NCBI GenBank assembly: GCA_015472025.1
Contig: BNHL01000001.1
Coordinates: forward strand, 4,266,001-4,330,000
Reading direction: 5' to 3'
Origin: Cytophagales bacterium WSM2-2
Lineage (GTDB): Bacteria > Bacteroidota > Bacteroidia > Cytophagales > Cyclobacteriaceae
Length of the DNA: 64,000 bases
Of the stretch, positions 1 through 64,000 are shown piece by piece. The position numbers and the translations under genes were made by a program. The notes beneath the pieces were generated by a model. The model was given only the letters and a program-made list of their open reading frames with translations. It was not told where the DNA came from and searched no databases. Position 1 is the first letter of the stretch. Each line of letters opens with the position of its first letter.

Positions 1-332
1 AAGGCCTCCTGCACAAATCCGACATTGAAAAGATACACACTGTGAAAGACCACATCATTCATCATCTCGATAACCCGGGCACGCTCAAAGACATTGCGCA
101 CATGATTGGTATAAATGAATTTAAGCTGAAGCAGGGATTTAAACGAATATTCAACACAACCGTGTTCGGGATGTTATTTGAGGAGCGCATGCAAAAGGCA
201 CAACAACTTCTATCAGATACCGAAATGACTATTGAAGAGATCTCGGCCGTTGCCGGGTACAAGAATCACTCGAATTTTACTTCCGCTTTTAAAAAACGTT
301 TCGGCTATCCCCCCAACGCACTGAGGAAGTGA
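1..332 (+). CDS. AraC-family transcriptional regulator, C-terminal part
   Basis: This is the 3' end of a gene that begins before the window: the frame is open from base 3 and reads on without a start. The visible ~110 residues form a typical AraC/XylS DNA-binding domain of two helix-turn-helix units. The first lies around the residues TLKDIAHMIGINEFKLKQGF, and the second shows the signature I-E-E-I-S-A-V-A-G-Y followed by FTSAFKKRFGYPP, the family's conserved C-terminal motif. The sensor domain is outside the window, so the ligand and targets are unknown. A GTG at 42 could be mistaken for a start, but the coding pattern continues upstream of it. Family assignment is firm; function beyond DNA binding is not. 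Confidence 0.9.
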   Translation, partial: GLLHKSDIEKIHTVKDHIIHHLDNPGTLKDIAHMIGINEFKLKQGFKRIFNTTVFGMLFEERMQKAQQLLSDTEMTIEEISAVAGYKNHSNFTSAFKKRFGYPPNALRK

Positions 333-759
333 AATTTGTTTCGCACAAGGCCGAGGGTGAATGATTGTGAAACTGTGCGCTTTTGCGCCTTTGTGTGAAA
401 TGTATTTACTTCACTAACTGAATCCACACATCATGAACACACTCCTTTTTCATGCTCTTATATGGCTGAGTTCAAATGGTAGTGCAGACACAAAAATCAA
501 CTCAACAATTCTTCGGGCACCACGGAGTTGTATACCTATAGGCAAGGAATGATTCTAGCGCAGAAAGAGGCATTGAAACAAAAGAAGCCGGTCGACATGG
601 CCAATACTGAAATTATAGAGTTGAAGAGAAAACTTGCAGAGTGTCAGAAGAAGACGAATTAATTTGATAGTTCAGTTAGCTCCGTTGAATTAGCTGATAT
701 GGATTCTGCTAATGATTTCTGTAATCTGATTCATTTGAAGTTGTAATCTAAAACCTGAA
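333..759. other. Gene-free stretch with a repeat and a coding remnant
   Basis: After the AraC stop there is a degraded REP-like segment (about 340-405) with facing copies of a CGCACAAGG / CCTTTGTGTG motif, resembling the intergenic repeats further on (3366, 4176, 5459). Bases 483-662 hold a short open frame described separately. Nothing else in the stretch looks coding. Confidence 0.4.
483..662 (+). pseudogene. Short coding remnant, unknown origin
   Basis: A frame open from 483 to the TAA at 660-662 encodes about 59 residues without a convincing start; the only ATG (549) leaves 37 residues ending ELKRKLAECQKKTN. The C-terminal half is lysine-rich and looks like a short charged helix, as at the end of many small transposase or DNA-binding proteins, but I do not recognise the family. 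It lies directly beside a repeat, so it is most likely the tail of a decayed gene. It could also be chance. Confidence 0.25.
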
Positions 760-1566
760 ATGAAAAGACTCCTCTTCTTCCTGTTAGTGGCTTCAATCGC
801 TCGCGCGCAAACCGATCTTCCGGGAGACTACCCTGAAGTATCTACACGGGAGTTGGAAGCCAAAGAGCTTGACGCATACGATGAAGAGATACTCGTGATC
901 ATGCGCAACGAGATTTTTGCACGCTACGGTTACATTTTCAAAAATGCAGACCTCCGGAAACACTTCACAGAACAATCCTGGTACAAGCCCCGGTTTGCAG
1001 ATGTGTCAGCGCAGTTGACAGAGTTAGAGAAAAGTAATATCCGGTTACTCCTTTCTATGGAGAAATTAGTACATCCTATTGCTTTGAAAAAACTCCCGGT
1101 GTTGAGCTTGCCTTGCAACCTGGAGCAGGAGCCGGGAGGAGACTTTCGCAATGTCATCGGTATCGCACCCGTGTCAAAGGGGAGAAGCCCCAAGGCGTTC
1201 GCAGGACTGCTGCCCGATACCAGCAGGTATTATGCGGTGGTCTGGTATAGCAACGAGAGTACGACAGCAGGAGATCCGCCACGGATGTACCATGTCACCA
1301 CCTATCGTAAGGACCTCACCGAGATTGCGTCTGCTTCAGTGTCTTTACCTGTTGGTCCTATGTTTGAGCCTTATGCCACCGACTGCAGCCACGGTACTGC
1401 GGCACATTCGTCATTCATAGGCACCGACCTTTCGTTTTCATCCGACTATTCGCAAAGCCAAACCTGCCCCGGAGATGAAGCCACCACATTGGAGTATACT
1501 GTCTCAGGACAGATCAGAAAAGATGGAACGATCGTGGTGAAGAAGGATACCAATCCGTTTAAGTAG
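760..1566 (+). CDS. YARHG-domain secreted protein
   Basis: A 268-residue protein with a Sec signal peptide (residues 1-16, cleavage near ARA-QT). Residues about 40-100 match the YARHG domain: a helical segment around R-N-E-I-F-A-R-Y-G-Y-I-F, then LRKHFTEQSWYKPRF. YARHG domains occur in extracytoplasmic proteins and are thought to bind cell-wall or other extracellular material; the precise role is unknown. The C-terminal ~150 residues (APVSKGRSPKAFAG onward) look like a beta-rich domain without a name I recognise. The ATG is preceded by an AT-rich leader and no clear Shine-Dalgarno, as usual in the phylum. It appears to be a single-gene unit. Confidence 0.75.
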   Translation: MKRLLFFLLVASIARAQTDLPGDYPEVSTRELEAKELDAYDEEILVIMRNEIFARYGYIFKNADLRKHFTEQSWYKPRFADVSAQLTELEKSNIRLLLSMEKLVHPIALKKLPVLSLPCNLEQEPGGDFRNVIGIAPVSKGRSPKAFAGLLPDTSRYYAVVWYSNESTTAGDPPRMYHVTTYRKDLTEIASASVSLPVGPMFEPYATDCSHGTAAHSSFIGTDLSFSSDYSQSQTCPGDEATTLEYTVSGQIRKDGTIVVKKDTNPFK

Positions 1567-1878
1567 CTGCGAGATTTATTTATACCAAGCCGCTACTTGA
1601 GAATTAAACAGCAAGTACATTATCTCGATTGCAAGTTTTGAAAATACAGATATTCAAAACCATAAAAAGGCATGCGAGACACCCCACATATTCATGAGTC
1701 ATAAATAATGGTTAATAAGTCATAGCCGAATACCTCTCTGCTTCAAAATTTATGCGCTTTTGTATGAATTTAAGCTTGCTGGTGAGTTTCAGGCTGATTC
1801 AAAATTACTTCCTTTTGCAACAGAGCTGTTTAAGCGAGATACACAGGCACAATAACCTTTGTACTACACAAACAATGT
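1567..1878. other. Gene-free stretch
   Basis: 312 AT-rich bases between the YARHG gene and the monooxygenase gene. I see no coding frame, strong hairpin or repeat. The monooxygenase promoter presumably lies at its right end; a TTTG-containing sequence at about 1857-1862 is a weak candidate for a Bacteroidota -7 element. Confidence 0.4.
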
Positions 1879-3342
1879 ATGAAGGAAATTAAAACCATTG
1901 GAATTATTGGCGCGGGCATTAGCGGACTTGTGGCAGCAAAGACTTGTCTTGAGTATGGCTACCAGGTGAAGGTATTTGAAAAAGACAGAGAAGTAGGAGG
2001 GGTTTGGTCTTTGTCACGGAGGTATCCCGGACTTTCTACACAGAATAATAAAGACACCTATTTCTTTTCCGATTTCCCTATGCCCAACCATTTCTCAGAG
2101 TGGCCTACGGGAGCCGAAATGCAATTGTATTTAAATTCGTATGCCATCGCTTTCGGTGTTTTTCAGCGTATCCGGTTTTCTCATGACGTAACAAAAATCA
2201 ATTTTCAGGATAATAGTTGGACCATCGAAGGCAAAGCTAAAGGGATACCCTTTACTGATAAATTTGATTTCATCATTGTCTCCAACGGAACATTCTCCGA
2301 TCCTTTCATCCCACAGCTACCGGGCACAGGTTCTTTTATTTCTGCAGGTGGAAAAATCTTGCACAACACCCAATTTCACAGTACTGCCCTTGCGAGAGAC
2401 AAGCGCATCGTGGTGGTGGGCTATGGCAAATCTTCCAGTGATGTGGTAACTGCAGCTTCGGACACTGCTAAAAGTACTCACCTGGTATTCCGGGCACCCA
2501 AGTGGAAGCTACCCCGGTATATCAAGGGCATCAATTTGAAATACATCTTGCTGAATCGCCTGGGCGAATCCATCATCAGGCCGGAGAATCACCGTGGCAG
2601 ACTCGACCGTTTTTTACATAAACTCGGACTACCTCAAAAGATGCTATCGTTTGTGCAGAGCTATATCATCAAGACGCAGCAGCTGAAAGAGAACGGATTG
2701 CTTCCGCCCACACAACTACTCGATGAAGTCTTTGGCGAAATCACACTGGAGACACGCGAGTTCTTTAACCGTGTGCAAAAAGGGAAAATTATCACAAAGC
2801 AGGGAGAGATTGTTTCTTTTGAAGGAAAACAACTGACGCTTTCCACAGGCGAAAAAATAGAATGTGACATGGTCATATTTGCCACCGGCTTCAACCAGTC
2901 GATACCGTTTATGTCTGACGACCTTATCGGGAAATTTACAGACGAGAGCGGCAACTATCTTTTACATCGCCACATACTACCGCCCGGAGTTCCGTCACTG
3001 GCGTTCGTGGGGTACAACACCTCCATATTCAGTTCGCTCACTTCAGAGATCGGGGCGCTGTGGGTGTGTGAATACCTGAAAGGACGTATGCCTGTGCCCG
3101 ATGATGCTCAAATAATAAAAGAAGGAAAAGAGTTCATCGCGTGGCGGTCCGGCTTTCGCCTCAATGCTTCTTCCCGGGGTCTCAGCGTGATGCCCTCTAC
3201 AATATATCATGTGGACCAACTCCTCGATGACATGAAAGCACCGTTACCACTTTCATCGCTGATCCCCGATTGGCTGGTGACTGTTAACCCCGGGCGGTAT
3301 AAACAGATCAGGGAGAAACTGTTGAGAAGAAACAAAGTGTAA
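1879..3342 (+). CDS. Flavin-containing monooxygenase (FMO / Baeyer-Villiger type)
   Basis: A 487-residue cytosolic flavoprotein. The N-terminal FAD-binding Rossmann motif G-A-G-I-S-G is at residues 11-16, followed by the acidic end of strand 2 (EKDREVGGVW). A second dinucleotide motif, GYGKSSSD at about 181-188, fits NADPH binding, and FATGFN in the C-terminal third matches the ATG motif of this superfamily. Such enzymes use NADPH and O2 to oxygenate ketones, amines or sulfides; the substrate cannot be told from sequence. The gene appears monocistronic: it ends at a REP-like repeat, beyond which the next gene is convergent. Confidence 0.85.
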   Translation: MKEIKTIGIIGAGISGLVAAKTCLEYGYQVKVFEKDREVGGVWSLSRRYPGLSTQNNKDTYFFSDFPMPNHFSEWPTGAEMQLYLNSYAIAFGVFQRIRFSHDVTKINFQDNSWTIEGKAKGIPFTDKFDFIIVSNGTFSDPFIPQLPGTGSFISAGGKILHNTQFHSTALARDKRIVVVGYGKSSSDVVTAASDTAKSTHLVFRAPKWKLPRYIKGINLKYILLNRLGESIIRPENHRGRLDRFLHKLGLPQKMLSFVQSYIIKTQQLKENGLLPPTQLLDEVFGEITLETREFFNRVQKGKIITKQGEIVSFEGKQLTLSTGEKIECDMVIFATGFNQSIPFMSDDLIGKFTDESGNYLLHRHILPPGVPSLAFVGYNTSIFSSLTSEIGALWVCEYLKGRMPVPDDAQIIKEGKEFIAWRSGFRLNASSRGLSVMPSTIYHVDQLLDDMKAPLPLSSLIPDWLVTVNPGRYKQIREKLLRRNKV

Positions 3343-3365
3343 TTTTAACCGCAGCTAATGCATTT

Positions 3366-3443
3366 AACCGCAGAGACCGCTGAGGTTCGCAGAGAAATAA
3401 TAAGTGAATAAAACCCCCGTGAATCTCCGCGCACTCTGCGGTT
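3366..3443. repeat. REP-like intergenic palindromic repeat, copy 1
   Basis: Outer arms AACCGCAGAG (3366-3375) and CTCTGCGGTT (3434-3443) are exact reverse complements. They enclose degenerate copies of the same CGCAGAG/CTCCGCG words. It sits between the convergent monooxygenase and DUF4919 genes and may end transcription from both sides. Related copies lie at 4176 and 5459. Confidence 0.7.
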
Positions 3444-3463
3444 ACCTGCCTTTCAAATAAGGT

Positions 3464-4156
3464 TTAATACTTTTTATATTTTTCTCGGTTCTTCTCGAAG
3501 AGCTTCTTAATATCGAAATACATTCCAGTGATATTTCGCCCATCAGTGACTAATTCCATGTGATCACACTGATCTTCTACAAGGCTTTGCGATTTAAATT
3601 TCAATTGAAAGATATTCAGGATTGCATATTCATGGCTTGTCGAGATCACATGAAATCCTGTCTCACAAGTTTTGCCATCCCCGGTAGACAGAATTGCCTC
3701 TACTATTTCATGAAGTAAACGTACCATGTTTTTTGACATCACTTCGTTGCCCTGAAGATGGTAGATATATCCTAAAAAATTCATTTGCCTTATGTCAAAA
3801 GGAAACTCATTGATTGACTTAGTTGCCAGATCTATAATGTGGTCATACTCCTTTGTATCAATTTTTTCGCTGCGATAATACGGTAACAGCTCTTTCTCAT
3901 AGGGTGAACGCCAGTAGGGTTGATAGTTTTTGTCATAGACGTATCCGTAGTATAAATGCCTGTAATCATCCCTTGTTAAAGTAGTATCATACGACTTAAG
4001 CCTCGACATCAGCTTGGAATAATAAAAAGAAGAAGACTCATCCTGGATATCCTTTTTGATCAGATCATAATCCGGCTTTATAAAAGAAACACCTTGGGAG
4101 ACCGCATGACAGGATACAAGAACCACGAAGCTCAAAATTAATCTTACATTTTTCAT
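3464..4156 (-). CDS. DUF4919-family secreted protein
   Basis: A 230-residue protein with an N-terminal signal peptide (hydrophobic LILSFVVLVSC, cleavage near AVSQG). The rest matches the Bacteroidota family DUF4919: an opening DYDLIKKDIQDESSSFYYSK, then TLTRDDYRHLYYGYV around residues 60-75. The middle region (ATKSINEFPFDIRQMNFLGYIY) looks like a TPR-like helical hairpin. No biochemical role is known. It is flanked on both sides by REP-like repeats, so it probably has its own promoter. The name rests on family resemblance only. Confidence 0.75.
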   Translation of the reverse strand: MKNVRLILSFVVLVSCHAVSQGVSFIKPDYDLIKKDIQDESSSFYYSKLMSRLKSYDTTLTRDDYRHLYYGYVYDKNYQPYWRSPYEKELLPYYRSEKIDTKEYDHIIDLATKSINEFPFDIRQMNFLGYIYHLQGNEVMSKNMVRLLHEIVEAILSTGDGKTCETGFHVISTSHEYAILNIFQLKFKSQSLVEDQCDHMELVTDGRNITGMYFDIKKLFEKNREKYKKY

Positions 4157-4175
4157 ATGAACAATTTGTATTTTT

Positions 4176-4254
4176 TAACCAGAGATCACAAAGGTTCACA
4201 GAGAATAATTAATGAGTAAATAACTCAGCGAATCTCAGCGCCCTCTGCGGTTAA
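4176..4254. repeat. REP-like intergenic palindromic repeat, copy 2
   Basis: Begins TTAACCAGAGA and ends CCCTCTGCGGTTAA, the same family as 3366-3443 but with a decayed left arm. It occupies almost the whole gap between the serine hydrolase stop and the DUF4919 start, both on the minus strand. Confidence 0.65.
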
Positions 4255-4260
4255 ATGCAT

Positions 4261-5352
4261 TCACTTGATCGCCCTCAACACATACCCAAACACATTATGA
4301 CTTCTATAGTGTCCATACCCTTGTCCGTACGCGCTGCTCGTCAGGCTTACCACCAAGTTCTCACTCGGCACAACAAACAACACATTGCCGCCATTGCCTG
4401 AGGCAAAAACACACTCATACTTTTTGCCGTTCATGACTTTTGTAGTTCCCCACCAGAAGTATCCGTAAGCATCAGCAACCGGACTGCCCGGGTCCAAACG
4501 TTTTTTAGACATCTCACTGATCCACGCAGGGCTCACAATCTTTTTACCTTGCCACAGCCCTTTGTTGATGACCAGTTGACCGAGTTTGGCGAAGTCTAAC
4601 GTAGTGATATACAAATTGCCCATGGGGCCGGTCTTGCCATTGGGAGCCGTGTACCAGTAGTACTCCTTTATGCCAAGAGGAGTGAAGAGGTTTTCCTTGG
4701 CGAAGTCCGCCAGCTTCTTGCCTGATGTCTCCTCGATGATGGCACCGATGAGCATAGGGCAAACATCCGTGTACACAAATTTCTCTCCGGGAGTGAAGAT
4801 CATCGGAAGAGAGATGGCAAAGTTCACCCAGTCGTCTCTCAAGAGCCAGTTAGGAGTGAGGCCCGGGGACTTATCATCGTCATCGTCTGCAGCCAGGCCC
4901 GAAGACATGGTTAATAGATGTTTGATTTTGATATCCCGGTGTTTGTCCTGGGCTGGCTTGGTGTATTTAGGACTTGGAAGATAATCATAGATGCTTTGCT
5001 CTACATCTTTGACCAGACCTTTGTCTATGGCGATGCCCAGCAGTAGCGAGGTAACACTTTTTCCGGCAGAGCGGATATCGTGAACGGTCTCTCTCCAGTA
5101 CGTATTGAAATACTCTTCTACCACCAGTTTGCCATCTTTGATCACCACCAATCCTCTAAAGTCATTGGGAGGGTTTGAGTTGATCAACTTGATCACCTTA
5201 GTGATCGTGTCCTGGTTCATGTTAACCGAAGCCAGGTCGGTGCGTGGTAAATCGGGGAGAGGTGGTTTAAGCTTATCGGGTAAATTACTTTGAGCAACAC
5301 ACGTAGCGCTTGTCAGGAGTATGAGTATAAAATATTTAATCAAGCCATTCAT
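4261..5352 (-). CDS. Secreted serine hydrolase, beta-lactamase class C / esterase type
   Basis: A 363-residue protein with a signal peptide (hydrophobic ILILLTSATCVA, cleavage near VAQS). The SxxK catalytic motif is S-A-G-K at residues 95-98 within DIRSAGKSVTS, and the second-motif tyrosine is Y194 (VYTD). A region GNGG near the C-terminus occupies the place of the usual third motif. This is the penicillin-binding-protein/class C beta-lactamase fold, which in Bacteroidota is mostly peptidase or esterase, not resistance enzyme. Substrate unknown; action in the periplasm is inferred from the signal peptide. It ends beside REP copy 2 and starts about 100 bases from REP copy 3. Confidence 0.85.
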   Translation of the reverse strand: MNGLIKYFILILLTSATCVAQSNLPDKLKPPLPDLPRTDLASVNMNQDTITKVIKLINSNPPNDFRGLVVIKDGKLVVEEYFNTYWRETVHDIRSAGKSVTSLLLGIAIDKGLVKDVEQSIYDYLPSPKYTKPAQDKHRDIKIKHLLTMSSGLAADDDDDKSPGLTPNWLLRDDWVNFAISLPMIFTPGEKFVYTDVCPMLIGAIIEETSGKKLADFAKENLFTPLGIKEYYWYTAPNGKTGPMGNLYITTLDFAKLGQLVINKGLWQGKKIVSPAWISEMSKKRLDPGSPVADAYGYFWWGTTKVMNGKKYECVFASGNGGNVLFVVPSENLVVSLTSSAYGQGYGHYRSHNVFGYVLRAIK

Positions 5353-5458
5353 ATTTTAATTTTTAAGAGTAGTTCTGTCTTATCCATGACACCTTAAGAT
5401 ACAAAATAGTTGCTTTGAGACTTGGTGGTCAAAATGGGAGGATAAAATACATTAAACA

Positions 5459-5533
5459 GGAGGGCGCAAAGAAAAAAGATCTGCATTTTAACTTTGCGAA
5501 AGCTTAGCGTACTCTGTGTCTCCGCGGTTAAGT
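5459..5533. repeat. REP-like intergenic repeat, diverged copy 3
   Basis: The left part GGGCGCAAAGAAAAAAG and the right part CTCTGTGTCTCCGCGGTTAAG match the same family, with more substitutions. It lies in the 385-base gap upstream of both the serine hydrolase (minus) and the cysteine-rich gene (plus). Confidence 0.5.
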
Positions 5534-5615
5534 TCGTATTTCTTTTGCCGAAATGAGATTGAACTAACCTTCTCTCCCTTATATATCGGTATAATAAAAC
5601 ACATTACTGATAGCT

Positions 5616-5653
5616 CGGGAAAAACCCCGTATTAAATACGGGGAAAATAGCGG
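5616..5653 (+). promoter_or_regulatory. Double GGGAAAAACCCCG-type motif
   Basis: Two direct copies: CGGGAAAAACCCCGT (5616-5630) and ACGGGGAAAATAGCGG (5638-5653), with the shared GGGAAAA words 24 bases apart, about two helical turns. CCCCGTATT-A-AATACGGGG (625-643 of the 5 kb) also forms a perfect inverted repeat between them. It lies about 45 bases upstream of the candidate -7 element, a position suited to an activator. Similar motifs are at 8252, 11802 and 27742. Binding protein unknown. Confidence 0.5.
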
Positions 5654-5664
5654 ACTCAATACAA

Positions 5665-5691
5665 ACAGAAGCGCTGTACAGCGGCTTCTGT
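5665..5691 (+). promoter_or_regulatory. Inverted repeat upstream of cysteine-rich gene
   Basis: Arms ACAGAAGC (5665-5672) and GCTTCTGT (5684-5691) enclose a second palindrome, GCTGTACAGC. It lies just upstream of the candidate promoter, so it is more likely a protein-binding site than a transcript structure. Confidence 0.4.
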
Positions 5692-5697
5692 CTCAGG

Positions 5698-5705
5698 TAT
5701 ATTTG
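5698..5705 (+). promoter_or_regulatory. Candidate Bacteroidota -7 promoter element
   Basis: TATATTTG matches the phylum consensus TAnnTTTG exactly and lies about 33 bases before the ATG at 5738. A clear TTG-type -33 element is not visible, which would fit activator dependence on the motifs upstream. Confidence 0.4.
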
Positions 5706-5737
5706 ATTATAATTTTTTAACAAAAAAATAAACACTT

Positions 5738-6166
5738 ATGATCAAACAAAAATCACTTTTAACGTCTATTGTTTTTGCTTTCGTTGTTTGTCAAACATTT
5801 GCTCAGACTGTTGAGCAGGGACTTGCTGCAGGAAGAGATGAGGCACAGTCTGTATTAAATACTTTCTTTTATAAAACGGAATGTGCTTCTTATGATCCCA
5901 CAGCCGGAGCTGGCTCCCCGATAATTTCTGTGCCGTGTTATATGGCATATAATCAAAACACCGGTTGGTATGATTTTGTTGTTTTTTGCATGGGCTACCA
6001 GGCCAACATGATTTCGTCAGCCTGTAATGCAACGGTGTGCACTCAACGCAATTACACTTTTGCAGTTTTGCGCGGGTTCAATGAATACATGGCTACAAAG
6101 CAACAGGAGTACGGCCACACCTATGTTGGTGACAATAACCCGTCTTGCACAAGTACTTGTAACTAA
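5738..6166 (+). CDS. Small cysteine-rich secreted protein, unknown function
   Basis: A 142-residue protein with a clear signal peptide (SIVFAFVVCQTFAQ, cleavage near FAQ-T). The mature ~120 residues contain seven cysteines (in YKTEC, VPC, VFC, SSAC, TVC, NPSC, STCN), which suggests disulfides after export. Tyrosine and asparagine are frequent and there is no C-terminal sorting domain. I do not recognise the family. It is preceded by an elaborate upstream region (double G-A-C motif, inverted repeat, candidate -7 element) and followed by a strong terminator, so it appears to be a separately controlled single gene. A periplasmic or extracellular role is inferred from the signal peptide alone. 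Confidence 0.75.
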   Translation: MIKQKSLLTSIVFAFVVCQTFAQTVEQGLAAGRDEAQSVLNTFFYKTECASYDPTAGAGSPIISVPCYMAYNQNTGWYDFVVFCMGYQANMISSACNATVCTQRNYTFAVLRGFNEYMATKQQEYGHTYVGDNNPSCTSTCN

Positions 6167-6176
6167 TTTAAATTAA

Positions 6177-6230
6177 ATACGAGGTGTGGGTATTAGGAAC
6201 ATCCTTTGGCAACTCACACCTCGTATCTTT
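6177..6230 (+). terminator. Intrinsic terminator, probably bidirectional
   Basis: Stem ATACGAGGTGTG (6177-6188) pairs perfectly with CACACCTCGTAT (6215-6226), followed by CTTTT. It lies 10 bases after the cysteine-rich gene and faces the convergent DUF2589 operon. Confidence 0.75.
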
Positions 6231-6360
6231 TGACAATCGCCAAGACCAGGATAGTTCCAACGATCAGGCCGGTTAAGAATATTTTCTCGACTAAACCTCG
6301 AGACAAGTGACTCTGCGAAGAACTGGGAAGTAGCCGCAGGTTGATAATTTGAAATTTGAA

Positions 6361-6951
6361 TTATTCCTTCTTCAAATCAACAGGAATGATGGATTTGATC
6401 AGGTGATCATTAATGCGCATGATCGCCTCCGATGGTTCGCCTGATTTGAATTCTATCGTTACCTTGGCTACCGCTTCTTTCTTCCCCGAAAGAAAACCAC
6501 CCGTTGTACCTCCCAGATCAATCATTACCGGACCCTGATGCCCTTCAGGATCATCCGGAGTAAAGCGCGTCCTGGAGGAATGCACCTCTTCCATAAATCC
6601 TTTTAGACCTACCTTAAAATCCATCTTCATGTTGTCGATCCGGATGGCCGTGATCGGCACCAGGCTTAGCATCGGTATCTGTAGTTTTTGAGTTGACGGA
6701 ATCGGAACCGTTTTTTTTCCGTCATTGTCTACTTCCTTTCCCGCATCCGGGTGCATGTTGGCCACTTCGATAGTCACCATACGGGGTTTACCGTTTTCCA
6801 ATGTCTGAATATCCTTGTCAGAAGCGGGTGTTGGCCAGGTAAAGTAGTTACGCAATTGCCGGATATGCTGCTGCTCGGCAATGCGTTGGGCATCTACAAC
6901 TGCGTTGTGAATTGACCGTAACAGTGAATTCAGATTTATTGCTTGGGCCAT
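6361..6951 (-). CDS. DUF2589-domain protein (second of operon)
   Basis: A 196-residue protein of the DUF2589 family. The diagnostic segment is IPMLSLVPITAIRIDNMKMDFKV around residues 90-115, an LVPI-x-x-I-x-I-D core that also occurs in the 250-residue paralogue upstream in the operon. The N-terminus (AINLNSLLRSIHNAVVDAQRIAEQQH) is a predicted amphipathic helix. There is no signal peptide. The ATG overlaps the end of the preceding 106-residue gene by 16 bases, so the two are probably translated together. The family has no established function. The C-terminal part (EFKSGEPSEAIMRINDHLIKSI) looks like a beta strand followed by a helix, as in the paralogue. Confidence 0.75.
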   Translation of the reverse strand: MAQAINLNSLLRSIHNAVVDAQRIAEQQHIRQLRNYFTWPTPASDKDIQTLENGKPRMVTIEVANMHPDAGKEVDNDGKKTVPIPSTQKLQIPMLSLVPITAIRIDNMKMDFKVGLKGFMEEVHSSRTRFTPDDPEGHQGPVMIDLGGTTGGFLSGKKEAVAKVTIEFKSGEPSEAIMRINDHLIKSIIPVDLKKE

Positions 6952-7256
6952 GGGTTCGTTTGTTCACTTTCAAGGTTAATAAGCCAGGCGGGCTGCCGTT
7001 TGAAACCGATGTGGTACGTCACACGCTGAAGCGAAAGCTGGTGTTCTCCAATCTGAAATATGCCTACGGATATATCCTTGCCGATGATCCGCCCCTTGGG
7101 CGATTCATTCAGGCACCGGTTAAGCAGATTCATTTGTCTTTCCGTTTGCTCCTCGTTGACAGGGTTGTTAGGATTGATGCTTCCAATATTGATACGCTTC
7201 ACAAACGTGATTTCACTCAGATCAAAACCAGGTGATGATTCAGCCATCGGTTTCAT
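6936..7256 (-). CDS. Small hypothetical protein between two DUF2589 genes
   Basis: A 106-residue soluble protein with no signal peptide or membrane segment and no family I can name. The middle (GRIIGKDISVGIFQIGEHQLSLQ, seen as separate strands) and YHIGFKRQP read as a compact alpha/beta protein. It begins 15 bases after the 250-residue DUF2589 gene and overlaps the next gene by 16 bases, so it is certainly part of the operon. Placement suggests a partner of the DUF2589 proteins. Alternative start: the second methionine, three codons later. Evidence that it is real is the tight packing on both sides. Confidence 0.65.
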   Translation of the reverse strand: MKPMAESSPGFDLSEITFVKRINIGSINPNNPVNEEQTERQMNLLNRCLNESPKGRIIGKDISVGIFQIGEHQLSLQRVTYHIGFKRQPAWLINLESEQTNPWPKQ

Positions 7257-7271
7257 TCGTGGCAGTTCATG

Positions 7272-8024
7272 CTACGCTGCTGCAGCCGCTTTCAACCGGG
7301 GTGTAGTTGTTTCGCTATTCGGAGGAAGAGGAACACCGGCACCATCCTTAGTGCCATCTGCTTTTACGCGGTAGGCAACTACGTTAGATGGTTTCTGCGA
7401 CTGTGCCATGATATCCATCACACGGGCGAGGCCTTCAGGCATACCATGGTTAGTAGCGTGAATCTCCACATGGTATTTGGCGGAGTTGTCTGATGATCGC
7501 GTGTTTTCTTTATGCGAGGCCACCGAGCCGTGAATTTTTACTTCAACGCTAAAAGGTCCCCAGCCTATTTTGGCTGTGGCATCCAGTGAAGCCTGCTTGT
7601 CCTCCGAACTTTTTTCGGAAGTCGAGCTTTTTACTTCCATGTCGAAAGAGATATCAACATTATCAATCTGTAAATTGGGAATGGGCACAATGGCCAGCAT
7701 GGGAGCCTTAATCGTTACCGCCTCTATCGTGCGGATGGGAGCTCCGGTGGCATCGTCTAATGCAGTACCCGAGCGCTCAAAGGAGAAATCAACAATCCGT
7801 ACATCGCCGGCAGCCATGTAGTCTGTATCAGCCGTTTTTTTAGCGATCGCGGTCCCGGCTGCATTATACCACTGTTGCTTGAATCCCACCGCATTGATGA
7901 AGTCTGCTGTAGACTGTGCAAGATTGACATTCGCTTTTATTGCGGCATCCAATGGTCCGCCAATTAAATCTTTCATGGGCAATCCCTTAAACTGATCGGC
8001 CATGTTTACTAATCCGTCTGCCAT
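7272..8024 (-). CDS. DUF2589-domain protein (first of operon)
   Basis: A 250-residue protein and the clearest DUF2589 member here: APMLAIVPIPNLQIDNVDIS at about residues 107-126 is the family core, followed by a strand rich in charged residues (MEVKSSTSEKSSEDK). The N-terminus (MADGLVNMADQFKGLPMKDLIGGPLDAAIKANVNLAQSTADFIN) resembles the amphipathic start of the shorter paralogue, and the C-terminus ends in AAAAA. There is no signal peptide. It is the promoter-proximal gene of a three-gene operon and has a double G-A-C motif about 230 bases upstream. Function unknown; repeated occurrence of the domain in one operon suggests a homo- or hetero-oligomer. Confidence 0.8.
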   Translation of the reverse strand: MADGLVNMADQFKGLPMKDLIGGPLDAAIKANVNLAQSTADFINAVGFKQQWYNAAGTAIAKKTADTDYMAAGDVRIVDFSFERSGTALDDATGAPIRTIEAVTIKAPMLAIVPIPNLQIDNVDISFDMEVKSSTSEKSSEDKQASLDATAKIGWGPFSVEVKIHGSVASHKENTRSSDNSAKYHVEIHATNHGMPEGLARVMDIMAQSQKPSNVVAYRVKADGTKDGAGVPLPPNSETTTPRLKAAAAA

Positions 8025-8251
8025 AGTTTTATGTGTTGATGTGATGCCTACTCTTCTTCGGATTTTCGGCTAGCTCCGTTCAAAATCAGGTAATCAAGAC
8101 CCGTCACGTCTTTTTGCTTTGATGAAATGTTTTCACCAAATAAAAGCCACTCCATAAATCTAACCTGACTCAAACGCTGCAAAAGAAGTTTATAACTCCA
8201 CTCAGTGAACTCATAAACGAAGTAACGAGTTACACTATTTTAATGGAGTAA

Positions 8252-8296
8252 GTCAACGGGGTTTTCCCCATTTCGATACGGGCTTTTCCCCCGTTT
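8252..8296 (-). promoter_or_regulatory. Double GGGGAAAACCCCG-type motif upstream of DUF2589 operon
   Basis: On the minus strand two direct copies: AAACGGGGGAAAAGCCCGTATC (its core CGGGGGAAAAGCCCG at 8279-8293) and TGGGGAAAACCCCGTTGAC (8252-8270), with the A4 tracts 22 bases apart. The arrangement matches the pair at 5616-5653. The copy nearer the gene ends in CCCGTTGAC, exactly as at 11802-11820. Confidence 0.5.
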
Positions 8297-8898
8297 GATT
8301 TAATACCTCCTTAATATATAAGTCTTACGTTGCCATCGGGTTTCCCGGTAGATATGAATAGGTGAAGCAACCCTGACTGCGAATTCAGATTCGCAAGGAA
8401 CATCCAGGATACCGTTTGATCCTGTTAATCTTATTCCGGGCTTGCATATATTAACAGTACGGGGAATCCTTCCAATCTTATATCTGGACACTAAATATCT
8501 AATGCAGTTTGCTATTGAAGAATTCTTATTAGTTGTCACTATGTAGTTACTGCTTGTTGGTGGCCATCACTTTTAAACGGAAAGGACTTCATAGTCTGAC
8601 GAATCAATAGTCCGGGAAAATTTCATTTTGAGTTACACCAATCCTGTCTATCTATTCAGTAATAATTACCTGATTGTCTTTGTTGATGGGCGCAGCAGTG
8701 TTGTAATGCATCATGTTGTTACCCGATTGTTAAGGAATTATTTCACTCTTGTATCATCAGTGTTATTCAGGCGCTCACAATGAGCGCCACTATTTACCGC
8801 TTTTCATTCTCTCTGACCTGCCGGTGCTCTGAATGTTGACCGGCTATTGAAAAGATGATACTTTTTCGATAAAAAAAATCAGAGGTGGTTGTACTTTT
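8297..8898. other. Gene-free stretch with two hairpins
   Basis: No convincing gene in about 600 bases. Two inverted repeats lie near its right end: GGCGCTCA-CAA-TGAGCGCC (8770-8788, perfect 8-bp stem) and GCCGGT/ACCGGC (8820-8844). They precede the large type IX-secreted gene; the first lacks a T-tract, so it is not an obvious terminator. The -strand 79-codon frame at 8300-8539 has no coding character I can support. Confidence 0.4.
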
Positions 8899-8913
8899 TT
8901 GAAGCTGAATTTG

Positions 8914-11592
8914 ATGGGCAAGTTTTTGAAGTTGGATGTAAGTAGGTTTTTATACGTAGTCATTTTCACGACATCAATTAATATTGTTGGCCAATGCCAG
9001 CAATGGCAATGGGCTGATAACATTGTAAGTCCTAATGAGTTTGGCGGTAGCATTACCACCACCGATAATAATAACAACACCATTGTTACTCTGCCTTTCA
9101 GGGGGCAGATCAACGTAGGGAATACGAACCTGAACTCGAATAGCTCTAAAGAGGCTATAGCAGTTGTCAAGTACAATGCCCAGGGTCAGGTCGTGTGGGC
9201 AAATAAAATTACCTCTTCTTTAGGCCTGAGTATTGAAGACATTTATGTGACAACCGATGAAGTGGGGAACGTATACATTGGAGGTCATTTTTTCCAGCAG
9301 CTGAGTATTGATAATGAATCATTGATGAGCCCCGATGGCCGTCAGAATATTTATTTATGCCGGATTAATGCAAACGGCAGCCTGGCGTGGATCAGGCAAT
9401 TCGGATCGCCAACCACCGACAATGAAATATTGATGGGGCTATCCTGTCACAACGGACAGGTTTACGCGATGGGATATTTCAATGGTGCCCTCAACAATAC
9501 GGATGATGGAGTTCTGGCTACTGTTTCAGGAAATGCGGATGAAATTTTCTTATTGAAGATCGATTGTGCGGCAGGCTTTACAGCATTTCAGCGGGTGATC
9601 GGATACACTTGTTCAACGAGCCCGCCTCATCAATTCTACTTCGGATACGCTGAAGCAGGAAACCTGCTTGGCATTGATGGTGAAGATAATATCTATATAG
9701 TCGGTTACTTCAGCGGATGCTTTAACATCGGGGGAATAACTTCACACATCACCGTAAATTCCGGTTCGAAGGTTTCTTTTTTTATTGCAAAGTACAATGC
9801 TGCCGGAGATCTGATCTGGGCTAAAGACGTTCCATCTTCCGACAATGATTTTGTATCTCAGCTGGCATTGGACAATGACGGGTCTCCGTATATAACAGGG
9901 TCCTACGTCAAAGGGATCACGCTGTCTGACGCATTGAAGTTAGAAGAAAGCAATGTTACACCGCGCAGCTTTCTGGCTAAGTTTAGTAAATCCGGTGACC
10001 CGGTTTGGCTGAAACGGCTTAGCGAAAATGATGTTTCCCCACGCATCGCTGTCAGTGATTGCGGTGTGTTTATTACCGGGGGCATTAATGGAAGTCAAAC
10101 GATGGACGAATTTTCTGCGCCACAAGTCGATGGAACCAGTGCGCCATTGATTGGCGACATTTATGTTGCCAAGTATGCTCATGACGGTGAAGCTATCTGG
10201 ATCGCACTGGCTGCTGGCGTTGGCATGATACATGGTTCCGTGGGCAAAGGAATTTCTGCGGGAAGCAATGGCCAGGTATATCTATCCGGATATACCGGTG
10301 GCTCACTGAATTTCAGCGGGTCTGCGATTACCCTCACGGGAAGTGTTCCTTCGGGTGGAGGTAATGCCGATTCTTTTTTTCTGGCATCGATCCAGGATAA
10401 TGCGATGGGGCTATTATCAACGTCCCCCAATCGTACCACCATCTGTAAAGGAGAGACAATTCGTCTTAAAGCACCGTTTATATTCGGCAAGTATTCATGG
10501 CAAAAAGATGGTGTAGTCCTGGCGAGCAACTTACCTGTTATAAGTGTATCAGAAGCCGGGCACTACACGGTTTCAGTGTCAGGCTCAGGCTCTGCCTGCG
10601 CATCTACTGCATCAATTGACATTACTGTGATAGATCTGCTGTCAACTCCGGTAATATCTGGAGACACACAGTTTTGTGAAGGGGCTACGAGTTTACTGAG
10701 CACCACTGCATCAGGCACATACCAATGGAGAAAGGACGGAACGGATATTCCCGGGGCAACGTCAGGTACCTACCTTGCACAAAGCACGGGCGACTATTCT
10801 TTGGTAATCGGTAACAGCGCCACGTGCACTGCTGTTTCTAATACACTGCACCTGGACGTACAGCATGTACCGGTACCGGATGTGATGTATGAGGGCAATA
10901 CTTTTGCCAAAGGCAACAATGTTATTACTTTCTGTGAAGGATCGGATGTGCGCCTGTTCACCCGAGATCAGGGTGGCAGCTATGACTATCAATGGTACAA
11001 AGACAATTTAAAGATTGATGGCGAAACTCACAGCCAATGGACGATTCAACAATCCGGAAGTTATCAACTGGAAATTCAGGAAGGCGCATGTGCGGCACGA
11101 AGTGTACCCTTGTTTTTTCAAGCCGTTGCTAAACCTGTTTTACTTCTAAATCCGAATGACGTAAAGACGATTTGTGCAGGTGGTACCGAAATAAGAGTAC
11201 CACAAGAGGATGGCGTCATTTATAGATGGAGCGATGGCGTTGAGGGCTCAACAAGAATCGTTGATCGCCCCGGAACATATTCGATTGTAGCTTCGAGAGA
11301 TGGATGTACAACGGAGGGAGTAGTGCAAACAAAGTTGGCAGACCGGTTATTTGTGCCTAATGTGATAACCCCCGGGAATGATGACAAAAACGAATACTTT
11401 GTTGTGGAGGGTATTTCCGCCAATGCCGGGCTGAGCATCTTCAACCGCTGGGGGCAGTTGGTCTTCCACACCACTAACTACGAAAATAATTGGAATGGGA
11501 GAGGAGCAGACCCCGGAACTTATTTTTACAGCCTGCAGAAAGCCGACACGTGTGGCAACACTTACAAAGGATGGGTTGAATTGGTACGATGA
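8914..11592 (+). CDS. Large type IX-secreted protein with blade-like repeats and Ig-like domains
   Basis: About 892 residues from the ATG at 8914 (an in-frame TTG at 8899 is less likely). A signal peptide (FLYVVIFTTSINIVGQC) is followed by six or seven blade-like repeats, each with a strand of the form xxAKYxxxGxxxW (for example KYNAQGQVVWA, KYNAAGDLIWA, KYAHDGEAIWI), which suggests a beta-propeller. Then come three or four Ig-like or PKD-like modules with paired cysteines and YQWYKD/YQWRKD motifs. The C-terminus (VPNVITPGNDDKNEYFVV, FNRWGQLVF, GTYFYSL, GWVEL) is the gliding-motility-associated type B sorting domain, so the protein is exported by the type IX system and probably anchored at the surface. 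Role in adhesion is inference. Confidence 0.85.
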   Translation: MGKFLKLDVSRFLYVVIFTTSINIVGQCQQWQWADNIVSPNEFGGSITTTDNNNNTIVTLPFRGQINVGNTNLNSNSSKEAIAVVKYNAQGQVVWANKITSSLGLSIEDIYVTTDEVGNVYIGGHFFQQLSIDNESLMSPDGRQNIYLCRINANGSLAWIRQFGSPTTDNEILMGLSCHNGQVYAMGYFNGALNNTDDGVLATVSGNADEIFLLKIDCAAGFTAFQRVIGYTCSTSPPHQFYFGYAEAGNLLGIDGEDNIYIVGYFSGCFNIGGITSHITVNSGSKVSFFIAKYNAAGDLIWAKDVPSSDNDFVSQLALDNDGSPYITGSYVKGITLSDALKLEESNVTPRSFLAKFSKSGDPVWLKRLSENDVSPRIAVSDCGVFITGGINGSQTMDEFSAPQVDGTSAPLIGDIYVAKYAHDGEAIWIALAAGVGMIHGSVGKGISAGSNGQVYLSGYTGGSLNFSGSAITLTGSVPSGGGNADSFFLASIQDNAMGLLSTSPNRTTICKGETIRLKAPFIFGKYSWQKDGVVLASNLPVISVSEAGHYTVSVSGSGSACASTASIDITVIDLLSTPVISGDTQFCEGATSLLSTTASGTYQWRKDGTDIPGATSGTYLAQSTGDYSLVIGNSATCTAVSNTLHLDVQHVPVPDVMYEGNTFAKGNNVITFCEGSDVRLFTRDQGGSYDYQWYKDNLKIDGETHSQWTIQQSGSYQLEIQEGACAARSVPLFFQAVAKPVLLLNPNDVKTICAGGTEIRVPQEDGVIYRWSDGVEGSTRIVDRPGTYSIVASRDGCTTEGVVQTKLADRLFVPNVITPGNDDKNEYFVVEGISANAGLSIFNRWGQLVFHTTNYENNWNGRGADPGTYFYSLQKADTCGNTYKGWVELVR

Positions 11593-11658
11593 TTTTTACA
11601 AAATTACCACGCACTAGTTGTTCTCTCGCCCTCGTTGGGCTTCTTGACCCCTGGGGCT

Positions 11659-11749
11659 ATTGTTGGTCGACCAACAATCTCAGATATCCGGATAATAGAA
11701 GTTGGGAAATCAAACTCACTATTGACACAGTATCATAAACGTTGTTGGC
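11659..11749. repeat. R1 MITE-like element, copy A (right end decayed)
   Basis: Left end is the perfect 20-base palindrome ATTGTTGGTCGACCAACAAT (11659-11678), then the R1 core (CTCAGATATCCGGATAATAG ... TCACTATTGACACAGTATCA ... AAACG), then GTTGTTGGC where the right palindrome is lost. Other copies: 20571, 21647 and 23077. Confidence 0.8.
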
Positions 11750-11801
11750 ATATAAGAGAGCTTCCCTAAATGTATACTAACAGTTGAGGGAAGGACAAAA
11801 A

Positions 11802-11820
11802 TGGGAAAAATCCCGTTGAC
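11802..11820 (+). promoter_or_regulatory. GGGAAAAATCCCGTTGAC motif upstream of hsdR
   Basis: TGGGAAAAATCCCGTTGAC lies 33 bases before the hsdR ATG. It shares the GGGAAAA-n-CCCGTTGAC form with the site at 8252-8270 on the other strand. A TTAAAGTTTG follows at 11826-11835 and may be part of the promoter. Whether the motif acts as an activator site or as the -33 region itself (it contains TTGAC) is not clear. Confidence 0.45.
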
Positions 11821-11853
11821 TAGTGTTAAAGTTTGGCGCAACTTACGGGTTAA

Positions 11854-14673
11854 ATGAACCAAAACCCTGAACAGATCGCCCGCGATCAAATCGATCAGAT
11901 GCTGACCGAATGCGGGTGGATTGTGCAGCGGAAAACCAAGATCAATTTATCAGCCGGATTTGGCGTTGCTGTAACGGAGTACCAAACCGAAACCGGACCT
12001 GTGGACTATTTATTGTTCGTTGACAAGAAGCCTGTCGGAGTTATTGAAGCAAAAAAGGCGGACGAAGGTGTTCGACTACTTTCTGTAGAAGATCAGACCA
12101 AGCGGTACGCTGAAGGCAAGCTCAAATACCTCAAGAACGATCCCTTATTCTTTGGTTACGAAAGTACAGGTGATGTAACCCGATTTACAGACTACCGCGA
12201 TCCGAAACCTCGCTCTCGAAATGTATTTTCTTTTCACAGGCCCGAAACTTTAGCGAAGTGGCTTGGCGAAGAGAAAACGCTGAGAGCAAGATTCTTTGAT
12301 TTGCCCACGCTCAATACGGAAGGTTTACGCGATTGCCAGATTAACGCGATTACAAAACTCGATACCTCTTTCAAAGAAAACAGACCAAAGGCGTTAATTC
12401 AGATGGCGACAGGTTCAGGTAAAACTTTTACCGCTATCACTTTTATCTACCGGCTGCTGAAGTTTACTAAGGCCAAGCGTGTTTTGTTTTTAGTTGATAC
12501 CAAGAATTTGGGTGAGCAGGCTGAGCAGGAATTCATGGCTTATGTTCCAAATGATGATAACCGTAAATTCACGGAGCTTTATGGAGTGCAGCGACTCAGA
12601 CGTGGAACATTTTCGGCAAACAACCAGGTTTACATCTCCACCATTCAACGATTCTATTCTATATTAAAAGATGAGGAATTAGATGAAAGTGCGGAGGAAG
12701 TCAATCCTAATGAATCTCGTGCCTGGGAAAAGCGGGAGCCTGTTCCGGTCGTGTACAATCCTAAAATACCAATCGAGTTTTTTGATTTTGTAATTGTGGA
12801 TGAGTGCCATCGCAGCATTTACAACTTATGGAAACAAGTGCTCGATTATTTCGATTCATTCCTGATTGGTTTAACAGCTACTCCCGATAATCGCACGTTT
12901 GGTTTTTTTAATCAGAATGTAGTGAGTGAATACACGCACGAACAGGCCGTAACGGATGGAGTAAATGTCGGCTTTGATGTGTATTTGATCGAAACGGAAA
13001 TTTCAAAGAAAGGTGGAGTTGTTTGGAAAGGTGAATATGTAGACCACCGCGAAAAGGATACCCGCAGAAAAAGATGGGAGCAACTGGATGAAGATAAGGT
13101 GTATTCCAACAAACAACTGGATGATGATGTGGTGAACCCGAATCAGATCCGGTTGATCATTAAAACATTTAAAGAACACCTTCCTCAGATTTTTACGGAT
13201 CGTAGAGATGAAACCGGAGTATTTGAAGTTCCAAAGACGCTCATCTTTGCCAAGACCGACTCCCATGCGGATGATATCATACAGATTGTTCGCGAAGAGT
13301 TTGCTGAAGAAAATAAGTTCTGCAAGAAGATAACCTACGGAACATCTAAGGATAAGAAAGATGACAAAGGAAATGTGGTTGAAAAAGGCGAAGACCCGAA
13401 AAGCACTCTCGCACAGTTTCGAAACGATTACTATCCACGCATTGCTGTTACCGTAGATATGATTGCCACCGGCACGGACGTAAAACCATTGGAGTGCCTG
13501 CTCTTCATGCGCGATGTGAAAAGCCGTAACTACTTTGAACAAATGAAGGGGCGCGGGACTCGGACGGTCGATTTCGAAGCGCTCAAAAAAGTGACACCTA
13601 CTGCTAAATTTACAAAAGACCATTTTGTAATTATTGATGCTATTGGAGTTACAAAGAGTTTAAAGACGGATAGCAGGCCATTAGAGAAAAAGCCTGGTGT
13701 GCCAATGAAGGATTTGTTGGGTGCTATTACGGTAGGTGCGCGGGATGAAGAATTGTTTACTTCGCTGGCGGGAAGACTAGCGCGACTTGAAAAGCAGATT
13801 ACAGAAAAAGAGCGAAAAGTATTTCAGGAAAAGGCAGCGGGTAAAACCATTAATCTCGTAGTGAAGGAATTATTGAACGCTTTTAACCCCGATGCACTGG
13901 CGGATATCCGAGAACGGGTGGAAAAAGAGTTTGCGGGTGAGGCCCCGGTGGTGAAGGATGAAAAATACAACCAGCGAGTATCCGTGCTGCAAGATAAAGC
14001 AGCCGCGGTGTTTAATGGTGAGTTAAATGAGTACATTGAAAACGTGCGCAAAGCGCATGCTCAGGTAATTGATCACATCAATCCTGATAGCCTGGTAAAC
14101 GTGGGATGGGATAAAGACAACACTGAAAAATCTCAAACGTTAATCCAAGATTTTAATGCGTGGATAGAAACACATAAAGATGAAATAACCGCACTACAAA
14201 TTTTTTATAGCCAGCCCTACCGCAGGCGCGACTTAACCTACCAAATGATTAAAGAGGTGTATGAGAAGCTCAAAACTGAAAGGCCGTTATTGGCACCCAT
14301 GCACATATGGCGCGCTTATGAGCAACTTGGTCAAAGTAATGGTTCGCCTAAGAATGAACTGGTAGCGTTGGTGTCTTTAATTAGAAGGGTGAGCGGAGTT
14401 GATAATAAGCTTACAGCATTTGACAAGACCGTGGACAAGAATTTCCAGGAATGGGTGTTTAAAAAACAGGCCGGTGCATTAAAGTTTACAGATGAGCAAA
14501 TGCAATGGCTGCGCTTGATAAAGGAATATGTAGCCAATAGCTTCCATATAGATAGAGATGATTTTGACCTGAGTCCATTCAACAGCAATGGTGGGTTAAC
14601 TAAGATGTGGAACCTGTTTGGCGAACAGATGGATGAAATTATTAATGAATTAAATGAGGTTTTAGCTGCATGA
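11854..14673 (+). CDS. hsdR: Type I restriction enzyme, motor/nuclease subunit HsdR
   Basis: A 939-residue subunit. N-terminal nuclease domain: D-Y-L-L-F-V-D-K-K-P-V-G-V-I-E-A-K-K near residues 50-68 carries the PD-(D/E)xK pattern. Superfamily 2 helicase: Walker A ATGSGKT near 185-191, the DECH box near 315-318, GLTATP near 340, and the later motif region QMKGRGTR. The C-terminal ~200 residues match the EcoEI-type HsdR C-terminal domain. HsdR translocates DNA and cuts it when the HsdS-HsdM complex finds an unmethylated site. Its stop overlaps the hsdS start (ATGA), and the operon continues for five genes. The G-A-C motif 33 bases upstream may control it. All catalytic motifs look intact. Confidence 0.95.
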   Translation: MNQNPEQIARDQIDQMLTECGWIVQRKTKINLSAGFGVAVTEYQTETGPVDYLLFVDKKPVGVIEAKKADEGVRLLSVEDQTKRYAEGKLKYLKNDPLFFGYESTGDVTRFTDYRDPKPRSRNVFSFHRPETLAKWLGEEKTLRARFFDLPTLNTEGLRDCQINAITKLDTSFKENRPKALIQMATGSGKTFTAITFIYRLLKFTKAKRVLFLVDTKNLGEQAEQEFMAYVPNDDNRKFTELYGVQRLRRGTFSANNQVYISTIQRFYSILKDEELDESAEEVNPNESRAWEKREPVPVVYNPKIPIEFFDFVIVDECHRSIYNLWKQVLDYFDSFLIGLTATPDNRTFGFFNQNVVSEYTHEQAVTDGVNVGFDVYLIETEISKKGGVVWKGEYVDHREKDTRRKRWEQLDEDKVYSNKQLDDDVVNPNQIRLIIKTFKEHLPQIFTDRRDETGVFEVPKTLIFAKTDSHADDIIQIVREEFAEENKFCKKITYGTSKDKKDDKGNVVEKGEDPKSTLAQFRNDYYPRIAVTVDMIATGTDVKPLECLLFMRDVKSRNYFEQMKGRGTRTVDFEALKKVTPTAKFTKDHFVIIDAIGVTKSLKTDSRPLEKKPGVPMKDLLGAITVGARDEELFTSLAGRLARLEKQITEKERKVFQEKAAGKTINLVVKELLNAFNPDALADIRERVEKEFAGEAPVVKDEKYNQRVSVLQDKAAAVFNGELNEYIENVRKAHAQVIDHINPDSLVNVGWDKDNTEKSQTLIQDFNAWIETHKDEITALQIFYSQPYRRRDLTYQMIKEVYEKLKTERPLLAPMHIWRAYEQLGQSNGSPKNELVALVSLIRRVSGVDNKLTAFDKTVDKNFQEWVFKKQAGALKFTDEQMQWLRLIKEYVANSFHIDRDDFDLSPFNSNGGLTKMWNLFGEQMDEIINELNEVLAA

Positions 14674-15068
14674 TTAATATAAAAGCAATTCCAATTACTT
14701 GGGAAAAGCCAATCTTAAAAGAATTGGCCATATTTATTAACGGTAAGACATTCAGCTCAAAGAGTTGGAAAAAAAAAGGAATCCCTATAATTCGGATTCA
14801 AAATTTAAAGAATGAAAAAACGGATTTCAATTATATAGATGAAAAGGAGTTTGTAGAGGATCAATTTCATGTTAATAATGGAGAGTTGTTATATGCTTGG
14901 TCAGGTACTCCAGGTACATCTTTTGGCGTTCATATTTGGAAAGGCAATTTCGCTTATCTCAATCAACATATTTTTAAGGTAATTCCATTTAGTGGAGTAA
15001 ATAAAAAAAACTGGATGAACTGCTCAGCGAACTCGAAAAAGGCAAAGAGCAATTACAAACTTCATTAG
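14670..15068 (+). pseudogene. hsdS: HsdS specificity subunit, N-terminal fragment
   Basis: 132 codons starting with an ATGA overlap on hsdR. Residues 1-110 are the first target recognition domain of a type I specificity subunit (PILKELAIFINGKTFSS, GIPIIRIQNL, GELLYAWSGTPGTSFG, YLNQHIFKV). The frame then leaves the family: after the run of eight A at 15003-15010 it reads NWMNCSANSKK and stops, while the next frame reads KLDELLSELEKGKEQLQ, the central conserved helix of HsdS. One additional A would restore reading. In addition the usual last ~60 residues of the domain (the part before the central helix, ending in IPLP-x-x-EQ) are missing. Either a sequencing error in the A-run, a phase-variable tract or a real inactivating change. 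Confidence 0.8.
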
Positions 15069-15073
15069 AGCAG

Positions 15074-16225
15074 TTGAAGGTGTACAGACAATCTATTTTG
15101 AAGAATGCCTTTGAGGGAAAGTTATCGGAAGAGTGGAGAAGTAAACAGAAGAATCTAAAAACACCTGATGTATTGGTGGCTGAAATTAAGGCCTATAGAA
15201 AACAACAATATGAAAAGCAATTAAAAGAATACAAAGCAGGTAAAGTTAAGGAAAAACCAAAGGAGCCGAAAGATATTGCCATTTTAAAAGATTCGAGCAA
15301 TTCTGATATTCAGTGGGCACTTTCAAGATTAGGTGACATTGTGGAGACAACAAGCGGTGGCACGCCTAGTAGAAATAATCCAAGCTATTATTCAGGTAAA
15401 ATACCTTGGGTGAAATCAGGCGAACTAAAGTTCAATACTATTATAAATACTGAAGAGAAAGTCACTAAAGAAGCGATTGAGAATTCAAGTGCTAAGTTGT
15501 TTCCGAAGGGAACATTGCTGGTTGCACTTTATGGTGCAAACGTTGGGAAATTAGCCTTTCTAGGAATTGAAGCAGCGACAAATCAGGCAATTGCGGGAAT
15601 TTTTGAAGACCCTTTTTACGAGTTGAATTTTCTTTACTACTATTTACTTTTTAGAAGGACAGACCTATTAAATCAAAGCACTGGTGGTGCTCAACCTAAC
15701 ATCAGTCAGACTATCTTAAATAGTTTACCAATTCCACTATGTACAATTGAAGAACAAAAGGAGATTGTGCAACAAATTGACAAGCTATTTTCACTAAATG
15801 CAGAAATGGAGAAAACAATTGAAGAGAATTTACTAAAGTCTAATTCTCTAAAACAAGGACTACTCCAAAAAGCATTTGAAGGCAAATTAGTTGAGCAAGA
15901 CCCAGCAGATGAACCCGCAAGTGTGTTGCTAGAGAGAATCAAAATGGAACGGGATGAATACTTGAAAAAAGAAAAAGAAAGAAAGAAAACTGAAAAACCA
16001 TTTCAAATAAAAGCTCGAAAGATGGCAGAAAAATTAAAACGAATCATGGAAATACTCAAAGAGAGTAAAAAACCGGTTTCAGCCAAAACACTTTGGCAAT
16101 CATCCATACACAAGGACGACATTGACAAGTTTTATGGGGAGCTAAAAATACACATTGAAGCGGGTGAGATCAAAGAAACTAGAAATGGAAAAGAGTCGCT
16201 TTTAGAGTTAGGGGATAGGAAATGA
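15074..16225 (+). CDS. hsdS: HsdS specificity subunit, central and second recognition part
   Basis: 383 codons if begun at a TTG at 15074, but the HsdS-like frame really extends back to about 15009, so this is the second part of the frameshifted hsdS. It holds the central helix (VYRQSILKNAFEGKLSEEW), a lysine-rich linker, the complete second recognition domain (LGDIVETTSGGTPSR, GKIPWVKSGEL, LVALYGANVGKLAFLG, TGGAQPNISQTILNSLPIPL) and the C-terminal helix (LKQGLLQKAFEGKLVEQDP). About 90 further residues form a basic extension ending in a winged-helix-like segment (LKESKKPVSAKTLW). HsdS chooses the DNA site for HsdM and HsdR. A single-recognition-domain protein might still pair as a dimer. The stop overlaps the next gene (ATGA). 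Confidence 0.85.
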   Translation: MKVYRQSILKNAFEGKLSEEWRSKQKNLKTPDVLVAEIKAYRKQQYEKQLKEYKAGKVKEKPKEPKDIAILKDSSNSDIQWALSRLGDIVETTSGGTPSRNNPSYYSGKIPWVKSGELKFNTIINTEEKVTKEAIENSSAKLFPKGTLLVALYGANVGKLAFLGIEAATNQAIAGIFEDPFYELNFLYYYLLFRRTDLLNQSTGGAQPNISQTILNSLPIPLCTIEEQKEIVQQIDKLFSLNAEMEKTIEENLLKSNSLKQGLLQKAFEGKLVEQDPADEPASVLLERIKMERDEYLKKEKERKKTEKPFQIKARKMAEKLKRIMEILKESKKPVSAKTLWQSSIHKDDIDKFYGELKIHIEAGEIKETRNGKESLLELGDRK

Positions 16226-17844
16226 GAATAGATAAAGTCTATATTGAAGATTATAAAAACCTGAAGCGCTTCAGCATTGACCTCGATGAGAAGGAAATGA
16301 AGACAGTCCTGCTTGGTCAGAATGCAACTGGAAAATCGAATTTCATTGAAGCGCTTATTCTTATTTTTAAATATCTCGATTTAGAAAAGGAAGTACCTGA
16401 AAAAATTGGATTGAAATATTCAATTGAATATACCTGTCGGGACTTTGTTGTTAAAGTCAATAACCTCAATGGAGAGTACGAGTTTGACGTGCTAGGAAAA
16501 GGCTCTTTGTTTAATGGGAAGTTATTTCATGCTGTGCTATATCCAAATAAATTATACAAGACAGAATTCTTCAAAAGAAAGGAGGAATTCCTACCGAAAT
16601 ATGTTTTTGCTTACTACTCAGGCTTGAGTAATAAACTAAATTCATTGTTCTGGGATCATCAGGCGAAATTTTATAGTGAGATAATAAAGGCAAATTTTAA
16701 GGATGAAAAGCTTGACTCACTTAGGAAACTATTTTATGTAAAACTAGTCCACTCTTACTTTGTCTTACTCGCATACTTTACCCACAAAGATGAGGACAGT
16801 ATAAAGTTCTTAGATGAAGTTCTTGGCATTGAAGATATCGATTCAATACTGTTTGTGTTAAAGATGCCAGACTGGGCCAAAAGCCAGGTTAAGAAAAATC
16901 CCGATGATATTTTTTGGACCGCAAAAGGACTTGTTAGGCCTTTTTTAGAGAAATTATGGACGCTTTGTATTGCACCAATTTACAGCGATGAAACTGTTCA
17001 GACAGATTTCTATGAATTTGAATCACAGAAGCGCCTTTATCTTTTTCTAAAAGGAAAAGAGCAACTACAAGAGTTGGCAAAGACCTATACTAACAATACA
17101 GCTTTGTTCAAAGCACTTGAGAGTACTTACATTTCAAAATTGATTTCAGAAGTTCGAATAAAAGTCAGGAAAAGAAAAGTAGATGGTAGCATTACCTTCA
17201 AAGAACTAAGCGAAGGAGAACAACAACTGCTAACAGTTTTAGGCCTCCTGAAGTTTACAAGGGATGAAGAATCGCTTATTCTCCTTGATGAACCTGATAC
17301 CCACTTGAATCCAATTTGGAAATGGCGCTACCTTGAATTTTTGGATAAGGTGGTGCATAACAGTGATAGTACGCAGATTATTCTTAATACGCATGATCCT
17401 CTTGTTATTGGTGGACTTAAAAAGGAGGAAGTGAGAGTCTTTCAAACTGGATCAGATGGAAAGATAGATGTAATTCAACCAGAATTTGATCCGCGTGGGC
17501 TTGGGGTTGAAGGTATTTTAACTAGCGATCTATTTGGCTTACCAACAACATTAGACGAGCATACAAAAAACATACTTGATAAAAGAAACGATTTATTAGT
17601 TAAGCAACAAAAACATCAACTAAATGAGAGTGAGCAAATTCAGCTCAGAGAAATATTTAGTGAATTGGAGAAATTAGGTTTCTCAAATACATTTAGAGAC
17701 CCACTTTATCAAAAATTTATAGTTGCATACAAGCAACGAATTAAAGATGATACTAAACTAAGTTTCACAAAGGAGGATATTGAAAAACAAAATAAGGTTG
17801 CTTTAGAAATTCTTGAAGAGCTAACAAAAGAAGAAAAGGAATGA
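16222..17844 (+). CDS. PtuA-like AAA/ABC-type ATPase (Septu-type defence)
   Basis: A 540-residue ATPase of the SMC/ABC-like class. Walker A GQNATGKS at residues 32-39, a long insertion of helices, the signature LSEGEQQLL near 330, Walker B SLILLDEPDTHLNP near 350 and an H-loop NTHDP. The C-terminal segment GILTSDLFGLP and the following helices resemble PtuA of the Septu anti-phage system. In Septu, PtuA works with the HNH nuclease PtuB and halts phage by nucleolytic attack; its ATPase acts as the sensor or regulator. It overlaps hsdS upstream and the HNH gene downstream by ATGA. Base composition is A-rich like hsdS. Alternative: another OLD-like ATPase partner of a nuclease. Confidence 0.8.
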   Translation: MRIDKVYIEDYKNLKRFSIDLDEKEMKTVLLGQNATGKSNFIEALILIFKYLDLEKEVPEKIGLKYSIEYTCRDFVVKVNNLNGEYEFDVLGKGSLFNGKLFHAVLYPNKLYKTEFFKRKEEFLPKYVFAYYSGLSNKLNSLFWDHQAKFYSEIIKANFKDEKLDSLRKLFYVKLVHSYFVLLAYFTHKDEDSIKFLDEVLGIEDIDSILFVLKMPDWAKSQVKKNPDDIFWTAKGLVRPFLEKLWTLCIAPIYSDETVQTDFYEFESQKRLYLFLKGKEQLQELAKTYTNNTALFKALESTYISKLISEVRIKVRKRKVDGSITFKELSEGEQQLLTVLGLLKFTRDEESLILLDEPDTHLNPIWKWRYLEFLDKVVHNSDSTQIILNTHDPLVIGGLKKEEVRVFQTGSDGKIDVIQPEFDPRGLGVEGILTSDLFGLPTTLDEHTKNILDKRNDLLVKQQKHQLNESEQIQLREIFSELEKLGFSNTFRDPLYQKFIVAYKQRIKDDTKLSFTKEDIEKQNKVALEILEELTKEEKE

Positions 17845-18632
17845 TTTACGTAGATAGAACGGGGCATATACCAGATGCAGCATGGATAACAAATGCAGAT
17901 TTATTGACGCAAGATTTGTTAGCTGCGGCTGATGCTGATGCAAGAAATAAAATTATAGACGATAATCAGACATTATGGGGTGAATTAAAGGATTTTCTTC
18001 TTGGTATTTCTCAAAATAAATGCTGGTATTCGGAAGCAAGAGACGCATATACACATTATCATGTAGATCACTTTAGACCTAAAAAGGAAGCACTAGGAAA
18101 TGATAAAGTTGATTACGGAGGTTATTGGTGGCTTGCATTTGAATGGACAAACTATAGAGTTTGTGGAGGAGCAGGGAATGTTCGAAAAGGCGCAAAGTTC
18201 GCTGTTAGGGCAAATAAGGCAAATCAACCTGGAGATTCAATTGATGATGAAATCATTTACTTTTTGGACCCGTGCGAAGAAGAGGATGTCTTGAAAATTA
18301 CCTTTAACGAACATGGACAGATTACTCCAATTACCGCATCGGGTTGGGATTACGAGAGAGCTTTCTACACTATTGAAAGCTTGAATTTGAACTTTAAGCT
18401 TCTACAGGAAAAAAGAAAAGAAATATGGACAAAGTGTTTCACTTTGATAAAGGAAACCCAAAATCTAATGTCTCAGAATGATGCGACACCAAGCGCAAAT
18501 AGAAGGGGGCAAATCAAAGAGAAGCTCAAACAGCTTAAGGAATTAGTTAAAACAACATCTGAATTTTCAGCCACTGCAAAAGCGTGCCTACAGAGTGCGG
18601 GTTTGGCATGGACATTACAAATTGCAGCATAA
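17841..18632 (+). CDS. PtuB-like HNH endonuclease (Septu-type defence)
   Basis: A 263-residue protein overlapping the ATPase stop by ATGA. The nuclease centre is HVDHFRPKK at about residues 73-81, then a spacer and W-T-N-Y-R-V in the position of the family's W-x-N-L/Y, as in TIGR02646/PtuB-type HNH proteins. The cysteines that bind a structural zinc in many relatives are only partly present: CWYSEA replaces the usual CxYC, and no CxxC follows N-Y-R. The C-terminal half is helical and charged. PtuB cuts DNA (or tRNA in some relatives) when its ATPase partner is triggered. Pairing with the preceding ATPase is the strongest evidence for a Septu-type module. hsdM follows 10 bases later. Confidence 0.75.
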   Translation: MIYVDRTGHIPDAAWITNADLLTQDLLAAADADARNKIIDDNQTLWGELKDFLLGISQNKCWYSEARDAYTHYHVDHFRPKKEALGNDKVDYGGYWWLAFEWTNYRVCGGAGNVRKGAKFAVRANKANQPGDSIDDEIIYFLDPCEEEDVLKITFNEHGQITPITASGWDYERAFYTIESLNLNFKLLQEKRKEIWTKCFTLIKETQNLMSQNDATPSANRRGQIKEKLKQLKELVKTTSEFSATAKACLQSAGLAWTLQIAA

Positions 18633-18642
18633 ATTAAGAGAG

Positions 18643-20121
18643 ATGTCAAGCACTATCGTTCAAAAGATTTGGAACTTCTGTAATACCCTTCGTGATGATG
18701 GTGTGAGTTATGGAGATTATTTGGAACAGTTAACGTATTTGTTGTTTCTTAAAATGGCTGATGAGTATTCCGGTCCGCCACACAATAGAAAAGATATTAA
18801 GATTCCAAAGGGTTTTGATTGGAAATCACTTAAGAAAGAAAGTGGTGCAGCGCTTGAAACTAAGTACAACAAGGCGCTAGTTGCACTTTCAAAGGAGAAG
18901 GGAATTCTAGGTCAGATTTTTGTTAAAAGTCAGAATAAGATTCAAGATCCGGCTAAGCTCTTCAAGCTAATCCAAATGATTGGTGAGGAGAATTGGGTTG
19001 GCATGGGTGTAAAGGACAAAGGAGATATTTATGAAGGTTTGCTCAAGAAAAACGCGGAAGATACCAAGAGCGGAGCCGGTCAATACTTTACACCGCGTGA
19101 GTTAATACAAGCCATGGTAGCCTGCATACAGCCAGAGCCAAAGAAAACCATTGCAGACCCAGCCTGTGGCACCGGTGGTTTCTTCCTGGGTGCATATGAT
19201 TTTCTCGTTCAGCAAGATTTAGACAAGGGTCAGCGAGAGTTCTTAAAATCAAAAACCTTCCATGGTAATGAAATTGTAGCCAACACACGCAGGCTTTGCC
19301 TCATGAACCTTTTCCTGCATGGCATTGGTGATATTACTTCTACCAGTCTTATTTCATCAGAAGATGCTTTGCTCTCAACACCAAAGACCACATTCGATTA
19401 TGTGTTAGCAAATCCTCCCTTCGGCAAGAAGAGTAGCATGACCATTACCAATGAAGAAACAGGTGAGGAAGAAAAGGATGACTTGATTTATAACCGGCAG
19501 GATTTCGTAGTAACAACTACCAACAAGCAGCTTAACTTCTTACAGCATATAATGAGCATGCTCAAATCCACGGGGAAGGCTGCTGTAGTGTTACCTGATA
19601 ACGTTCTGTTTGAAGGAGGAGTTGGCGAAACAGTCAGAAAGTCATTATTAGAAAAAACAGATTTACACACCATACTTCGGTTGCCAACAGGTATATTCTA
19701 TGCTCAAGGTGTAAAGGCCAACGTTCTCTTTTTTGATGGCAACCCCAATACAAAGAACGTGGGAACCAAAGATGTTTGGGTTTATGACTATCGTACCAAC
19801 ATCCATCACACGTTGAAGAAGAACTCACTCAAGTTCGAAGACCTGGAGGATTTCATCAAGTGCTATAATCCAACAAATCGAAAAAAGCGCAAAGAAACAT
19901 GGAGTGAAAAAACACTTAATGGTCGTTGGAGGAAATTCACTTATAAGGAAATTATTGCAAGAGATAAGACATCTTTAGATATCACTTGGCTAAAGGACAG
20001 TTCTTTAGCTGATCTCGATAATTTACCTGATCCTGATGTGCTGGCCATTGAAATTATTGAAAACCTTGAAGCAGGTTTGTTGAACTTTAAAGCAATTGTA
20101 GCCGCACTTAATAACAAGTAG
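18643..20121 (+). CDS. hsdM: Type I DNA methyltransferase subunit HsdM
   Basis: 492 residues from the ATG at 18643, which is preceded by AAGAGAG; an in-frame ATG at 18595 lies inside the HNH gene and is rejected. The N-terminal helical domain (SSTIVQKIWNFCNTLRDDGVS) is typical. The SAM-binding motif I is DPACGTGGFF near residues 171-181 and the catalytic motif IV is NPPF near 256-259, so this is an N6-adenine methyltransferase. HsdM with HsdS methylates the recognition site and protects host DNA. It is the last gene of the operon; hsdM at the end, after two non-RM genes, is unusual. The gene looks intact. Confidence 0.93.
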   Translation: MSSTIVQKIWNFCNTLRDDGVSYGDYLEQLTYLLFLKMADEYSGPPHNRKDIKIPKGFDWKSLKKESGAALETKYNKALVALSKEKGILGQIFVKSQNKIQDPAKLFKLIQMIGEENWVGMGVKDKGDIYEGLLKKNAEDTKSGAGQYFTPRELIQAMVACIQPEPKKTIADPACGTGGFFLGAYDFLVQQDLDKGQREFLKSKTFHGNEIVANTRRLCLMNLFLHGIGDITSTSLISSEDALLSTPKTTFDYVLANPPFGKKSSMTITNEETGEEEKDDLIYNRQDFVVTTTNKQLNFLQHIMSMLKSTGKAAVVLPDNVLFEGGVGETVRKSLLEKTDLHTILRLPTGIFYAQGVKANVLFFDGNPNTKNVGTKDVWVYDYRTNIHHTLKKNSLKFEDLEDFIKCYNPTNRKKRKETWSEKTLNGRWRKFTYKEIIARDKTSLDITWLKDSSLADLDNLPDPDVLAIEIIENLEAGLLNFKAIVAALNNK

Positions 20122-20123
20122 AA

Positions 20124-20145
20124 AACTCCTGATATTTAGGGAGTT
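20124..20145 (+). terminator. Weak terminator after hsdM
   Basis: AACTCC (20124-20129) pairs with GGAGTT (20140-20145) two bases after the hsdM stop. The following CATTG is not a good T-tract, so termination would be weak or use another factor. Confidence 0.4.
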
Positions 20146-20238
20146 CATTGTCTATCCGGGTTTGAATTAGAAAACAATATAAAAAACCATCCCTAGAATG
20201 CCGACTCGACTTGCTGGATTAAATCCATGACGCTGGTA

Positions 20239-20575
20239 TTACTTTTTCAATTTTTCCACCTCTTTCTTTTCCAATCCTGTTAGTTCGGCTATTTCTGAAA
20301 TTGATAGTCCCTTTTTCAAAAGCTTCTTGGCAAACTCGACATCTTTTTCCTTTCTAATTCTCATTTCAGCCGCAGCAAGTCGCTGCTCCGCCTTCCTCTC
20401 ATTAATCGCCCTCTGTTCCTTCAGTTTATCCACCTGGGAGAAACTCAAATCATAATAACTGTTGTCCATGATCTGTTTTAATAGCCCGCTGTCGGCAAAG
20501 CTGTAGAACTTCTCTTCGTTGATGATGAGGTGGTCTATGATGGGGAGTTTTACAAAGATGCCGATGGCTCCCAAT
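20239..20575 (-). pseudogene. RadC-family gene remnant, C-terminal part
   Basis: The frame reads from an R1 element into a RadC C-terminus: IGIFVKLPIIDHLIINEEKFYSFADSGLL matches the end of the JAB/MPN domain (compare VIDHMIISEEKYYSFENDGL in the intact gene at 20792), followed by a lysine-rich coiled region and a terminal helix-turn-helix-like LSISEIAELTGLEKKEVEKL. The whole front of the protein, including the metal-binding HNHPSG motif, is gone, and the upstream codons belong to R1 copy B. The remnant runs in the opposite direction to the intact paralogue. It was most likely truncated by arrival of R1 or by recombination at it. Confidence 0.75.
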
Positions 20576-20666
20576 CTCAGATATCCGGATATATAGAGTC
20601 GGGAAATTAAACTCACTATTGACACAGTATCATAAACGTTGTTGGTCGACCAAACAACAACATTGG
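20571..20666. repeat. R1 MITE-like element, copy B
   Basis: Core CTCAGATATCCGGATATATA through ACTCACTATTGACACAGTAT to CATAAACG, then the right-end near-palindrome TTGTTGGTCGACCAAACAA and CAACATTGG. The left palindrome is missing where it abuts the radC remnant. One C-to-T change in the most conserved part distinguishes it from the other copies. Confidence 0.8.
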
Positions 20667-20791
20667 TTCAAAGCAAGGGCAGGAGGTGAAATATGAAAAA
20701 CCAACCCCCAACGTGTTACATCCTACTACCAGCTCATTTTCCGCCCGCTGTCCGCATTTTTTAATTATTATTGCTTCACAATGCCTTCCAG

Positions 20792-21400
20792 ATGAAAGTA
20801 AAGCTATCGCCCGATCAGAAAATTCAGGTTGCTAATTCAGACGATATATATAAGGTGATGCAGCAGATATTGTTGCGTGAGAACAGACTCAGAAGAGGGC
20901 AGGAGTACTTTTGGGTAGTGGGCCTGAGCAACTCAAACAAGATACTCTTTGTAGAGTTAGTGAGCCTGGGCGCTAACAACCGTGTAATGGTGCATCCGCC
21001 CGAAGTATTCCGGATGGGTATCTATAAGCTGGCTGTTAATATCGTGCTGGTCCACAATCATCCCAGCGGCAACCTAGCCGTATCCCGTCCAGACAGAGAC
21101 TTCACCGACCGCATGATCAAGTCAGGCGATATGCTCAATATAAAAGTGATCGACCACATGATCATCTCCGAAGAAAAATATTACAGCTTCGAAAACGATG
21201 GCCTCATGATGGAACTCCGCAATAGCGGCCTCTATGAACTGGTGGAGCGGGAAAAGCTACAGTTGAATGAGATCAAAACAGAGGGGATTAAAAGAATAAA
21301 GACCAAAGAGATTGCTGCCAATTTTAAAAAGGCCGGAGTAGATATTGAAACGATCAAGAAGGCAACGGGCCTGAGTAAGGCCGAGATCAGGACCTTATAG
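20792..21400 (+). CDS. RadC-family JAB/MPN-domain protein
   Basis: 202 residues from the ATG at 20792 (an upstream in-frame TTG at 20771 is less likely). The JAMM metal site HNHPSGNLAVSRPD near residues 88-101 fits H-x-H-x7-S-x-x-D exactly, so zinc binding and hydrolase fold are retained. After the domain comes a C-terminal tail with a charged helix and an HTH-like AGVDIETIKKATGLSKAEIR. Unlike classical RadC it has no N-terminal helix-hairpin-helix domain; this short form is common near mobile elements and defence islands in Bacteroidota. A role in DNA repair is not established for the family. The tail is homologous to the remnant at 20239, so the two are old duplicates. Confidence 0.8.
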   Translation: MKVKLSPDQKIQVANSDDIYKVMQQILLRENRLRRGQEYFWVVGLSNSNKILFVELVSLGANNRVMVHPPEVFRMGIYKLAVNIVLVHNHPSGNLAVSRPDRDFTDRMIKSGDMLNIKVIDHMIISEEKYYSFENDGLMMELRNSGLYELVEREKLQLNEIKTEGIKRIKTKEIAANFKKAGVDIETIKKATGLSKAEIRTL

Positions 21401-21487
21401 TTTCTCGTTATTAGTTACTGTTTGTTGGTCAAGAAGACCATAGTCGTTAACAAGAAACAAAGGAGATAGCCGACCAGAAAAAACATG

Positions 21488-21553
21488 CGACCCCTCCGGG
21501 GTCGAACAAATTCGTCAAAATCATAGCTATAAACATCTGACCCTTCCAGGGTC
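21488..21553. repeat. Pair of GACCC(C/T)-TCC-(G/A)GGGTC hairpins
   Basis: CGACCCC-TCC-GGGGTCG at 21488-21504 and GACCCT-TCC-AGGGTC at 21539-21553 have the same loop and the same stem except for one C-G pair changed to T-A. The same 35-base spacer family (TCATAGCTATAAACAT) and a later GTTTATAGAG (21610) recur around them. Such hairpin pairs occur as dispersed intergenic repeats in this phylum. Confidence 0.6.
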
Positions 21554-21646
21554 TTATAAAATGTGGATAGCAACAATCCCAGAGGCCTGCCGGAAGGCAG
21601 GGATTGAATGTTTATAGAGAAATAAACCAAAGAAACCGTTTCGACC

Positions 21647-21715
21647 CAATCTCTCAGATGTTCGGATAATAGAGTCGGGAAATCAAACTCACTATTGACA
21701 CAGTATCATAAACGG
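21647..21715. repeat. R1 MITE-like element, copy C (ends lost)
   Basis: Core only: CTCAGATGTTCGGATAATAG, GAGTCGGGAAATCAAACTCA, CTATTGACACAGTATCATAA, ACG, then GGACATT instead of the right palindrome. Both terminal palindromes are absent although the core remains nearly identical to the other copies. Confidence 0.8.
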
Positions 21716-21718
21716 GAC

Positions 21719-21972
21719 ATTATTAATCAAGTACTGATGCCTTCGCTTGAGTTCCACTTTATACTGAGGCATACGATATTCATTCGCTGTATACTTGTCT
21801 CATTCAGAACAACTAGCGCGCTGGCCTGAAAAAAAGGCGGGCGTGTGGTGGCAAGTGTAGGGGAGCATCTTTTTTTCTTGATCTTTTTCGTCCTTTTTGT
21901 ATCAAGACAAAAAGGACAATGAGTAGAATGGACCACCTAACAAGGAGTCCTATTGAGTCAAGACTATTCAAT
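21719..21972. repeat. R2 repeat element, copy 1
   Basis: Unit running from ATTATTAATCAAGTACTGAT through TGCCTTCGCTT, AACTAGCGCGC, AAGGCGGGCGTGTG, GGGGAGCATCTTTTTTTCTT, the hairpin GTCCTTTTTGT-atcaag-ACAAAAAGGAC (21890-21917), GAGTAGAATGGACCAC, AACAAGGAGTCCTATTGAGT and CAAGACTATTCAATG. It follows R1 copy C immediately. A second copy is at 23240. Apparent frames in it (for example 21727-21936) are not genes. Confidence 0.75.
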
Positions 21973-22038
21973 GTTTGTTAAACAAATCAATAGTTTGACA
22001 GACACTAGGAGATTTATCAAACACTGTTATCAAGCACC

Positions 22039-22890
22039 TTACTTAATTGCTACAAGCTCAACCATAAGTTTGCTTCCATCAATATTAGTATAGTCCAGTT
22101 TCAGGAATCCCGCGCCTGCGTGATAGTAGGCTGTAAGGCGTGTGATGCCGAGCGGGCTTGTGGCAGTGCCTTCGATGACCCAGCAGTTAAAGAGCTGCGG
22201 CACTTTTGTGGAAGGCCCCACCGTCATCTTCACTTCTTCCCTGCGTACGATCTTGTATTTGTAATCAATTTTAATGGAACCGTGCCAGGTTTTCCAGCGC
22301 GGGTCTTGCCAGTGGTCTCCCACACGTAGCGACCACGTCCACTCGTTGCCAACGGTAAAAGGGGCACGGATGTAAGGGAAGGGGTTTAGCTCAAGGATCA
22401 TAAAATAGCGATCGCGCCACGGGTGCATCCACGTGTTCATCTCGTTTTCAATAACCCCCGATGTAGAACTAAAACCGGCTTCTTTATCATTCGCATATTG
22501 ATAGCCGTACTGCAACGGAGTCTGGTTTTTGTTGCTGATCCCCGGCTGCACTTCGATGGAAATAGTTTCCACTTTGTCTTCGTGCGCTCTGCTCTTGCTG
22601 ATGAATTGCCACTCCTCGCGCAGAAAGTCGCCACCAGGAGCACTAAACTTCGGCACTGTGAACTTCAGCGTGTCGCCAGCCTTAACGATATAGTAATTGT
22701 AGATAAGCTTTCGACCAATACGGTAGACTTTATTGTCAATGGTATAGCGGTTGGGGTTGGTGTCGGTAGCGGGAAGGTTTTCTATAGTGACATCGAGGTC
22801 ATCCGGAATATATTTCTTTTGACTTTCGGTTTGAGCGTGAGAGAGGATTGCTGTTAGTGTGAAGAAGAGCAGGAGAGGGATGCGGAGCAT
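22039..22890 (-). CDS. Secreted protein of unknown function
   Basis: 283 residues with a clear signal peptide (IPLLLFFTLTAILSHAQ). The mature part is beta-rich with many tryptophans and tyrosines (EEWQFISK, GNEWTWSLRVGDHWQDPRWKTWHGS) and a terminal region TRLTAYYHAGAGFLKLDYTN that resembles lipoprotein-carrier or DUF3108-like ends, but I cannot assign a family. It is isolated in the repeat island with R2 copy 1 downstream of its stop and a 7-bp tandem repeat just 15 bases upstream of its ATG. It is probably periplasmic; no function is proposed. Confidence 0.7.
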   Translation of the reverse strand: MLRIPLLLFFTLTAILSHAQTESQKKYIPDDLDVTIENLPATDTNPNRYTIDNKVYRIGRKLIYNYYIVKAGDTLKFTVPKFSAPGGDFLREEWQFISKSRAHEDKVETISIEVQPGISNKNQTPLQYGYQYANDKEAGFSSTSGVIENEMNTWMHPWRDRYFMILELNPFPYIRAPFTVGNEWTWSLRVGDHWQDPRWKTWHGSIKIDYKYKIVRREEVKMTVGPSTKVPQLFNCWVIEGTATSPLGITRLTAYYHAGAGFLKLDYTNIDGSKLMVELVAIK

Positions 22891-22904
22891 GGTTGTGAAA
22901 GTAA

Positions 22905-22946
22905 GAGTTACGAGCTATGAGCTATGAGTTGCGAGTAATGAGTTGC
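22905..22946. repeat. 7-bp tandem repeat (GAGYTAY type), six units
   Basis: Units GAGTTAC, GAGCTAT, GAGCTAT, GAGTTGC, GAGTAAT, GAGTTGC run without gap. They end 15 bases upstream of the ATG of the minus-strand gene 22039-22890, where its ribosome binding or promoter region must be. Seven is not a multiple of three, but the array is non-coding; unit gain or loss would change promoter spacing. Confidence 0.7.
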
Positions 22947-23008
22947 GATACTGATTTCTGAACTTAAATATAAAACAAGAGCGGCTTTTTGCAGCTTGGC
23001 GGCCTTTG

Positions 23009-23042
23009 TGCCTGCCTTTGCCGAAGCGGCTGCGAGCAGGCA
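23009..23042. repeat. Nested hairpin, TGCCTGC/GCAGGCA
   Basis: Outer arms TGCCTGC (23009-23015) and GCAGGCA (23036-23042) with an inner GCCG-AAG-CGGC. It resembles the widespread short palindromic intergenic elements. No function assigned. Confidence 0.4.
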
Positions 23043-23076
23043 GTTGAAATTACTCTCTCAAGTCATGCTCGGGCAA

Positions 23077-23206
23077 GACCTTGGGGTTATTGTTGGTCTC
23101 CCGACCAACAATCTCAGATATCCGGATAACTGAGTCGGGAAATCAAACTCACTATTGACACAGTATCATAAACGTTGTTGGTCGGGAGACCAACAACAAC
23201 ATTGGG
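23077..23206. repeat. R1 MITE-like element, copy D (most complete)
   Basis: Both ends are present: left ATTGTTGGTC-TCCC-GACCAACAAT (23089-23112), right GTTGTTGGTCGGGAGACCAACAAC (23174-23197, read as two arms). The two ends are inverted copies of each other for about 30 bases, including their loop (TCTCCCGA versus TCGGGAGA), extending to GGGGTTAT on the left and AACATTGGGG on the right. The core between them is the same as in copies A-C. No open frame is carried, so any movement would need outside transposase. Confidence 0.8.
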
Positions 23207-23239
23207 GCTAGCGCTCTTAGTTGTTCCCAAGAAGAGTTG

Positions 23240-23606
23240 GTATACTTATTAAGTATTGATGCCTTCGCTTAAAGTCCAGGCATACGAAATTGAGAGCCAT
23301 ACACGATCTCATTCAGTGCAACTAGTGCGCGGGGAGGATAAAAAGGCGGGCGTGTGTCGGCACGTGAAGGGGAGCATCTTTTTTTCTTGATTTTTTTGGG
23401 TACTTTTTTGTATCAAGACAAAAAAGTACGAAAAGAAGCTAGTGCCACCTGCTAAAAGGTTCTGTTGAGTTAAGGCTATCAATGCTGTTTGTTGCTTTTG
23501 CAGCTTGATTGCAGTATCGGGATCAAGACAAAAGGACAAAAAGGACAAAGAGTAGAATGGACCACATAACAAGGAGTCCTATTGAGTCAAGACTATCAAT
23601 GCTTTG
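23240..23606. repeat. R2 repeat element, copy 2 plus partial copy 3
   Basis: Starts TACTTATTAAGTATTGATGC, continues TTCGCTT, CAACTAGTGCGCG, AAAAGGCGGGCGTGTG, GGGGAGCATCTTTTTTTCTT, then the hairpin GTACTTTTTTGT-atcaag-ACAAAAAAGTAC (23400-23429). A second 3' part follows from about 23518 (GGATCAAGACAAAAGGACAA, GAGTAGAATGGACCACA, AACAAGGAGTCCTATTGAGT, CAAGACTATCAATG), so one and a half units are joined. It lies 34 bases after R1 copy D, the same order as at 21647-21972. Confidence 0.75.
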
Positions 23607-23651
23607 TTCAGTGCTTCTTGCATAAAGTAACAATAACTAAGGCTTCTCCTG

Positions 23652-23777
23652 CCAATCCATATTCTTTGCCAAAGAACTCCAATTCCCTGGCAAGGAACTC
23701 CAATTCCTTGACGAAGAACCCCAATTCCCTGGCAAAGTATTACAACCCCTTGCCAGAAGTCTGTAACACTTTGCCAA
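23652..23777. repeat. 21-bp tandem repeat array 1, six units
   Basis: Units start at 23652, 23673, 23694, 23715, 23736 and 23757, each near the form AGAACTCCAATTCCCTGGCA plus A. The middle three differ from each other at only 2-4 positions; the outer ones are more diverged, as expected for an old array losing identity at its edges. Confidence 0.8.
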
Positions 23778-23894
23778 AAGATTGCACACTATAATATAGG
23801 TACTCCGCATGATGCACCGAATTGAGGTCAATGTCGCCTGTTAGCTCTGTAATGTCAGCCGATGGAAATCTAATCTCGTTCGATGGTTTTGAAA

Positions 23895-24018
23895 TATTTA
23901 CAATATTGAAATCATTACTGCCAATTGTTTCCGCAATGCTGACAGGATTGAGATCAATGCTGACAGGATTGAGATCAATGTTGACAGTATTGAGATCAAT
24001 GTGGCCAGTATTGAATAG
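23895..24018. repeat. 21-bp tandem repeat array 2, about six units
   Basis: Best units are TGCTGACAGGATTGAGATCA plus A at 23937-23957 and 23958-23978 (identical), then 23979-23999 with two changes and a partial unit from 24000. Degenerate units precede at 23895 and 23916, and a fragment of the same kind (ATTGAGGTCAATGTCGCCTG) lies at 23821. The reverse complement of array 1 shares TG-n-CAGG with this unit. Confidence 0.75.
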
Positions 24019-24160
24019 GTTTCCTTATAACAGTTGTCTGCTTGGCAGTTTCTATGCCGCAGGATAAGTAAGTAATACTAAAGAATAAATTACTATAAAA
24101 ATGATTTGGAGCATTCCATATCCTTGTGCTTCATAAAAACAAAAACCTAACCTAAAAAAT

Positions 24161-24781
24161 ATGAAGGCAATACCTGTCCTGAATTTAGATTTTTACAACA
24201 ATTCAGAAATCCTTACTCAAACGGATTTCATTCTTATGTCAATGACAAACAAGGCTGCTTTTTCTTCGCAGGCCTTTATAGATCAAATGACAAAAACGGC
24301 AAGCTCCGCTTCAATCTTGCGAAACGCAATGTCTGCTCCGAATACAAAGGAGAAGACAAGTACGGTGAAAGCAGCTCGTGACGGACTAGACCATGAACTT
24401 ACGGTGCTGGCATCTATGGTAGAAGCTGCAGCCAACGACCCGGCGGTAAGAGACGACCAGCGTGTGCCTATCGTGCAGTCGGCCGGTATGGATGTGAAGA
24501 GCAAAGGTGGTGGCAAAAGTAAACTTCAGTTTGCCGTTGCCCAGGGTGGCTCTTCTGGCAGTGTAATTCTCACAGCAGAGGCTGGCGCGAGGGGGCATGA
24601 GTGGAGATCTACCCCAGACATCGAAAAATATGAAAACCAAACTCCTCTGGCCACTACTACGCTGTCACGAGTAGAGGTGACGGGACTAACTGTTGGTATA
24701 AAAATGGCATTTTTTCACAGGCCTATTATCCCAGGTAAAAACACCGACTGGGAAGGACCGATCATCTTTGAAATCAAATAG
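24161..24781 (+). CDS. Hypothetical protein
   Basis: 206 residues from the ATG at 24161; a later ATG at 24236 would give a 181-residue form. No signal peptide or membrane segment. Residues about 40-100 are predicted helical (SSASILRNAMSAPNTKE, LDHELTVLASMVEAAAND), then a glycine/serine-rich beta part (KSKGGGKSKLQFAVAQGGSS, VILTAEAGARGHEWRS) and a C-terminal PLATTTLSRVEVTGLTVG that could be a strand-rich domain. I do not recognise the family. It stands alone just after the tandem arrays and is followed by a palindrome. Its alternation of helical N-terminus and beta C-terminus is loosely like the DUF2589 proteins at 6361-8024, but the family core is absent. Confidence 0.6.
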   Translation: MKAIPVLNLDFYNNSEILTQTDFILMSMTNKAAFSSQAFIDQMTKTASSASILRNAMSAPNTKEKTSTVKAARDGLDHELTVLASMVEAAANDPAVRDDQRVPIVQSAGMDVKSKGGGKSKLQFAVAQGGSSGSVILTAEAGARGHEWRSTPDIEKYENQTPLATTTLSRVEVTGLTVGIKMAFFHRPIIPGKNTDWEGPIIFEIK

Positions 24782-24875
24782 TAATAAGTACAAATAAGAT
24801 ATGACGTACTGAGGCACTCGGGTACTAATCAAAGCTAAGAGGTACGAAGTATAGCTATTGCCAGTAGTGATTTGG

Positions 24876-24893
24876 TCCCGATAGCTATCGGGA
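24876..24893. repeat. Perfect 18-base palindrome TCCCGATAGCTATCGGGA
   Basis: An uninterrupted palindrome between the hypothetical gene and the convergent response regulator gene. The same word is a common dispersed intergenic element in Bacteroidota; it may help end transcription from both sides. Confidence 0.6.
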
Positions 24894-25030
24894 TTTGTGA
24901 TGTGTGAATAGAGGCATGCCCGAAAGGGTGTGCTTCTTTTGTTTTGTTAAGAAGGGCACATAAAGAAATTAAGGGCGGTAAAATTGAGCTATGGAATTTG
25001 TGGATTTTGAATTGTAAAACAGACCTGATT

Positions 25031-25708
25031 TTATATTGCATCAAAAGGTACAAACCCATTTTTGATAGCATATAAAACAAGACCTACCCGGCTCTTCACC
25101 GCTAATTTCTCAAACAACGAATTGCGGTAGCCATCAATTGTTTTAGGGCTGAGGCACATTCGGTCAGCGATTTCGGCATAAGTCATTTCGCTGCAGGCAA
25201 GGTTCAGAAATTGTTTCTCCTGGTCATTGATGAGATCCGTGGCAATTGACTTTCGGGATTCTGCCTGCGGCTGCTGCAAAGAGTGTATAAGCTTGCCCGT
25301 GATAAAATCTGTATAGTAATAGCCTTTGTTAAATACCGCAATTAGCGCTTCGTTCAATTCTTTAGGCTCAACATCCTTGCAGATGTAGCCTTTGACTCCC
25401 AGTTTAAGCATCCGCACAATGATCTCTTCCTTTTCGACCATACTCACAATCAAAATTTTCACGGAGGGATAATTTTCCGTTAACCAAAGTACACTTGCAA
25501 ATCCATCCATTCCCGGCATGTTGACATCCATCAGGATAATGTCAGGAAGATCACTGCTATTGATTTTCTGCTGGAGGTCTGTTCCGTTATCCGCTTCAAA
25601 AAGAATAGAACAGTCTTCATTTACCATTTTGATAAGACTGATCAGGCCTTTTCTGAAAAGACGATGATCATCTACAATGGCTAGCTTAATGGAGTTCTTG
25701 CTTGTCAT
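25031..25708 (-). CDS. NarL/LuxR-type response regulator
   Basis: 225 residues. The receiver domain has D-D-H-R near residue 13, the phosphorylated aspartate in IILMDVNMPGMDGF near residues 57-70, and the K in VKGYICKDV near residue 110. The C-terminal helix-turn-helix (MTYAEIADRMCLSPKTIDGYRNSLFEKLAVKSR) is of LuxR/NarL type. It would be phosphorylated by the histidine kinase encoded just upstream, whose stop overlaps its start (ATGA at 25705-25708), and then bind DNA. It is the last gene of a four-gene operon. Its targets could include the divergent astacin operon, by position only. Confidence 0.92.
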   Translation of the reverse strand: MTSKNSIKLAIVDDHRLFRKGLISLIKMVNEDCSILFEADNGTDLQQKINSSDLPDIILMDVNMPGMDGFASVLWLTENYPSVKILIVSMVEKEEIIVRMLKLGVKGYICKDVEPKELNEALIAVFNKGYYYTDFITGKLIHSLQQPQAESRKSIATDLINDQEKQFLNLACSEMTYAEIADRMCLSPKTIDGYRNSLFEKLAVKSRVGLVLYAIKNGFVPFDAI

Positions 25709-26460
25709 AAGAAATCAATCGGAAGCTGAATTTGAACCTGTGTTCCGTTTCCTTCTGAGCTTTGTATGGAAAGATGAGCATTGATCAACTTGGCCCTGTT
25801 TTGCAGATTAAGCAAACCGGAACCTCCGCTTCTTAGTTTCTCATCGGGATTAAAGCCCATACCGTCATCACTTATGGCTAATGTAAATATTTTTTCACTG
25901 ACCCTGAGCAAAACACGGATACGTTGTGCCCCGCTGTGCTTGACAATGTTATTGATCAACTCCTGAGCCATGCGGTAAAGTATGATCGTAGTATCGTTGC
26001 CGGGATTGAATGCCTCGCCTTCGATGTCAATATAAGCTGAGAAGCTTCCGATTTTGTTTAGTCGCTCAACTTCTTCCTTCAATACCTTGATGAGGCCTAA
26101 GTGGACAACCCGATCACTATTAAGACTTACAGACAGTGATTTGATGTCGGCAATCAACTTTCGGGTCAGCTCCTTAGTATCCTCAATTTTTAGAGCTGTG
26201 GCATCGCGGTCGTCCAGTTGCAGTGTAGTTAAGTTGATTTTGATAAGACTTGCAATCTGCCCCAGATTGTCATGAAGTTCATATGCGATATGCCGCATGG
26301 TTTGCTCCTTTATCTCAAGTTTAGCTTTGACCAATTCCTGTTTGTACAGGATTTTTTTTTTATTTTGAACAACACTGATATAGACAATGAAGCAGGTCAG
26401 CAGGAAGAACGCGAAGGTGGCTATGATAACTATATAGTAGAGCTTTTCAACCATGCGCAT
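25705..26460 (-). CDS. Sensor histidine kinase, NarX/DegS type
   Basis: 251 residues with one membrane helix (YIVIIATFAFFLLTCFIVYI) near the N-terminus and almost no extracytoplasmic part. The HisKA_3 phospho-acceptor box is HIAYELHDNLGQIAS near residue 57-71, with the histidine in ELHDN. The ATPase part has the N-box ELINNIVKHSGA, and the G-boxes AISDDGMGFNP and GSGLLNLQNRA. Without a sensor domain of its own, it probably senses through a partner, and the membrane protein encoded upstream (overlap of 14 bases) is the obvious candidate. Its partner regulator follows by ATGA. Assignment is firm; the stimulus is unknown. Confidence 0.92.
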   Translation of the reverse strand: MRMVEKLYYIVIIATFAFFLLTCFIVYISVVQNKKKILYKQELVKAKLEIKEQTMRHIAYELHDNLGQIASLIKINLTTLQLDDRDATALKIEDTKELTRKLIADIKSLSVSLNSDRVVHLGLIKVLKEEVERLNKIGSFSAYIDIEGEAFNPGNDTTIILYRMAQELINNIVKHSGAQRIRVLLRVSEKIFTLAISDDGMGFNPDEKLRSGGSGLLNLQNRAKLINAHLSIQSSEGNGTQVQIQLPIDFL

Positions 26461-27079
26461 TCTTGGGACGGGATGAGAGCAGTGCGTAAATGATTATACA
26501 ATAGAAGATGTAGCTATTGGCTACCAATATGTAAAAGAACTTTCGAGCTAGAGGTAAATTATTCTCAATCATAAATTCGAGTGTCCCGGCAAACCATAGG
26601 CTCGTGCCATAAAAGATGAACAGTCCACAGCAGAACCAAAACTCAGAAGAAGAGAGTGTCACAGGAGTTTCGCTTTCAATCATTCTCTTAAAGTAGAGTA
26701 CACAAAGACCAACAATGACGGTATTGAATATGGCATCCTCTAATGAATTGTACGAATCAAATTTAGCGGCAAACAAAAGAGCAATACCTATCGCACACCC
26801 GGCCCCCAGCCATGCCTTCAGTTTGATCCGGTCTATATTTAATACTTCCAACAGATACGTAAAAACTAAAATGAACTGAATTGGTTTACTTACATTATAG
26901 AGCCATAAATTTTTCATGTGCCTTTCTGAAAAATACATTGATAAGAATTCGGTAAATGAATAGACAGCAAAAAAAAGCACCCAGAATCTTCGTGCCATGA
27001 ATACGGATTGATACTTCCATATAATAATGGCCCATATAATAATAAGTAAACCAAAATTTATTGGGTTATACCATTCCAC
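26447..27079 (-). CDS. Multi-spanning membrane protein, possible sensor partner
   Basis: 210 residues with about six or seven hydrophobic segments (INFGLLIIIWAIIIW, FWVLFFAVYSFTEFL, PIQFILVFTYLL, CAIGIALLFAA, FNTVIVGLCVLYF, FWFCCGLFIFYG, YIFYCIIIYALL). No enzymatic motif is visible. It overlaps the kinase gene by 14 bases and starts three bases after the preceding gene's stop, so it belongs to the same transcript. Families of this kind recur beside HisKA_3 kinases that lack a sensor domain; a role in sensing is inference from position. Confidence 0.7.
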   Translation of the reverse strand: MEWYNPINFGLLIIIWAIIIWKYQSVFMARRFWVLFFAVYSFTEFLSMYFSERHMKNLWLYNVSKPIQFILVFTYLLEVLNIDRIKLKAWLGAGCAIGIALLFAAKFDSYNSLEDAIFNTVIVGLCVLYFKRMIESETPVTLSSSEFWFCCGLFIFYGTSLWFAGTLEFMIENNLPLARKFFYILVANSYIFYCIIIYALLSSRPKNAHG

Positions 27080-27082
27080 TCC

Positions 27083-27634
27083 CTAAAGTAGGGATTTAAA
27101 ATCATTGAGTTTGGTGGTACTTTTTAAAATAACTCCAACCATATCATTGGTAGGGCAATGCGGATCGGGCGGGCAAGGATAGGCCTCCGTATATATAGTG
27201 TCTTCCTCCTGGCAGACCTCAAAAATATCCCTACCGCTTTCGTCTTTTCCCTGGACAACCGGTACTACAATAGTTACCGGGAATATCTTTGTTTCTCCGT
27301 CACTGTTTTTAGTATACCGGAGTGCATTACAAACATGGACGAACTGTACTTCTTCCTTACAGGAATTTAACATTGCCCTGATTTCATCAATCGGGATAAC
27401 AAAGTATTGGCCCATCTCAATATCGGGATTCAATACGCCTATAGGATCCGATATCCTTTTCTTAAAAGAATCCGTCATACTCTGAATGTCGCTCAGGTTA
27501 ACAGCTTTTGAAACCCTTTGGTTTTTGTACTGCTGATAACTGATAACGCAGGAATTGGCAGGAGGGCTTCCTGCCGGTAGTGGAGGTGACTGTGGCACGG
27601 GCTGCCCGGTTGGGTTGGTGTAAATTTTTGGCAT
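27083..27634 (-). CDS. Hypothetical protein, first gene of signalling operon
   Basis: 183 residues, no signal peptide or membrane segment. A proline-rich start (NPTGQPVPQSPPLPAGSPP) leads into a soluble domain with several cysteines (SCKEEVQFVHVCNALRY, VCQEEDT, PCPPDPHCPT). I do not recognise the family. It begins the operon that continues with the membrane protein, kinase and response regulator, with a three-base gap to the next gene. Its promoter faces the astacin gene across about 230 bases containing a perfect hairpin and two G-A-C motifs. Could be a cargo or signal protein of the same system. Confidence 0.65.
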   Translation of the reverse strand: MPKIYTNPTGQPVPQSPPLPAGSPPANSCVISYQQYKNQRVSKAVNLSDIQSMTDSFKKRISDPIGVLNPDIEMGQYFVIPIDEIRAMLNSCKEEVQFVHVCNALRYTKNSDGETKIFPVTIVVPVVQGKDESGRDIFEVCQEEDTIYTEAYPCPPDPHCPTNDMVGVILKSTTKLNDFKSLL

Positions 27635-27741
27635 GATTGATAAAGTTTAGTGTTTTTTGAAATTGTGAAAGAAATGTCCGCATTCAAATTCTTCTCACCA
27701 AGCGCCAAAAACAAATACAGTCCTTTTACAGAACAAATACA

Positions 27742-27774
27742 GGAAAAACCCTGAAGTAAACTCAGGGTTTTTCC
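27742..27774. promoter_or_regulatory. Perfect 13-bp inverted repeat between divergent operons
   Basis: GGAAAAACCCTGA (27742-27754), seven-base loop AGTAAAC, TCAGGGTTTTTCC (27762-27774). The element looks like a terminator, but it lies upstream of both neighbouring genes, so an operator or attenuator is more sensible. Each arm is a copy of the G-A-C motif found at 5616, 8252 and 11802, here facing each other. Confidence 0.6.
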
Positions 27775-27868
27775 TTTTGACTCGGCCATCTCCATCTGGC
27801 AAACTTTGGTTCATCAAACGGAGCAAGCCGAAAATCCGAAGAAGAGTAGGCACCAACACAACAATCGT

Positions 27869-28906
27869 ATGAGTGATAATAACAAAAAAAGGCTTTGCAG
27901 CCAGCCGGCCCCTCCCAAAAGAACATTTGATCCTTCGATCAGTGAACACAGGCTGGGATTCATTCTCACCACTGGCTTGAAATGGGTGAATGGTACCGAT
28001 ATTAAATTCTTCTTTATCGAAGGAGTAGCTGCACAGCAGAACGTAGTCAGAAATGCTTTTCAGCAATGGAAGGGCCTGGGCATCGGTCTCACATTCACTG
28101 AAGTTTCCTCAGCGGAGGAATCGATGGTAAGGATCGGATTTGATTATAACCTCGGCTCCTGGTCGTATGTGGGGCGTGACGTACTCACTATTCCCAAGTC
28201 TGAACGGACTATGAACTTCGGTTGGGATCTTACTGCCGATAGCTACGGCCTGACTACTGCATTGCATGAAATCGGCCACACTATTGGATTTCAACATGAG
28301 CACCAGAACTCCAATTCAGGAATTATCTGGAATGAGCAGGCAGTGTACAACGAATTTTCAGGTCCGCCCAACTCCTGGCCCAAGAGTCAGATCGATTTGA
28401 ATATCATCAACAAGATTCCCGCGAGCCAGGTGCAGGGTTCGGCTTGGGATCCCAACTCAATCATGGAATACGAGTTTAGCCCGGGGCTGGTGATTTCTCC
28501 CAAACCTTATGATACAAAGGGGATAAATCCTCCCGGAACACTTTCTCAGAAAGATGTTTCAGGTGTACGGGCTTTTTACCCGGTGATCAATCCGTCTACC
28601 GAAACGAAGCTCAAATTGCATCAGTCGTCTCCGGTCGCTGCAAAATCAGGTGGACAAACTGATTTTGTTTTTACGGCACCTTCTACCCGAAAATATACTT
28701 TTCAGACAATCGGTGAGTTGGATACCATAATGGTGATATCAGAAAAAGCCAAATCTGAGAATCACTACCTCGCCGGTGATGACGACAACGGGGTCGATAA
28801 AAATGCCAGGATCACATTGCCCCTGGTCAAAGGCCGTGATTACCTCGTGAACCTCCGGGTGGTATTTGCGCCCAATGATCACAGCGGATCGGTGATCGTT
28901 TCGTGA
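27869..28906 (+). CDS. Astacin-like zinc metalloprotease (metzincin)
   Basis: 345 residues from the ATG at 27869; a TTG at 27806 would add 21 unlikely residues. The zinc site HEIGHTIGFQHEH near residues 132-144 is of the H-E-x-x-H-x-x-G-x-x-H metzincin type, followed by E as in astacins, and the Met-turn is SIMEY near 196-200. The catalytic domain covers about residues 15-215; the C-terminal ~120 residues (HQSSPVAAKSGGQTDFVFTAP) look like a prepeptidase C-terminal beta domain. No signal peptide is visible although the enzyme family is usually exported; it may leave the cell by another route or act inside. It heads a three-gene plus-strand operon. Confidence 0.85.
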   Translation: MSDNNKKRLCSQPAPPKRTFDPSISEHRLGFILTTGLKWVNGTDIKFFFIEGVAAQQNVVRNAFQQWKGLGIGLTFTEVSSAEESMVRIGFDYNLGSWSYVGRDVLTIPKSERTMNFGWDLTADSYGLTTALHEIGHTIGFQHEHQNSNSGIIWNEQAVYNEFSGPPNSWPKSQIDLNIINKIPASQVQGSAWDPNSIMEYEFSPGLVISPKPYDTKGINPPGTLSQKDVSGVRAFYPVINPSTETKLKLHQSSPVAAKSGGQTDFVFTAPSTRKYTFQTIGELDTIMVISEKAKSENHYLAGDDDNGVDKNARITLPLVKGRDYLVNLRVVFAPNDHSGSVIVS

Positions 28907-28937
28907 TGATTTTCAGAAACATTTAAATCAAGACCAG

Positions 28938-30341
28938 ATGAAACAAATTATGTTTGCGTTAGTTGTGCTTGTAACCGTCTCATCGTTTGCTCAGAACACA
29001 AGTGAAGTGATTGAGAACGGAATAAAAGTTAAAAGCAAAAATGAAATATTTTTGCAGTTTGATGGCCGGAGCATTTTTTATCAACAGAATCCTGCTGTAG
29101 ATGCACTTCACTTCAAGCAAGTGGCAGACTCTCTGATTCTCTTGCCAGTGGAATCAAGTATCAACTTTTACTCGATTCCTCTCAATCCAATCAACTATTC
29201 GTATAGTACGGATATTACCGTTAAAGATAATCCCGATATCCAGTCTATATCAGCAGCATTGACCGGAGTGATAAGTTTTGCAAAGGCTCTTTCTGCAGGA
29301 GTAATTCCGGCTGGAGTGATGGCCGCTGCGGCAAAGAAACCAGCTTGTGAATTTCCGGAATTAATAAAGCCTTACGACAACCTTGTGCTGCGATTGAAGG
29401 ATAGCCAAAAAGATACCATTGCCTCCATCTTTGGAGCCTTAAAAAAACTCGACTTCCTTTCAGAGGCTGACACGAAAAATGGATTGACAAATGCAGATAA
29501 TGCAATTACTGCGTTGAGAAAATCGTTGGATAAGGTTAAGGACAAAATTGAGAATGTCGTGAAAGTATTGAATTCTATTACTTGTTCTGCGGACTGTTGT
29601 TTGGCAATGACGACTCAACAGAGTTATAGTTTGAAAATGAAAGATTTATTGGGCAAGTATGATCAGGAAAATACTCGTCTCATCAACCTGGAAAAAATTT
29701 ACAAAGCGACCAAAGCTGCACAGGAGGCTGCCTCGAGCCACGGATGGATTATCAAGTTAGATGAAGTAAGCGCTCCCCGCGATAAGTTTTCGATTTATGC
29801 AGTGACAGTCAGCACTTCGGGATATGAACTTTCTGATGATAATGAAATTGTCTCGTCTGCTAAAAAGACAAAGTTGACGAGGGTATTCCGCGTTACCCGA
29901 TTTCAGCGATTCGTCCGCGAAGTGTCAGCTGGCTTTGCCTACACTAACCTTTCGTTCCCAAAATTTGGAGTCACTACTGATTCACTGGGTAAGCAACATG
30001 TAGCAGGTGCCGGAGAGGACATCGTGAACAAAGTCAATTTTACGGCTATGATCAATTACAATTACTTCATTCCGAACTCTCCATTGCATCCCTTCTGGCA
30101 AATAGGAGTAGGTGCAAATGCCAGTTTGCCTACGTTGTTTACAGGAGTCGGTGTGCGCGTCAACTCAGCGCCTGCAAAACGACTGGCGATATCCATCGGA
30201 TTTGCTTCGACATGGATCAAAACGCTTGATAAGTTAAAAATTGGAGATGTGGTCTCCGGCCAGGCGGACATTGACACTGATGTGAAGTACAAATTCAGTA
30301 ACGTATTTCAGCCCTACCTGGGGATTCAAATCAACTTTTAA
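28938..30341 (+). CDS. Secreted/outer-membrane protein of unknown function
   Basis: 467 residues with a signal peptide (MFALVVLVTVSSFAQ). The N-terminal half contains an alanine-rich segment (LSAGVIPAGVMAAAAKK) and helices with coiled-coil character (LRLKDSQKDTIASIFGALKKL; LRKSLDKVKDKIENVVKVL). The C-terminal ~170 residues (VSAGFAYTNLSFPKFG, VNFTAMINYNYFIPNSPLHPFWQ, LAISIGFASTWIK, NVFQPYLGIQINF) alternate like outer-membrane beta strands and end in F. Probably a surface protein with a small barrel. The gap to the astacin gene is 31 bases, to the next gene 11. Function unknown. Confidence 0.7.
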   Translation: MKQIMFALVVLVTVSSFAQNTSEVIENGIKVKSKNEIFLQFDGRSIFYQQNPAVDALHFKQVADSLILLPVESSINFYSIPLNPINYSYSTDITVKDNPDIQSISAALTGVISFAKALSAGVIPAGVMAAAAKKPACEFPELIKPYDNLVLRLKDSQKDTIASIFGALKKLDFLSEADTKNGLTNADNAITALRKSLDKVKDKIENVVKVLNSITCSADCCLAMTTQQSYSLKMKDLLGKYDQENTRLINLEKIYKATKAAQEAASSHGWIIKLDEVSAPRDKFSIYAVTVSTSGYELSDDNEIVSSAKKTKLTRVFRVTRFQRFVREVSAGFAYTNLSFPKFGVTTDSLGKQHVAGAGEDIVNKVNFTAMINYNYFIPNSPLHPFWQIGVGANASLPTLFTGVGVRVNSAPAKRLAISIGFASTWIKTLDKLKIGDVVSGQADIDTDVKYKFSNVFQPYLGIQINF

Positions 30342-30352
30342 AAGAAACAGTT

Positions 30353-30751
30353 ATGTCAAGACAAATTAAATCCCTTGCAACACTTGCACCAGGTGAAAGT
30401 GTCAATGATTTCAAAGACAGGCTTGTCAAGCTTATTCCTTCGGAGGTAGTCACTGCCTATGTTACGATCTTCGGTTTAATAAAATCGGCAAATCAGATTT
30501 CGGAAGCGCTTCGCGGGTGGCTGCAGTGGGGTGCCTTTGGCGTACTTCTTATCCTTACACCATTTTACCTGGTGTTAGTATCCAATGTAAAAAGCAAGAT
30601 GCAGATTGTATTTACCACGATTGCTTTCGTTATCTGGGTTATTGTTGTCGGTGGACCTTTTGATAAGTTACTTGGCGGTGCATCTGGTTTGGTCGGCTCG
30701 ATATTGCTGATTTTGTATACGTTACTGATACCCTTCTTTTACAAAGGATAA
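30353..30751 (+). CDS. Small membrane protein, unknown function
   Basis: 132 residues. The first ~45 are soluble (MSRQIKSLATLAPGESVNDFKDRLVKLIPSEVVTAYVTIFG), then three or four membrane helices (GAFGVLLILTPFYLVLV, IVFTTIAFVIWVIVVGG, LVGSILLILYTLLIPFFY). The soluble part with P-S-E-V-V-T-A-Y resembles small membrane proteins seen near secreted effectors, but I cannot name the family. Third gene of the astacin operon, followed by a strong terminator at 30793. Confidence 0.65.
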   Translation: MSRQIKSLATLAPGESVNDFKDRLVKLIPSEVVTAYVTIFGLIKSANQISEALRGWLQWGAFGVLLILTPFYLVLVSNVKSKMQIVFTTIAFVIWVIVVGGPFDKLLGGASGLVGSILLILYTLLIPFFYKG

Positions 30752-30792
30752 GAGATCAGACTAGCGCTTATTCTTAAGAGGCGCTAAAAAAT

Positions 30793-30842
30793 AAAGAGAT
30801 AGTATCGGCTCGTTGGCATTCACGACCGATGCTATCTCTTTT
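30793..30842 (+). terminator. Strong intrinsic terminator after the astacin operon
   Basis: AAAGAGATAGTATCGG (30793-30808) pairs with CCGATGCTATCTCTTT (30826-30841), 16 bp with one T-G wobble and an 17-base loop, followed by T-rich sequence. It closes the three-gene unit. Confidence 0.8.
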
Positions 30843-30865
30843 CAGTTTTCAATTCATGCCTTACA

Positions 30866-31138
30866 AATCGGTGCAGCAACTTTGAGACCGTGGAACTGCT
30901 TCTCAAAGCCGGGGCAAACCCACTTCCGGAAGAGAATAATTTTCCGCTCACATGCCTCGGGCAATTGAAATTACTTTTAAAGTATGGTGCACGAATAAAC
31001 ACTTTGTCGGAGAAGTATTATGATTTGTATACACAAGAAAGTAAACGGGAAAGATCATCCACTTCTCAAACCGGACACTGGACGCCCATCATGGTTTATC
31101 TCAAAGAATTGTTGAAGTTCAAAAAGAAGATCGAATGA
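30866..31138 (+). pseudogene. Ankyrin-repeat fragment
   Basis: The frame reads N-R-C-S-N-F-E-T-V-E-L-L-L-K-A-G-A-N-P, the second half of an ankyrin repeat, then LKLLLKYGARIN as part of another, and ends in a basic tail (LLKFKKKIE). Reading starts without a good ATG: GTG at 30890 would begin in mid-repeat. Full ankyrin proteins have several repeats, so this is probably the tail of a decayed gene. It lies between the terminator and a convergent cupin gene. Confidence 0.5.
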
Positions 31139-31162
31139 TTTCAATTCTAATTTCGATTCTAT

Positions 31163-31810
31163 CTAATCAATACTTAGTTGTAGTAAGATCAGCTTTGCAC
31201 TTTGCGTGCTTGATACATCCACGTTTGTTTCCCGGGCGATGAAATGAAAGTCACCGGCTTTCAGCGTTTGCTTTATTTTACCTTTGGTTAATTGAGCTTC
31301 TCCTGAAACGTGAACTAATAGGAAAGGGCAGTCTTGTTTGGGAAAACGTAGAGGTTTTTTTCCATCGATTGTAATCTCGTAAGCGCTCAGGCTTTTCTGT
31401 GTCCATAGTTTTTCTCCCGCACTTACTTTCGATGCACATTCTGTTGTACCAGGTTTCAACAGCTCCACCACCAGGCACCGGAATGTCGAGTTGTCTGCGC
31501 ACCACACTTTATGCTCCACCGGCTTCTCGCCATAATTACGATACACGGTAGCTCCCGGAGCAACATCCGTAATGACAGGTGCTCCGCCTTTATTCTGAAT
31601 CGCAAGCTTTGATTGCGACAAAAAAATCACAGCTGACGCTTTGTCGTGGGTGTGCCAAAGCGTAGTATCATGAGGTGCTATTTGTAGATCAGTAATCTTC
31701 ACGATGTCGTTGGTGAATACAACCTTATGATGCGGCTCTTCATACATAGAGCGCTGGGCTAACGCATGCACATGAAGAAGCAGCGCCAGCCCGGTAAGAA
31801 CTGATTTCAT
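31163..31810 (-). CDS. Secreted cupin-domain protein
   Basis: 215 residues with a short signal peptide (LTGLALLLHVHALAQ). Residues about 40-110 form a cupin: APHDTTLWHTHDKASAVIFLS supplies the H-x-H ... motif 1, GATVYRNYGEKPVEHKVW motif 2. A second, degenerate cupin-like part follows (LKAGDFHFIARETN). Substrate is unknown and metal ligands are only partly conserved. The neighbouring ArsR-type gene is divergent and 87 bases away, so it may control it. Confidence 0.7.
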   Translation of the reverse strand: MKSVLTGLALLLHVHALAQRSMYEEPHHKVVFTNDIVKITDLQIAPHDTTLWHTHDKASAVIFLSQSKLAIQNKGGAPVITDVAPGATVYRNYGEKPVEHKVWCADNSTFRCLVVELLKPGTTECASKVSAGEKLWTQKSLSAYEITIDGKKPLRFPKQDCPFLLVHVSGEAQLTKGKIKQTLKAGDFHFIARETNVDVSSTQSAKLILLQLSID

Positions 31811-31897
31811 ATTTTTCTATTGAATGAATTGCTTTTCTCTGATAAAGGAACGTAGCTTTATCCATTAACACTTAAGTATCAACTTAACTGTGATTGT

Positions 31898-32575
31898 ATG
31901 GAAGGTATGTCTCAAATAACTTCGCTGATTGGCGACCCGGTGCGAACCAATATCCTGTGGCTTCTGATCGATGGCCGGGCCTACACGGGAAACGAGCTGG
32001 CGTTAATGACGGATACTTCGCCTCAGAATATCAGTATGCATGTGTCGAAATTGCTGCAGGCAGACCTGCTGGCGGTAGAATGCCAGGGCAGACATAAATA
32101 CTATCGCTTAGCCAGCGCTGAGGTGGCTTCAGCAATCGAGGCCATCGCGAACCTGGTGCCCAAGGTCAAAGTAACACAAGCTGTTAATGCACACGACCAT
32201 GGTTTGAAACACTGCCGAACATGTTATGATCACCTGGCTGGCGAGGTGGGTGTTCAACTGGCAGAGACTATGCTGGCAAAGAAACTGATCAAAAAAGATC
32301 CGGCCGGTTATCAATTGACACCTGCCGGAAGACAATTTTTCGAGAAATTAGATATCGATGTTGAATCGCTGATGAAGCAACGGAGGCCGCTGCTCAAGCC
32401 CTGCCTCGACTGGACTGAGCGCAAGCATCACGTGGCAGGCTCACTGGGTGCGGCATGGCTTAGTCACATGCTTAAGAATGACTGGCTTCGAAAAAAGAAG
32501 AACTCTCGCGAGGTGATCGTCAGCGCCAAGGGCCAGAAAGAATTTTACGAAAGACTGAGGATCACGGTGAGTTGA
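31898..32575 (+). CDS. ArsR-type winged-helix transcriptional regulator
   Basis: 225 residues. The N-terminal ~85 match the ArsR/SmtB HTH: ITSLIGDPVRTNILWLLIDG, then NELALMTDTSPQNISMHVSKLLQADLL and the wing ECQGRHKYYRLA. The C-terminal part contains HGLKHCRTCYDHLAGEVGV, with a cysteine pair (C-x-x-C) that may bind a metal or thiol, and a second domain to the end, as in regulators of the YdfF/ArsR-domain group with a longer C-terminus. The ligand is unknown. Divergent from the cupin gene. The ATG at 31898 is chosen over ATG at 31907 by the better fit to the family. Confidence 0.8.
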   Translation: MEGMSQITSLIGDPVRTNILWLLIDGRAYTGNELALMTDTSPQNISMHVSKLLQADLLAVECQGRHKYYRLASAEVASAIEAIANLVPKVKVTQAVNAHDHGLKHCRTCYDHLAGEVGVQLAETMLAKKLIKKDPAGYQLTPAGRQFFEKLDIDVESLMKQRRPLLKPCLDWTERKHHVAGSLGAAWLSHMLKNDWLRKKKNSREVIVSAKGQKEFYERLRITVS

Positions 32576-32783
32576 TCTCAGGATCTATTGCAGCAGCTTC
32601 TAACGACCGGAATTCATTCCGTGGATAAACCTGGTCAGAAACCAAACGACCGTTCAATAAGGTGTTTAAGATCAAAGGCAATAGACTTACAGTGATGGCG
32701 TAGCATGCCAGCTATATGGATTGACGCACGCCATTAAGCGATATTGGCGTTGCAACAATCTCAAATCATGCTAACTTAAGCGC

Positions 32784-34145
32784 ATGATTTCTAAACCTGG
32801 ACCTCGCGCTAGCCTTGCGTTGCTCTCTCTTGTGCTCACGATTCAATTATCGGCACAACCCTGGACAAAACTATTTAATGGAAAAGACCTGACCGGCTGG
32901 AAACAGATCAATGGCCAGGCGAAGTACACTGCCGTCAATAATGAGATAGTCGGTACAACCGTGGTTGGGTCTCCCAATTCATTCCTGGTTACGGAAGAGA
33001 CATTCGGAGATTTTATTCTTGAACTCGAATTCAAAGTCGATGGCGAAGTTAATTCTGGTGTGCAAATCCGAAGTGAAAGCAAACCGGAATTTCAGAATGG
33101 AAGAGTGTTTGGCTATCAGATTGATATTGATCCTAGCAAGCGCGCCTGGACCGGTGGAATTTATGACGAAGCAAGAAGAGAATGGTTGTATCCGCTCGAA
33201 TATAATCCCTGGGCTAAGAGGGCATTTAAGAAATCAGCTTGGAATAAAATGCGAGTGGAGTGTATTGGACCGCACATCAAGGTATGGATCAACGGAATTC
33301 CGACAGCGCAGATCTACGACAATCTTACAGCCAAAGGGTTCATTGCTTTGCAAGTACATGCCATTGGCAAACCGGAAGAAGCAGGCATACAAACACATTG
33401 GCGAAATATCCGCATACAGACAACACAATTGAAAGTTTCGGCAGCAGACACTTTGTATGTGGCTAACCTGATCCCCAATTCAATCACAGATCAAGAATTG
33501 AAAAATGGCTATTCCTTGCTGTGGGATGGAAAGACAACAGCAGGCTGGCGTGGGGCTTACAGAGATAAATTCCCTGAACATGGATGGGAGATAAAAGATG
33601 GTCTGCTTTCAGTGCTTGCATCGGAGGGAGCTGAGTCAACCAACGGAGGAGATATCATCACTGATAAGGAGTATAGCGCATTCGACTTGCAATTTGAGTT
33701 CATGCTTACGGAAGGCGCGAACAGTGGCTTGAAATATTTTGTAACGGAGAAAGAAGGGAACAAAGGCTCGGCTATTGGGCTCGAGTACCAGTTGCTTGAT
33801 GATGAAAAGCACCCGGATGCAAAAGCAGGAGTAGTAGGCAACCGGACACTGGCTTCTTTGTATGACCTGATTCCCTCAGAGAAGAACACAAGAGCCCGGC
33901 ACAAAATTGGCGAGTGGAATTCCGGAAGAGTGATCGCTTACCCCGATGGACGCATTGAGCATTGGCTCAACGGCTGGAGATTAGTTCAGTACCAGCGTGG
34001 CACCCCGATCTACTATGCGCTTGTGGCGCGAAGCAAATATGCACAGTGGGAGAATTTTGGAATGAGTCCTGCCGGGCATATTCTTTTGCAAGATCACGGC
34101 AACCGTGTTTCATTCAGAAGTATAAAAATTAAAGAATTGAAATAA
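32784..34145 (+). CDS. DUF1080 protein, two tandem 3-keto-disaccharide hydrolase-type domains
   Basis: 453 residues with a signal peptide (ASLALLSLVLTIQLSAQ). Two DUF1080 domains: residues about 28-215 (WTKLFNGKDLTGWKQ, GEVNSGVQIRSE, WIRNIR-like end) and about 240-450 (SLLWDGKTTAGWRG, GANSGLKYFV, ending FRSIKI). DUF1080 (PF06439) is annotated as 3-keto-disaccharide hydrolase, which breaks glycosidic bonds in sugars oxidised at C3. The following Gfo/Idh/MocA gene, 12 bases on, could supply that oxidation. Location periplasmic. Substrate cannot be told. The two domains may differ in activity. Confidence 0.85.
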   Translation: MISKPGPRASLALLSLVLTIQLSAQPWTKLFNGKDLTGWKQINGQAKYTAVNNEIVGTTVVGSPNSFLVTEETFGDFILELEFKVDGEVNSGVQIRSESKPEFQNGRVFGYQIDIDPSKRAWTGGIYDEARREWLYPLEYNPWAKRAFKKSAWNKMRVECIGPHIKVWINGIPTAQIYDNLTAKGFIALQVHAIGKPEEAGIQTHWRNIRIQTTQLKVSAADTLYVANLIPNSITDQELKNGYSLLWDGKTTAGWRGAYRDKFPEHGWEIKDGLLSVLASEGAESTNGGDIITDKEYSAFDLQFEFMLTEGANSGLKYFVTEKEGNKGSAIGLEYQLLDDEKHPDAKAGVVGNRTLASLYDLIPSEKNTRARHKIGEWNSGRVIAYPDGRIEHWLNGWRLVQYQRGTPIYYALVARSKYAQWENFGMSPAGHILLQDHGNRVSFRSIKIKELK

Positions 34146-34157
34146 CCTGTTTCGACT

Positions 34158-35501
34158 ATGAAAACATCAAGAAGGGAGTTCATGAAGAAAAGTGCGATGG
34201 CATCCATGGGAGCCATTGCTTTCAGCGCATCAAGTTATGCACGTATCCTCGGGGCCAATGATCGTGTGAATATAGGCGTGGTCGGGTTTTCCGATCGATT
34301 TCGAACCTCGTTGTTTCCTGCCTTTGGTTTTCACTACAAGGAACTGAACTTTGATATCGTTGCTGTATCCGACATCTGGAACAGGCGCAGAGACGAAGGC
34401 AAGGCTTTCCTCAAAGAAAAAATGGGTCATGACGTGCAAGCGTGTGTCAACAATGATGAGTTATACAAGTTGAAAGACCTCGATGCTGTGTTTATCAGCA
34501 CAGCCGATTTCCAACATGCACTTCATGCTATTGAAGCAATAAAGGCAGGATGTGATGTGTATTGCGAAAAGCCGTTTGCTGAAACCATGGAAGATAACCG
34601 TGCGGCATTGAAAGCTGTGAGAGCAAGCGATCGCATTGTGCAGATCGGGTCGCAGCGCAGAAGTGGTGGCAACTATACGGCAGCTGCTTCCTTTATTCAA
34701 TCGGGCAAGTTCGGCCCGATTACAATGGTGGAGTTAACATGGAATCTCAATCAACCGGGACGTTGGCGCAGACCTAAACTCGTGGAAGGATTGAAAGAAC
34801 AGGATGTCGATTGGAAACGTTACTTATTGAACAGGCCTTTCGAAGCATTTGATCCGAGAAAATATGTGGAGTACCGTTTGTTCTGGCCTTACTCTTCGGG
34901 AATGCCTGGGCAGTGGATGAGCCATCAGATTGATACGGTGCATTGGTTCACGGGCCTTAAGCATCCACGCAGTGTAGTGGCCAACGGTGGTATCTATTGC
35001 TGGAAAGACGGACGCAAGAACTGGGATACGACTACAGCTGTTTTCGATTACGGTCAACCCAACGACTCTTCCGGCTTCCAGGTTGTATTTACTTCACGTA
35101 TGCACAACGGAACGGAGAACCCTGCTGAAATTTACTTTTCAAATGGAGGAGAATTAAATCTCATCACTAACAAGGTTTCATCTAACGGAGGCTTGCAGGA
35201 GTCACATGCCAAACCTATGAACATGACTGCCAACCTGCTTCCCGATTTTGATATCACTGCAGCAGCAGAAAAAGTGGTGGCATCAGCTAATACGGGAGGA
35301 GATGTGCTTACTTCAAATCACGTGCGAAACTGGATGGAGTGCATTCGGAGTCGCAAGCAACCCAACGCTCCTGTGGAAGCAGGCTATGCCCACTCTATTG
35401 CTAACATCATGACAACGGCTGCTTCACGTACGGGTATGAAAGCCACGTTTGATGAAGCTACGCAGGAAGTGATGGTGGGAGATAAGGTCTTTAAGTATTA
35501 G
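34158..35501 (+). CDS. Gfo/Idh/MocA-family oxidoreductase with Tat signal
   Basis: 447 residues. N-terminal SRREFMKKSAMAS is a twin-arginine signal with an SxRRxFLK-like form, then AFSASSYARILGANDRVNIGVVGFSDR: the GVVGF is the start of the NAD(P)-binding fold. EKP in YCEKPFAETMEDN near residue 137 matches the family's catalytic-region E-K-P. The C-terminal domain has the usual beta sheet (VELTWNLNQPGRW, TTTAVFDYG). The enzyme oxidises or reduces a sugar in the periplasm, folded before export. With the DUF1080 gene it fits the C3-oxidation pathway of glycoside breakdown; that link is inference from neighbourhood and family. Confidence 0.87.
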   Translation: MKTSRREFMKKSAMASMGAIAFSASSYARILGANDRVNIGVVGFSDRFRTSLFPAFGFHYKELNFDIVAVSDIWNRRRDEGKAFLKEKMGHDVQACVNNDELYKLKDLDAVFISTADFQHALHAIEAIKAGCDVYCEKPFAETMEDNRAALKAVRASDRIVQIGSQRRSGGNYTAAASFIQSGKFGPITMVELTWNLNQPGRWRRPKLVEGLKEQDVDWKRYLLNRPFEAFDPRKYVEYRLFWPYSSGMPGQWMSHQIDTVHWFTGLKHPRSVVANGGIYCWKDGRKNWDTTTAVFDYGQPNDSSGFQVVFTSRMHNGTENPAEIYFSNGGELNLITNKVSSNGGLQESHAKPMNMTANLLPDFDITAAAEKVVASANTGGDVLTSNHVRNWMECIRSRKQPNAPVEAGYAHSIANIMTTAASRTGMKATFDEATQEVMVGDKVFKY

Positions 35502-35616
35502 GCTCGATTAAAAAAAGGAAAGCTTAGAGTTAGACCGTCCCCTTTATGATTCTATAAACCTGTAACCCAGAATCTTTACGGTCATACTTTAATGCTCTAA
35601 ACTTTCACTTTTATCT

Positions 35617-36792
35617 TTAAATATATTTTAGCCACTTCATCTCCGGATGTTTCGACTTGTAGCTGGCATACCAACGGCAGGCAAAGAAGAGGATGGCCAC
35701 ATCGAGTATCCAGACGAAGTATAGCATCGGCAGCCCCCATTGTTGTTCTTCAGGAACCTTGATGAACGGGATCGTGGTGTACCATTCTTGTTGCAAGCCT
35801 CCAAAGAGCACCAGGTTCACACCAAGCGCAGTGATGTGGATCAGCAACAAATGAAGCAAGTAGTAAAACATGGGTACCTGCCCGATTATCCTTACCGCAT
35901 TCATGAATTCACCTTTGATTTTCTCAGCCAATGGCATCAGCAAAATGGTGGGGCCCAGGGTCATCAATAAATAAAGTTGTGAAGGCGGATATTTTTGCTG
36001 CCCCAGGATGCGGAACAAAACCGGTTTGCTGTCATCTTCGGGCAGGAGCCAGATGCTTCCAATAATAAAAAGAGCAATTGCAGCTCCACCTATGCGGTAG
36101 CAATACTTTTTGAATTTCTCGCGATCGTTGAAGAGTTCACCAAACCAGTAGCCTGCCATCATCACGCCAACCCAGGGAATGAGTACGTAGAAAATCCGGA
36201 TGCCAAACGCGAGAGGTAATGAATCTATGCCCGTAAGCTTTGCTGCGCCTGCCATATTTCCAACTGCTGAAGGGTAGAAGAATTGCCAGACCGTTGCAAG
36301 AGAATCGGGAAGATAAGCGGAGACATAACTGAACACCTGCTGAAAGAAAATCATGAGCAAACCGATTACACCTATAACTACAGGACGCAAGCGGATGAAT
36401 GCAGCAAGTATAACCATGCTCCATCCCAGCATCCAGATCACCCCGGTGAAAGTCACCAGTGCATAGTCCAGGTGAAACATCCAGAAGAAGCGGACGAAAG
36501 TCAATTCGAAAATGACGAGCAATAGTCCGCGTGTGACAAGGAATTTAGCCAGGTCACTTTTGCTTCCTGATTTCTGCAGGTATAATAATGCACTTGTTCC
36601 TGCCAGGAAGGCAAAAGCGGGTGCACAGAAATGAGTGACCCAACGAGTAAAGAAAATGCCAACGGTAAGTCCACCGGCGGGGATGCCTGAGTATACACGC
36701 ACGTGGTCGATTGCCATGATGATCATGACTGCTCCGCGTATCACATCTACCGACTGTATCCTCGACTTGGTTAGGTTTGTTGTGTGTTCCAT
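35617..36792 (-). CDS. DUF1624 / heparan-alpha-glucosaminide N-acetyltransferase-like membrane protein
   Basis: 391 residues with about ten hydrophobic helices. It opens RIQSVDVIRGAVMIIMAIDHVRVYSG, the motif common to this family (DxxRG, DH), which carries the catalytic histidine in HGSNAT-type acetyltransferases. Acyl groups would be moved from cytosolic acetyl-CoA to an extracytoplasmic sugar, but in bacteria the substrate is generally unknown. The DUF4242 gene lies upstream with a gap of seven bases, so they are co-transcribed. Assignment to DUF1624 is good; the reaction is not proven. Confidence 0.8.
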   Translation of the reverse strand: MEHTTNLTKSRIQSVDVIRGAVMIIMAIDHVRVYSGIPAGGLTVGIFFTRWVTHFCAPAFAFLAGTSALLYLQKSGSKSDLAKFLVTRGLLLVIFELTFVRFFWMFHLDYALVTFTGVIWMLGWSMVILAAFIRLRPVVIGVIGLLMIFFQQVFSYVSAYLPDSLATVWQFFYPSAVGNMAGAAKLTGIDSLPLAFGIRIFYVLIPWVGVMMAGYWFGELFNDREKFKKYCYRIGGAAIALFIIGSIWLLPEDDSKPVLFRILGQQKYPPSQLYLLMTLGPTILLMPLAEKIKGEFMNAVRIIGQVPMFYYLLHLLLIHITALGVNLVLFGGLQQEWYTTIPFIKVPEEQQWGLPMLYFVWILDVAILFFACRWYASYKSKHPEMKWLKYI

Positions 36793-36799
36793 CGATGAC

Positions 36800-37072
36800 T
36801 TATTTGACGCTGGTGGTCGGGTCTATCATGCACTGTACTTCCGCGACATGATCAGCCGGAAAGCCTCCCTGCCGAGCGTGCTCATAGACATCCTCCTTGT
36901 CGGGAGCAATGTGAACACAATAAAGTTTGTTGTCTGTAACAAATGTTTCAATCCAGTAGTAGGAGGGCATGTTGTCGATAACAGCACAGGATTTCTTCGC
37001 GATCTCCTTCAGTTCGGCAGGAGTGAGCTTTCCTGCTCCGGGAAGAACACGTTCGACAATGAATTTTTTCAT
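36800..37072 (-). CDS. DUF4242-family small protein
   Basis: 90 residues (MKKFIVERVLPGAGKLTPAE ... CMIDPTTSVK). The ferredoxin-like form with an opening F-I-V-E-R and YYWIETFVTDNKLYCVHIAP is typical of DUF4242, a group of small soluble proteins without known function. No signal peptide. Promoter-proximal in a two-gene operon with the DUF1624 membrane protein. Confidence 0.85.
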   Translation of the reverse strand: MKKFIVERVLPGAGKLTPAELKEIAKKSCAVIDNMPSYYWIETFVTDNKLYCVHIAPDKEDVYEHARQGGFPADHVAEVQCMIDPTTSVK

Positions 37073-37210
37073 TAGGTTTTTATTACGCTACAAAATTGGC
37101 ATGATGCCTTCATTGCTGCGCAAGAAAAACTCCCTATTTATTCAGGCGCCAATCCCTATTTTAGAAAGGAATATGGTTGATATGATTCAGGGATGGAACA
37201 GAATTTCCAA

Positions 37211-40200
37211 TTAGAAAATATACCGTAAACCTACTTGTGCTTGCCATCTCGAGCTAAACTGATCGATTGACCATTTTGATGTTGGCGTTGTGTACTTGCC
37301 CATGATGTCATACATCCCGCTACCTGCGTTATAAGACCGTGTATTTACGGACAAGCCTGGATCAACAGTGGAGTTGATCGTGTTAGGTGTGAAGTAATAG
37401 ACGCCCCAGTCTTTGCTAATAAGGTTGCTGAAGTTAATAATGTCCAGGCTGATCTGAAATGTATTTGTCTTTTCACCCACTTTGAAATTGAAGTCGTGCA
37501 TAAGTCGAATGTCCACCTGGTTGTTCCAGGGAGTTCGGGCGGCATTGCGTTCTGTAAATTGTCCCCGGCGAGTGCTGAGATATTTATCACCGTCAATGAA
37601 ACTATTGAATGCCTGGTTCATGACTCCTGACGGGTCAGTGGTATTGAGGTGATAGGGGTCTTCACCGTTTTTTGGAACGTAGAACAGATCTGCCTGTTGC
37701 CCGTTGGCCGTAAGGTTGTTGTTGGAAGTAAGCCCGTAAGTGAAAGGAGACCCTGATTGGGAAGTCGAGACTACAGATAAATACGAAGTGTGCTTTTCAG
37801 ACCATACTTTTTTGTACTGTGCTGTGACTATGATCCGGTGACGAATATCAAAATTAGAGTAGGTGAGGGCAGGATTATTCGCGTTTAGCGCCTGGTTCGT
37901 TTGCCATCCTGATTCAGGTGAATTGCGTATACCGTTCAAAATGTCTTTTGATTCACCGTAAGTATATGCGGCATTAACATTCAGCCCGAATGGATATGAC
38001 TTCGATATTTGTGCGGTAAGCTGGTAGCGGTAGCCTTTGTCTGTATTTGTGATCAGGTACACACTCGAGAACTCGTTGTTCACTCTTCCGGCAGTTGCAC
38101 CACCGCTCTGGTAGAGAGGTTGAACATGATTAATATCATAAGAAGCATAACCTACTGAGTCCTTAAGATTTACCTGCTTTATCTGTACGTCTTTAATCGT
38201 CTTGGTATACAGCGCTTCAAGTGTCAGCTGATAGTCATTACCCAATTGAAAATCAACTGCAAGGTTACTGCGCCACACGCGTGGTAAAGAAAAGTTCTTG
38301 TCCAGCAGATCAAGTTCAGTCCGGTTGGCTGGTGATTTGGCTACTGCCGTATTGAACACCCCAAAACTATTGGGGTCCACCGGAATGTTTACCGTTGTTC
38401 CGGAAACTGGTCTCCAGTCCATGGCGTTATATGCAGATCCATTGTTTACGTAAGAGTAACCGAGCCACGCGAAAGGAATCCTTCCAGAGAAGAGACCTGA
38501 TCCGCCACGAATGGTCATGCTCCTGTCGCCCTTGGCGTCATAGCTGAATCCGATACGCGGAGAAAGGTAGATATGGCTGAAGTAACTGTTAGTGACCCGA
38601 GGGATTGGCGTATCGTATGTGTAAGTGGTTCCGTAGTTGGCGGGGTTTACATCAAAAGCGTTTCGCTTATCTCCATTGGGTCCGGTTGGCATAATGGGCA
38701 TGTCGGCACGGAGTCCATAGCTGAGAGTGAGTTTATTCTTTACTACTTCATCCTGCGCATAAAGACTGGTGAGGTAAACATTGAAACTAGCAGGAGAGTT
38801 TTCAAGGAGTGCGCCACGCGAGTTATCCACGGTGTTATACAATGCACGAAGCCGGGCTGGTTGATTGTCGATGAATGCTGCCAGGCTGCCGTATTCATAA
38901 CGTCCATTCCATGAATTGATGAAGTTGTAATCGATCTTGTAAAACTCGTTGTGTGTGCCGAGCGTGATCGTGTGATTGCCTGTGAAATATTTGAAATTAT
39001 CGGTAAACTCGAATGTTCGTTGACGCATGTTGAAGACGCCAGCCTCACGGTTTGTTCCAAGCAAAACACGACCGCCATTGACATTGTTGATTTGGATTTG
39101 AGGAAAAATATTTCCGTTCGGATTGCGTGAGTCTTTAATGTCGGTATACCCGATAATAAGGCTATTACTGCTGCTGTTGCCGAAGCGACTCTTCAACTCT
39201 GCAACGGTACTGGTGTTGGTATTCTTTTGTATGAAGTCATAGTTCCCGAACTGAAATTCCTGGGTTGAACGCTCCAGGTTGCTTGCCTCTGAAATAATGG
39301 TATTGTTGCGGATAACGAGGGAGTGCTTTGCATTGATGATCCAGTCGATTCGATTAAAGAACTTGACACTTTTGGAGTAGATATTATAATTGGCGGTATC
39401 TCCTGGATTGTAATGAGCCTGAGTTCCGGAATATGTTTTCATGGTGTCCAGCTTTTGCCAGATTTGCCGTGCCTGTCCGGGTTGAAGAAAATGCCCTGCA
39501 GAGCCGGCAGGAAAAAACACCGGTACTGAATTATTAGTGACTTCTTCATTGGTAAACAGGAACAGCTTGTCTTTGATTAATGGAAAGCCGAGCCGGAAGC
39601 CGGTTTGATAATCGGAGTAGGAACTGTGAATACTGCCGTCACCAACTTTATCACTTCCTTTGTATTTCCCGGTGAGTGACGCATTCCTTCCAAAAGCGTA
39701 AACGGATCCGGTCACTTCATTTGATCCGCTTCGCGACACTGCGTTGACGCTTCCACCAGTAAAGTTGCCTAAAGAAACATCGAACGGAGCAATTTGAACC
39801 TGTACTTCCTGTATTGCATCAAGACTGAAGGAGTTGGTTCGCGTGCTGCTGCCCGGTTGGTTAGCAGTACCGCTTATTCCGCCCAGGGAAGGACTAAAAC
39901 TGATAGCATCATTGTTAATAGCGCCATCCAGACTGATATTGTTGTAACGGAAATTGGTACCGGCAAAAGAGTTGTTCGCTGATTGTGGAGAGAGCCGGGC
40001 GAAGTCTGTAAAACTCCGGGTCAATGTAGGAAGTGATTGGATGAGTTCTCTGCCGATGTTGGTGCCCGATCCTTTTTTTCCTTCACCGCCCTGGGCGCTT
40101 GTGATGCCCGTTACAGTTACATTGCTGAGCTGCTCTGCTTCATCTTTCAGAACGATCTCCAGTTTCATCGCTTCGCCCAGTTTGAGCTGGATGCTTTTGT

Positions 40201-40489
40201 AGTTTTCAGTTTTGAAACCCAGAAATGCAATTGAGATCTCATAAGGGCCTCCTGGGTTGAGGTTGACGAAATTAAAGCGCCCATCACGATTCGATACTGC
40301 GGAAAACGTAGTGTTGGTTGGCTTGAACAGTACATTGATATCCGCACCGGCCACTTCTTCACCGTTAGAGTCAACAATGTGGCCTTGTATCGAACCGGAT
40401 GTAGTCTGGGCAGTGGATGTGTAATCAGAAATAATAAACAGGACGCCTGTAAGTGTCAATTGCAGGAATTTTTTTGTCAGGATCAGCAT
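37211..40489 (-). CDS. Oar-like TonB-dependent receptor
   Basis: 1092 residues from the ATG at 40489; an earlier in-frame ATG at 40558 would add 23 residues that do not resemble a signal peptide. Signal peptide (LTLTGVLFIISDYTSTAQ), an N-terminal carboxypeptidase-regulatory-like domain (GSIQGHIVDSNGEEVAGADI ... YEISIAFLGFKTE) and a plug, then a 22-strand-type barrel ending in a terminal F (QVGLRYIF). The pattern of asparagine-rich extracellular loops and the plug sequence GSGTNIGRELIQSLPTLTR is like Oar proteins, not SusC, and no SusD gene follows. Substrate unknown. It is a single gene with a long upstream gap. Confidence 0.85.
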   Translation of the reverse strand: MLILTKKFLQLTLTGVLFIISDYTSTAQTTSGSIQGHIVDSNGEEVAGADINVLFKPTNTTFSAVSNRDGRFNFVNLNPGGPYEISIAFLGFKTENYKSIQLKLGEAMKLEIVLKDEAEQLSNVTVTGITSAQGGEGKKGSGTNIGRELIQSLPTLTRSFTDFARLSPQSANNSFAGTNFRYNNISLDGAINNDAISFSPSLGGISGTANQPGSSTRTNSFSLDAIQEVQVQIAPFDVSLGNFTGGSVNAVSRSGSNEVTGSVYAFGRNASLTGKYKGSDKVGDGSIHSSYSDYQTGFRLGFPLIKDKLFLFTNEEVTNNSVPVFFPAGSAGHFLQPGQARQIWQKLDTMKTYSGTQAHYNPGDTANYNIYSKSVKFFNRIDWIINAKHSLVIRNNTIISEASNLERSTQEFQFGNYDFIQKNTNTSTVAELKSRFGNSSSNSLIIGYTDIKDSRNPNGNIFPQIQINNVNGGRVLLGTNREAGVFNMRQRTFEFTDNFKYFTGNHTITLGTHNEFYKIDYNFINSWNGRYEYGSLAAFIDNQPARLRALYNTVDNSRGALLENSPASFNVYLTSLYAQDEVVKNKLTLSYGLRADMPIMPTGPNGDKRNAFDVNPANYGTTYTYDTPIPRVTNSYFSHIYLSPRIGFSYDAKGDRSMTIRGGSGLFSGRIPFAWLGYSYVNNGSAYNAMDWRPVSGTTVNIPVDPNSFGVFNTAVAKSPANRTELDLLDKNFSLPRVWRSNLAVDFQLGNDYQLTLEALYTKTIKDVQIKQVNLKDSVGYASYDINHVQPLYQSGGATAGRVNNEFSSVYLITNTDKGYRYQLTAQISKSYPFGLNVNAAYTYGESKDILNGIRNSPESGWQTNQALNANNPALTYSNFDIRHRIIVTAQYKKVWSEKHTSYLSVVSTSQSGSPFTYGLTSNNNLTANGQQADLFYVPKNGEDPYHLNTTDPSGVMNQAFNSFIDGDKYLSTRRGQFTERNAARTPWNNQVDIRLMHDFNFKVGEKTNTFQISLDIINFSNLISKDWGVYYFTPNTINSTVDPGLSVNTRSYNAGSGMYDIMGKYTTPTSKWSIDQFSSRWQAQVGLRYIF

Positions 40490-41030
40490 AGTGCTCAGCG
40501 TTAAGTTGAAGGTGAGGTTTTTAGGTGGCGGCAAAAGTATTTTCGAAAGAGTGTACAATGGCTATTGAGGTGGTGTATGATTGGGTTATTATTTATGGGA
40601 GAGGGTATATTAACCGTGAATTCTGCATAAATCCAGTAGCCTTTCGAATCGAAATCAGAAAAATTTGACCCTATCATTCATTTTTTTGAATTCCTTTTAA
40701 GTGAAAAGCAATTTTAGCCATGTCAGCTTCGGATTGAGCGAATGAAATTGCAGTGATAAGGCCAGGTTTGAAGTAAACCCGTAAGGCAAGAACATTTGTC
40801 AACCCAAGGGTAAAGGAATTTTAGTGAGAGGCCATTCGATAGTGCTCCTGATTCATTTAGCAGTACTATTTGAACGGTGTTTCAAAATTCCATGAATTTG
40901 AATCATTTGTACAAATGCCAAGACCCCGTTCCTCCCGTCCTTTGCGCCTGCAAAAGCACTCAACCACTAATGCAATGGCTTTTAATCTGACGAAGTATCC
41001 ATTTACTGGTGCGTCAAACTCATACGGTAA
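40490..41030. other. Gene-free stretch
   Basis: About 540 bases between two divergent genes. I see no convincing gene or repeat. It must contain the promoters of the Oar-like receptor and the decarboxylase. Confidence 0.4.
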
Positions 41031-42533
41031 ATGCTCAGGGAATTGAAAACACGAAAAGCTCCACTCAATATAGATGCTGAAACATTCCGGAAGACCGGGC
41101 ATGTTCTCATCGACCAGATAGCAGCGCTCCTGGAGTCGCATGCCGAAAGGCCTGTGACGAAAGGTGATCAGCCACGACAGATTCGGTCCGTGCTGGGAGA
41201 TCATTCTCTTCCGGCTGATGGCAAATCAGTTCAGAGCATCATGGACAATGCCACTTCGCTTTTATTTGAGCACTCGTTGTTTAATGGCCATCCGCGATTT
41301 TGGGGTTATATCACTGCCTCTGCTGCTCCTGCGGGAATGTTGGCAGACCTTCTGGCTGCGAGCATCAACGCCAACGTAGGCGCTAATGTACTCTCGCCCA
41401 TGGCGACAGAAATAGAACGACAGGCAATACGGTGGATCGCTGAACTAGTCGGTTATCCGAAAAACTGCGGTGGCATTTTTGTGAGTGGTGGCAACATGGC
41501 CAACATAACAGCCTTTGCCGCAGCACGAAAAGCAAAAGCCACCTGGGATATTCGTAAAAATGGAACAGGTAGCCGTCAGATGACTGTTTACTGTGCGAAA
41601 GGCACACACACCTGGATAAGCAAGGCTGCAGATATTTTCGGATTGGGAACTAACAGTATTCGCTGGATCGATGTGAACGAGCAGCAGCAGATGAATGTGA
41701 AAGCGCTCGAAGAGCAAATCGTTGTCGATCGGAAAGCAGGAAACTATCCATTTATAGTCGTAGGCACAGCAGGGTCGGTGGGCACCGGTTCCGTTGATCC
41801 ATTGGAAGCAATTGCAGCTGTATGTAAACGTCATGATCTCTGGTTTCATGTGGACGGAGCTTATGGTGCACCTGCAGCGGTGGTTCCAGAAACAGCTCCC
41901 CTCTTTAAAGGGATGGAGTACGCTGATTCAATCGCACTGGATCCACACAAATGGTTGTACTGTCCGTTGGAGGCTGGCTGTACTCTTGTCAAAGACGGAC
42001 GTTCTCTGCAAGAAGCGTTCAGCTTCAAGCCAGACTATTACAACTTTGACGGAAGCATGGACGATCCGGCTATGAATTTTCTTGATGCCGGGTTTCAAAA
42101 CTCCAGGGGATTCCGTGCACTGAAAGTGTGGACGGTGTTGCAACAGGCGGGAAGGAACGGATACATCGACATGATCCGGGAGGATATGCGGCTTGCTAAA
42201 CTGCTATTCAATCTTGCGTTAGCTCAATCTGAACTGGAAGCAGTTTCATGTCATTTAAGTATTGCCACATTCCGCTTTGTGCCAAAAGGTTTTTCAAACC
42301 TTGCAGACTATCTCAATAAACTCAATGAAGAGATCGTCAACCGCATCCAGGCGGGCGGGCAGGCATTCGTATCCAATGCCGTAGTCGGTGGTAAATATTG
42401 CTTGCGTGCATGCATTGTCAATTTTAGAACAACGGAGAGTGACATCGCTGCCCTGGTTGATTTAGTACTTAGCACAGGCTCGGCAGTACACCAGGAGCTC
42501 ATTAAAAAAATACATAACAAAGCTTTACTCTAA
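41031..42533 (+). CDS. PLP-dependent group II decarboxylase (aromatic-L-amino-acid decarboxylase-like)
   Basis: 500 residues. The internal aldimine lysine is K307 in IALDPHKWLYCPLEAG, and WFHVDGAYGAPAA around residues 271-283 carries the PLP-binding aspartate and alanine. The N-terminal HPRFWGYITASAAPAG is as in aromatic amino acid decarboxylases. Enzymes of this group convert tryptophan, tyrosine, DOPA or glutamate to amines; the specific substrate cannot be told. It is followed by a methyltransferase gene four bases after its stop, so the pair may make a methylated amine or derivative. The ATG at 41031 is chosen for its fit to the family N-terminus. Confidence 0.85.
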   Translation: MLRELKTRKAPLNIDAETFRKTGHVLIDQIAALLESHAERPVTKGDQPRQIRSVLGDHSLPADGKSVQSIMDNATSLLFEHSLFNGHPRFWGYITASAAPAGMLADLLAASINANVGANVLSPMATEIERQAIRWIAELVGYPKNCGGIFVSGGNMANITAFAAARKAKATWDIRKNGTGSRQMTVYCAKGTHTWISKAADIFGLGTNSIRWIDVNEQQQMNVKALEEQIVVDRKAGNYPFIVVGTAGSVGTGSVDPLEAIAAVCKRHDLWFHVDGAYGAPAAVVPETAPLFKGMEYADSIALDPHKWLYCPLEAGCTLVKDGRSLQEAFSFKPDYYNFDGSMDDPAMNFLDAGFQNSRGFRALKVWTVLQQAGRNGYIDMIREDMRLAKLLFNLALAQSELEAVSCHLSIATFRFVPKGFSNLADYLNKLNEEIVNRIQAGGQAFVSNAVVGGKYCLRACIVNFRTTESDIAALVDLVLSTGSAVHQELIKKIHNKALL

Positions 42534-42537
42534 AAAG

Positions 42538-43395
42538 ATGGAACAACTATTAGAAGAAATCCGCGATCAGATTCGCGATCAGCAAAAGGAATCATGGAAT
42601 AAATTTTCACCGGGATGGAAAAAGTGGGATAAGCTTTTCATGGACTTCCTCAGGCCTATGGGTAATGAGATCATTAATTCACTAAGACCAAAAGGAGATC
42701 AGATCATATTGGATGTGGCTGCAGGAACGGGCGAACCGGGCCTGACTATTGCTTCCATCCTTGAAAACGGAAAAGTATATGTCACCGACCTGGCTGAAGA
42801 GATGCTGGAGATTGCCAGGGAAAATGCAGAACGGAGGTCTATTAAAAACATTGAGACCGTTGCCTGCGATGTTTGTGAAATGCCGTTTGCAGACAAAATG
42901 TTTGATGCGATCAGTTGCCGGTTTGGCTTTATGTTCTTCCCGGACATGCAATTGGCTGCTACTGAGATGGCTCGTGTGTTGAAACCGGGTGGGAAGATAT
43001 CAACTTCTGTTTGGAATGTGCCCGAAAAGAATTTCTGGATTACAGCGATCATGGGAGCGATTAACAAAAACATCAGTATCCCACCACCGCCCCCGGGAGC
43101 TCCTGGCATGTTCCGTTGTGCCAACCCTGACGTGGTGAGCGGGTTGTTTGCCAAAGCCGGATTGAAGAATATCACGGTGAAAGAAGTAACAGGCAAAATG
43201 AATTGCAGTACCACTGATACGTACTGGAGTGTGATGACTGAAGTGGCCGCACCAGTGGTGGCTGCCTTAAGCAAAGCAGATGAAAACACGAGGAATAAAA
43301 TCAGGAGAGAAGTTTATCAGGCTGTAAATGACAGATACCCGAGCGGGAATGTACTGATCAGCTCCAGTGCCCTGGTGATCACAGCTGAAAAATAA
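42538..43395 (+). CDS. Class I SAM-dependent methyltransferase
   Basis: 285 residues. Motif I is ILDVAAGTGEPGL around residues 59-71, followed by the acidic VTDLAEEMLEIA (motif II), AFCM-like VACDVCEMPFADKMFDAI (motif III), and VLKPGGKISTSVW (post-III) as in UbiE/COQ5-type enzymes. The N-terminus is a helical cap. The substrate may be the amine made by the preceding decarboxylase or a quinone; I cannot decide. Co-transcribed with the decarboxylase (gap four bases). A strong terminator follows 104 bases downstream. Confidence 0.85.
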   Translation: MEQLLEEIRDQIRDQQKESWNKFSPGWKKWDKLFMDFLRPMGNEIINSLRPKGDQIILDVAAGTGEPGLTIASILENGKVYVTDLAEEMLEIARENAERRSIKNIETVACDVCEMPFADKMFDAISCRFGFMFFPDMQLAATEMARVLKPGGKISTSVWNVPEKNFWITAIMGAINKNISIPPPPPGAPGMFRCANPDVVSGLFAKAGLKNITVKEVTGKMNCSTTDTYWSVMTEVAAPVVAALSKADENTRNKIRREVYQAVNDRYPSGNVLISSSALVITAEK

Positions 43396-43779
43396 CAAAA
43401 GGAATTCCCTGATCAGGTGCCGTGGTTTAGTTTAGGTATACATTAGTAAGTTACACAAACAACTTAATTTTTTTGATCAGGCATTTAAGACAGGGGGTAA
43501 GGGGGCTGGCGAAAGCTGGTCCCTTTTTTTGTTTTATTGTTTTGACTTTATCAGCTCGCATCAAATGTGATTTTAAGATTAAGTTTCCATGTTCAATTTG
43601 AATTTGCATAGTATTCAATACGTTCATTTGCGTATTTAGTAATTATTACTGCTTAAGTTTTTTTAATATTTACTATCTCTTGTAACATGGTTACTAGTTA
43701 AGATCAGTTGTAATAAATAGTTTTGACCACGTAATACATCAGATAACTCGAAGTCATGAATACAGGTTCTTTTTAGCTA
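43396..43779. other. Gene-free stretch with terminator and candidate promoter
   Basis: 384 AT-rich bases. A strong hairpin with T-tract is at 43499-43530. TAGTTTTG at 43718-43725 matches the phylum -7 consensus TAnnTTTG and is 55 bases before the next gene; its -33 element is not clear. No gene is visible. Confidence 0.45.
43499..43530 (+). terminator. Intrinsic terminator after the methyltransferase gene
   Basis: AAGGGGGCTGGC, loop GAAA, GCTGGTCCC, then TTTTTTT. The stem contains G-T pairs but is long and the GAAA tetraloop and T-tract are clear. Confidence 0.8.
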
Positions 43780-46536
43780 ATGCGATCGTTCCCCACTCCT
43801 GTCGTATGGTTCTTTTTTGGCTTTTTTTTTCTTCTTCCCCTTTTTGCGTTAGGCCAGGGCCAGCCTATACCAATTGATGATACCCGAAACATAGAAGATA
43901 TAGTAAAAGCACTTCAAGGCAAGGGTGCTGAAATCACCAATGTAACTTATTCAATTCCGGGACAAGGCAAGCCCATTGGTTATTTTGAAGACCCAGCTGG
44001 TTTGCTTGGATTGAAAAAAGGATTGTTGATTACCACAGGAGCTGCTCAATTTGCGGTAGGGCCGAACAACACCCAGGGCAGTTCGTTCCAGGGGGCAGTG
44101 TTGCAAATGAATGATCCTGACTTGGCGACCATAGCCTCGGTACCATTTTTACCATTTTTTGATATTGCTATCATTGAATTTGATATTAAAACACGCTATT
44201 CCAATCTCTCGTTCGGCTACGTGTTTGGATCGGAAGAATACACTGAATGGGAAAATTCTTTCACTGACACTTTTGGGCTTTTCATTTCGGGCCCTGGTAT
44301 TAATGGTGTTAAAAACATCGCCACACTCAACAATGGCAGCCCGGTCTCTGTTAATTCAATAAATGAAAACATAAATAGTGAAAATTTCATTTTGAATGGG
44401 GCCGGCAGTGCATTAAACCAGTACCTTCAGTACGATGGCCTTACCAAAAAACTTGTTGCCACAGCCAGAGTTACTCCCAATGAAACCTATCATATCAAAA
44501 TAATCATAGCTGATGCAGTCGACAATAACTTCGACTCCGGTGCATTTATTGAGCAGGATTTAACTCCTTATGAAATAAAAATTAGCTATGAGCATCCGCG
44601 TTTTGATTATGCTATTGAAGGTTGCAACAAAGCTTACCTGACGATACAACGTGATGATGCAACAGACCCCCTGACGCTCGATGTAAGCCTTGAGGGTACT
44701 GCCGATAATGGAGTAGATTTCACTTTCGTACAGCCTGGGCCGGTAACATTAGCAGCAGGTCAACTAACATCTGTTATTGAAATCGTGCCAATTGCCGATG
44801 CCAATCTCGAAGGTATTGAAACTGTAACTGTAAATTTTAATAATGCAGCGACAGGCAAATTAATCATCGTTGAAGTACCCATACGCGATGTAATGACTTA
44901 CAACATCACCGAGAGTAAAATATGTGCGAAAGTCCCTACGCTGATTAACACGAATCCGGAAGCTGACTTTAGTTTCAACTGGCAACCACGCAATGAATTG
45001 AGTTGCCAGCAATGCACATCTCCAACTGCTACTTTAACACAGAATGCTCTTTTCCAGGTGGAGGTAACACATCAACCTTCCGGCTGCCGGACAAATACAA
45101 CAGCAAGTGTACTCGTCAACAACCAATACCAATTCACTGATGAGACAATCTGCTACAATACTTCTAGCGTTATCAATAAAAACGCATCGAATGACTTTAT
45201 TTATCGCTGGGCTGATAACCAGGGCCTGAGTTGCCTCAACTGCCCTACGCCTTTGATTACCAGTCTACAAAATGTGAAATTATCAGTTGAGGTAGAGGAG
45301 GTTGCCTCGGGATGCAAAACAAGTTCTGAATTAGCTCTGAATGTCTTTCGTTTTGATTTCTCTTTCCCAGAGACTTTTGCGTGTGAAAACAAGGCGACTA
45401 CAATCAATAACAATCCACCATCGGGATATACTTTTGAGTGGCAACCTGATCCATCATTAAGTTGCACGGCATGTACGTCACCTGCTGTAATGCTTGATCA
45501 TGATGCACACCTCCAGGTCAAAGTGAAAGAACAAGCCAACGGTTGCGAGATCAGCAAGGAAGTTCCCGTTGAGGTGGTGCGTAGCTATACCGTGCCCGAT
45601 AGTTTTGTTTGCAAGGGGGATGAGACTGCCATCAACGTACACGCTTCGGACAATTATAAATACCAATGGAATGCAAACCAGGCTATCAGCTGTACTGATT
45701 GTAAATCGCCCAAGGTAACTCTTGATAAGGATACTTCATTTCCCCTGGCGATTGAAGAGATCAGATCGGGTTGCAAAACATTAACGCAAGCATTGGTCAG
45801 GGTCAAATCAGTTGATTACTTGATAGCTCCACTGACGGTGTGTGCAAACGAACCCACGGTCATTAATAGCAATGCACCTGCACAATATGTTTTTCAATGG
45901 GAGACTGGAGCTGACTTAAGCTGTTTCGATTGTCCTTCTCCTTCTCTAACTACGGAGACTGATCTCCAACTCAAGGTAAGTGTACAAGACAATCGAATTG
46001 GATGTCGCACCACGCTCACTGTACCGGTAAAAGCAAAGAAGGTCACAGCTAACTTTACGTACACCATAACTGATCAATACTCTTCAATTGCTGTTGACTT
46101 TAAGAACCAAAGTAGTGGAGCAAATGAATACAGGTGGAGTTTTGGCGATGGCAGTACTTCTTCTGATTTTGAAACTACCCATCAATATGAACCCCAGGGT
46201 AAAGACATTACCGTGCAACTAACGACATTCAATAATCAGGGGCTTTACTGTGAAGCGACCAGTAGCGCTACCATTTTTATTCACGAACCCATTTTCATAC
46301 CCAATGTATTTACCCCGGATGGTGATGAGTACAATCAATTTTTTGAAATAAAAGGAATACAAAAAGGACTGTGGACATTAACAATCATTAATAATTGGGG
46401 GGATACTGTATATTCTTCCGGCAGTTATCAAAATGAATGGCAGGCTGAAAAGGTTTTGTCAGGAGTTTACTATTACGAATTAAGAAATCCGCAAGACAGT
46501 AAATCATACAAGGGGTGGTTGCATGTGATCAAATAG
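43780..46536 (+). CDS. Choice-of-anchor L domain protein, type IX-secreted
   Basis: 918 residues. Signal peptide (VVWFFFGFFFLLPLFALGQ), choice-of-anchor L domain about residues 20-260 (GKGAEITNVTYS, GLLITTGA, FGYVFGSEEYTEW), a Calx-beta-like domain about 265-370 (VSLEGTADNGVDFTFVQPG), then five modules of about 75 residues, each with the motif SCxxC-x-S/T-P (SCQQCTSP, SCLNCPTP, SCTACTSP, SCTDCKSP, SCFDCPSP). A PKD domain (EYRWSFGDGSTSSDF) and a gliding-motility-associated type B C-terminal domain (IFIPNVFTPDGDEYNQFFE ... SYKGWLHV) follow. It is exported by the type IX system and probably acts at the cell surface in adhesion; that role is inference. Confidence 0.85.
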   Translation: MRSFPTPVVWFFFGFFFLLPLFALGQGQPIPIDDTRNIEDIVKALQGKGAEITNVTYSIPGQGKPIGYFEDPAGLLGLKKGLLITTGAAQFAVGPNNTQGSSFQGAVLQMNDPDLATIASVPFLPFFDIAIIEFDIKTRYSNLSFGYVFGSEEYTEWENSFTDTFGLFISGPGINGVKNIATLNNGSPVSVNSINENINSENFILNGAGSALNQYLQYDGLTKKLVATARVTPNETYHIKIIIADAVDNNFDSGAFIEQDLTPYEIKISYEHPRFDYAIEGCNKAYLTIQRDDATDPLTLDVSLEGTADNGVDFTFVQPGPVTLAAGQLTSVIEIVPIADANLEGIETVTVNFNNAATGKLIIVEVPIRDVMTYNITESKICAKVPTLINTNPEADFSFNWQPRNELSCQQCTSPTATLTQNALFQVEVTHQPSGCRTNTTASVLVNNQYQFTDETICYNTSSVINKNASNDFIYRWADNQGLSCLNCPTPLITSLQNVKLSVEVEEVASGCKTSSELALNVFRFDFSFPETFACENKATTINNNPPSGYTFEWQPDPSLSCTACTSPAVMLDHDAHLQVKVKEQANGCEISKEVPVEVVRSYTVPDSFVCKGDETAINVHASDNYKYQWNANQAISCTDCKSPKVTLDKDTSFPLAIEEIRSGCKTLTQALVRVKSVDYLIAPLTVCANEPTVINSNAPAQYVFQWETGADLSCFDCPSPSLTTETDLQLKVSVQDNRIGCRTTLTVPVKAKKVTANFTYTITDQYSSIAVDFKNQSSGANEYRWSFGDGSTSSDFETTHQYEPQGKDITVQLTTFNNQGLYCEATSSATIFIHEPIFIPNVFTPDGDEYNQFFEIKGIQKGLWTLTIINNWGDTVYSSGSYQNEWQAEKVLSGVYYYELRNPQDSKSYKGWLHVIK

Positions 46537-46574
46537 CTTATTTTTAACTATTGCATTAAGTTGCATTTTGATCA

Positions 46575-47342
46575 ATGAAAATTCTATTAAGTATTGCTTT
46601 CGTTTGCTTTACTGCAACAATGATGGCACAATCGAATGCCGTCAATTCCGGAGTGTACAAATGGACAGATCCTCTGGCGAAAACCAACAAAGACAAGTCA
46701 GCAAAAATACTAGAAGGTATCTCTGATCATTTTGAATACCTGGAAATTCGCTCGATAGCTCAACTCACAGGAGCAAGACCGGTTGCAATCCCCGCCAATG
46801 ATGATGTAGAAACCTGCCTTATTATTAAAGAAGGAACGTTGCAAGTCACTGTCGGAAGCAGGAATGCTGTGCTTGGCTCCAGTGGAGTGATATTGATAAT
46901 GCCACATCAGGCGTATTCGATCATGAACATCGGCAAGGGCAATTTGGTGTACTACGAAATGCGTTACAGATCTAAGAAGAAAATGGATTTGGACCGAGGA
47001 CAGGCTTCAGGGGGAACAATTATCCTGAATGCCGACTCGCTCAAATTTGCACCGAGCGCAAGAGGAGGAGGTCGTCCGTACTTTGACCGTCCAACGGCTA
47101 TGTGCGAACGATTTGAAATGCATGTCACGCAGCTAAATAAAATAGGAGCGAGTCACGCGCCTCATGCACATGCGGAGACCGAAATTATTTTAATGATATC
47201 CGGGGAGACAGAAATGACAATTGATGGGAAAGACTATAAAGGCTCAGCCGGAGATTTATACATCGTGAATTCTCAACTTGTCCATGGTATTCGAAATGCC
47301 ACAGATGCTCCCTGCACTTATTTCGCTTTTAAATGGAAATAA
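46575..47342 (+). CDS. Secreted bicupin protein
   Basis: 255 residues with a signal peptide (IAFVCFTATMMAQ). Two cupin domains: the first about residues 60-130 (RPVAIPANDDVETCLIIKEG), the second about 180-250 with a clear HAPHAHAETEIILMISGETEM and QLVHGIRN, which give the H-x-H-x(4)-E and final H metal ligands. Bicupins with export signals occur near sugar-degrading or adhesin genes in Bacteroidota; the substrate is unknown. It follows the anchor protein by 38 bases and may be co-transcribed. Confidence 0.75.
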   Translation: MKILLSIAFVCFTATMMAQSNAVNSGVYKWTDPLAKTNKDKSAKILEGISDHFEYLEIRSIAQLTGARPVAIPANDDVETCLIIKEGTLQVTVGSRNAVLGSSGVILIMPHQAYSIMNIGKGNLVYYEMRYRSKKKMDLDRGQASGGTIILNADSLKFAPSARGGGRPYFDRPTAMCERFEMHVTQLNKIGASHAPHAHAETEIILMISGETEMTIDGKDYKGSAGDLYIVNSQLVHGIRNATDAPCTYFAFKWK

Positions 47343-47365
47343 TTACCTTCCTAACTAACGCTTAC

Positions 47366-48067
47366 TTATTTCTGTACCAGCAGATATGAAGTAAAGCTTC
47401 TGCCATCTATGCTAGTGTACTTGAAATCCTCACTTCCTTCGAAAGCAACACCCTTCATATTTAAAGGTGATCTGAACTTCGAGTATTTGAAGTTGGCCAA
47501 ACGGTGAAATGTTGCCTTCTCGAATGAAGTTTCTCCCGGAAATTTTGTGTACTTAAAATCGGCTCCCGATTCAAATTTCACGTTGCTGAAACTCGGTCCA
47601 TTGGAAAATTTGGCGTATTTGAAATTGGCTTCTTCATTGAATGTACAACCGGCAAAAGTGGTCTTGCCCTCGAAACCTGAATATTTGAACTCGCTGTCTC
47701 TTTTGAAAACACAGTTTGTGAATACTGCGTCTTTTTCAAAGTGAGCGATGAAGGTTTCATCCGGGCGCTCAAGGTGGTAGTACGCAAGTACCTTACCAAG
47801 GAAAGTACACCCGGTGAATTTTACAGGTACATCCACAATGCTTTCGTATAAGTCATTATTGAAATTGAACCAGTTGATAAAGTGCCGCTTGGTGTCGCGG
47901 TTTTTTAAATCAGTGAGGTCAAGGTCACCTTCAATTTCAACGTTACTGTATTCGACTGCCCGGCCATCGTTGATTTGCTTGATAATTTCTCTGGCTTGGA
48001 TTTTAGTTTGCGCTGTTGCGTTGATTACAACGGCCACACAAAAAACGATAGCTAGGATATTTTTCAT
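47366..48067 (-). CDS. Repeat protein related to pentapeptide-repeat proteins
   Basis: 233 residues with a signal peptide (AIVFCVAVVINATAQ). Residues about 110-220 contain four exact-length repeats of 22 residues that begin F-K-Y: FKYSGFEGKTTFAGCTF, FKYAKFSNGPSFSNVKF, FKYTKFPGETSFEKATF and FKYSKFRSPLNMKGVAF. Within each, F residues recur at about five-residue steps, like the pentapeptide-repeat right-handed beta helix. The N-terminal ~100 residues include EIEGDLDLTDLKNRDTK and FTGCTFLGKVLAYY. The fold suggests a periplasmic or surface beta helix; no function is known. Confidence 0.75.
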   Translation of the reverse strand: MKNILAIVFCVAVVINATAQTKIQAREIIKQINDGRAVEYSNVEIEGDLDLTDLKNRDTKRHFINWFNFNNDLYESIVDVPVKFTGCTFLGKVLAYYHLERPDETFIAHFEKDAVFTNCVFKRDSEFKYSGFEGKTTFAGCTFNEEANFKYAKFSNGPSFSNVKFESGADFKYTKFPGETSFEKATFHRLANFKYSKFRSPLNMKGVAFEGSEDFKYTSIDGRSFTSYLLVQK

Positions 48068-48225
48068 ACTTTGTGGTGTTCGAATTTGGATACTTTCGGT
48101 CAGTCAATACCGACTCTATTGCTTAGACGGGAAAATTCCAAGAGGGGTTGCACCAGCTAGAAAAGAAAGTAACGAGCCTGAAGCTGTTAGTTAGCCTGCA
48201 AGAAGAACTTAGGTGAAACGTGTCG

Positions 48226-49593
48226 CTACTTTAACCATCCTCCTTTAAAGCCTGCCTTCTTTAAACCTTCCACTATGTATTTGTTCTTCTTCATCAGGTT
48301 CCACACGAAATCATTGCGGTAGTTTTCGAGTTGAATGAGGATAGGCCCCTGATCAATTCCGAGATAGTCCTGATCAATCCAACCGGTTGTTCCGTCTTTA
48401 TTTATTATGGATAAATTAAATGCATCTTTAAAACCGTACTGACTATAAAGCTTGGCCCCATGATTTGTATACATCGCCTCGAGTGCAGGCAAACAAACTT
48501 CTGGCGCAAAAGGGATTGAACCACCCACTGCTGTTGGGGCAATGGTGCCATCATCGCGTACATACCATTGCGCTGCTCCGCGTGCGTTGTATCCTTCGAA
48601 GGAAGCGTTGGGATTCGCGTTGTCGCCATTGCCAGGTCCATCGCACGCAGTAAGTCCCCAGATATTTTCACTGTAGCCGGTGTAGCCTCCCGGATTTGAA
48701 ATACAATACTGCCGATTAGCTAAAGTTGCCCGCCTCGAGTTTTCAAAATAGTCCATGCTTTTTGCACTCATGAACTCATCTTTAATTTCACGGAAATCGA
48801 TATACATGTGAGAATACTGGTGCCCGAACAGAGGACCGAAGTTGATATGCTCTTGTCCGTAGTAGTTAGCCCACTGATATGTTTTAGTCCACTCGGTCCA
48901 GCTGTTACCTGGTATGGGATGAGTAGGAGAGGCGAGGCCCATGATGTAGAGGATCATTCCTTCATTGTAGCCCTTCCACCGGGCACTAATGAATCCTCTC
49001 TCCGGATGCCAGCCCATACTCATAGTACTTTCACCATTCATCGCCCAATCCCACTCTACAGCCAGAAAAAGAGAATCTGCAAGGTCCCTGATTTTCTTTT
49101 CGTTGGCATTGTCCTGGTCGAAGTAAGATTGGCATGAAAGTATACCCGCCATGAGCAACCCCGTATCAATGGTTGACAATTCTACATCACGAAAGCGAAG
49201 CCCGGTTTTCATGTCAATGAAATGATAGAAGAAACCCTTGTATCCAGTGATGTTTTTTTCTTTGTCTCCTTTGGGTGAGTTGTTCAGAAATTCCAACGTT
49301 TTTAAAACACGCTCAGCGGCTTGCTCTCGTGTGATGTAACCGCGATTTACGCCTATCAAGTAGGAAGTTAGGCCAAAGCCCGTAGCAGCAATGCTCGAAA
49401 AACTCTTTGAAGGCCAACGGTCGGGTTGATTGCCTGTGGTAGAATCGGCTAATTCCCAAAAAAAATTGAAAGTTCGGTGGGAGAGCGAGTCTAAAAAGAT
49501 TAAATCAGGTTTAGTAATAGGTGTTGGACTTGTGCATGAAGAGAAAAGACTTATCAGTAGAACACTTATCGTCAGCAGGCCGCGTACTTTCAT
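48226..49593 (-). CDS. Glucoamylase-family lipoprotein (PF10091; GH144-like)
   Basis: 455 residues. The signal ends in a lipobox LFSSC (C at residue 20), so it is a lipoprotein. The sequence matches the glucoamylase-like family used for GH144-type beta-1,2-glucan enzymes: FNFFWELADSTTGNQPDRWP, SIAATGFGLTSYLIGVNRGY, GFFYHFIDMKTGLRFRDVELSTIDT and WGLTACDGPGNGD. These enzymes release short oligosaccharides from glucans at the cell surface; the actual substrate is inferred from family only. It appears monocistronic. Confidence 0.85.
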   Translation of the reverse strand: MKVRGLLTISVLLISLFSSCTSPTPITKPDLIFLDSLSHRTFNFFWELADSTTGNQPDRWPSKSFSSIAATGFGLTSYLIGVNRGYITREQAAERVLKTLEFLNNSPKGDKEKNITGYKGFFYHFIDMKTGLRFRDVELSTIDTGLLMAGILSCQSYFDQDNANEKKIRDLADSLFLAVEWDWAMNGESTMSMGWHPERGFISARWKGYNEGMILYIMGLASPTHPIPGNSWTEWTKTYQWANYYGQEHINFGPLFGHQYSHMYIDFREIKDEFMSAKSMDYFENSRRATLANRQYCISNPGGYTGYSENIWGLTACDGPGNGDNANPNASFEGYNARGAAQWYVRDDGTIAPTAVGGSIPFAPEVCLPALEAMYTNHGAKLYSQYGFKDAFNLSIINKDGTTGWIDQDYLGIDQGPILIQLENYRNDFVWNLMKKNKYIVEGLKKAGFKGGWLK

Positions 49594-49818
49594 GAAAAGG
49601 TCATTTAAAAAGTAAAATGGATTCGCAATAAACTGAAGTTGCAGTTAAAGATCAATTCCGACAATGTAATAACTTGGATTAATTTCGGTATTTGTAACAT
49701 GGATGCAAGTACGAAAAGACCAGCGTTTTAATGAAGGCTTACGTACCTGTTACTACGATGTGTATTTTTATTACTCTTGCAGTGCGCAGATTCAGCGAAC
49801 GACAGAGGTAGAAACCGA

Positions 49819-51234
49819 TCAGAGCGATTTTTCCAACGCTATTCTTTCCGTATAGTCTCTTACTTTTTCTTCCAGACCATGCACCGTGGTCAAATCAATG
49901 TCCCAGAGTTTTTTATTGGATAATGTCTTCTGTACAACTGCATGGACGTCATTAGAAGCCCACACTTTTTTGAAGAAATCTAAAACCTCGGGAGTGTCAT
50001 TAAGCGTAATCCTTTCGCCATTGTTCTCGCCCTTGTAGAAGCGAATCAGTGCGGCAAAAGCAAAAAGCAACTTCTCCGGAAGTTTTCCTTTCAACTCAAT
50101 ATACCTCAAGATGGATGGAAGCACTCTTACTTTGAATTTCGAAATGGAGTTGAGTGAGATCGTCATCAGTTCATGACGAACGAACGGATTTTGAAATCGC
50201 TCTATCACATCGTTTGCAAATTGGTGAAGTTCTTCTTGTGGAAGATCCAATGTTGGAATGATCTCTTCGAAAATCGTCTCATGAATAAACTCACCGATAC
50301 CTTTGTCATCGATTGATTCTTTTACTGTGCGGAATCCTTGCAGGTAAGCTACAGGAACCATAACGGTATGGGCTCCATTGAGAATACGGACTTTGCTTAC
50401 ACGATAAGGAGTCAGGTCCTTAACAAACTTGACCTGGAGCCCTAGTTTGTCTGCCGGGAAAGCATTGCGAACTTCATCATTTCCTTCAATCACGAATAGG
50501 TGAAATGGTTCTGCCATTACCACCAGGCCGTCTTCGTAGCCTGTACTTTGCTGAATGTCTTTGATTCTGTCTTTCGGAAATCCAGGCACAATACGATCAA
50601 CCAATGTATTGCAAAACGTATTGCAGTTGTCGGCCCATTTCCTGAATGAAATCGGTAAATTCCAATGAGCTGCGTACTGGTGAATAACCTGCCTTACGGC
50701 TTCACCGTTTTTTTCAATCAGCTCACAGGGTAAAATGATTAATCCTTTGTCAGCAGCTTCATTGAAGAATTGGAAGCGGTGATAAAGTAATGCCGTCAAC
50801 TTACCCGGGAATGTTTCGGGCAGATTGGAAACCGAAGAGTCATTGCCACTGAAAGCTATTCCTACTTCAGTTGTATTGGAAATGATGAATTTGAGATCCG
50901 GATTCTCGGCAGTTTTTAAGAATTTCTGATAGTCTTCGGAGGGATTAATAGCTCCGCTTACGCTGGTAATTAGCCTGGTTTCTTCAAATGCCTTTCCGTT
51001 CTTGATTCCATTGATAACTACATGATAAAGTCCTTCCTGCTCATTGATCAAATCTCCCTTACCACTTGACGTGGACTGAATAATTTGAATCGCTCCGTTA
51101 AAGCCGGCCTTTTCATTCAAGATGTCTATCATCCAGTCGGTAAACGCTCGGAGAAAATTGCCGCTGCCGAATTGAAGTACTCGCACCGGTCGTAGTTGCG
51201 GCACGGAGGCAGTTGTCCTGTTTAGTTTCTTCAT
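49819..51234 (-). CDS. uxaB: Tagaturonate (altronate) oxidoreductase
   Basis: 471 residues from the ATG at 51234; an in-frame start 13 codons earlier lies inside uxaC. The N-terminal Rossmann motif is VLQFGSGNFLRAFTDW near residues 19-34, and the polyol/mannitol dehydrogenase signature region KVRILNGAHT near the middle fits UxaB/UxuB. UxaB reduces tagaturonate to altronate with NADH in galacturonate breakdown. It starts two bases after the uxaC stop and is last in the operon kduI-kduD-lacI-uxaC-uxaB. UxuB (fructuronate) is the nearest alternative; pairing with UxaC does not separate them. Confidence 0.85.
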   Translation of the reverse strand: MKKLNRTTASVPQLRPVRVLQFGSGNFLRAFTDWMIDILNEKAGFNGAIQIIQSTSSGKGDLINEQEGLYHVVINGIKNGKAFEETRLITSVSGAINPSEDYQKFLKTAENPDLKFIISNTTEVGIAFSGNDSSVSNLPETFPGKLTALLYHRFQFFNEAADKGLIILPCELIEKNGEAVRQVIHQYAAHWNLPISFRKWADNCNTFCNTLVDRIVPGFPKDRIKDIQQSTGYEDGLVVMAEPFHLFVIEGNDEVRNAFPADKLGLQVKFVKDLTPYRVSKVRILNGAHTVMVPVAYLQGFRTVKESIDDKGIGEFIHETIFEEIIPTLDLPQEELHQFANDVIERFQNPFVRHELMTISLNSISKFKVRVLPSILRYIELKGKLPEKLLFAFAALIRFYKGENNGERITLNDTPEVLDFFKKVWASNDVHAVVQKTLSNKKLWDIDLTTVHGLEEKVRDYTERIALEKSL

Positions 51235-51236
51235 TC

Positions 51237-52640
51237 TTAAAAATTGAAAAAACTCTTTGCGTTGAAGTAGCAAATGTCACCGACCAGTTTGCCGAGCCAT
51301 TTTTCATCCCACGGTAATTCTCCGTTGACAACATCTTTGCCGATCAGGTTGCAGAGTATTCTGCGAAAATATTCGTGACGCGGAAAAGAGAGAAAGCTAC
51401 GAGAGTCGGTGAGCATACCTATGAAGCAACTAAGCAAGCCCATGTTGGAAAGGGCATTGAGCTGTTTTTCCATTCCATCTTTTTGATCGAGGAACCACCA
51501 GCCGGACCCAAACTGCACCTTGCCTTTGACGGAGCCATCATTGAAATTCCCGATCATTGTACCGATCACTTCATTGTCGGCCGGATTTAAATTATAGATG
51601 ATTGTTTTGCTTAGTTGATTGGTGCTGTCTAATTCATTCAGGAAACGGGAGAGGGCCATGCCTTGGGAGAAATCACCAATCGAGTCAAAACCGGTGTCTG
51701 GCCCGAGCTCTTTAAACATGCGCTCATTGTTGTTTCGCAATGCGCCCAAATGGAATTGTTGAGTCCAACCCTGCTTGTGATACATTCGGCCCAATTCAAT
51801 CAGTACGCTGTATTTGTAGAATTCGATTTCCGATTTGTTCAGCGCGCTTCCATTTGAAAGTTTGTTGAATAATTCACTGATGGAGTATGCATTTTTAATC
51901 ACCGGGTAATACAATTGTTCAAGTCCGTGATCGGAGAGTTTACATCCAACAGAAACAAAAAAATCAATCCGTTTTTGAAGCGCAGTGAGCAGCGCATCGA
52001 AGTTGTTGATTCTTACCCCTGATGCAGTACCAAGTTTTTCGAGGTAGGTTTTGTAAGCTTGCGGATTTTCTACTGCATAGGATTTATCAGGGCGGAACGT
52101 TGGAAGTACTTTGATGCCAATCGGTTTATTTTTAATCGCCAGGTAGAACTCCAGCGAATCAGCGGGATCATCGGTACCGCAAACCACTTCCACTTTCATT
52201 TTTTTCAGTAGCCCCTGCGTAGCGTAGGTCGGGGTTTTTAATAATGAAGTAGTTTGTCCATAAATGTCTTTCGCTGAATCTGAATTCAGTAATTGATCGA
52301 TCCCGAAATAACGCTTTAGTTCGAGGTGAGTCCAGTGGTACAATGGGTTGCGCATGGTATACGGTACGGCTTGCGCCCATTGACTGAATTTCTCTTCATC
52401 AGAGGCGTTGCCCGTGATGTACTTTTCATTGACTCCCAATGTCCGCATGGCGCGCCACTTGTAATGGTCGCCTGCAAGCCAGACAGCACTAATGTTTTCA
52501 AACTGACGATTCTTGGCTATGTCCTCAGGAGACAGGTGACAATGATAATCAATGATCGGCTGATCCTTGGCGTACTGATGATAGAGTGTTTTGGCAAAAT
52601 CATTTTGCAATAGAAAATCTTCGGTGAGAAACGTACTCAT
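51237..52640 (-). CDS. uxaC: Glucuronate/galacturonate isomerase
   Basis: 467 residues, the usual length for UxaC. The amidohydrolase-like metal site starts at IIDYHCHLSP near residues 29-38; NISAVWLAGDHYKWRAMR, WTHLELKRYFGI and SYAVENPQAYKTYLEKL-type blocks are typical. UxaC isomerises galacturonate to tagaturonate and glucuronate to fructuronate. It lies between the LacI gene (gap 21) and uxaB (gap two). Nothing odd. Confidence 0.95.
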   Translation of the reverse strand: MSTFLTEDFLLQNDFAKTLYHQYAKDQPIIDYHCHLSPEDIAKNRQFENISAVWLAGDHYKWRAMRTLGVNEKYITGNASDEEKFSQWAQAVPYTMRNPLYHWTHLELKRYFGIDQLLNSDSAKDIYGQTTSLLKTPTYATQGLLKKMKVEVVCGTDDPADSLEFYLAIKNKPIGIKVLPTFRPDKSYAVENPQAYKTYLEKLGTASGVRINNFDALLTALQKRIDFFVSVGCKLSDHGLEQLYYPVIKNAYSISELFNKLSNGSALNKSEIEFYKYSVLIELGRMYHKQGWTQQFHLGALRNNNERMFKELGPDTGFDSIGDFSQGMALSRFLNELDSTNQLSKTIIYNLNPADNEVIGTMIGNFNDGSVKGKVQFGSGWWFLDQKDGMEKQLNALSNMGLLSCFIGMLTDSRSFLSFPRHEYFRRILCNLIGKDVVNGELPWDEKWLGKLVGDICYFNAKSFFNF

Positions 52641-52661
52641 GATCGTAAAAACAAAATAGCT

Positions 52662-53690
52662 TTAACTTTTCTTTCGCATCGAGGACTGACGTACAATCAG
52701 TTCTGGCTTTAATACAATCTTTTGTGGAATGAATTTCTGTGCGTCACTGGATATTTCTTCCAGGAAAATTTCTGCAGCCGCATTACCCATACGCATGCTG
52801 TGCTGATCCACAGCGGAAAGTGTAGGCTCCGTAAAACTCATGAGCGATTCATTACTGAAGCCAACGAGTGCAACCTGCTCCGGAATTTTAATATTGTTCT
52901 CTTTCAACACTTGCATGGCTCCGGCAATAGCCAATGCACTGGCAGAGAAAATTCCATCAGGCAGTTCTTTTAATTTCAGCAATTGTTGCATGCAATTGCG
53001 CCCATCCTCAGCCTGCAGGTTACTTCCAATCACCATTGACTCATCATAGATCAACCCATTATTCATCAACGCTTCGCGATACCCGCGATGACGCTCTTTG
53101 AAAATGGAAATGTCAAGCGTATTGGTAAAATGGGCAATGCGCTTACAGCCTTGCTGTATCAGGTGTTCAGTGGCCTTATATGCGCCAAGGTAATCATCGA
53201 TCGCAACTTGGCTGACTTCGAGATCATTGTTAGTCCGGTCGAACAAGATCAATGGGATGCCGCGTTCCTTTACTTTTAAGAAATGACTGAAATCCTTGGT
53301 CTCCTTGCCATGGGATACGATGATACCGTCTACCCGTGCGTTGAGAAGCGCTTCTACAGTGGCTACTTCTTTGTCGTAATTATCATACGTTTGGCAGATC
53401 ATCACGTTGTAGTGAGATGCATTAGCAATTTCTTCAATGCCACGGATTACCGAGGAGAAAAAACTCCTGTCGACCGTTGGTACGATGATGCCGATAATGT
53501 TGCTTTTGCCTACGCGAAGTGCGGCAGCGATATGGTTGGGCTGGTAATTGAGTTTCTGCGCTACTTTGAGTACAGCTTTCTTTGTTTCAGTGCTGATGCG
53601 CGGGTGATCTTTCAATGCACGCGACACAGTTGAAGCTGTGATGTTCAGTTTCTCAGCGATGTCATGTATGGTTGCTTTTTCTTTTTTCAT
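52662..53690 (-). CDS. LacI-family transcriptional regulator of the uronate locus
   Basis: 342 residues from the ATG at 53690; the longer frame from 53753 would run into kduD's coding end and lacks family resemblance. N-terminal HTH and hinge: ATIHDIAEKLNITASTVSRALKDHPRIS, then a periplasmic-binding-protein-like ligand domain (IIVSHGKETK, VALVGFSNESLMSFTEPTLSAV). It is encoded inside the uronate operon, and the palindromes at 55350-55498 and 58340-58458, of the CG-centred form used by LacI proteins, are its likely operators. The inducer is probably a uronate or KDG, by function of the neighbours. Confidence 0.9.
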   Translation of the reverse strand: MKKEKATIHDIAEKLNITASTVSRALKDHPRISTETKKAVLKVAQKLNYQPNHIAAALRVGKSNIIGIIVPTVDRSFFSSVIRGIEEIANASHYNVMICQTYDNYDKEVATVEALLNARVDGIIVSHGKETKDFSHFLKVKERGIPLILFDRTNNDLEVSQVAIDDYLGAYKATEHLIQQGCKRIAHFTNTLDISIFKERHRGYREALMNNGLIYDESMVIGSNLQAEDGRNCMQQLLKLKELPDGIFSASALAIAGAMQVLKENNIKIPEQVALVGFSNESLMSFTEPTLSAVDQHSMRMGNAAAEIFLEEISSDAQKFIPQKIVLKPELIVRQSSMRKKS

Positions 53691-53700
53691 AACGTCAGCG

Positions 53701-54483
53701 TCAAACTTCGTTAGCCGGTTTTCCAATGGTTGCAAGTATACCACCATCGACATAAATGATTTGCCCGTTGATAAAATCGCTGGCCCTGGAAGACAGGAAG
53801 ACTGCTGTGCCCGTCAGGTCTTCGGGATCACCCCACCGGCCTGCAGGCGTTCGGTTAACAATAAACTCATTAAAAGGATGACCGGCCGTGCGAATAGGAG
53901 CAGTTTGTTCGGTGGCAAAATAACCGGGACCAATGCCGTTAACCTGAATATTAAATTTAGCCCACTCGGTAGCCATATTTTTGGTGAGCATTTTCAATCC
54001 GCCTTTGGCTGCTGCGTAGGCCGACACCGTGTTCCTTCCCAATTCACTCATCATGGAACAGATGTTGATGATCTTGCCAGCTTTGCGGTTGATCATTCGT
54101 TGCCCGACATATTTTGAAACGATGAATGGAGCAATCAAATCGACATTGATGACTTCGCGAAAATCTTCCGTTGGCATCTCGGCCATAGGAACGCGTTTGA
54201 TAATGCCCGCGTTATTGATGAGGATATCGATCTGGCCTTCCTGTTCAATACGATCAACAGATTCTTTTACTTCTTCATCTTTGGTTACATCAAAAATATA
54301 ACCTTTCGCTTTGAATCCGGATTTCTTGTATTCACTCAATGCAGTTTCCATTTTGGCAGGGGAATGACCATTGATGATCAGTTCTGCACCTGCAGAAGCA
54401 AGGCCTTTGGCCATAGCCATGCCGAGTCCATGAGTACCTCCTGTAATCAATGCGCGTTTACCTGTTAAATCGAAAAGTTGCAT
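53701..54483 (-). CDS. kduD: 2-dehydro-3-deoxy-D-gluconate 5-dehydrogenase (SDR)
   Basis: 260 residues. Short-chain dehydrogenase: GGTHGLGMA near residues 15-23 binds NAD(P), NNAG near 95, the catalytic S in NICSMMSE near 147 and Y-x-x-x-K as YAAAKGG near 162. The C-terminal VYVDGGILATIG is typical of KduD. It reduces or oxidises between 2,5-diketo-3-deoxygluconate and KDG, after KduI. kduI stops 15 bases before its start, and the lacI ATG follows 10 bases after its stop. Generic SDR assignment is certain; KduD follows from context. Confidence 0.9.
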   Translation of the reverse strand: MQLFDLTGKRALITGGTHGLGMAMAKGLASAGAELIINGHSPAKMETALSEYKKSGFKAKGYIFDVTKDEEVKESVDRIEQEGQIDILINNAGIIKRVPMAEMPTEDFREVINVDLIAPFIVSKYVGQRMINRKAGKIINICSMMSELGRNTVSAYAAAKGGLKMLTKNMATEWAKFNIQVNGIGPGYFATEQTAPIRTAGHPFNEFIVNRTPAGRWGDPEDLTGTAVFLSSRASDFINGQIIYVDGGILATIGKPANEV

Positions 54484-54498
54484 TCTTTTTCGTTGTCT

Positions 54499-55338
54499 TT
54501 ATTTCAAGTCAGTCGGACTTACTGCATCCATGTCACCGTAGTCTAAATTCTCTCCAGCCATTCCCCAAATGAAATTATAGTTACTTGTACCGGCACCACT
54601 GTGTATTGACCATGAGGGAGAGAGCACGGCCTGATTGTTTTTCACCCACAGGTGTCGCGTTTCATCGGGTTGCCCCATGAAGTGACATACCATCTGATTG
54701 TCAGGCACATTAAAATAAAAGTAAGCCTCCATTCTTCGGTTGTGGGTATGTGGGGGCATCGTGTTCCATACACTTCCCGTTCTTAATTCAGTGAGTCCCA
54801 TTTGCAACTGGCAAGTGGGGAGCACACTATTGACTAACAGCTTTCTTATGGTGCGATGATTGGCCGTTTCCAGAGATCCGAGTTCTACTGTTTCAGCTTC
54901 CTGAAGAGTAACCTTGCGACCGGGGTGGCCCATGTGGGCAGGAGCGGAGTTGAAATAGTAAAGAGCTTGTCCTTTGTTCGATGGATGAAATATGATTTGC
55001 TTCACACCTTTCCCGAGGTACAAGGCTTCTTTATTTTCTAAAGTATAAATTATACCATCGGCTGAGATCGTACCTGTTGCTCCTACATTGATGATACCAA
55101 GTTCTCTTCGTTCGAGGTAGTAATTGGATTTCAGCTCAACAAATGTCTCCAGTGACAGAGGTTTCGAAGCTGGCATTGCACCGCCTACAATGAACCTGTC
55201 ATACAGACTATATACATTTTGGATTTTATCTTTGACGAATAAGTCTTCTATGAGAAATAGCGAACGAAGACGTTCGGTGTCATACGTTTTGAAGTCGGAG
55301 GGATGAGAAGCAAACCGAATACTGTGTGCAGAACTCAT
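54499..55338 (-). CDS. kduI: 5-dehydro-4-deoxy-D-glucuronate isomerase
   Basis: 279 residues, the normal KduI length. The zinc site is in PPHTHNRRMEAYFYFN near residues 195-210; other blocks are IRKLLVNSVLPTCQLQMG, and HSGAGTSNYNFIWGMAGEN at the end. KduI turns the spontaneous product of unsaturated uronates (5-dehydro-4-deoxyglucuronate) into 2,5-diketo-3-deoxygluconate. First gene of the minus-strand operon; its start lies 12 bases from an operator-like palindrome, opposite the DUF4861 gene. Confidence 0.95.
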   Translation of the reverse strand: MSSAHSIRFASHPSDFKTYDTERLRSLFLIEDLFVKDKIQNVYSLYDRFIVGGAMPASKPLSLETFVELKSNYYLERRELGIINVGATGTISADGIIYTLENKEALYLGKGVKQIIFHPSNKGQALYYFNSAPAHMGHPGRKVTLQEAETVELGSLETANHRTIRKLLVNSVLPTCQLQMGLTELRTGSVWNTMPPHTHNRRMEAYFYFNVPDNQMVCHFMGQPDETRHLWVKNNQAVLSPSWSIHSGAGTSNYNFIWGMAGENLDYGDMDAVSPTDLK

Positions 55339-55349
55339 TGGTTAAAAAA

Positions 55350-55367
55350 TGTGTAATCGTTTGCGCA
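55350..55367. promoter_or_regulatory. Candidate LacI operator 1
   Basis: TGTGTAATCGTTTGCGCA fits the locus consensus TGCGCAATCGATTGCGCA with three changes and the CG at the centre. It lies just upstream of the kduI start. Confidence 0.5.
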
Positions 55368-55391
55368 ATATATGTATTAATTTAAATATCA

Positions 55392-55407
55392 GTGCAAATA
55401 TTGCGCA
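55392..55407. promoter_or_regulatory. Possible LacI operator 2
   Basis: GTGCAAATATTGCGCA has the half-sites TGCAA and TTGCGCA, but with a three-base centre (ATA) instead of CG. Related to the other sites; functional value uncertain. Confidence 0.35.
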
Positions 55408-55486
55408 AATGGTAGACGGCTAACAAACGTTGTAGTTACATTAGATCGAAGAAATTGTTGCATGTTTGGCTAAAGGTCGTTAATAT

Positions 55487-55498
55487 GCAATCGATTGC
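55487..55498. promoter_or_regulatory. Candidate LacI operator 3
   Basis: GCAATCGATTGC, a perfect 12-base palindrome with central CG, lies 21 bases before the DUF4861 ATG. With sites 1 and 2 it divides the region between the two divergent operons. Confidence 0.65.
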
Positions 55499-55519
55499 CC
55501 TAATTTTAATAGAAAAGAC

Positions 55520-56770
55520 ATGAAAATACTTCATTCCTTATTAATTATCGTTGTCTTTCATTCGTATGTACAGGCTCAGGATTGGCGTAAGCAATATCCG
55601 GTTTCCTTTCAGGTAAAAGTCTCAAATCCGGTCCCGGTAGTGCGTCAGGAGGCATTTGTATTTATCTCAGCTGCTCAATTGCCAAAAGATTTCAATTCAA
55701 AAGCGTTTGTGGTGCTTGACAAAGGCCAGGAGATTGCCAGCCAGTACAATGCGAATGATACAGATTATAAAGGTGTCGTGCTTGTGCTTCCGGAATTGAA
55801 AGCCAATGAATCACATGAACTTGAAGTACGCTACGCCAAAACCGGTGAGATCAAAAGAGAATACACCAAACGCACACAAGCTGAATTGTCATACAAGACG
55901 GGAGGCGAATGGAAGAATCGCGAATACATCGGTGGAACATTTAAGAACACGGATTTTTTGCGTGTGCCCGCTGCACACAAAGACCACTCGTGGTTTTTGC
56001 GTTACGAAGGTCCTGGCTGGGAATCAGACAAAGTAGGTTATCGCATGTATCTCGATCAGCGAAATGCAACTGACGTATACGGAAAACTGACTTCTAAAAT
56101 GGTTTTGCAAGATGTCGGCATGGATGGTTTTGAGTCGTACCATCACATGCAATCGTGGGGGATGGATGTAATGAAAGTGGGTAAATCTTTGGGGATAGGA
56201 TCCATCGGTGCAATGGTAGATGGCAAAGTGACAAGGGTGGAAAAAACCGATAGCGTTAACTCGCGTATCACTGAAAACGGAAATGTGTTCTCCTCGATAC
56301 TTACAAACTATTATGGATGGAAAATCGGAGATAAGAAACATGATCTGAAATCGCGGATGACGATTCATGCCGGCACACGACTGACACACCAATTCCTGAC
56401 ACTCACCAACAATCCTGAAACAATTTGTACCGGTATTGTTACTGATAAAAAAGCCGTGCTGCTGAGCAGCAAGGGCAATGCTGCCAACTTTGGCTACCTA
56501 GCTACTTATGGCAAGCAAAGCCTGAATGGCGAAGGCGATGAGCTTGGACTTGCGGTATTTTTCCGCTCTTCAGATGCTACCGAATTTACGGATGATGAAT
56601 TCAGTCACATTGTTAAGTTGAAAACGACTTCGGGCAAAGTGGAATACTATTTTGTAGGCGCGTGGGTGCTTGAGCCTGATGGGATTAAAGACCAAAAACA
56701 GTTCGAAGCCTATCTGAAGCAGACCGCTATGGAATTGGCGAACCCGGTTAGGGTAGAGATTAAAAAGTAA
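55520..56770 (+). CDS. DUF4861-domain secreted protein
   Basis: 416 residues with a signal peptide (SLLIIVVFHSYVQAQ). The body matches DUF4861, a family restricted mostly to pectin and uronate loci of Bacteroidota: NPVPVVRQEAFVFIS near residues 37-52, YEGPGWESDKVGYRMYLDQRNATDVYG near 157-184 and HAGTRLTHQFLT. Its reaction is not established; its constant company of GH105 and KduI points to removal of a substituent or a glycan-linked step. The operator at 55487 controls its promoter. The next gene starts 32 bases after its stop. Confidence 0.85.
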   Translation: MKILHSLLIIVVFHSYVQAQDWRKQYPVSFQVKVSNPVPVVRQEAFVFISAAQLPKDFNSKAFVVLDKGQEIASQYNANDTDYKGVVLVLPELKANESHELEVRYAKTGEIKREYTKRTQAELSYKTGGEWKNREYIGGTFKNTDFLRVPAAHKDHSWFLRYEGPGWESDKVGYRMYLDQRNATDVYGKLTSKMVLQDVGMDGFESYHHMQSWGMDVMKVGKSLGIGSIGAMVDGKVTRVEKTDSVNSRITENGNVFSSILTNYYGWKIGDKKHDLKSRMTIHAGTRLTHQFLTLTNNPETICTGIVTDKKAVLLSSKGNAANFGYLATYGKQSLNGEGDELGLAVFFRSSDATEFTDDEFSHIVKLKTTSGKVEYYFVGAWVLEPDGIKDQKQFEAYLKQTAMELANPVRVEIKK

Positions 56771-56802
56771 GGTTTGATGTATTGATATTGAATTCAGATT
56801 TG

Positions 56803-58320
56803 ATGCGGTCCTTTTTCAAAATCCTTTTTTTCTTATTGCTCTCCTCTAATTCTTTTGCAAAGGGGACAGATAAACTGCTCTTTACAGTTAAACGTAATTA
56901 CGATCCAGTTGCCAATGAAAAAGCAACGTTGATACTCGATTGGAACGAAGTGGTTAAACGACTTACTGGTGCAAAGACAGGGGTTACCCTTATGGATTGG
57001 AATTTTGGCAGAGAAGTAAAAGCGTTTTTTGCTGATCGCAATAATGACGGAATAACGGATGAGCTAGTAATGGATTACGTTTTTCCTTCGAACGATCCGG
57101 TTTTCACTTTTTACCTTCAGCCATCGACAACGAAAAACGAATTAGCTAAGGGAACTGCGGAGCGTAATTCAAAATTCGAGATCACATTTCTTACGTCCTC
57201 ATCACAGGCGAAACCTGTTAAAAACTGGCCTGACAAGATCATTCAGAGCACGATGCAGTTTTATCCCGATGCAACAAAACTGTTTATCAATGCACCAGGC
57301 AAGTGGAATTATGAAATGGGTTTTTTTCTCAGTGCGATGTTTCTTCAGTCGCAACGAAAAAATAACAACGAATACGTACAATACATTCAACGTTGGGCGG
57401 ATCGGTTTATTAACGCAGAAGGAAAAATCGATGCGGCCTATTACGATCCCAAGGAATACAAATTGGATGACATCATTCCAGGTCGACCAGCCTTGTTTCT
57501 TTATGAGAAAACAAAGGATGCAAAATATAAAAGCGTAGCAGACCAGTTGATGGATCAATTAGAGCATCAGCCCAAGACAACCGATGGAGGCTACTGGCAC
57601 AAGGAGATTTACCCAAACCAGATGTGGCTGGATGGTATTTACATGGCCGATGTGTTCTCTACACAGTATGCCAAAGTGTTTAATAAGCCTGCCTGGTTTG
57701 ATGAAGCGATTCGGCAAATCAAACTGGTTGCCCGTCATGCAACAGATGCAAAAACCGGGTTGCTGCGACACGGTTGGGATGAGTCAAAAAATAAGGTTTG
57801 GGCAGACCAGGAAACAGGCGCCTCACCAGAGGTTTGGGCTCGTGCCGTGGGCTGGTACATGATGGCGTTAGTGGAATGCCTTGACTATGTTCCGGAAAAT
57901 CATCCCGAGCGTAAGGAACTGATTGATCTTCTTAAGAGTATCTCAAAGAGTGTTTTGAAATACCTGGATACAAAATCGAATCTCTGGTTCCAGGTCGTTG
58001 ACAAAGGAAGCCGGGAAGGAAATTGGATTGAAACATCAGGTTCAGCCATGTTTACTTACGCTTTTGCAAAAGGCTTCCGCAAGGGCTACCTCGACAAATC
58101 TTGCCAGGTTGCTGCCCGCAAGGCATTCGATTCCTTGATAAAGAACTACGTCTATTTTGATGATTCCGGTCGCTTATATCTGGATCAAACGGTGAAGGTG
58201 GGGACATTAAATCTCAAGAATTCGAAGGGCGACTATCAATACTACATTAGTACAGAACGGAGGATAAACGATTATAAGGGGTTGGGAGCACTGCTGTTTG
58301 CTTCTTTGGAACTCGAATAG
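56803..58320 (+). CDS. Unsaturated rhamnogalacturonyl/uronyl hydrolase, GH105-type
   Basis: 505 residues from the ATG at 56803 (an upstream in-frame TTG at 56782 is unlikely). A signal peptide (FFKILFFLLLSSNSFA) is followed by about 130 residues of beta-rich extra domain, then the six-hairpin (alpha/alpha)6 region from GKWNYEMGFFLSAMF to the end. WLDGIYMADVFSTQYA and GVLWARAVGWYM-like AWARAVGWYMMALVE carry the aspartates of YesR/YteR. It would release unsaturated galacturonate from rhamnogalacturonan or pectin fragments; the product is the KduI pathway's source. Second gene of the DUF4861 unit. Substrate detail inferred. Confidence 0.85.
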   Translation: MRSFFKILFFLLLSSNSFAKGTDKLLFTVKRNYDPVANEKATLILDWNEVVKRLTGAKTGVTLMDWNFGREVKAFFADRNNDGITDELVMDYVFPSNDPVFTFYLQPSTTKNELAKGTAERNSKFEITFLTSSSQAKPVKNWPDKIIQSTMQFYPDATKLFINAPGKWNYEMGFFLSAMFLQSQRKNNNEYVQYIQRWADRFINAEGKIDAAYYDPKEYKLDDIIPGRPALFLYEKTKDAKYKSVADQLMDQLEHQPKTTDGGYWHKEIYPNQMWLDGIYMADVFSTQYAKVFNKPAWFDEAIRQIKLVARHATDAKTGLLRHGWDESKNKVWADQETGASPEVWARAVGWYMMALVECLDYVPENHPERKELIDLLKSISKSVLKYLDTKSNLWFQVVDKGSREGNWIETSGSAMFTYAFAKGFRKGYLDKSCQVAARKAFDSLIKNYVYFDDSGRLYLDQTVKVGTLNLKNSKGDYQYYISTERRINDYKGLGALLFASLELE

Positions 58321-58339
58321 CCTCATTTTTGATTTATTC

Positions 58340-58357
58340 TGCGCAATCCATTGCGCA
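58340..58357. promoter_or_regulatory. Candidate LacI operator 4
   Basis: TGCGCAATCCATTGCGCA: eight-base perfect arms with CC at the centre, 20 bases after the hydrolase stop and 159 before susC. Nearest to the consensus of all sites apart from the central pair. Confidence 0.65.
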
Positions 58358-58440
58358 CACCATAAAATCCTGCAATTGCATTAATAAGTTATAATTAAGA
58401 CTGCATAACGTTTGCATAACAAAATAATTATTTCATATCT

Positions 58441-58458
58441 TGTGCAATCGATTGCTCA
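58441..58458. promoter_or_regulatory. Candidate LacI operator 5
   Basis: TGTGCAATCGATTGCTCA contains the perfect GCAATCGATTGC core (58444-58455). A half-site GATTGCGCA follows at 58462-58470 and weaker matches lie at 58371 (TGCAATTGCA) and 58402. It lies about 58 bases before the susC ATG, in promoter range. Confidence 0.65.
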
Positions 58459-58515
58459 TCCGATTGCGCATTCGGTTTTGGGTAAAATTTTAAACCGTAA
58501 CAACTAATTATCTCT

Positions 58516-61500
58516 ATGGCTAGATCTCTACAAGTAATTAGGTCAGGAATGCCAGTTTTGCTGCTGGTATTTTTCATTCTGACCACTGGACTGGTACGAG
58601 CCCAGGAACGAACGGTGACGGGGACCGTTCGGGGCGGCCCTGATGAACTTCTGCCAGGTGTTTCCATCCTGGAAAAGGGAACCAACAACGGAACTGTTAC
58701 TGATGCAAATGGGAAATTCTCCCTTAAAGTATCAGAATCGGCAACTCTCGTTTTCACATTCATAGGAATGAAAATGCGGGAAGTGACAGTTGGCACACAA
58801 AGTACGCTTGACGTGACTATGGATGCGGACATCGCAGAATTAAAAGAAGTTGTAGTCATCGGGTATGGAGAAGTGGAGAAGAAAGATGTGACTTCATCGG
58901 TCTCATCTGTTAGCGCTAAACAACTAAGGGATATTCCAATAAACTCGGCAGCCCAGGCTTTGGCCGGAAGGTTGGCCGGTGTTCAGGTGATTGCTTCTGA
59001 AGGGACACCCAACGCACAGGTACTCATTCGCGTGCGGGGCGGTGGTTCTATTACACAAGATAATACACCATTATATGTCGTGGATGGTGTGCAAGTTGAG
59101 AATGCACTGTCTTATCTGGCACCTCAGGACATTGCTTCTATAAACGTATTAAAGGATGCTTCGGCTACTGCTATTTACGGTGCACGTGGGGCCAATGGTG
59201 TTGTCATCATTACGACTAAGGGAGGTTTCAAGAGCAGACCAATTGTATCCTATAATGGATTGGTTGGTGTGCGTGAACTGGCCAACAAGCTGGATGTCAT
59301 GAACCCGTATGATTTTGTGTCGTACCAATATGAAAGAAGCCGTGGAAACTCAACTGCGGAAAGCTCATTTCTTAATAGTTATGGTGCCTACAGTGACATC
59401 GATCTTTATAAGAAAGTCCCATTTGTAGATTGGCAAGACAAGTCGTTTGGCCGCTCAGCCGTTATGCAAACACATAACCTTAGTGTAGCGGGCGGCACGG
59501 GCAGTACACAATACAATGTGAGCCTTACTTCCAATGCAGAGCAGGGCGTTCAACTTGGCTCTGACTTCGATCGTCAGTTGATTAACGCGAGGGTAGATCA
59601 GAAGATTACATCCATCGTGAAAGCAGGCCTGGCTTTCCGCTACAACCACACGGTGGTGAATGGTGCCGGTACTTCAGCAGCGGGTTCTTCGTCAACGAAT
59701 CGCCTTCGCCAAAGCGTGAAGTACAAACCGATGCTTTTCCCAGGGCAAAGCGATTACACTTACGATTCGGACTATGCGCAGGAAACAAACGCCAACAGTC
59801 TTTCATTGGTGAACCCGGTACTGCTTGCAAAGGCAGAGTACCAAAAAGACATTCAGTCTGTGATGAACATCAGTGGAAATGTGAGTGTTGATCCTACAAA
59901 ATATTTGACTTTCAGAACGACCATTGGTTATGACCTTTATCGTGAACAATTACGTTCATTCAGCGATACGATCACCAATAATTCCATGCAAAACGGCCAG
60001 GGCAAACCTATTGCCTCGATCGATTCTACCAAGCGTACCATCCTGAATAATTCCAACGTATTCATTTTTACTTTACAAAAACTGAGTGAAGCATTTGCCA
60101 AGCATAACAAACTGGAAGTTTTGGTTGGACAGGAGATTTACCAAACCACGACCAATACAAGCTATCATGAAACCCACGGTTACCAATCCGGAATTGATGC
60201 TGTAACTGCCCTGAATAATATGAGTCTGGGTCAGCCATTCATCAACCCGGCAAAGGCACCTACGTACGAAGTGACCAACCGACTTTTGTCCTTCTTCGGA
60301 AGAGCGAGTTATTCACGAGATGACAAGTACATGGCCACGGTAACTATGCGTGGAGATGGTTCGTCAAAATTTGCTCAGGGCCATCAGTGGGGTTATTTCC
60401 CTTCAGTGTCATTGGCCTGGAGGATTTCCAATGAAGATTTCTTCAGCAACATTCAGTCAGCGCTTCGGTTGAGCGACATGAAAATACGCGCCAGTTATGG
60501 AAAGTCGGGGAACAACCGTATCGGTGATTTTCTGTACCTCACACAGTTTGAACAGTACCCTCCTTATGAATTGGGTGGCAGTCCCGTTATAGGATATGGA
60601 CAAAAGAGAGAAAATGGCGTGCCATCACTCGCTAATTCAAATTTGAAATGGGAGACAACTGTTGCTCAAAATCTTGGAATTGATATGAGCTTCTTCGATG
60701 GAAGGATTCAAGCCTCAGTAGATGTATATAGAAATACTACCCAGGATCTGTTGGTTAATACCCCGGTGCCAACTTCTTCAGGCTACAGCAATCAACTACA
60801 GAACGTGGGAAGCACTTCCAATCGCGGAGTCGAAATTCAATTGAATGCAGTACCTGTAACAAATAGCAGTTTCACATGGAATACGACTTTCAATATTTCG
60901 TTCAACAAAAACAAAGTTGAAACACTGGGCAGACAACAATCTTTCCTGTTCAACTCCGGCTGGGCAAACAATTCACCTGCTGACTACACCGTTGCTGTCG
61001 GACAACCAACGGGGATGATCTGGGGATTGGTGACTGATGGATTTTATAAAGTGGAAGATTTCCAGACTGATCCTAATACCGGCCAGTTTCTGACGACCAG
61101 TGGTGGAGCCTATATACTTAAAGATGGTATAGCTGATGATAAGAGTGTGACCTCGCTAGATCCTAAGCCTGGAGTCATCAAATATAAAGACTTTACTGGC
61201 CCTGATGCCGATGGAAAAATTCGTGTTGATGATAGTGACCGTAGACCATTGGGTAGCGCCAATCCTACTTTCTTCGGAGGATTCAATAATCAATTCACCT
61301 ATAAGCATTTTGACTTAAGCATCTATGTGAATTTTCAGTATGGCAATAAAGTATTGAATGCGAATAAGCTCGAGTTCACCAGCGGTTATACTACGAACTC
61401 CAACCTGTTGACGATCATGAATGACCGTTGGCGCAATGTAAATGCGGAAGGAACCGTAGTGACGGATCCGGCTACATTGGCTGCAATGAATGCCAATGCA

Positions 61501-61809
61501 AAAATCTGGAGCCCGCTCACCGGAGCAAGTTCGTTCTATGTGAATTCGTGGGCCGTAGAAGATGGATCTTTCATTCGCATCAACAACATCACACTGGGGT
61601 ATTCTTTCCCGGCAATGAAAATCAACAAGTTAAAGATCAGCAAGCTGAGGCTGTATGCTACGGCCAACAACGTGGCGGTGTTTACCAAATATACTGGATA
61701 CGATCCCGAAGTGAACACGCGCAGAGGTACACCGATCACTCCGGGTGTCGATTACTCGGCATATCCGAGAAGTCACAATTACATTTTTGGTGTAAACGTT
61801 TCTTTCTAA
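58516..61809 (+). CDS. SusC/RagA-type TonB-linked outer membrane receptor
   Basis: 1097 residues. Signal peptide ([16 protein letters not shown]), carboxypeptidase-regulatory-like domain about 25-105 ([22 protein letters not shown]), TonB-box region KEVVVIGYG, plug [17 protein letters not shown] and [10 protein letters not shown], and a 22-stranded barrel ending [10 protein letters not shown]. The SusC motif [26 protein letters not shown] is present. It imports oligosaccharides across the outer membrane with TonB energy; its SusD partner follows after 19 bases. In this locus the ligand is probably a pectic oligosaccharide. Controlled from the operator region 58340-58470. Confidence 0.95.
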   Translation: [1097 protein letters not shown]

Positions 61810-61828
61810 CCGATCTAAAGACATTGAC

Positions 61829-63580
61829 ATGAAAACGAATTACTTGAAATACTTACTGGTCCTGGTCGCATGCGGAATCACCTTCTCATGCAAGGATTAT
61901 CTGAACGTAAATCCCGTCAGTTCCTTCGGTCCCGACTACGTATTTAACAGCGTAGACAATGCGACAAAGGCGTTGATCGGTGCATATTCCCCGTTGGGTG
62001 GTGATAATGGTTATGGTATCCGCGTCACGATGTATTATCCCTATGACAACGATGAAATGATGGGGCAGGGTGGAACACCTTATCCCGACACTGAACGGAG
62101 AGATATTGCCCACTACAATGTAACCCCTGGCAATACACAGCTAGCCGCTCCCTTTAACCAAATGTACACCGGAATTGAGAGAGCGAACATTTGCATCTAC
62201 TATATTCCTAAAATGTCGCTGTACAGTGGTGGCACAGGTGAAGAGCAGGCCGCCTTGAAAAGGCTACATGGTGAAGCATTAACTCTTCGTGCACAATACT
62301 ACTATGAGCTTATCCGCAACTGGGGAGATGTGCCTGCACAGTTCCTTCCTTCCAGCTACGAAAAAGATCTTTTCAAATCACGTGAAGACAGAGATGTGAT
62401 CTACGATCAACTGCTGACTGATCTGGAGCTTGCGGCAACGCTAGTACCCTGGAGAAGCCAGGTGCCCGTAGATGAACGCATTACACAAGGAGCTGTTCGT
62501 GCGCTGAGAGCACGCATTGCGTTGGCAAAAGGTGGCTATTCATTGCGTTCGGACAATACCATGAAGCGTCCCTCTAACTATAAAGACTATTACCAGATTG
62601 CCATGAACGAATGCCTCGCTGTAATGCAGTCAGGTGACCATCATTTAAACTCAAGCTATCAGTCTGTGTTTAAAGACGCCATTGCTGCACACACACTTGA
62701 GCCCAATGGTGAGATACTTTGGGAAGTGGCGATGACAGGTGGAAGCAGTGCTACAGGCGACAGTAAATTCGCGTATTACAATGGTCCACGCGTGGCCGGA
62801 AATGGAAACGGAGCCTTGACTATCCTACCAACTTACTTCTATTCTTTCGATGTAAACGATACACGCAGAGATGTGACTTGTGCACCTTATGATGTCAACC
62901 TGGACGGAACCATTGCTGCAAGGACAGCAGCCACAATCGTGGATGGAAAATTCCGCAGAGATTGGATTACTAATCCCACACCATCACCTACTTCCACGCA
63001 GCAATATTTTGGACTTAACTGGCCCATGATCCGGTTTTCCGATGTGTTGCTGATGTATGCTGAAGCGGACAATGAAATAAATGGTGCTCCGAGTGGAGCT
63101 GCGATTATAGCTTTCGAGCAAGTACGTAAGCGTGCTTTTGGAAACGCTTCTATTGGCACAACACCAGCCGACTACAATGGTTTCTTTAATGCGATCGTGA
63201 ATGAGCGCTCCTGGGAATTGGGAGGCGAGGGAATCAGGAAGTACGATTTGATCCGCTGGAATATGCTCGGTCAAAAGATTGCAGACACAAAAGCCAAGCT
63301 TACACTGATGTATCAAAGCCTGCCTCCATACAATAACTATCCTACTACGATGTACTACAAAACAAATTCAGCCAGCTTGATCTGGCTTAACCCGCTCAAC
63401 CAACCGACACCTGCAGTACAACCGGCAGGTTCGACCAGCGTTTCGTGGATAGGAGCTAGCATTAACACGACAATACTTCAGTTTTATGCAGTTGCGTTTA
63501 CGCCTGGCAAGAATGAGTTATTACCTATAGCTACCAGCGTACTTAACTCCAATCCGAACCTGACACAAAACAATTTTTAA
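61829..63580 (+). CDS. SusD/RagB-family glycan-binding lipoprotein
   Basis: 583 residues. Lipoprotein signal: LLVLVACGITFSCKDYL, lipobox ending at C21. The fold is the SusD TPR helical frame: LKRLHGEALTLRAQYYYELIRNWGDVPAQF, ALRARIALAKGGYSL, WPMIRFSDVLLMYAEADNEI and NERSWELGGEGIRKYDLIRWNML. SusD covers the SusC barrel at the cell surface and captures the glycan. Gap to susC 19 bases. Confidence 0.95.
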   Translation: MKTNYLKYLLVLVACGITFSCKDYLNVNPVSSFGPDYVFNSVDNATKALIGAYSPLGGDNGYGIRVTMYYPYDNDEMMGQGGTPYPDTERRDIAHYNVTPGNTQLAAPFNQMYTGIERANICIYYIPKMSLYSGGTGEEQAALKRLHGEALTLRAQYYYELIRNWGDVPAQFLPSSYEKDLFKSREDRDVIYDQLLTDLELAATLVPWRSQVPVDERITQGAVRALRARIALAKGGYSLRSDNTMKRPSNYKDYYQIAMNECLAVMQSGDHHLNSSYQSVFKDAIAAHTLEPNGEILWEVAMTGGSSATGDSKFAYYNGPRVAGNGNGALTILPTYFYSFDVNDTRRDVTCAPYDVNLDGTIAARTAATIVDGKFRRDWITNPTPSPTSTQQYFGLNWPMIRFSDVLLMYAEADNEINGAPSGAAIIAFEQVRKRAFGNASIGTTPADYNGFFNAIVNERSWELGGEGIRKYDLIRWNMLGQKIADTKAKLTLMYQSLPPYNNYPTTMYYKTNSASLIWLNPLNQPTPAVQPAGSTSVSWIGASINTTILQFYAVAFTPGKNELLPIATSVLNSNPNLTQNNF

Positions 63581-63594
63581 TGAGGCTTAAAGAC

Positions 63595-64000
63595 ATGAAT
63601 GTTATGAAGAAGATCAATAACACATCGCGTTTTGCAATAGTAATTCTCCTGTTACTCACCATAGCGTGTAGTAAAAAGGAAACTGAGCTCGCCCTCTCGC
63701 GTCAATTTGCTCCGGCTAAAATCAGTTCCACCAATGCTGAAACCCAGGTTAGTTTGACATGGTCAGCGGCACTGTTTACGATCGCCGGTGATGTGAGCTA
63801 CGCGATAGAAATATCTGACAAAGTGGACGATTTTAGCAATCCGATATACACCACTACCACTTCGGATTTGACCGTGACGATCACGGACGAAACCCTCGTC
63901 ATAAAGAAAAATTATTACGCGAGGGTAAAGGCAGTTGGGAAAGGCAATACAGGCGATAGCAACTGGCTGATTAGTTCTTCCTTCAGAATACTTGGCGAAC
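63595..64000 (+). CDS. SusE/F-position lipoprotein, N-terminal part (runs off window)
   Basis: The gene starts at ATG 63595 or, nine bases later, ATG 63604, and is open to the window end (about 135 residues). A lipoprotein signal ends ILLLLTIACSK, with the lipobox cysteine near residue 24. The visible part (FAPAKISSTNAETQVSLTWSAAL, YAIEISDKVDDFSNPIYTTT, NYYARVKAVGKGNTGDSNW) is a fibronectin type III-like module. Third gene of the susCD unit, a position where glycan-binding or surface lipoproteins (SusE/F-like) are usual. Its ligand is unknown and the C-terminal part is not in the window. Confidence 0.8.
   Translation, partial: MNVMKKINNTSRFAIVILLLLTIACSKKETELALSRQFAPAKISSTNAETQVSLTWSAALFTIAGDVSYAIEISDKVDDFSNPIYTTTTSDLTVTITDETLVIKKNYYARVKAVGKGNTGDSNWLISSSFRILGE

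What the first reader, a model, noticed from the sequence alone, without database searches (positions are those of the whole stretch)
11854..20121. PtuA/PtuB-like (Septu-type) pair nested inside a type I restriction-modification operon
Seen: five genes in one direction, hsdR-hsdS-ATPase-HNH-hsdM, with ATGA stop/start overlaps at 14670, 16222 and 17841 and a 10-base gap before hsdM. Known: an SMC-like ATPase plus HNH nuclease is the Septu pair, normally a stand-alone unit. Inferred: a nested or mixed system where HsdM/HsdS state may control the ATPase/nuclease, or a backup killing module released if restriction fails. The order with hsdM last is unusual.
Basis: partly seen in the sequence, partly recalled or inferred. 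Interest (0 to 1): 0.75.

Follow-up and report, generated by a model that had tools for sequence, protein, structure and literature searches.

The report
Restriction methylase coupled to Septu
In this bacterium a DNA-marking restriction operon carries a two-gene phage-defence pair (Septu); in the relatives that could be read, the pair sits right behind the target-recognition gene and often the usual DNA-cutting subunit is missing, so the methylase may be the sensor and Septu the weapon.

Summary
The five genes are real: hsdR-hsdS-ptuA-ptuB-hsdM, with ATGA overlaps as stated. The ATPase and HNH proteins are PtuA/PtuB of a distinct branch. "hsdM last" is normal for this restriction family (23 of 38 loci).

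The pair is not a random insertion. In 29 of 29 loci with readable upstream sequence ptuA lies directly behind hsdS; for one canonical PtuA model it does in 1 of 29. HsdS beside window-type PtuA carries a C-terminal winged-helix-like extension (24 of 25; 0 of 34 HsdS without ptuA). hsdR is in the locus in only 7 of 24 evaluable cases; one closed-contig genome (G316) showed no full-length HsdR anywhere. E. coli has an hsdM-hsdS-ptuA-ptuB island without hsdR in which hsdM, ptuA and ptuB are under purifying selection.

Best reading: HsdM/HsdS is the self/non-self sensor, docks PtuA through the HsdS extension, and PtuAB is its effector, with HsdR optional. No biochemistry supports this yet. A PrrC-like guardian and a mere shared operon remain alternatives.

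The parts
11854..14673 (+). hsdR, type I restriction subunit, EcoAI/EcoEI-like (939 aa); optional member of the locus
   Evidence: Pfam EcoEI_R_C 143.6 bits, ResIII 138.8; PADLOC REase_I
14670..15068 (+). hsdS fragment 1: N-terminal part of target-recognition domain 1 (132 aa), ends in a stop
   Evidence: Methylase_S 32.4 bits
15003..15010 (+). A-run at which about 50 codons of TRD1 are missing and the frame changes
   Evidence: sequence; alignment with relatives A2
15074..16225 (+). hsdS fragment 2: central conserved helix, TRD2, second helix, C-terminal extension (383 aa from TTG; frame open from about 15005)
   Evidence: Methylase_S 90.3 bits; AF2 model pLDDT 80.6 matches HsdS 1yf2 and 2y7c
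16037..16222 (+). HsdS C-terminal winged-helix-like extension, found beside window-type ptuA and not in HsdS without ptuA
16222..17844 (+). ptuA, ABC/SMC-type ATPase (540 aa); Walker B LLDEPD, LSEGE signature and HDPL invariant in 11 relatives, Walker A nearly so
   Evidence: PADLOC PDLC00293 614.8 bits; alignment A4; PDB PtuA hits
17841..18632 (+). ptuB, HNH nuclease (263 aa); invariant KCWY.E, DHxRPK, YWW, N104, N113 in 13 relatives
   Evidence: PADLOC PDLC00333 289 bits; A5; fold match to Septu and retron PtuB-size chains
18643..20121 (+). hsdM, N6-adenine methyltransferase (492 aa), NPPF motif
   Evidence: N6_Mtase 242.8 bits, HsdM_N; PDLC03026 645.8 bits; motif

Best explanation
The locus belongs to a recurrent composite system in which a type I methyltransferase (HsdM+HsdS) is coupled to a Septu effector (PtuA ATPase + PtuB HNH nuclease). 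Proposed mechanism: HsdM2S scans and methylates its target; a C-terminal winged helix on HsdS docks PtuA; on DNA lacking the host mark, or when the complex is blocked by a phage inhibitor, PtuA changes its ATP-bound oligomer and licenses PtuB to cut phage DNA or a host tRNA. HsdR is optional: where present (window, L004, L005, L011, L094, L130, L176) the operon has two effectors on one sensor; where absent PtuAB is the only effector of the locus. Shown: gene identities, fixed place behind hsdS, HsdS extension, loci without hsdR, purifying selection on E. coli copies. Inferred: physical docking, the trigger, the substrate. In this genome hsdS is broken, so this copy may be inactive or run on a half-HsdS that still carries the extension.
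For: Directly behind hsdS in 29 of 29 readable loci of this PtuA lineage (the less certain HsdS confirmed by Pfam) against 1 of 29 loci of canonical PtuA model PDLC00278 (Fisher p 2e-15, which treats loci as independent; L097/L098 are 99% alike). HsdS extension in 24 of 25 window-type loci and 0 of 34 HsdS without ptuA. Nineteen of the 25 built the wider profile; of the six outside it (L002, L051, L094, L097, L174, L175) five pass; with the first profile 11 of 14 held-out pass E<0.01. hsdR in 7 of 24 evaluable loci; no full-length HsdR found in single-contig genome G316 or in MAG G403. E. coli copies: dN/dS hsdM 0.07-0.08, ptuA 0.06-0.08, ptuB 0.06, hsdS 0.31-0.38. Extension identity tracks PtuA (rho 0.57) more than HsdM (0.39), the HsdS body tracks HsdM (0.65) more than PtuA (0.46), 171 pairs, not tested for significance.
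Against: No interaction or activity data. The extension adjoins ptuA in the DNA, so its co-variation could be linkage. L094 (score -2.4) and the four distant PtuA loci (L130-L132, L176) lack it yet keep the gene order. In the 395-genome search the extension was missed in G174, the third genome with window-type ptuA (its HsdS scores only 14 bits). A winged helix could bind DNA or regulate transcription instead. hsdR is present in the window itself. HsdR elsewhere could act in trans in genomes that have a full-size candidate (L003, L009, L013, G226, G174); chromosomes behind the plasmids and whole E. coli genomes were not searched for hsdR. The window's hsdS is broken while the cell lives. Many of the 34 control HsdS are close relatives of each other.
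Confidence: 0.5

Rival explanations
1. PrrC-like guardian: PtuAB is a latent killer held silent by the HsdMS(R) complex and released when phage anti-restriction proteins inhibit it. It would be the two-gene analogue of PrrC, which has been cloned from a locus of the four genes HsdR, HsdS, PrrC, HsdM (PMC11555353, passages).
For: Same kind of slot as PrrC; PtuAB of retron-Eco7 depletes tRNA-Tyr and Septu EcB88 cleaves it (PMC11555353, PMC13096335, passages and abstract), as PrrC attacks tRNA-Lys when EcoPrrI is inhibited (PMC12707154, passages). The HsdS extension gives a tether.
Against: 17 of 24 evaluable loci have no hsdR, so there is no HsdR of the locus to guard. Window hsdS is broken without evident toxicity, though the fragment with the extension remains open.
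Confidence: 0.27
2. Shared operon only: an ordinary, independently acting Septu pair that uses the type I operon as a slot, as TgvAB, DarTG2, Fic and others do.
For: Slots of the same RM family hold many unrelated genes: Fic, DUF5131, YhcG, GmrSD_N, RhuM, DUF2326, one example of each tested. TgvAB from a V. cholerae type I operon protects by itself, though 10-100-fold less against several phages than the whole cluster (PMC11411939, passages). 0 of 38 other HsdM loci fetched carry this ptuAB. PtuB and PtuAB are exchanged between HsdM backbones.
Against: Not seen away from hsdS (29 of 29), matched by a domain on HsdS; the canonical PtuA control is not so placed (1 of 29).
Confidence: 0.18
3. The window copy is a decaying relic: hsdS is truncated and the locus no longer functions.
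For: About 50 codons missing plus a frame change in TRD1; no other HsdS found in the genome.
Against: hsdR, ptuA, ptuB and hsdM are open with conserved motifs. Truncation of EcoDXXI hsdS is reported to create a new specificity (a title seen in the reference list of PMC12707154). This concerns the one copy, not the system, and can be true together with the other readings.
Confidence: 0.4

Closest known systems
Septu (PtuA/PtuB)
   Same: ABC-type ATPase followed by HNH nuclease; PADLOC PtuA/PtuB models; PtuB fold matches chains of solved Septu and retron complexes
   Different: separate PtuA branch (support 1.0 in a midpoint-rooted tree), tied to hsdS; canonical control loci are not (1 of 29)
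PrrC in type IC restriction operons (EcoPrrI)
   Same: nuclease embedded in a type I operon; cloned set HsdR, HsdS, PrrC, HsdM (PMC11555353)
   Different: two proteins with an HNH nuclease; hsdR often absent; HsdS carries an extension
NCBIfam TIGR04435 'restriction system-associated AAA family ATPase'
   Same: best NCBIfam model for window PtuA; 7 of 7 members over cut-off in 247 genomes lie directly behind hsdS
   Different: window PtuA 134.6 bits against cut-off 300; followed by a ~365-aa gene that the ptuB model does not match (two tested have no Pfam hit); only the name is known to me, no paper found
TgvAB and DarTG2 embedded in type I operons
   Same: two-gene anti-phage units inside hsd operons (PMC11411939, PMC12255303, passages)
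   Different: other protein families; no HsdS adaptor was mentioned in the passages read; hsdR kept in the examples described
MADS (methylation-associated defence system)
   Same: NCBIfam names a methyltransferase MAD2, an S subunit MAD5 and an AAA ATPase MAD3
   Different: scores far under NCBIfam cut-offs (104.9 of 720, 48.9 of 420, 34.1 of 400)
Retron I-A / Septu type II
   Same: PtuA and PtuB effectors
   Different: no reverse transcriptase among the five genes identified; HsdM/HsdS instead; retron effector models under cut-off

Membership tests
Septu | PtuA-type ATPase with ATP-binding motifs | tested here: met
   PDLC00293 614.8 bits; motifs conserved
Septu | PtuB HNH nuclease directly downstream | tested here: met
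   PDLC00333 289 bits; fold match; H77, N104, N113 invariant in 13
Septu | stand-alone two-gene unit | tested here: not met
   directly behind hsdS in 29 of 29 readable loci
Septu | anti-phage activity needing ATPase and HNH | not testable with these tools
   needs experiment
Type I restriction-modification | HsdR, HsdM and HsdS encoded together | tested here: met
   all three in window, but hsdS in two frames
Type I restriction-modification | intact HsdS with two target-recognition domains | tested here: not met
   TRD1 truncated and frame-shifted
Type I restriction-modification | HsdR kept as effector in relatives of the composite | tested here: not met
   hsdR in 7 of 24 evaluable loci
PrrC-type guardian | nuclease gene embedded in a type I operon | tested here: met
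PrrC-type guardian | PrrC protein (anticodon nuclease) | tested here: not met
   proteins are PtuA and PtuB; no PrrC model among the hits shown (the PADLOC lists are cut at 25)
PrrC-type guardian | activation by inhibition of the restriction enzyme | not testable with these tools
   needs experiment
TIGR04435 | score over curated cut-off 300 | tested here: not met
   134.6 bits
MADS | MAD2/MAD3/MAD5 scores over cut-offs | tested here: not met
   104.9 of 720, 48.9 of 420, 34.1 of 400
Retron I-A | NF041760/NF041761 effectors over cut-off | tested here: not met
   65.7 of 500 and 45.3 of 150

The most novel reading that the evidence does not exclude
A methylase-guided Septu: a self-sufficient hsdM-hsdS-ptuA-ptuB system, present in E. 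coli and several phyla, in which HsdM/HsdS supplies self/non-self recognition and the HsdS winged helix hands the signal to PtuAB, which replaces HsdR as effector.
Probability: 0.42. Interest if true: 0.88.

Novelty: new variant of a known kind. Interest (0 to 1): 0.72.

Why it matters
How Septu senses infection is open as far as I know. If this branch takes its trigger from a type I methyltransferase, the trigger becomes testable by choosing target sites and methylation states. It would also show a type I methylase working with an effector other than HsdR, and suggests that some 'orphan' hsdM-hsdS pairs without hsdR may be complete defence systems. Tools that list Septu and type I RM separately would miss the unit.

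Tried and rejected
Silent hsdS cassettes or repeats explaining the frame change: none found. Retron or MADS membership: under cut-offs. ptuAB carried by phages: no PtuA match in phages at 1e-15, none in viral contigs. Literature on an hsdR-less hsdM-hsdS-Septu unit: none recognised in search listings (open-licence PMC papers; preprints, including Payne 2024 on embedded defences, not read). Papers seen as passages: PMC8565338, PMC11411939, PMC11555353, PMC13096335, PMC12255303, PMC12707154. Li 2024 on PtuAB is not held. The idea that the extension is general to this HsdS family: rejected (0 of 34). The idea that all PtuA are hsdS-bound: rejected by 29 PDLC00278 loci (chosen from 50 places in 34 of 247 genomes); this is one of many PtuA models, and others were not tried. 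In that control L167 has hsdS directly upstream and L148 has hsdM upstream and hsdS pieces downstream. The PtuA tree used 54 sequences; L012, L013 and eight control loci were left out, and L174-L176 came later. Where in the HsdS model the Fur-like matches lie could not be read: the tool that gives ranges was not available, so that they fall on the extension is inferred from length and secondary structure.
Full report
OBSERVATION. hsdS is not intact. The first ORF stops at 15068 after 132 aa. The rest is in another frame and, compared with relatives, about 50 residues of TRD1 are absent at the A-run 15003-15010. PF01420 finds only the two pieces of this hsdS in the genome, PF02384 finds one place only, this hsdM, and there are no repeats at the site. 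I cannot tell a real deletion from an assembly fault.

IDENTITY. PtuA: PADLOC PDLC00293, 614.8 bits; PtuB: PDLC00333, 289 bits. NCBIfam curated cut-offs for the retron PtuA/PtuB, TIGR04435 and TIGR02646 models are not reached, and Pfam finds no domain in PtuB. PDB sequence search finds PtuA chains (best E 2.6e-7) and PtuB 8ee7 weakly (E 0.009). A model of PtuB (pLDDT 73) has chains of PtuB size from Septu and retron complexes as its ten best PDB matches, all with probability 1.00, six with E below 0.001. ATPase motifs are conserved in 11 PtuA; D76-H77, N104 and N113 are among the invariant residues in 13 PtuB. That these are the HNH triad is my inference.

CONTEXT IN RELATIVES. A scan of one genome for each of 84,980 species with PtuA gave 12 loci; 11 of 12 have ptuA-ptuB and then hsdM downstream (in L011 two more genes intervene), and the twelfth, L012, starts inside ptuA. 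In 395 genomes of the window's phylum (Bacteroidota by inference) 6, the window's included, have a PtuA match at 1e-30; all 6 lie directly behind hsdS. The five plasmid matches among 72,556 records, all Pseudomonadota, also do. A DNA search with the Pantoea gene found 8 of 5,426 E. coli genomes with a short similar stretch; a search with the whole four-gene block found it at 99% or more in 6 genomes and diverged in 4; I read five of these ten loci (L095-L099). A further 267 genomes, partly the same ones, gave 4 besides the window; one (L177) is L013 again, and the three new ones (L174-L176) conform. In total 29 of 29 loci with readable upstream sequence have hsdS as the next gene upstream, overlapping or within about 25 bp except L002 (about 100 bp) and L130 (up to about 200 bp). 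They include Bacteroidota, Pseudomonadota, WOR-3 and Auribacterota. L008 (Persephonella) and L012 are cut by contig ends. Control: 29 loci of the canonical PtuA model PDLC00278, chosen from 50 places by score and flank, have hsdS directly upstream in 1.

TWO GROUPS. Window-type loci (25 of the 29) come as R-S-A-B-M, S-A-B-M or M-S-A-B; L094 has R, an Abi family gene and then M-S-A-B. Four distant ones (L130, L131, L132, L176) have the same A-B behind S, but their HsdS lack the extension. A tree of 54 PtuA puts all hsdS-bound ones, with TIGR04435, in one clade of support 1.0 against the canonical controls, under midpoint rooting; loci with and without hsdR are interleaved. The control exception L167 falls among the controls.

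HSDS EXTENSION. HsdS in window-type loci ends in about 60-70 extra residues. A profile from nine loci (L009 of WOR-3, the others Bacteroidota or same-class genomes) detects it in 11 of 14 held-out ptuA-adjacent HsdS at E<0.01 (misses: L093, L094, L095) and in 0 of 34 HsdS, one from each of 34 HsdM loci without ptuA (best E 0.051). Many of the 34 are close relatives of each other, and a few are fragments. With the wider profile A1, built from 19 of the 25, only L094 fails and the best of the 34 scores 3.5 bits. New loci L174 and L175 score 75 and 73.5 bits. In 395 genomes A1 scores 107 and 91 bits in the window genome and G316; it missed G174, whose PtuA is 38% identical; all other matches are at most 24 bits, mostly in short ORFs. 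The model of the window fragment (pLDDT 80.6) shows three helices and two strands there. Foldseek lists Fur and PerR winged-helix proteins over about 60 columns (probability mostly 0.99-1.00 but E 0.08-0.28); that they fall on the extension is inferred. HsdS beside TIGR04435 ATPases also has a tail of similar look that the profile does not score.

HSDR. Present in the locus in 7 of 24 evaluable loci (window, L004, L005, L011, L094, L130, L176). Absent in 17 (L003, L010, L013, L050, L051, L090-L093, L095-L099, L131, L132, L174), by tblastn with four HsdR queries and, where annotated, by annotation. Flanks differ: L131 has only 1.9 kb before its contig end (with an opposite-strand gene), and L090-L093 have short flanks, but the whole plasmids were searched. 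Seven are cut by contig or region ends (L002, L006-L009, L012, L175). Whole-genome searches with PF18766, PF08463 and PF04313 found no full-length HsdR in G316 (one contig, 99% complete) or G403 (a MAG); the matches there are in ORFs of 159-625 aa. MAGs G395 and G399 gave weak or no matches. Full-size candidates exist elsewhere in G396, G402, G406, G226 and G174, and an 809-aa ORF with a weak match in G385. G226 and G385 were searched with PF04313 only. Plasmids W01-W04 have none, but their chromosomes were not searched.

SELECTION AND EXCHANGE. Between E. coli L096 and L099 dN/dS is 0.084 (hsdM), 0.332 (hsdS), 0.083 (ptuA) and 0.060 (ptuB); L096 against L098 gives 0.068 for hsdM (0.062 for ptuA, with saturated dS), while their ptuB are 34% identical. 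Vibrio L091 shares ptuA (84%) and ptuB (85%) with L096 but hsdM only 58%. So parts are exchanged while the place behind hsdS stays. In the window hsdS, ptuA and ptuB have 35-38% GC against 43% for hsdR and 40% for hsdM, consistent with hsdS-ptuA-ptuB entering as a block. Against L005 the window keeps hsdR 83% and hsdM 82% but ptuB 31%.

SLOTS. The same R-S-M family holds other genes between hsdR and hsdS or hsdS and hsdM; one example of each was named by Pfam: Fic, DUF5131, YhcG, GmrSD_N, RhuM, DUF2326, and a weak Y1_Tnp. So a slot for passengers exists, and position alone would prove little; the fixed link to hsdS, the extension and the loci without hsdR are what argue for coupling. None of the 38 HsdM loci fetched (of 44 non-own places) has a ptuA or ptuB match to the window proteins at 1e-5.

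READING. I hold that HsdMS is the sensor and PtuAB its effector (0.5). The guardian model is next: PrrC sits in a type I operon and acts when EcoPrrI is inhibited (PMC12707154, passages), and PtuAB of retron-Eco7 and Septu EcB88 act on tRNA-Tyr, while another Septu is reported to target nicked DNA (PMC11555353, PMC13096335, passages). It is weakened by the loci without hsdR. Embedded anti-phage units in type I operons are known (TgvAB, DarTG2), Septu inside Hma is reported, and NCBIfam already names a related ATPase 'restriction system-associated'; so the general kind is known. The HsdS adaptor and the hsdR-less unit I recognised in no listing (searches named under Tried and rejected).

Noticed in passing
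L156-L162 (TIGR04435 loci): A sister system: (hsdR)-hsdM-hsdS-TIGR04435 ATPase followed by a ~365-aa gene not matched by the ptuB model (two tested have no Pfam hit); hsdR is not seen in L161 and L162, and HsdS has its own C-terminal tail.
   Followed up: partly
L098:2714-5668, L095:2326-5430: E. coli islands with the four genes also carry hypothetical proteins upstream; the 371- and 494-aa ones of L098 have no Pfam or PADLOC match. A Fic gene is downstream and an integrase nearby.
   Followed up: partly
L062, L065, L067, L069, L070, L072-L078, between hsdR and hsdS: Similar genes (one Pfam-tested in L069: DUF5131), often with a second unnamed gene, recur upstream of hsdS in these type I operons.
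   Followed up: partly
window 20239-21400: Two RadC/JAB-like ORFs (by eye) follow the operon; RadC/JAB genes are also annotated near the E. coli islands L095, L096 and L099.
   Followed up: no
L005, L098 versus window, L096: ptuB is replaced by a 31-34% identical type while hsdM (82-87%) stays close, as if the effector is exchanged.
   Followed up: partly
L013 = L177: ptuA (and hsdM) are split over frames in this complete MAG chromosome.
   Followed up: no
L167: A canonical-type PtuA behind hsdS with an HsdM-like gene: the one exception in the control set.
   Followed up: no
window 7272-8024, 6361-6951, 24161-24781: Proteins of unknown function near the operon that look alike (DUF2589-like, by eye).
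   Followed up: no
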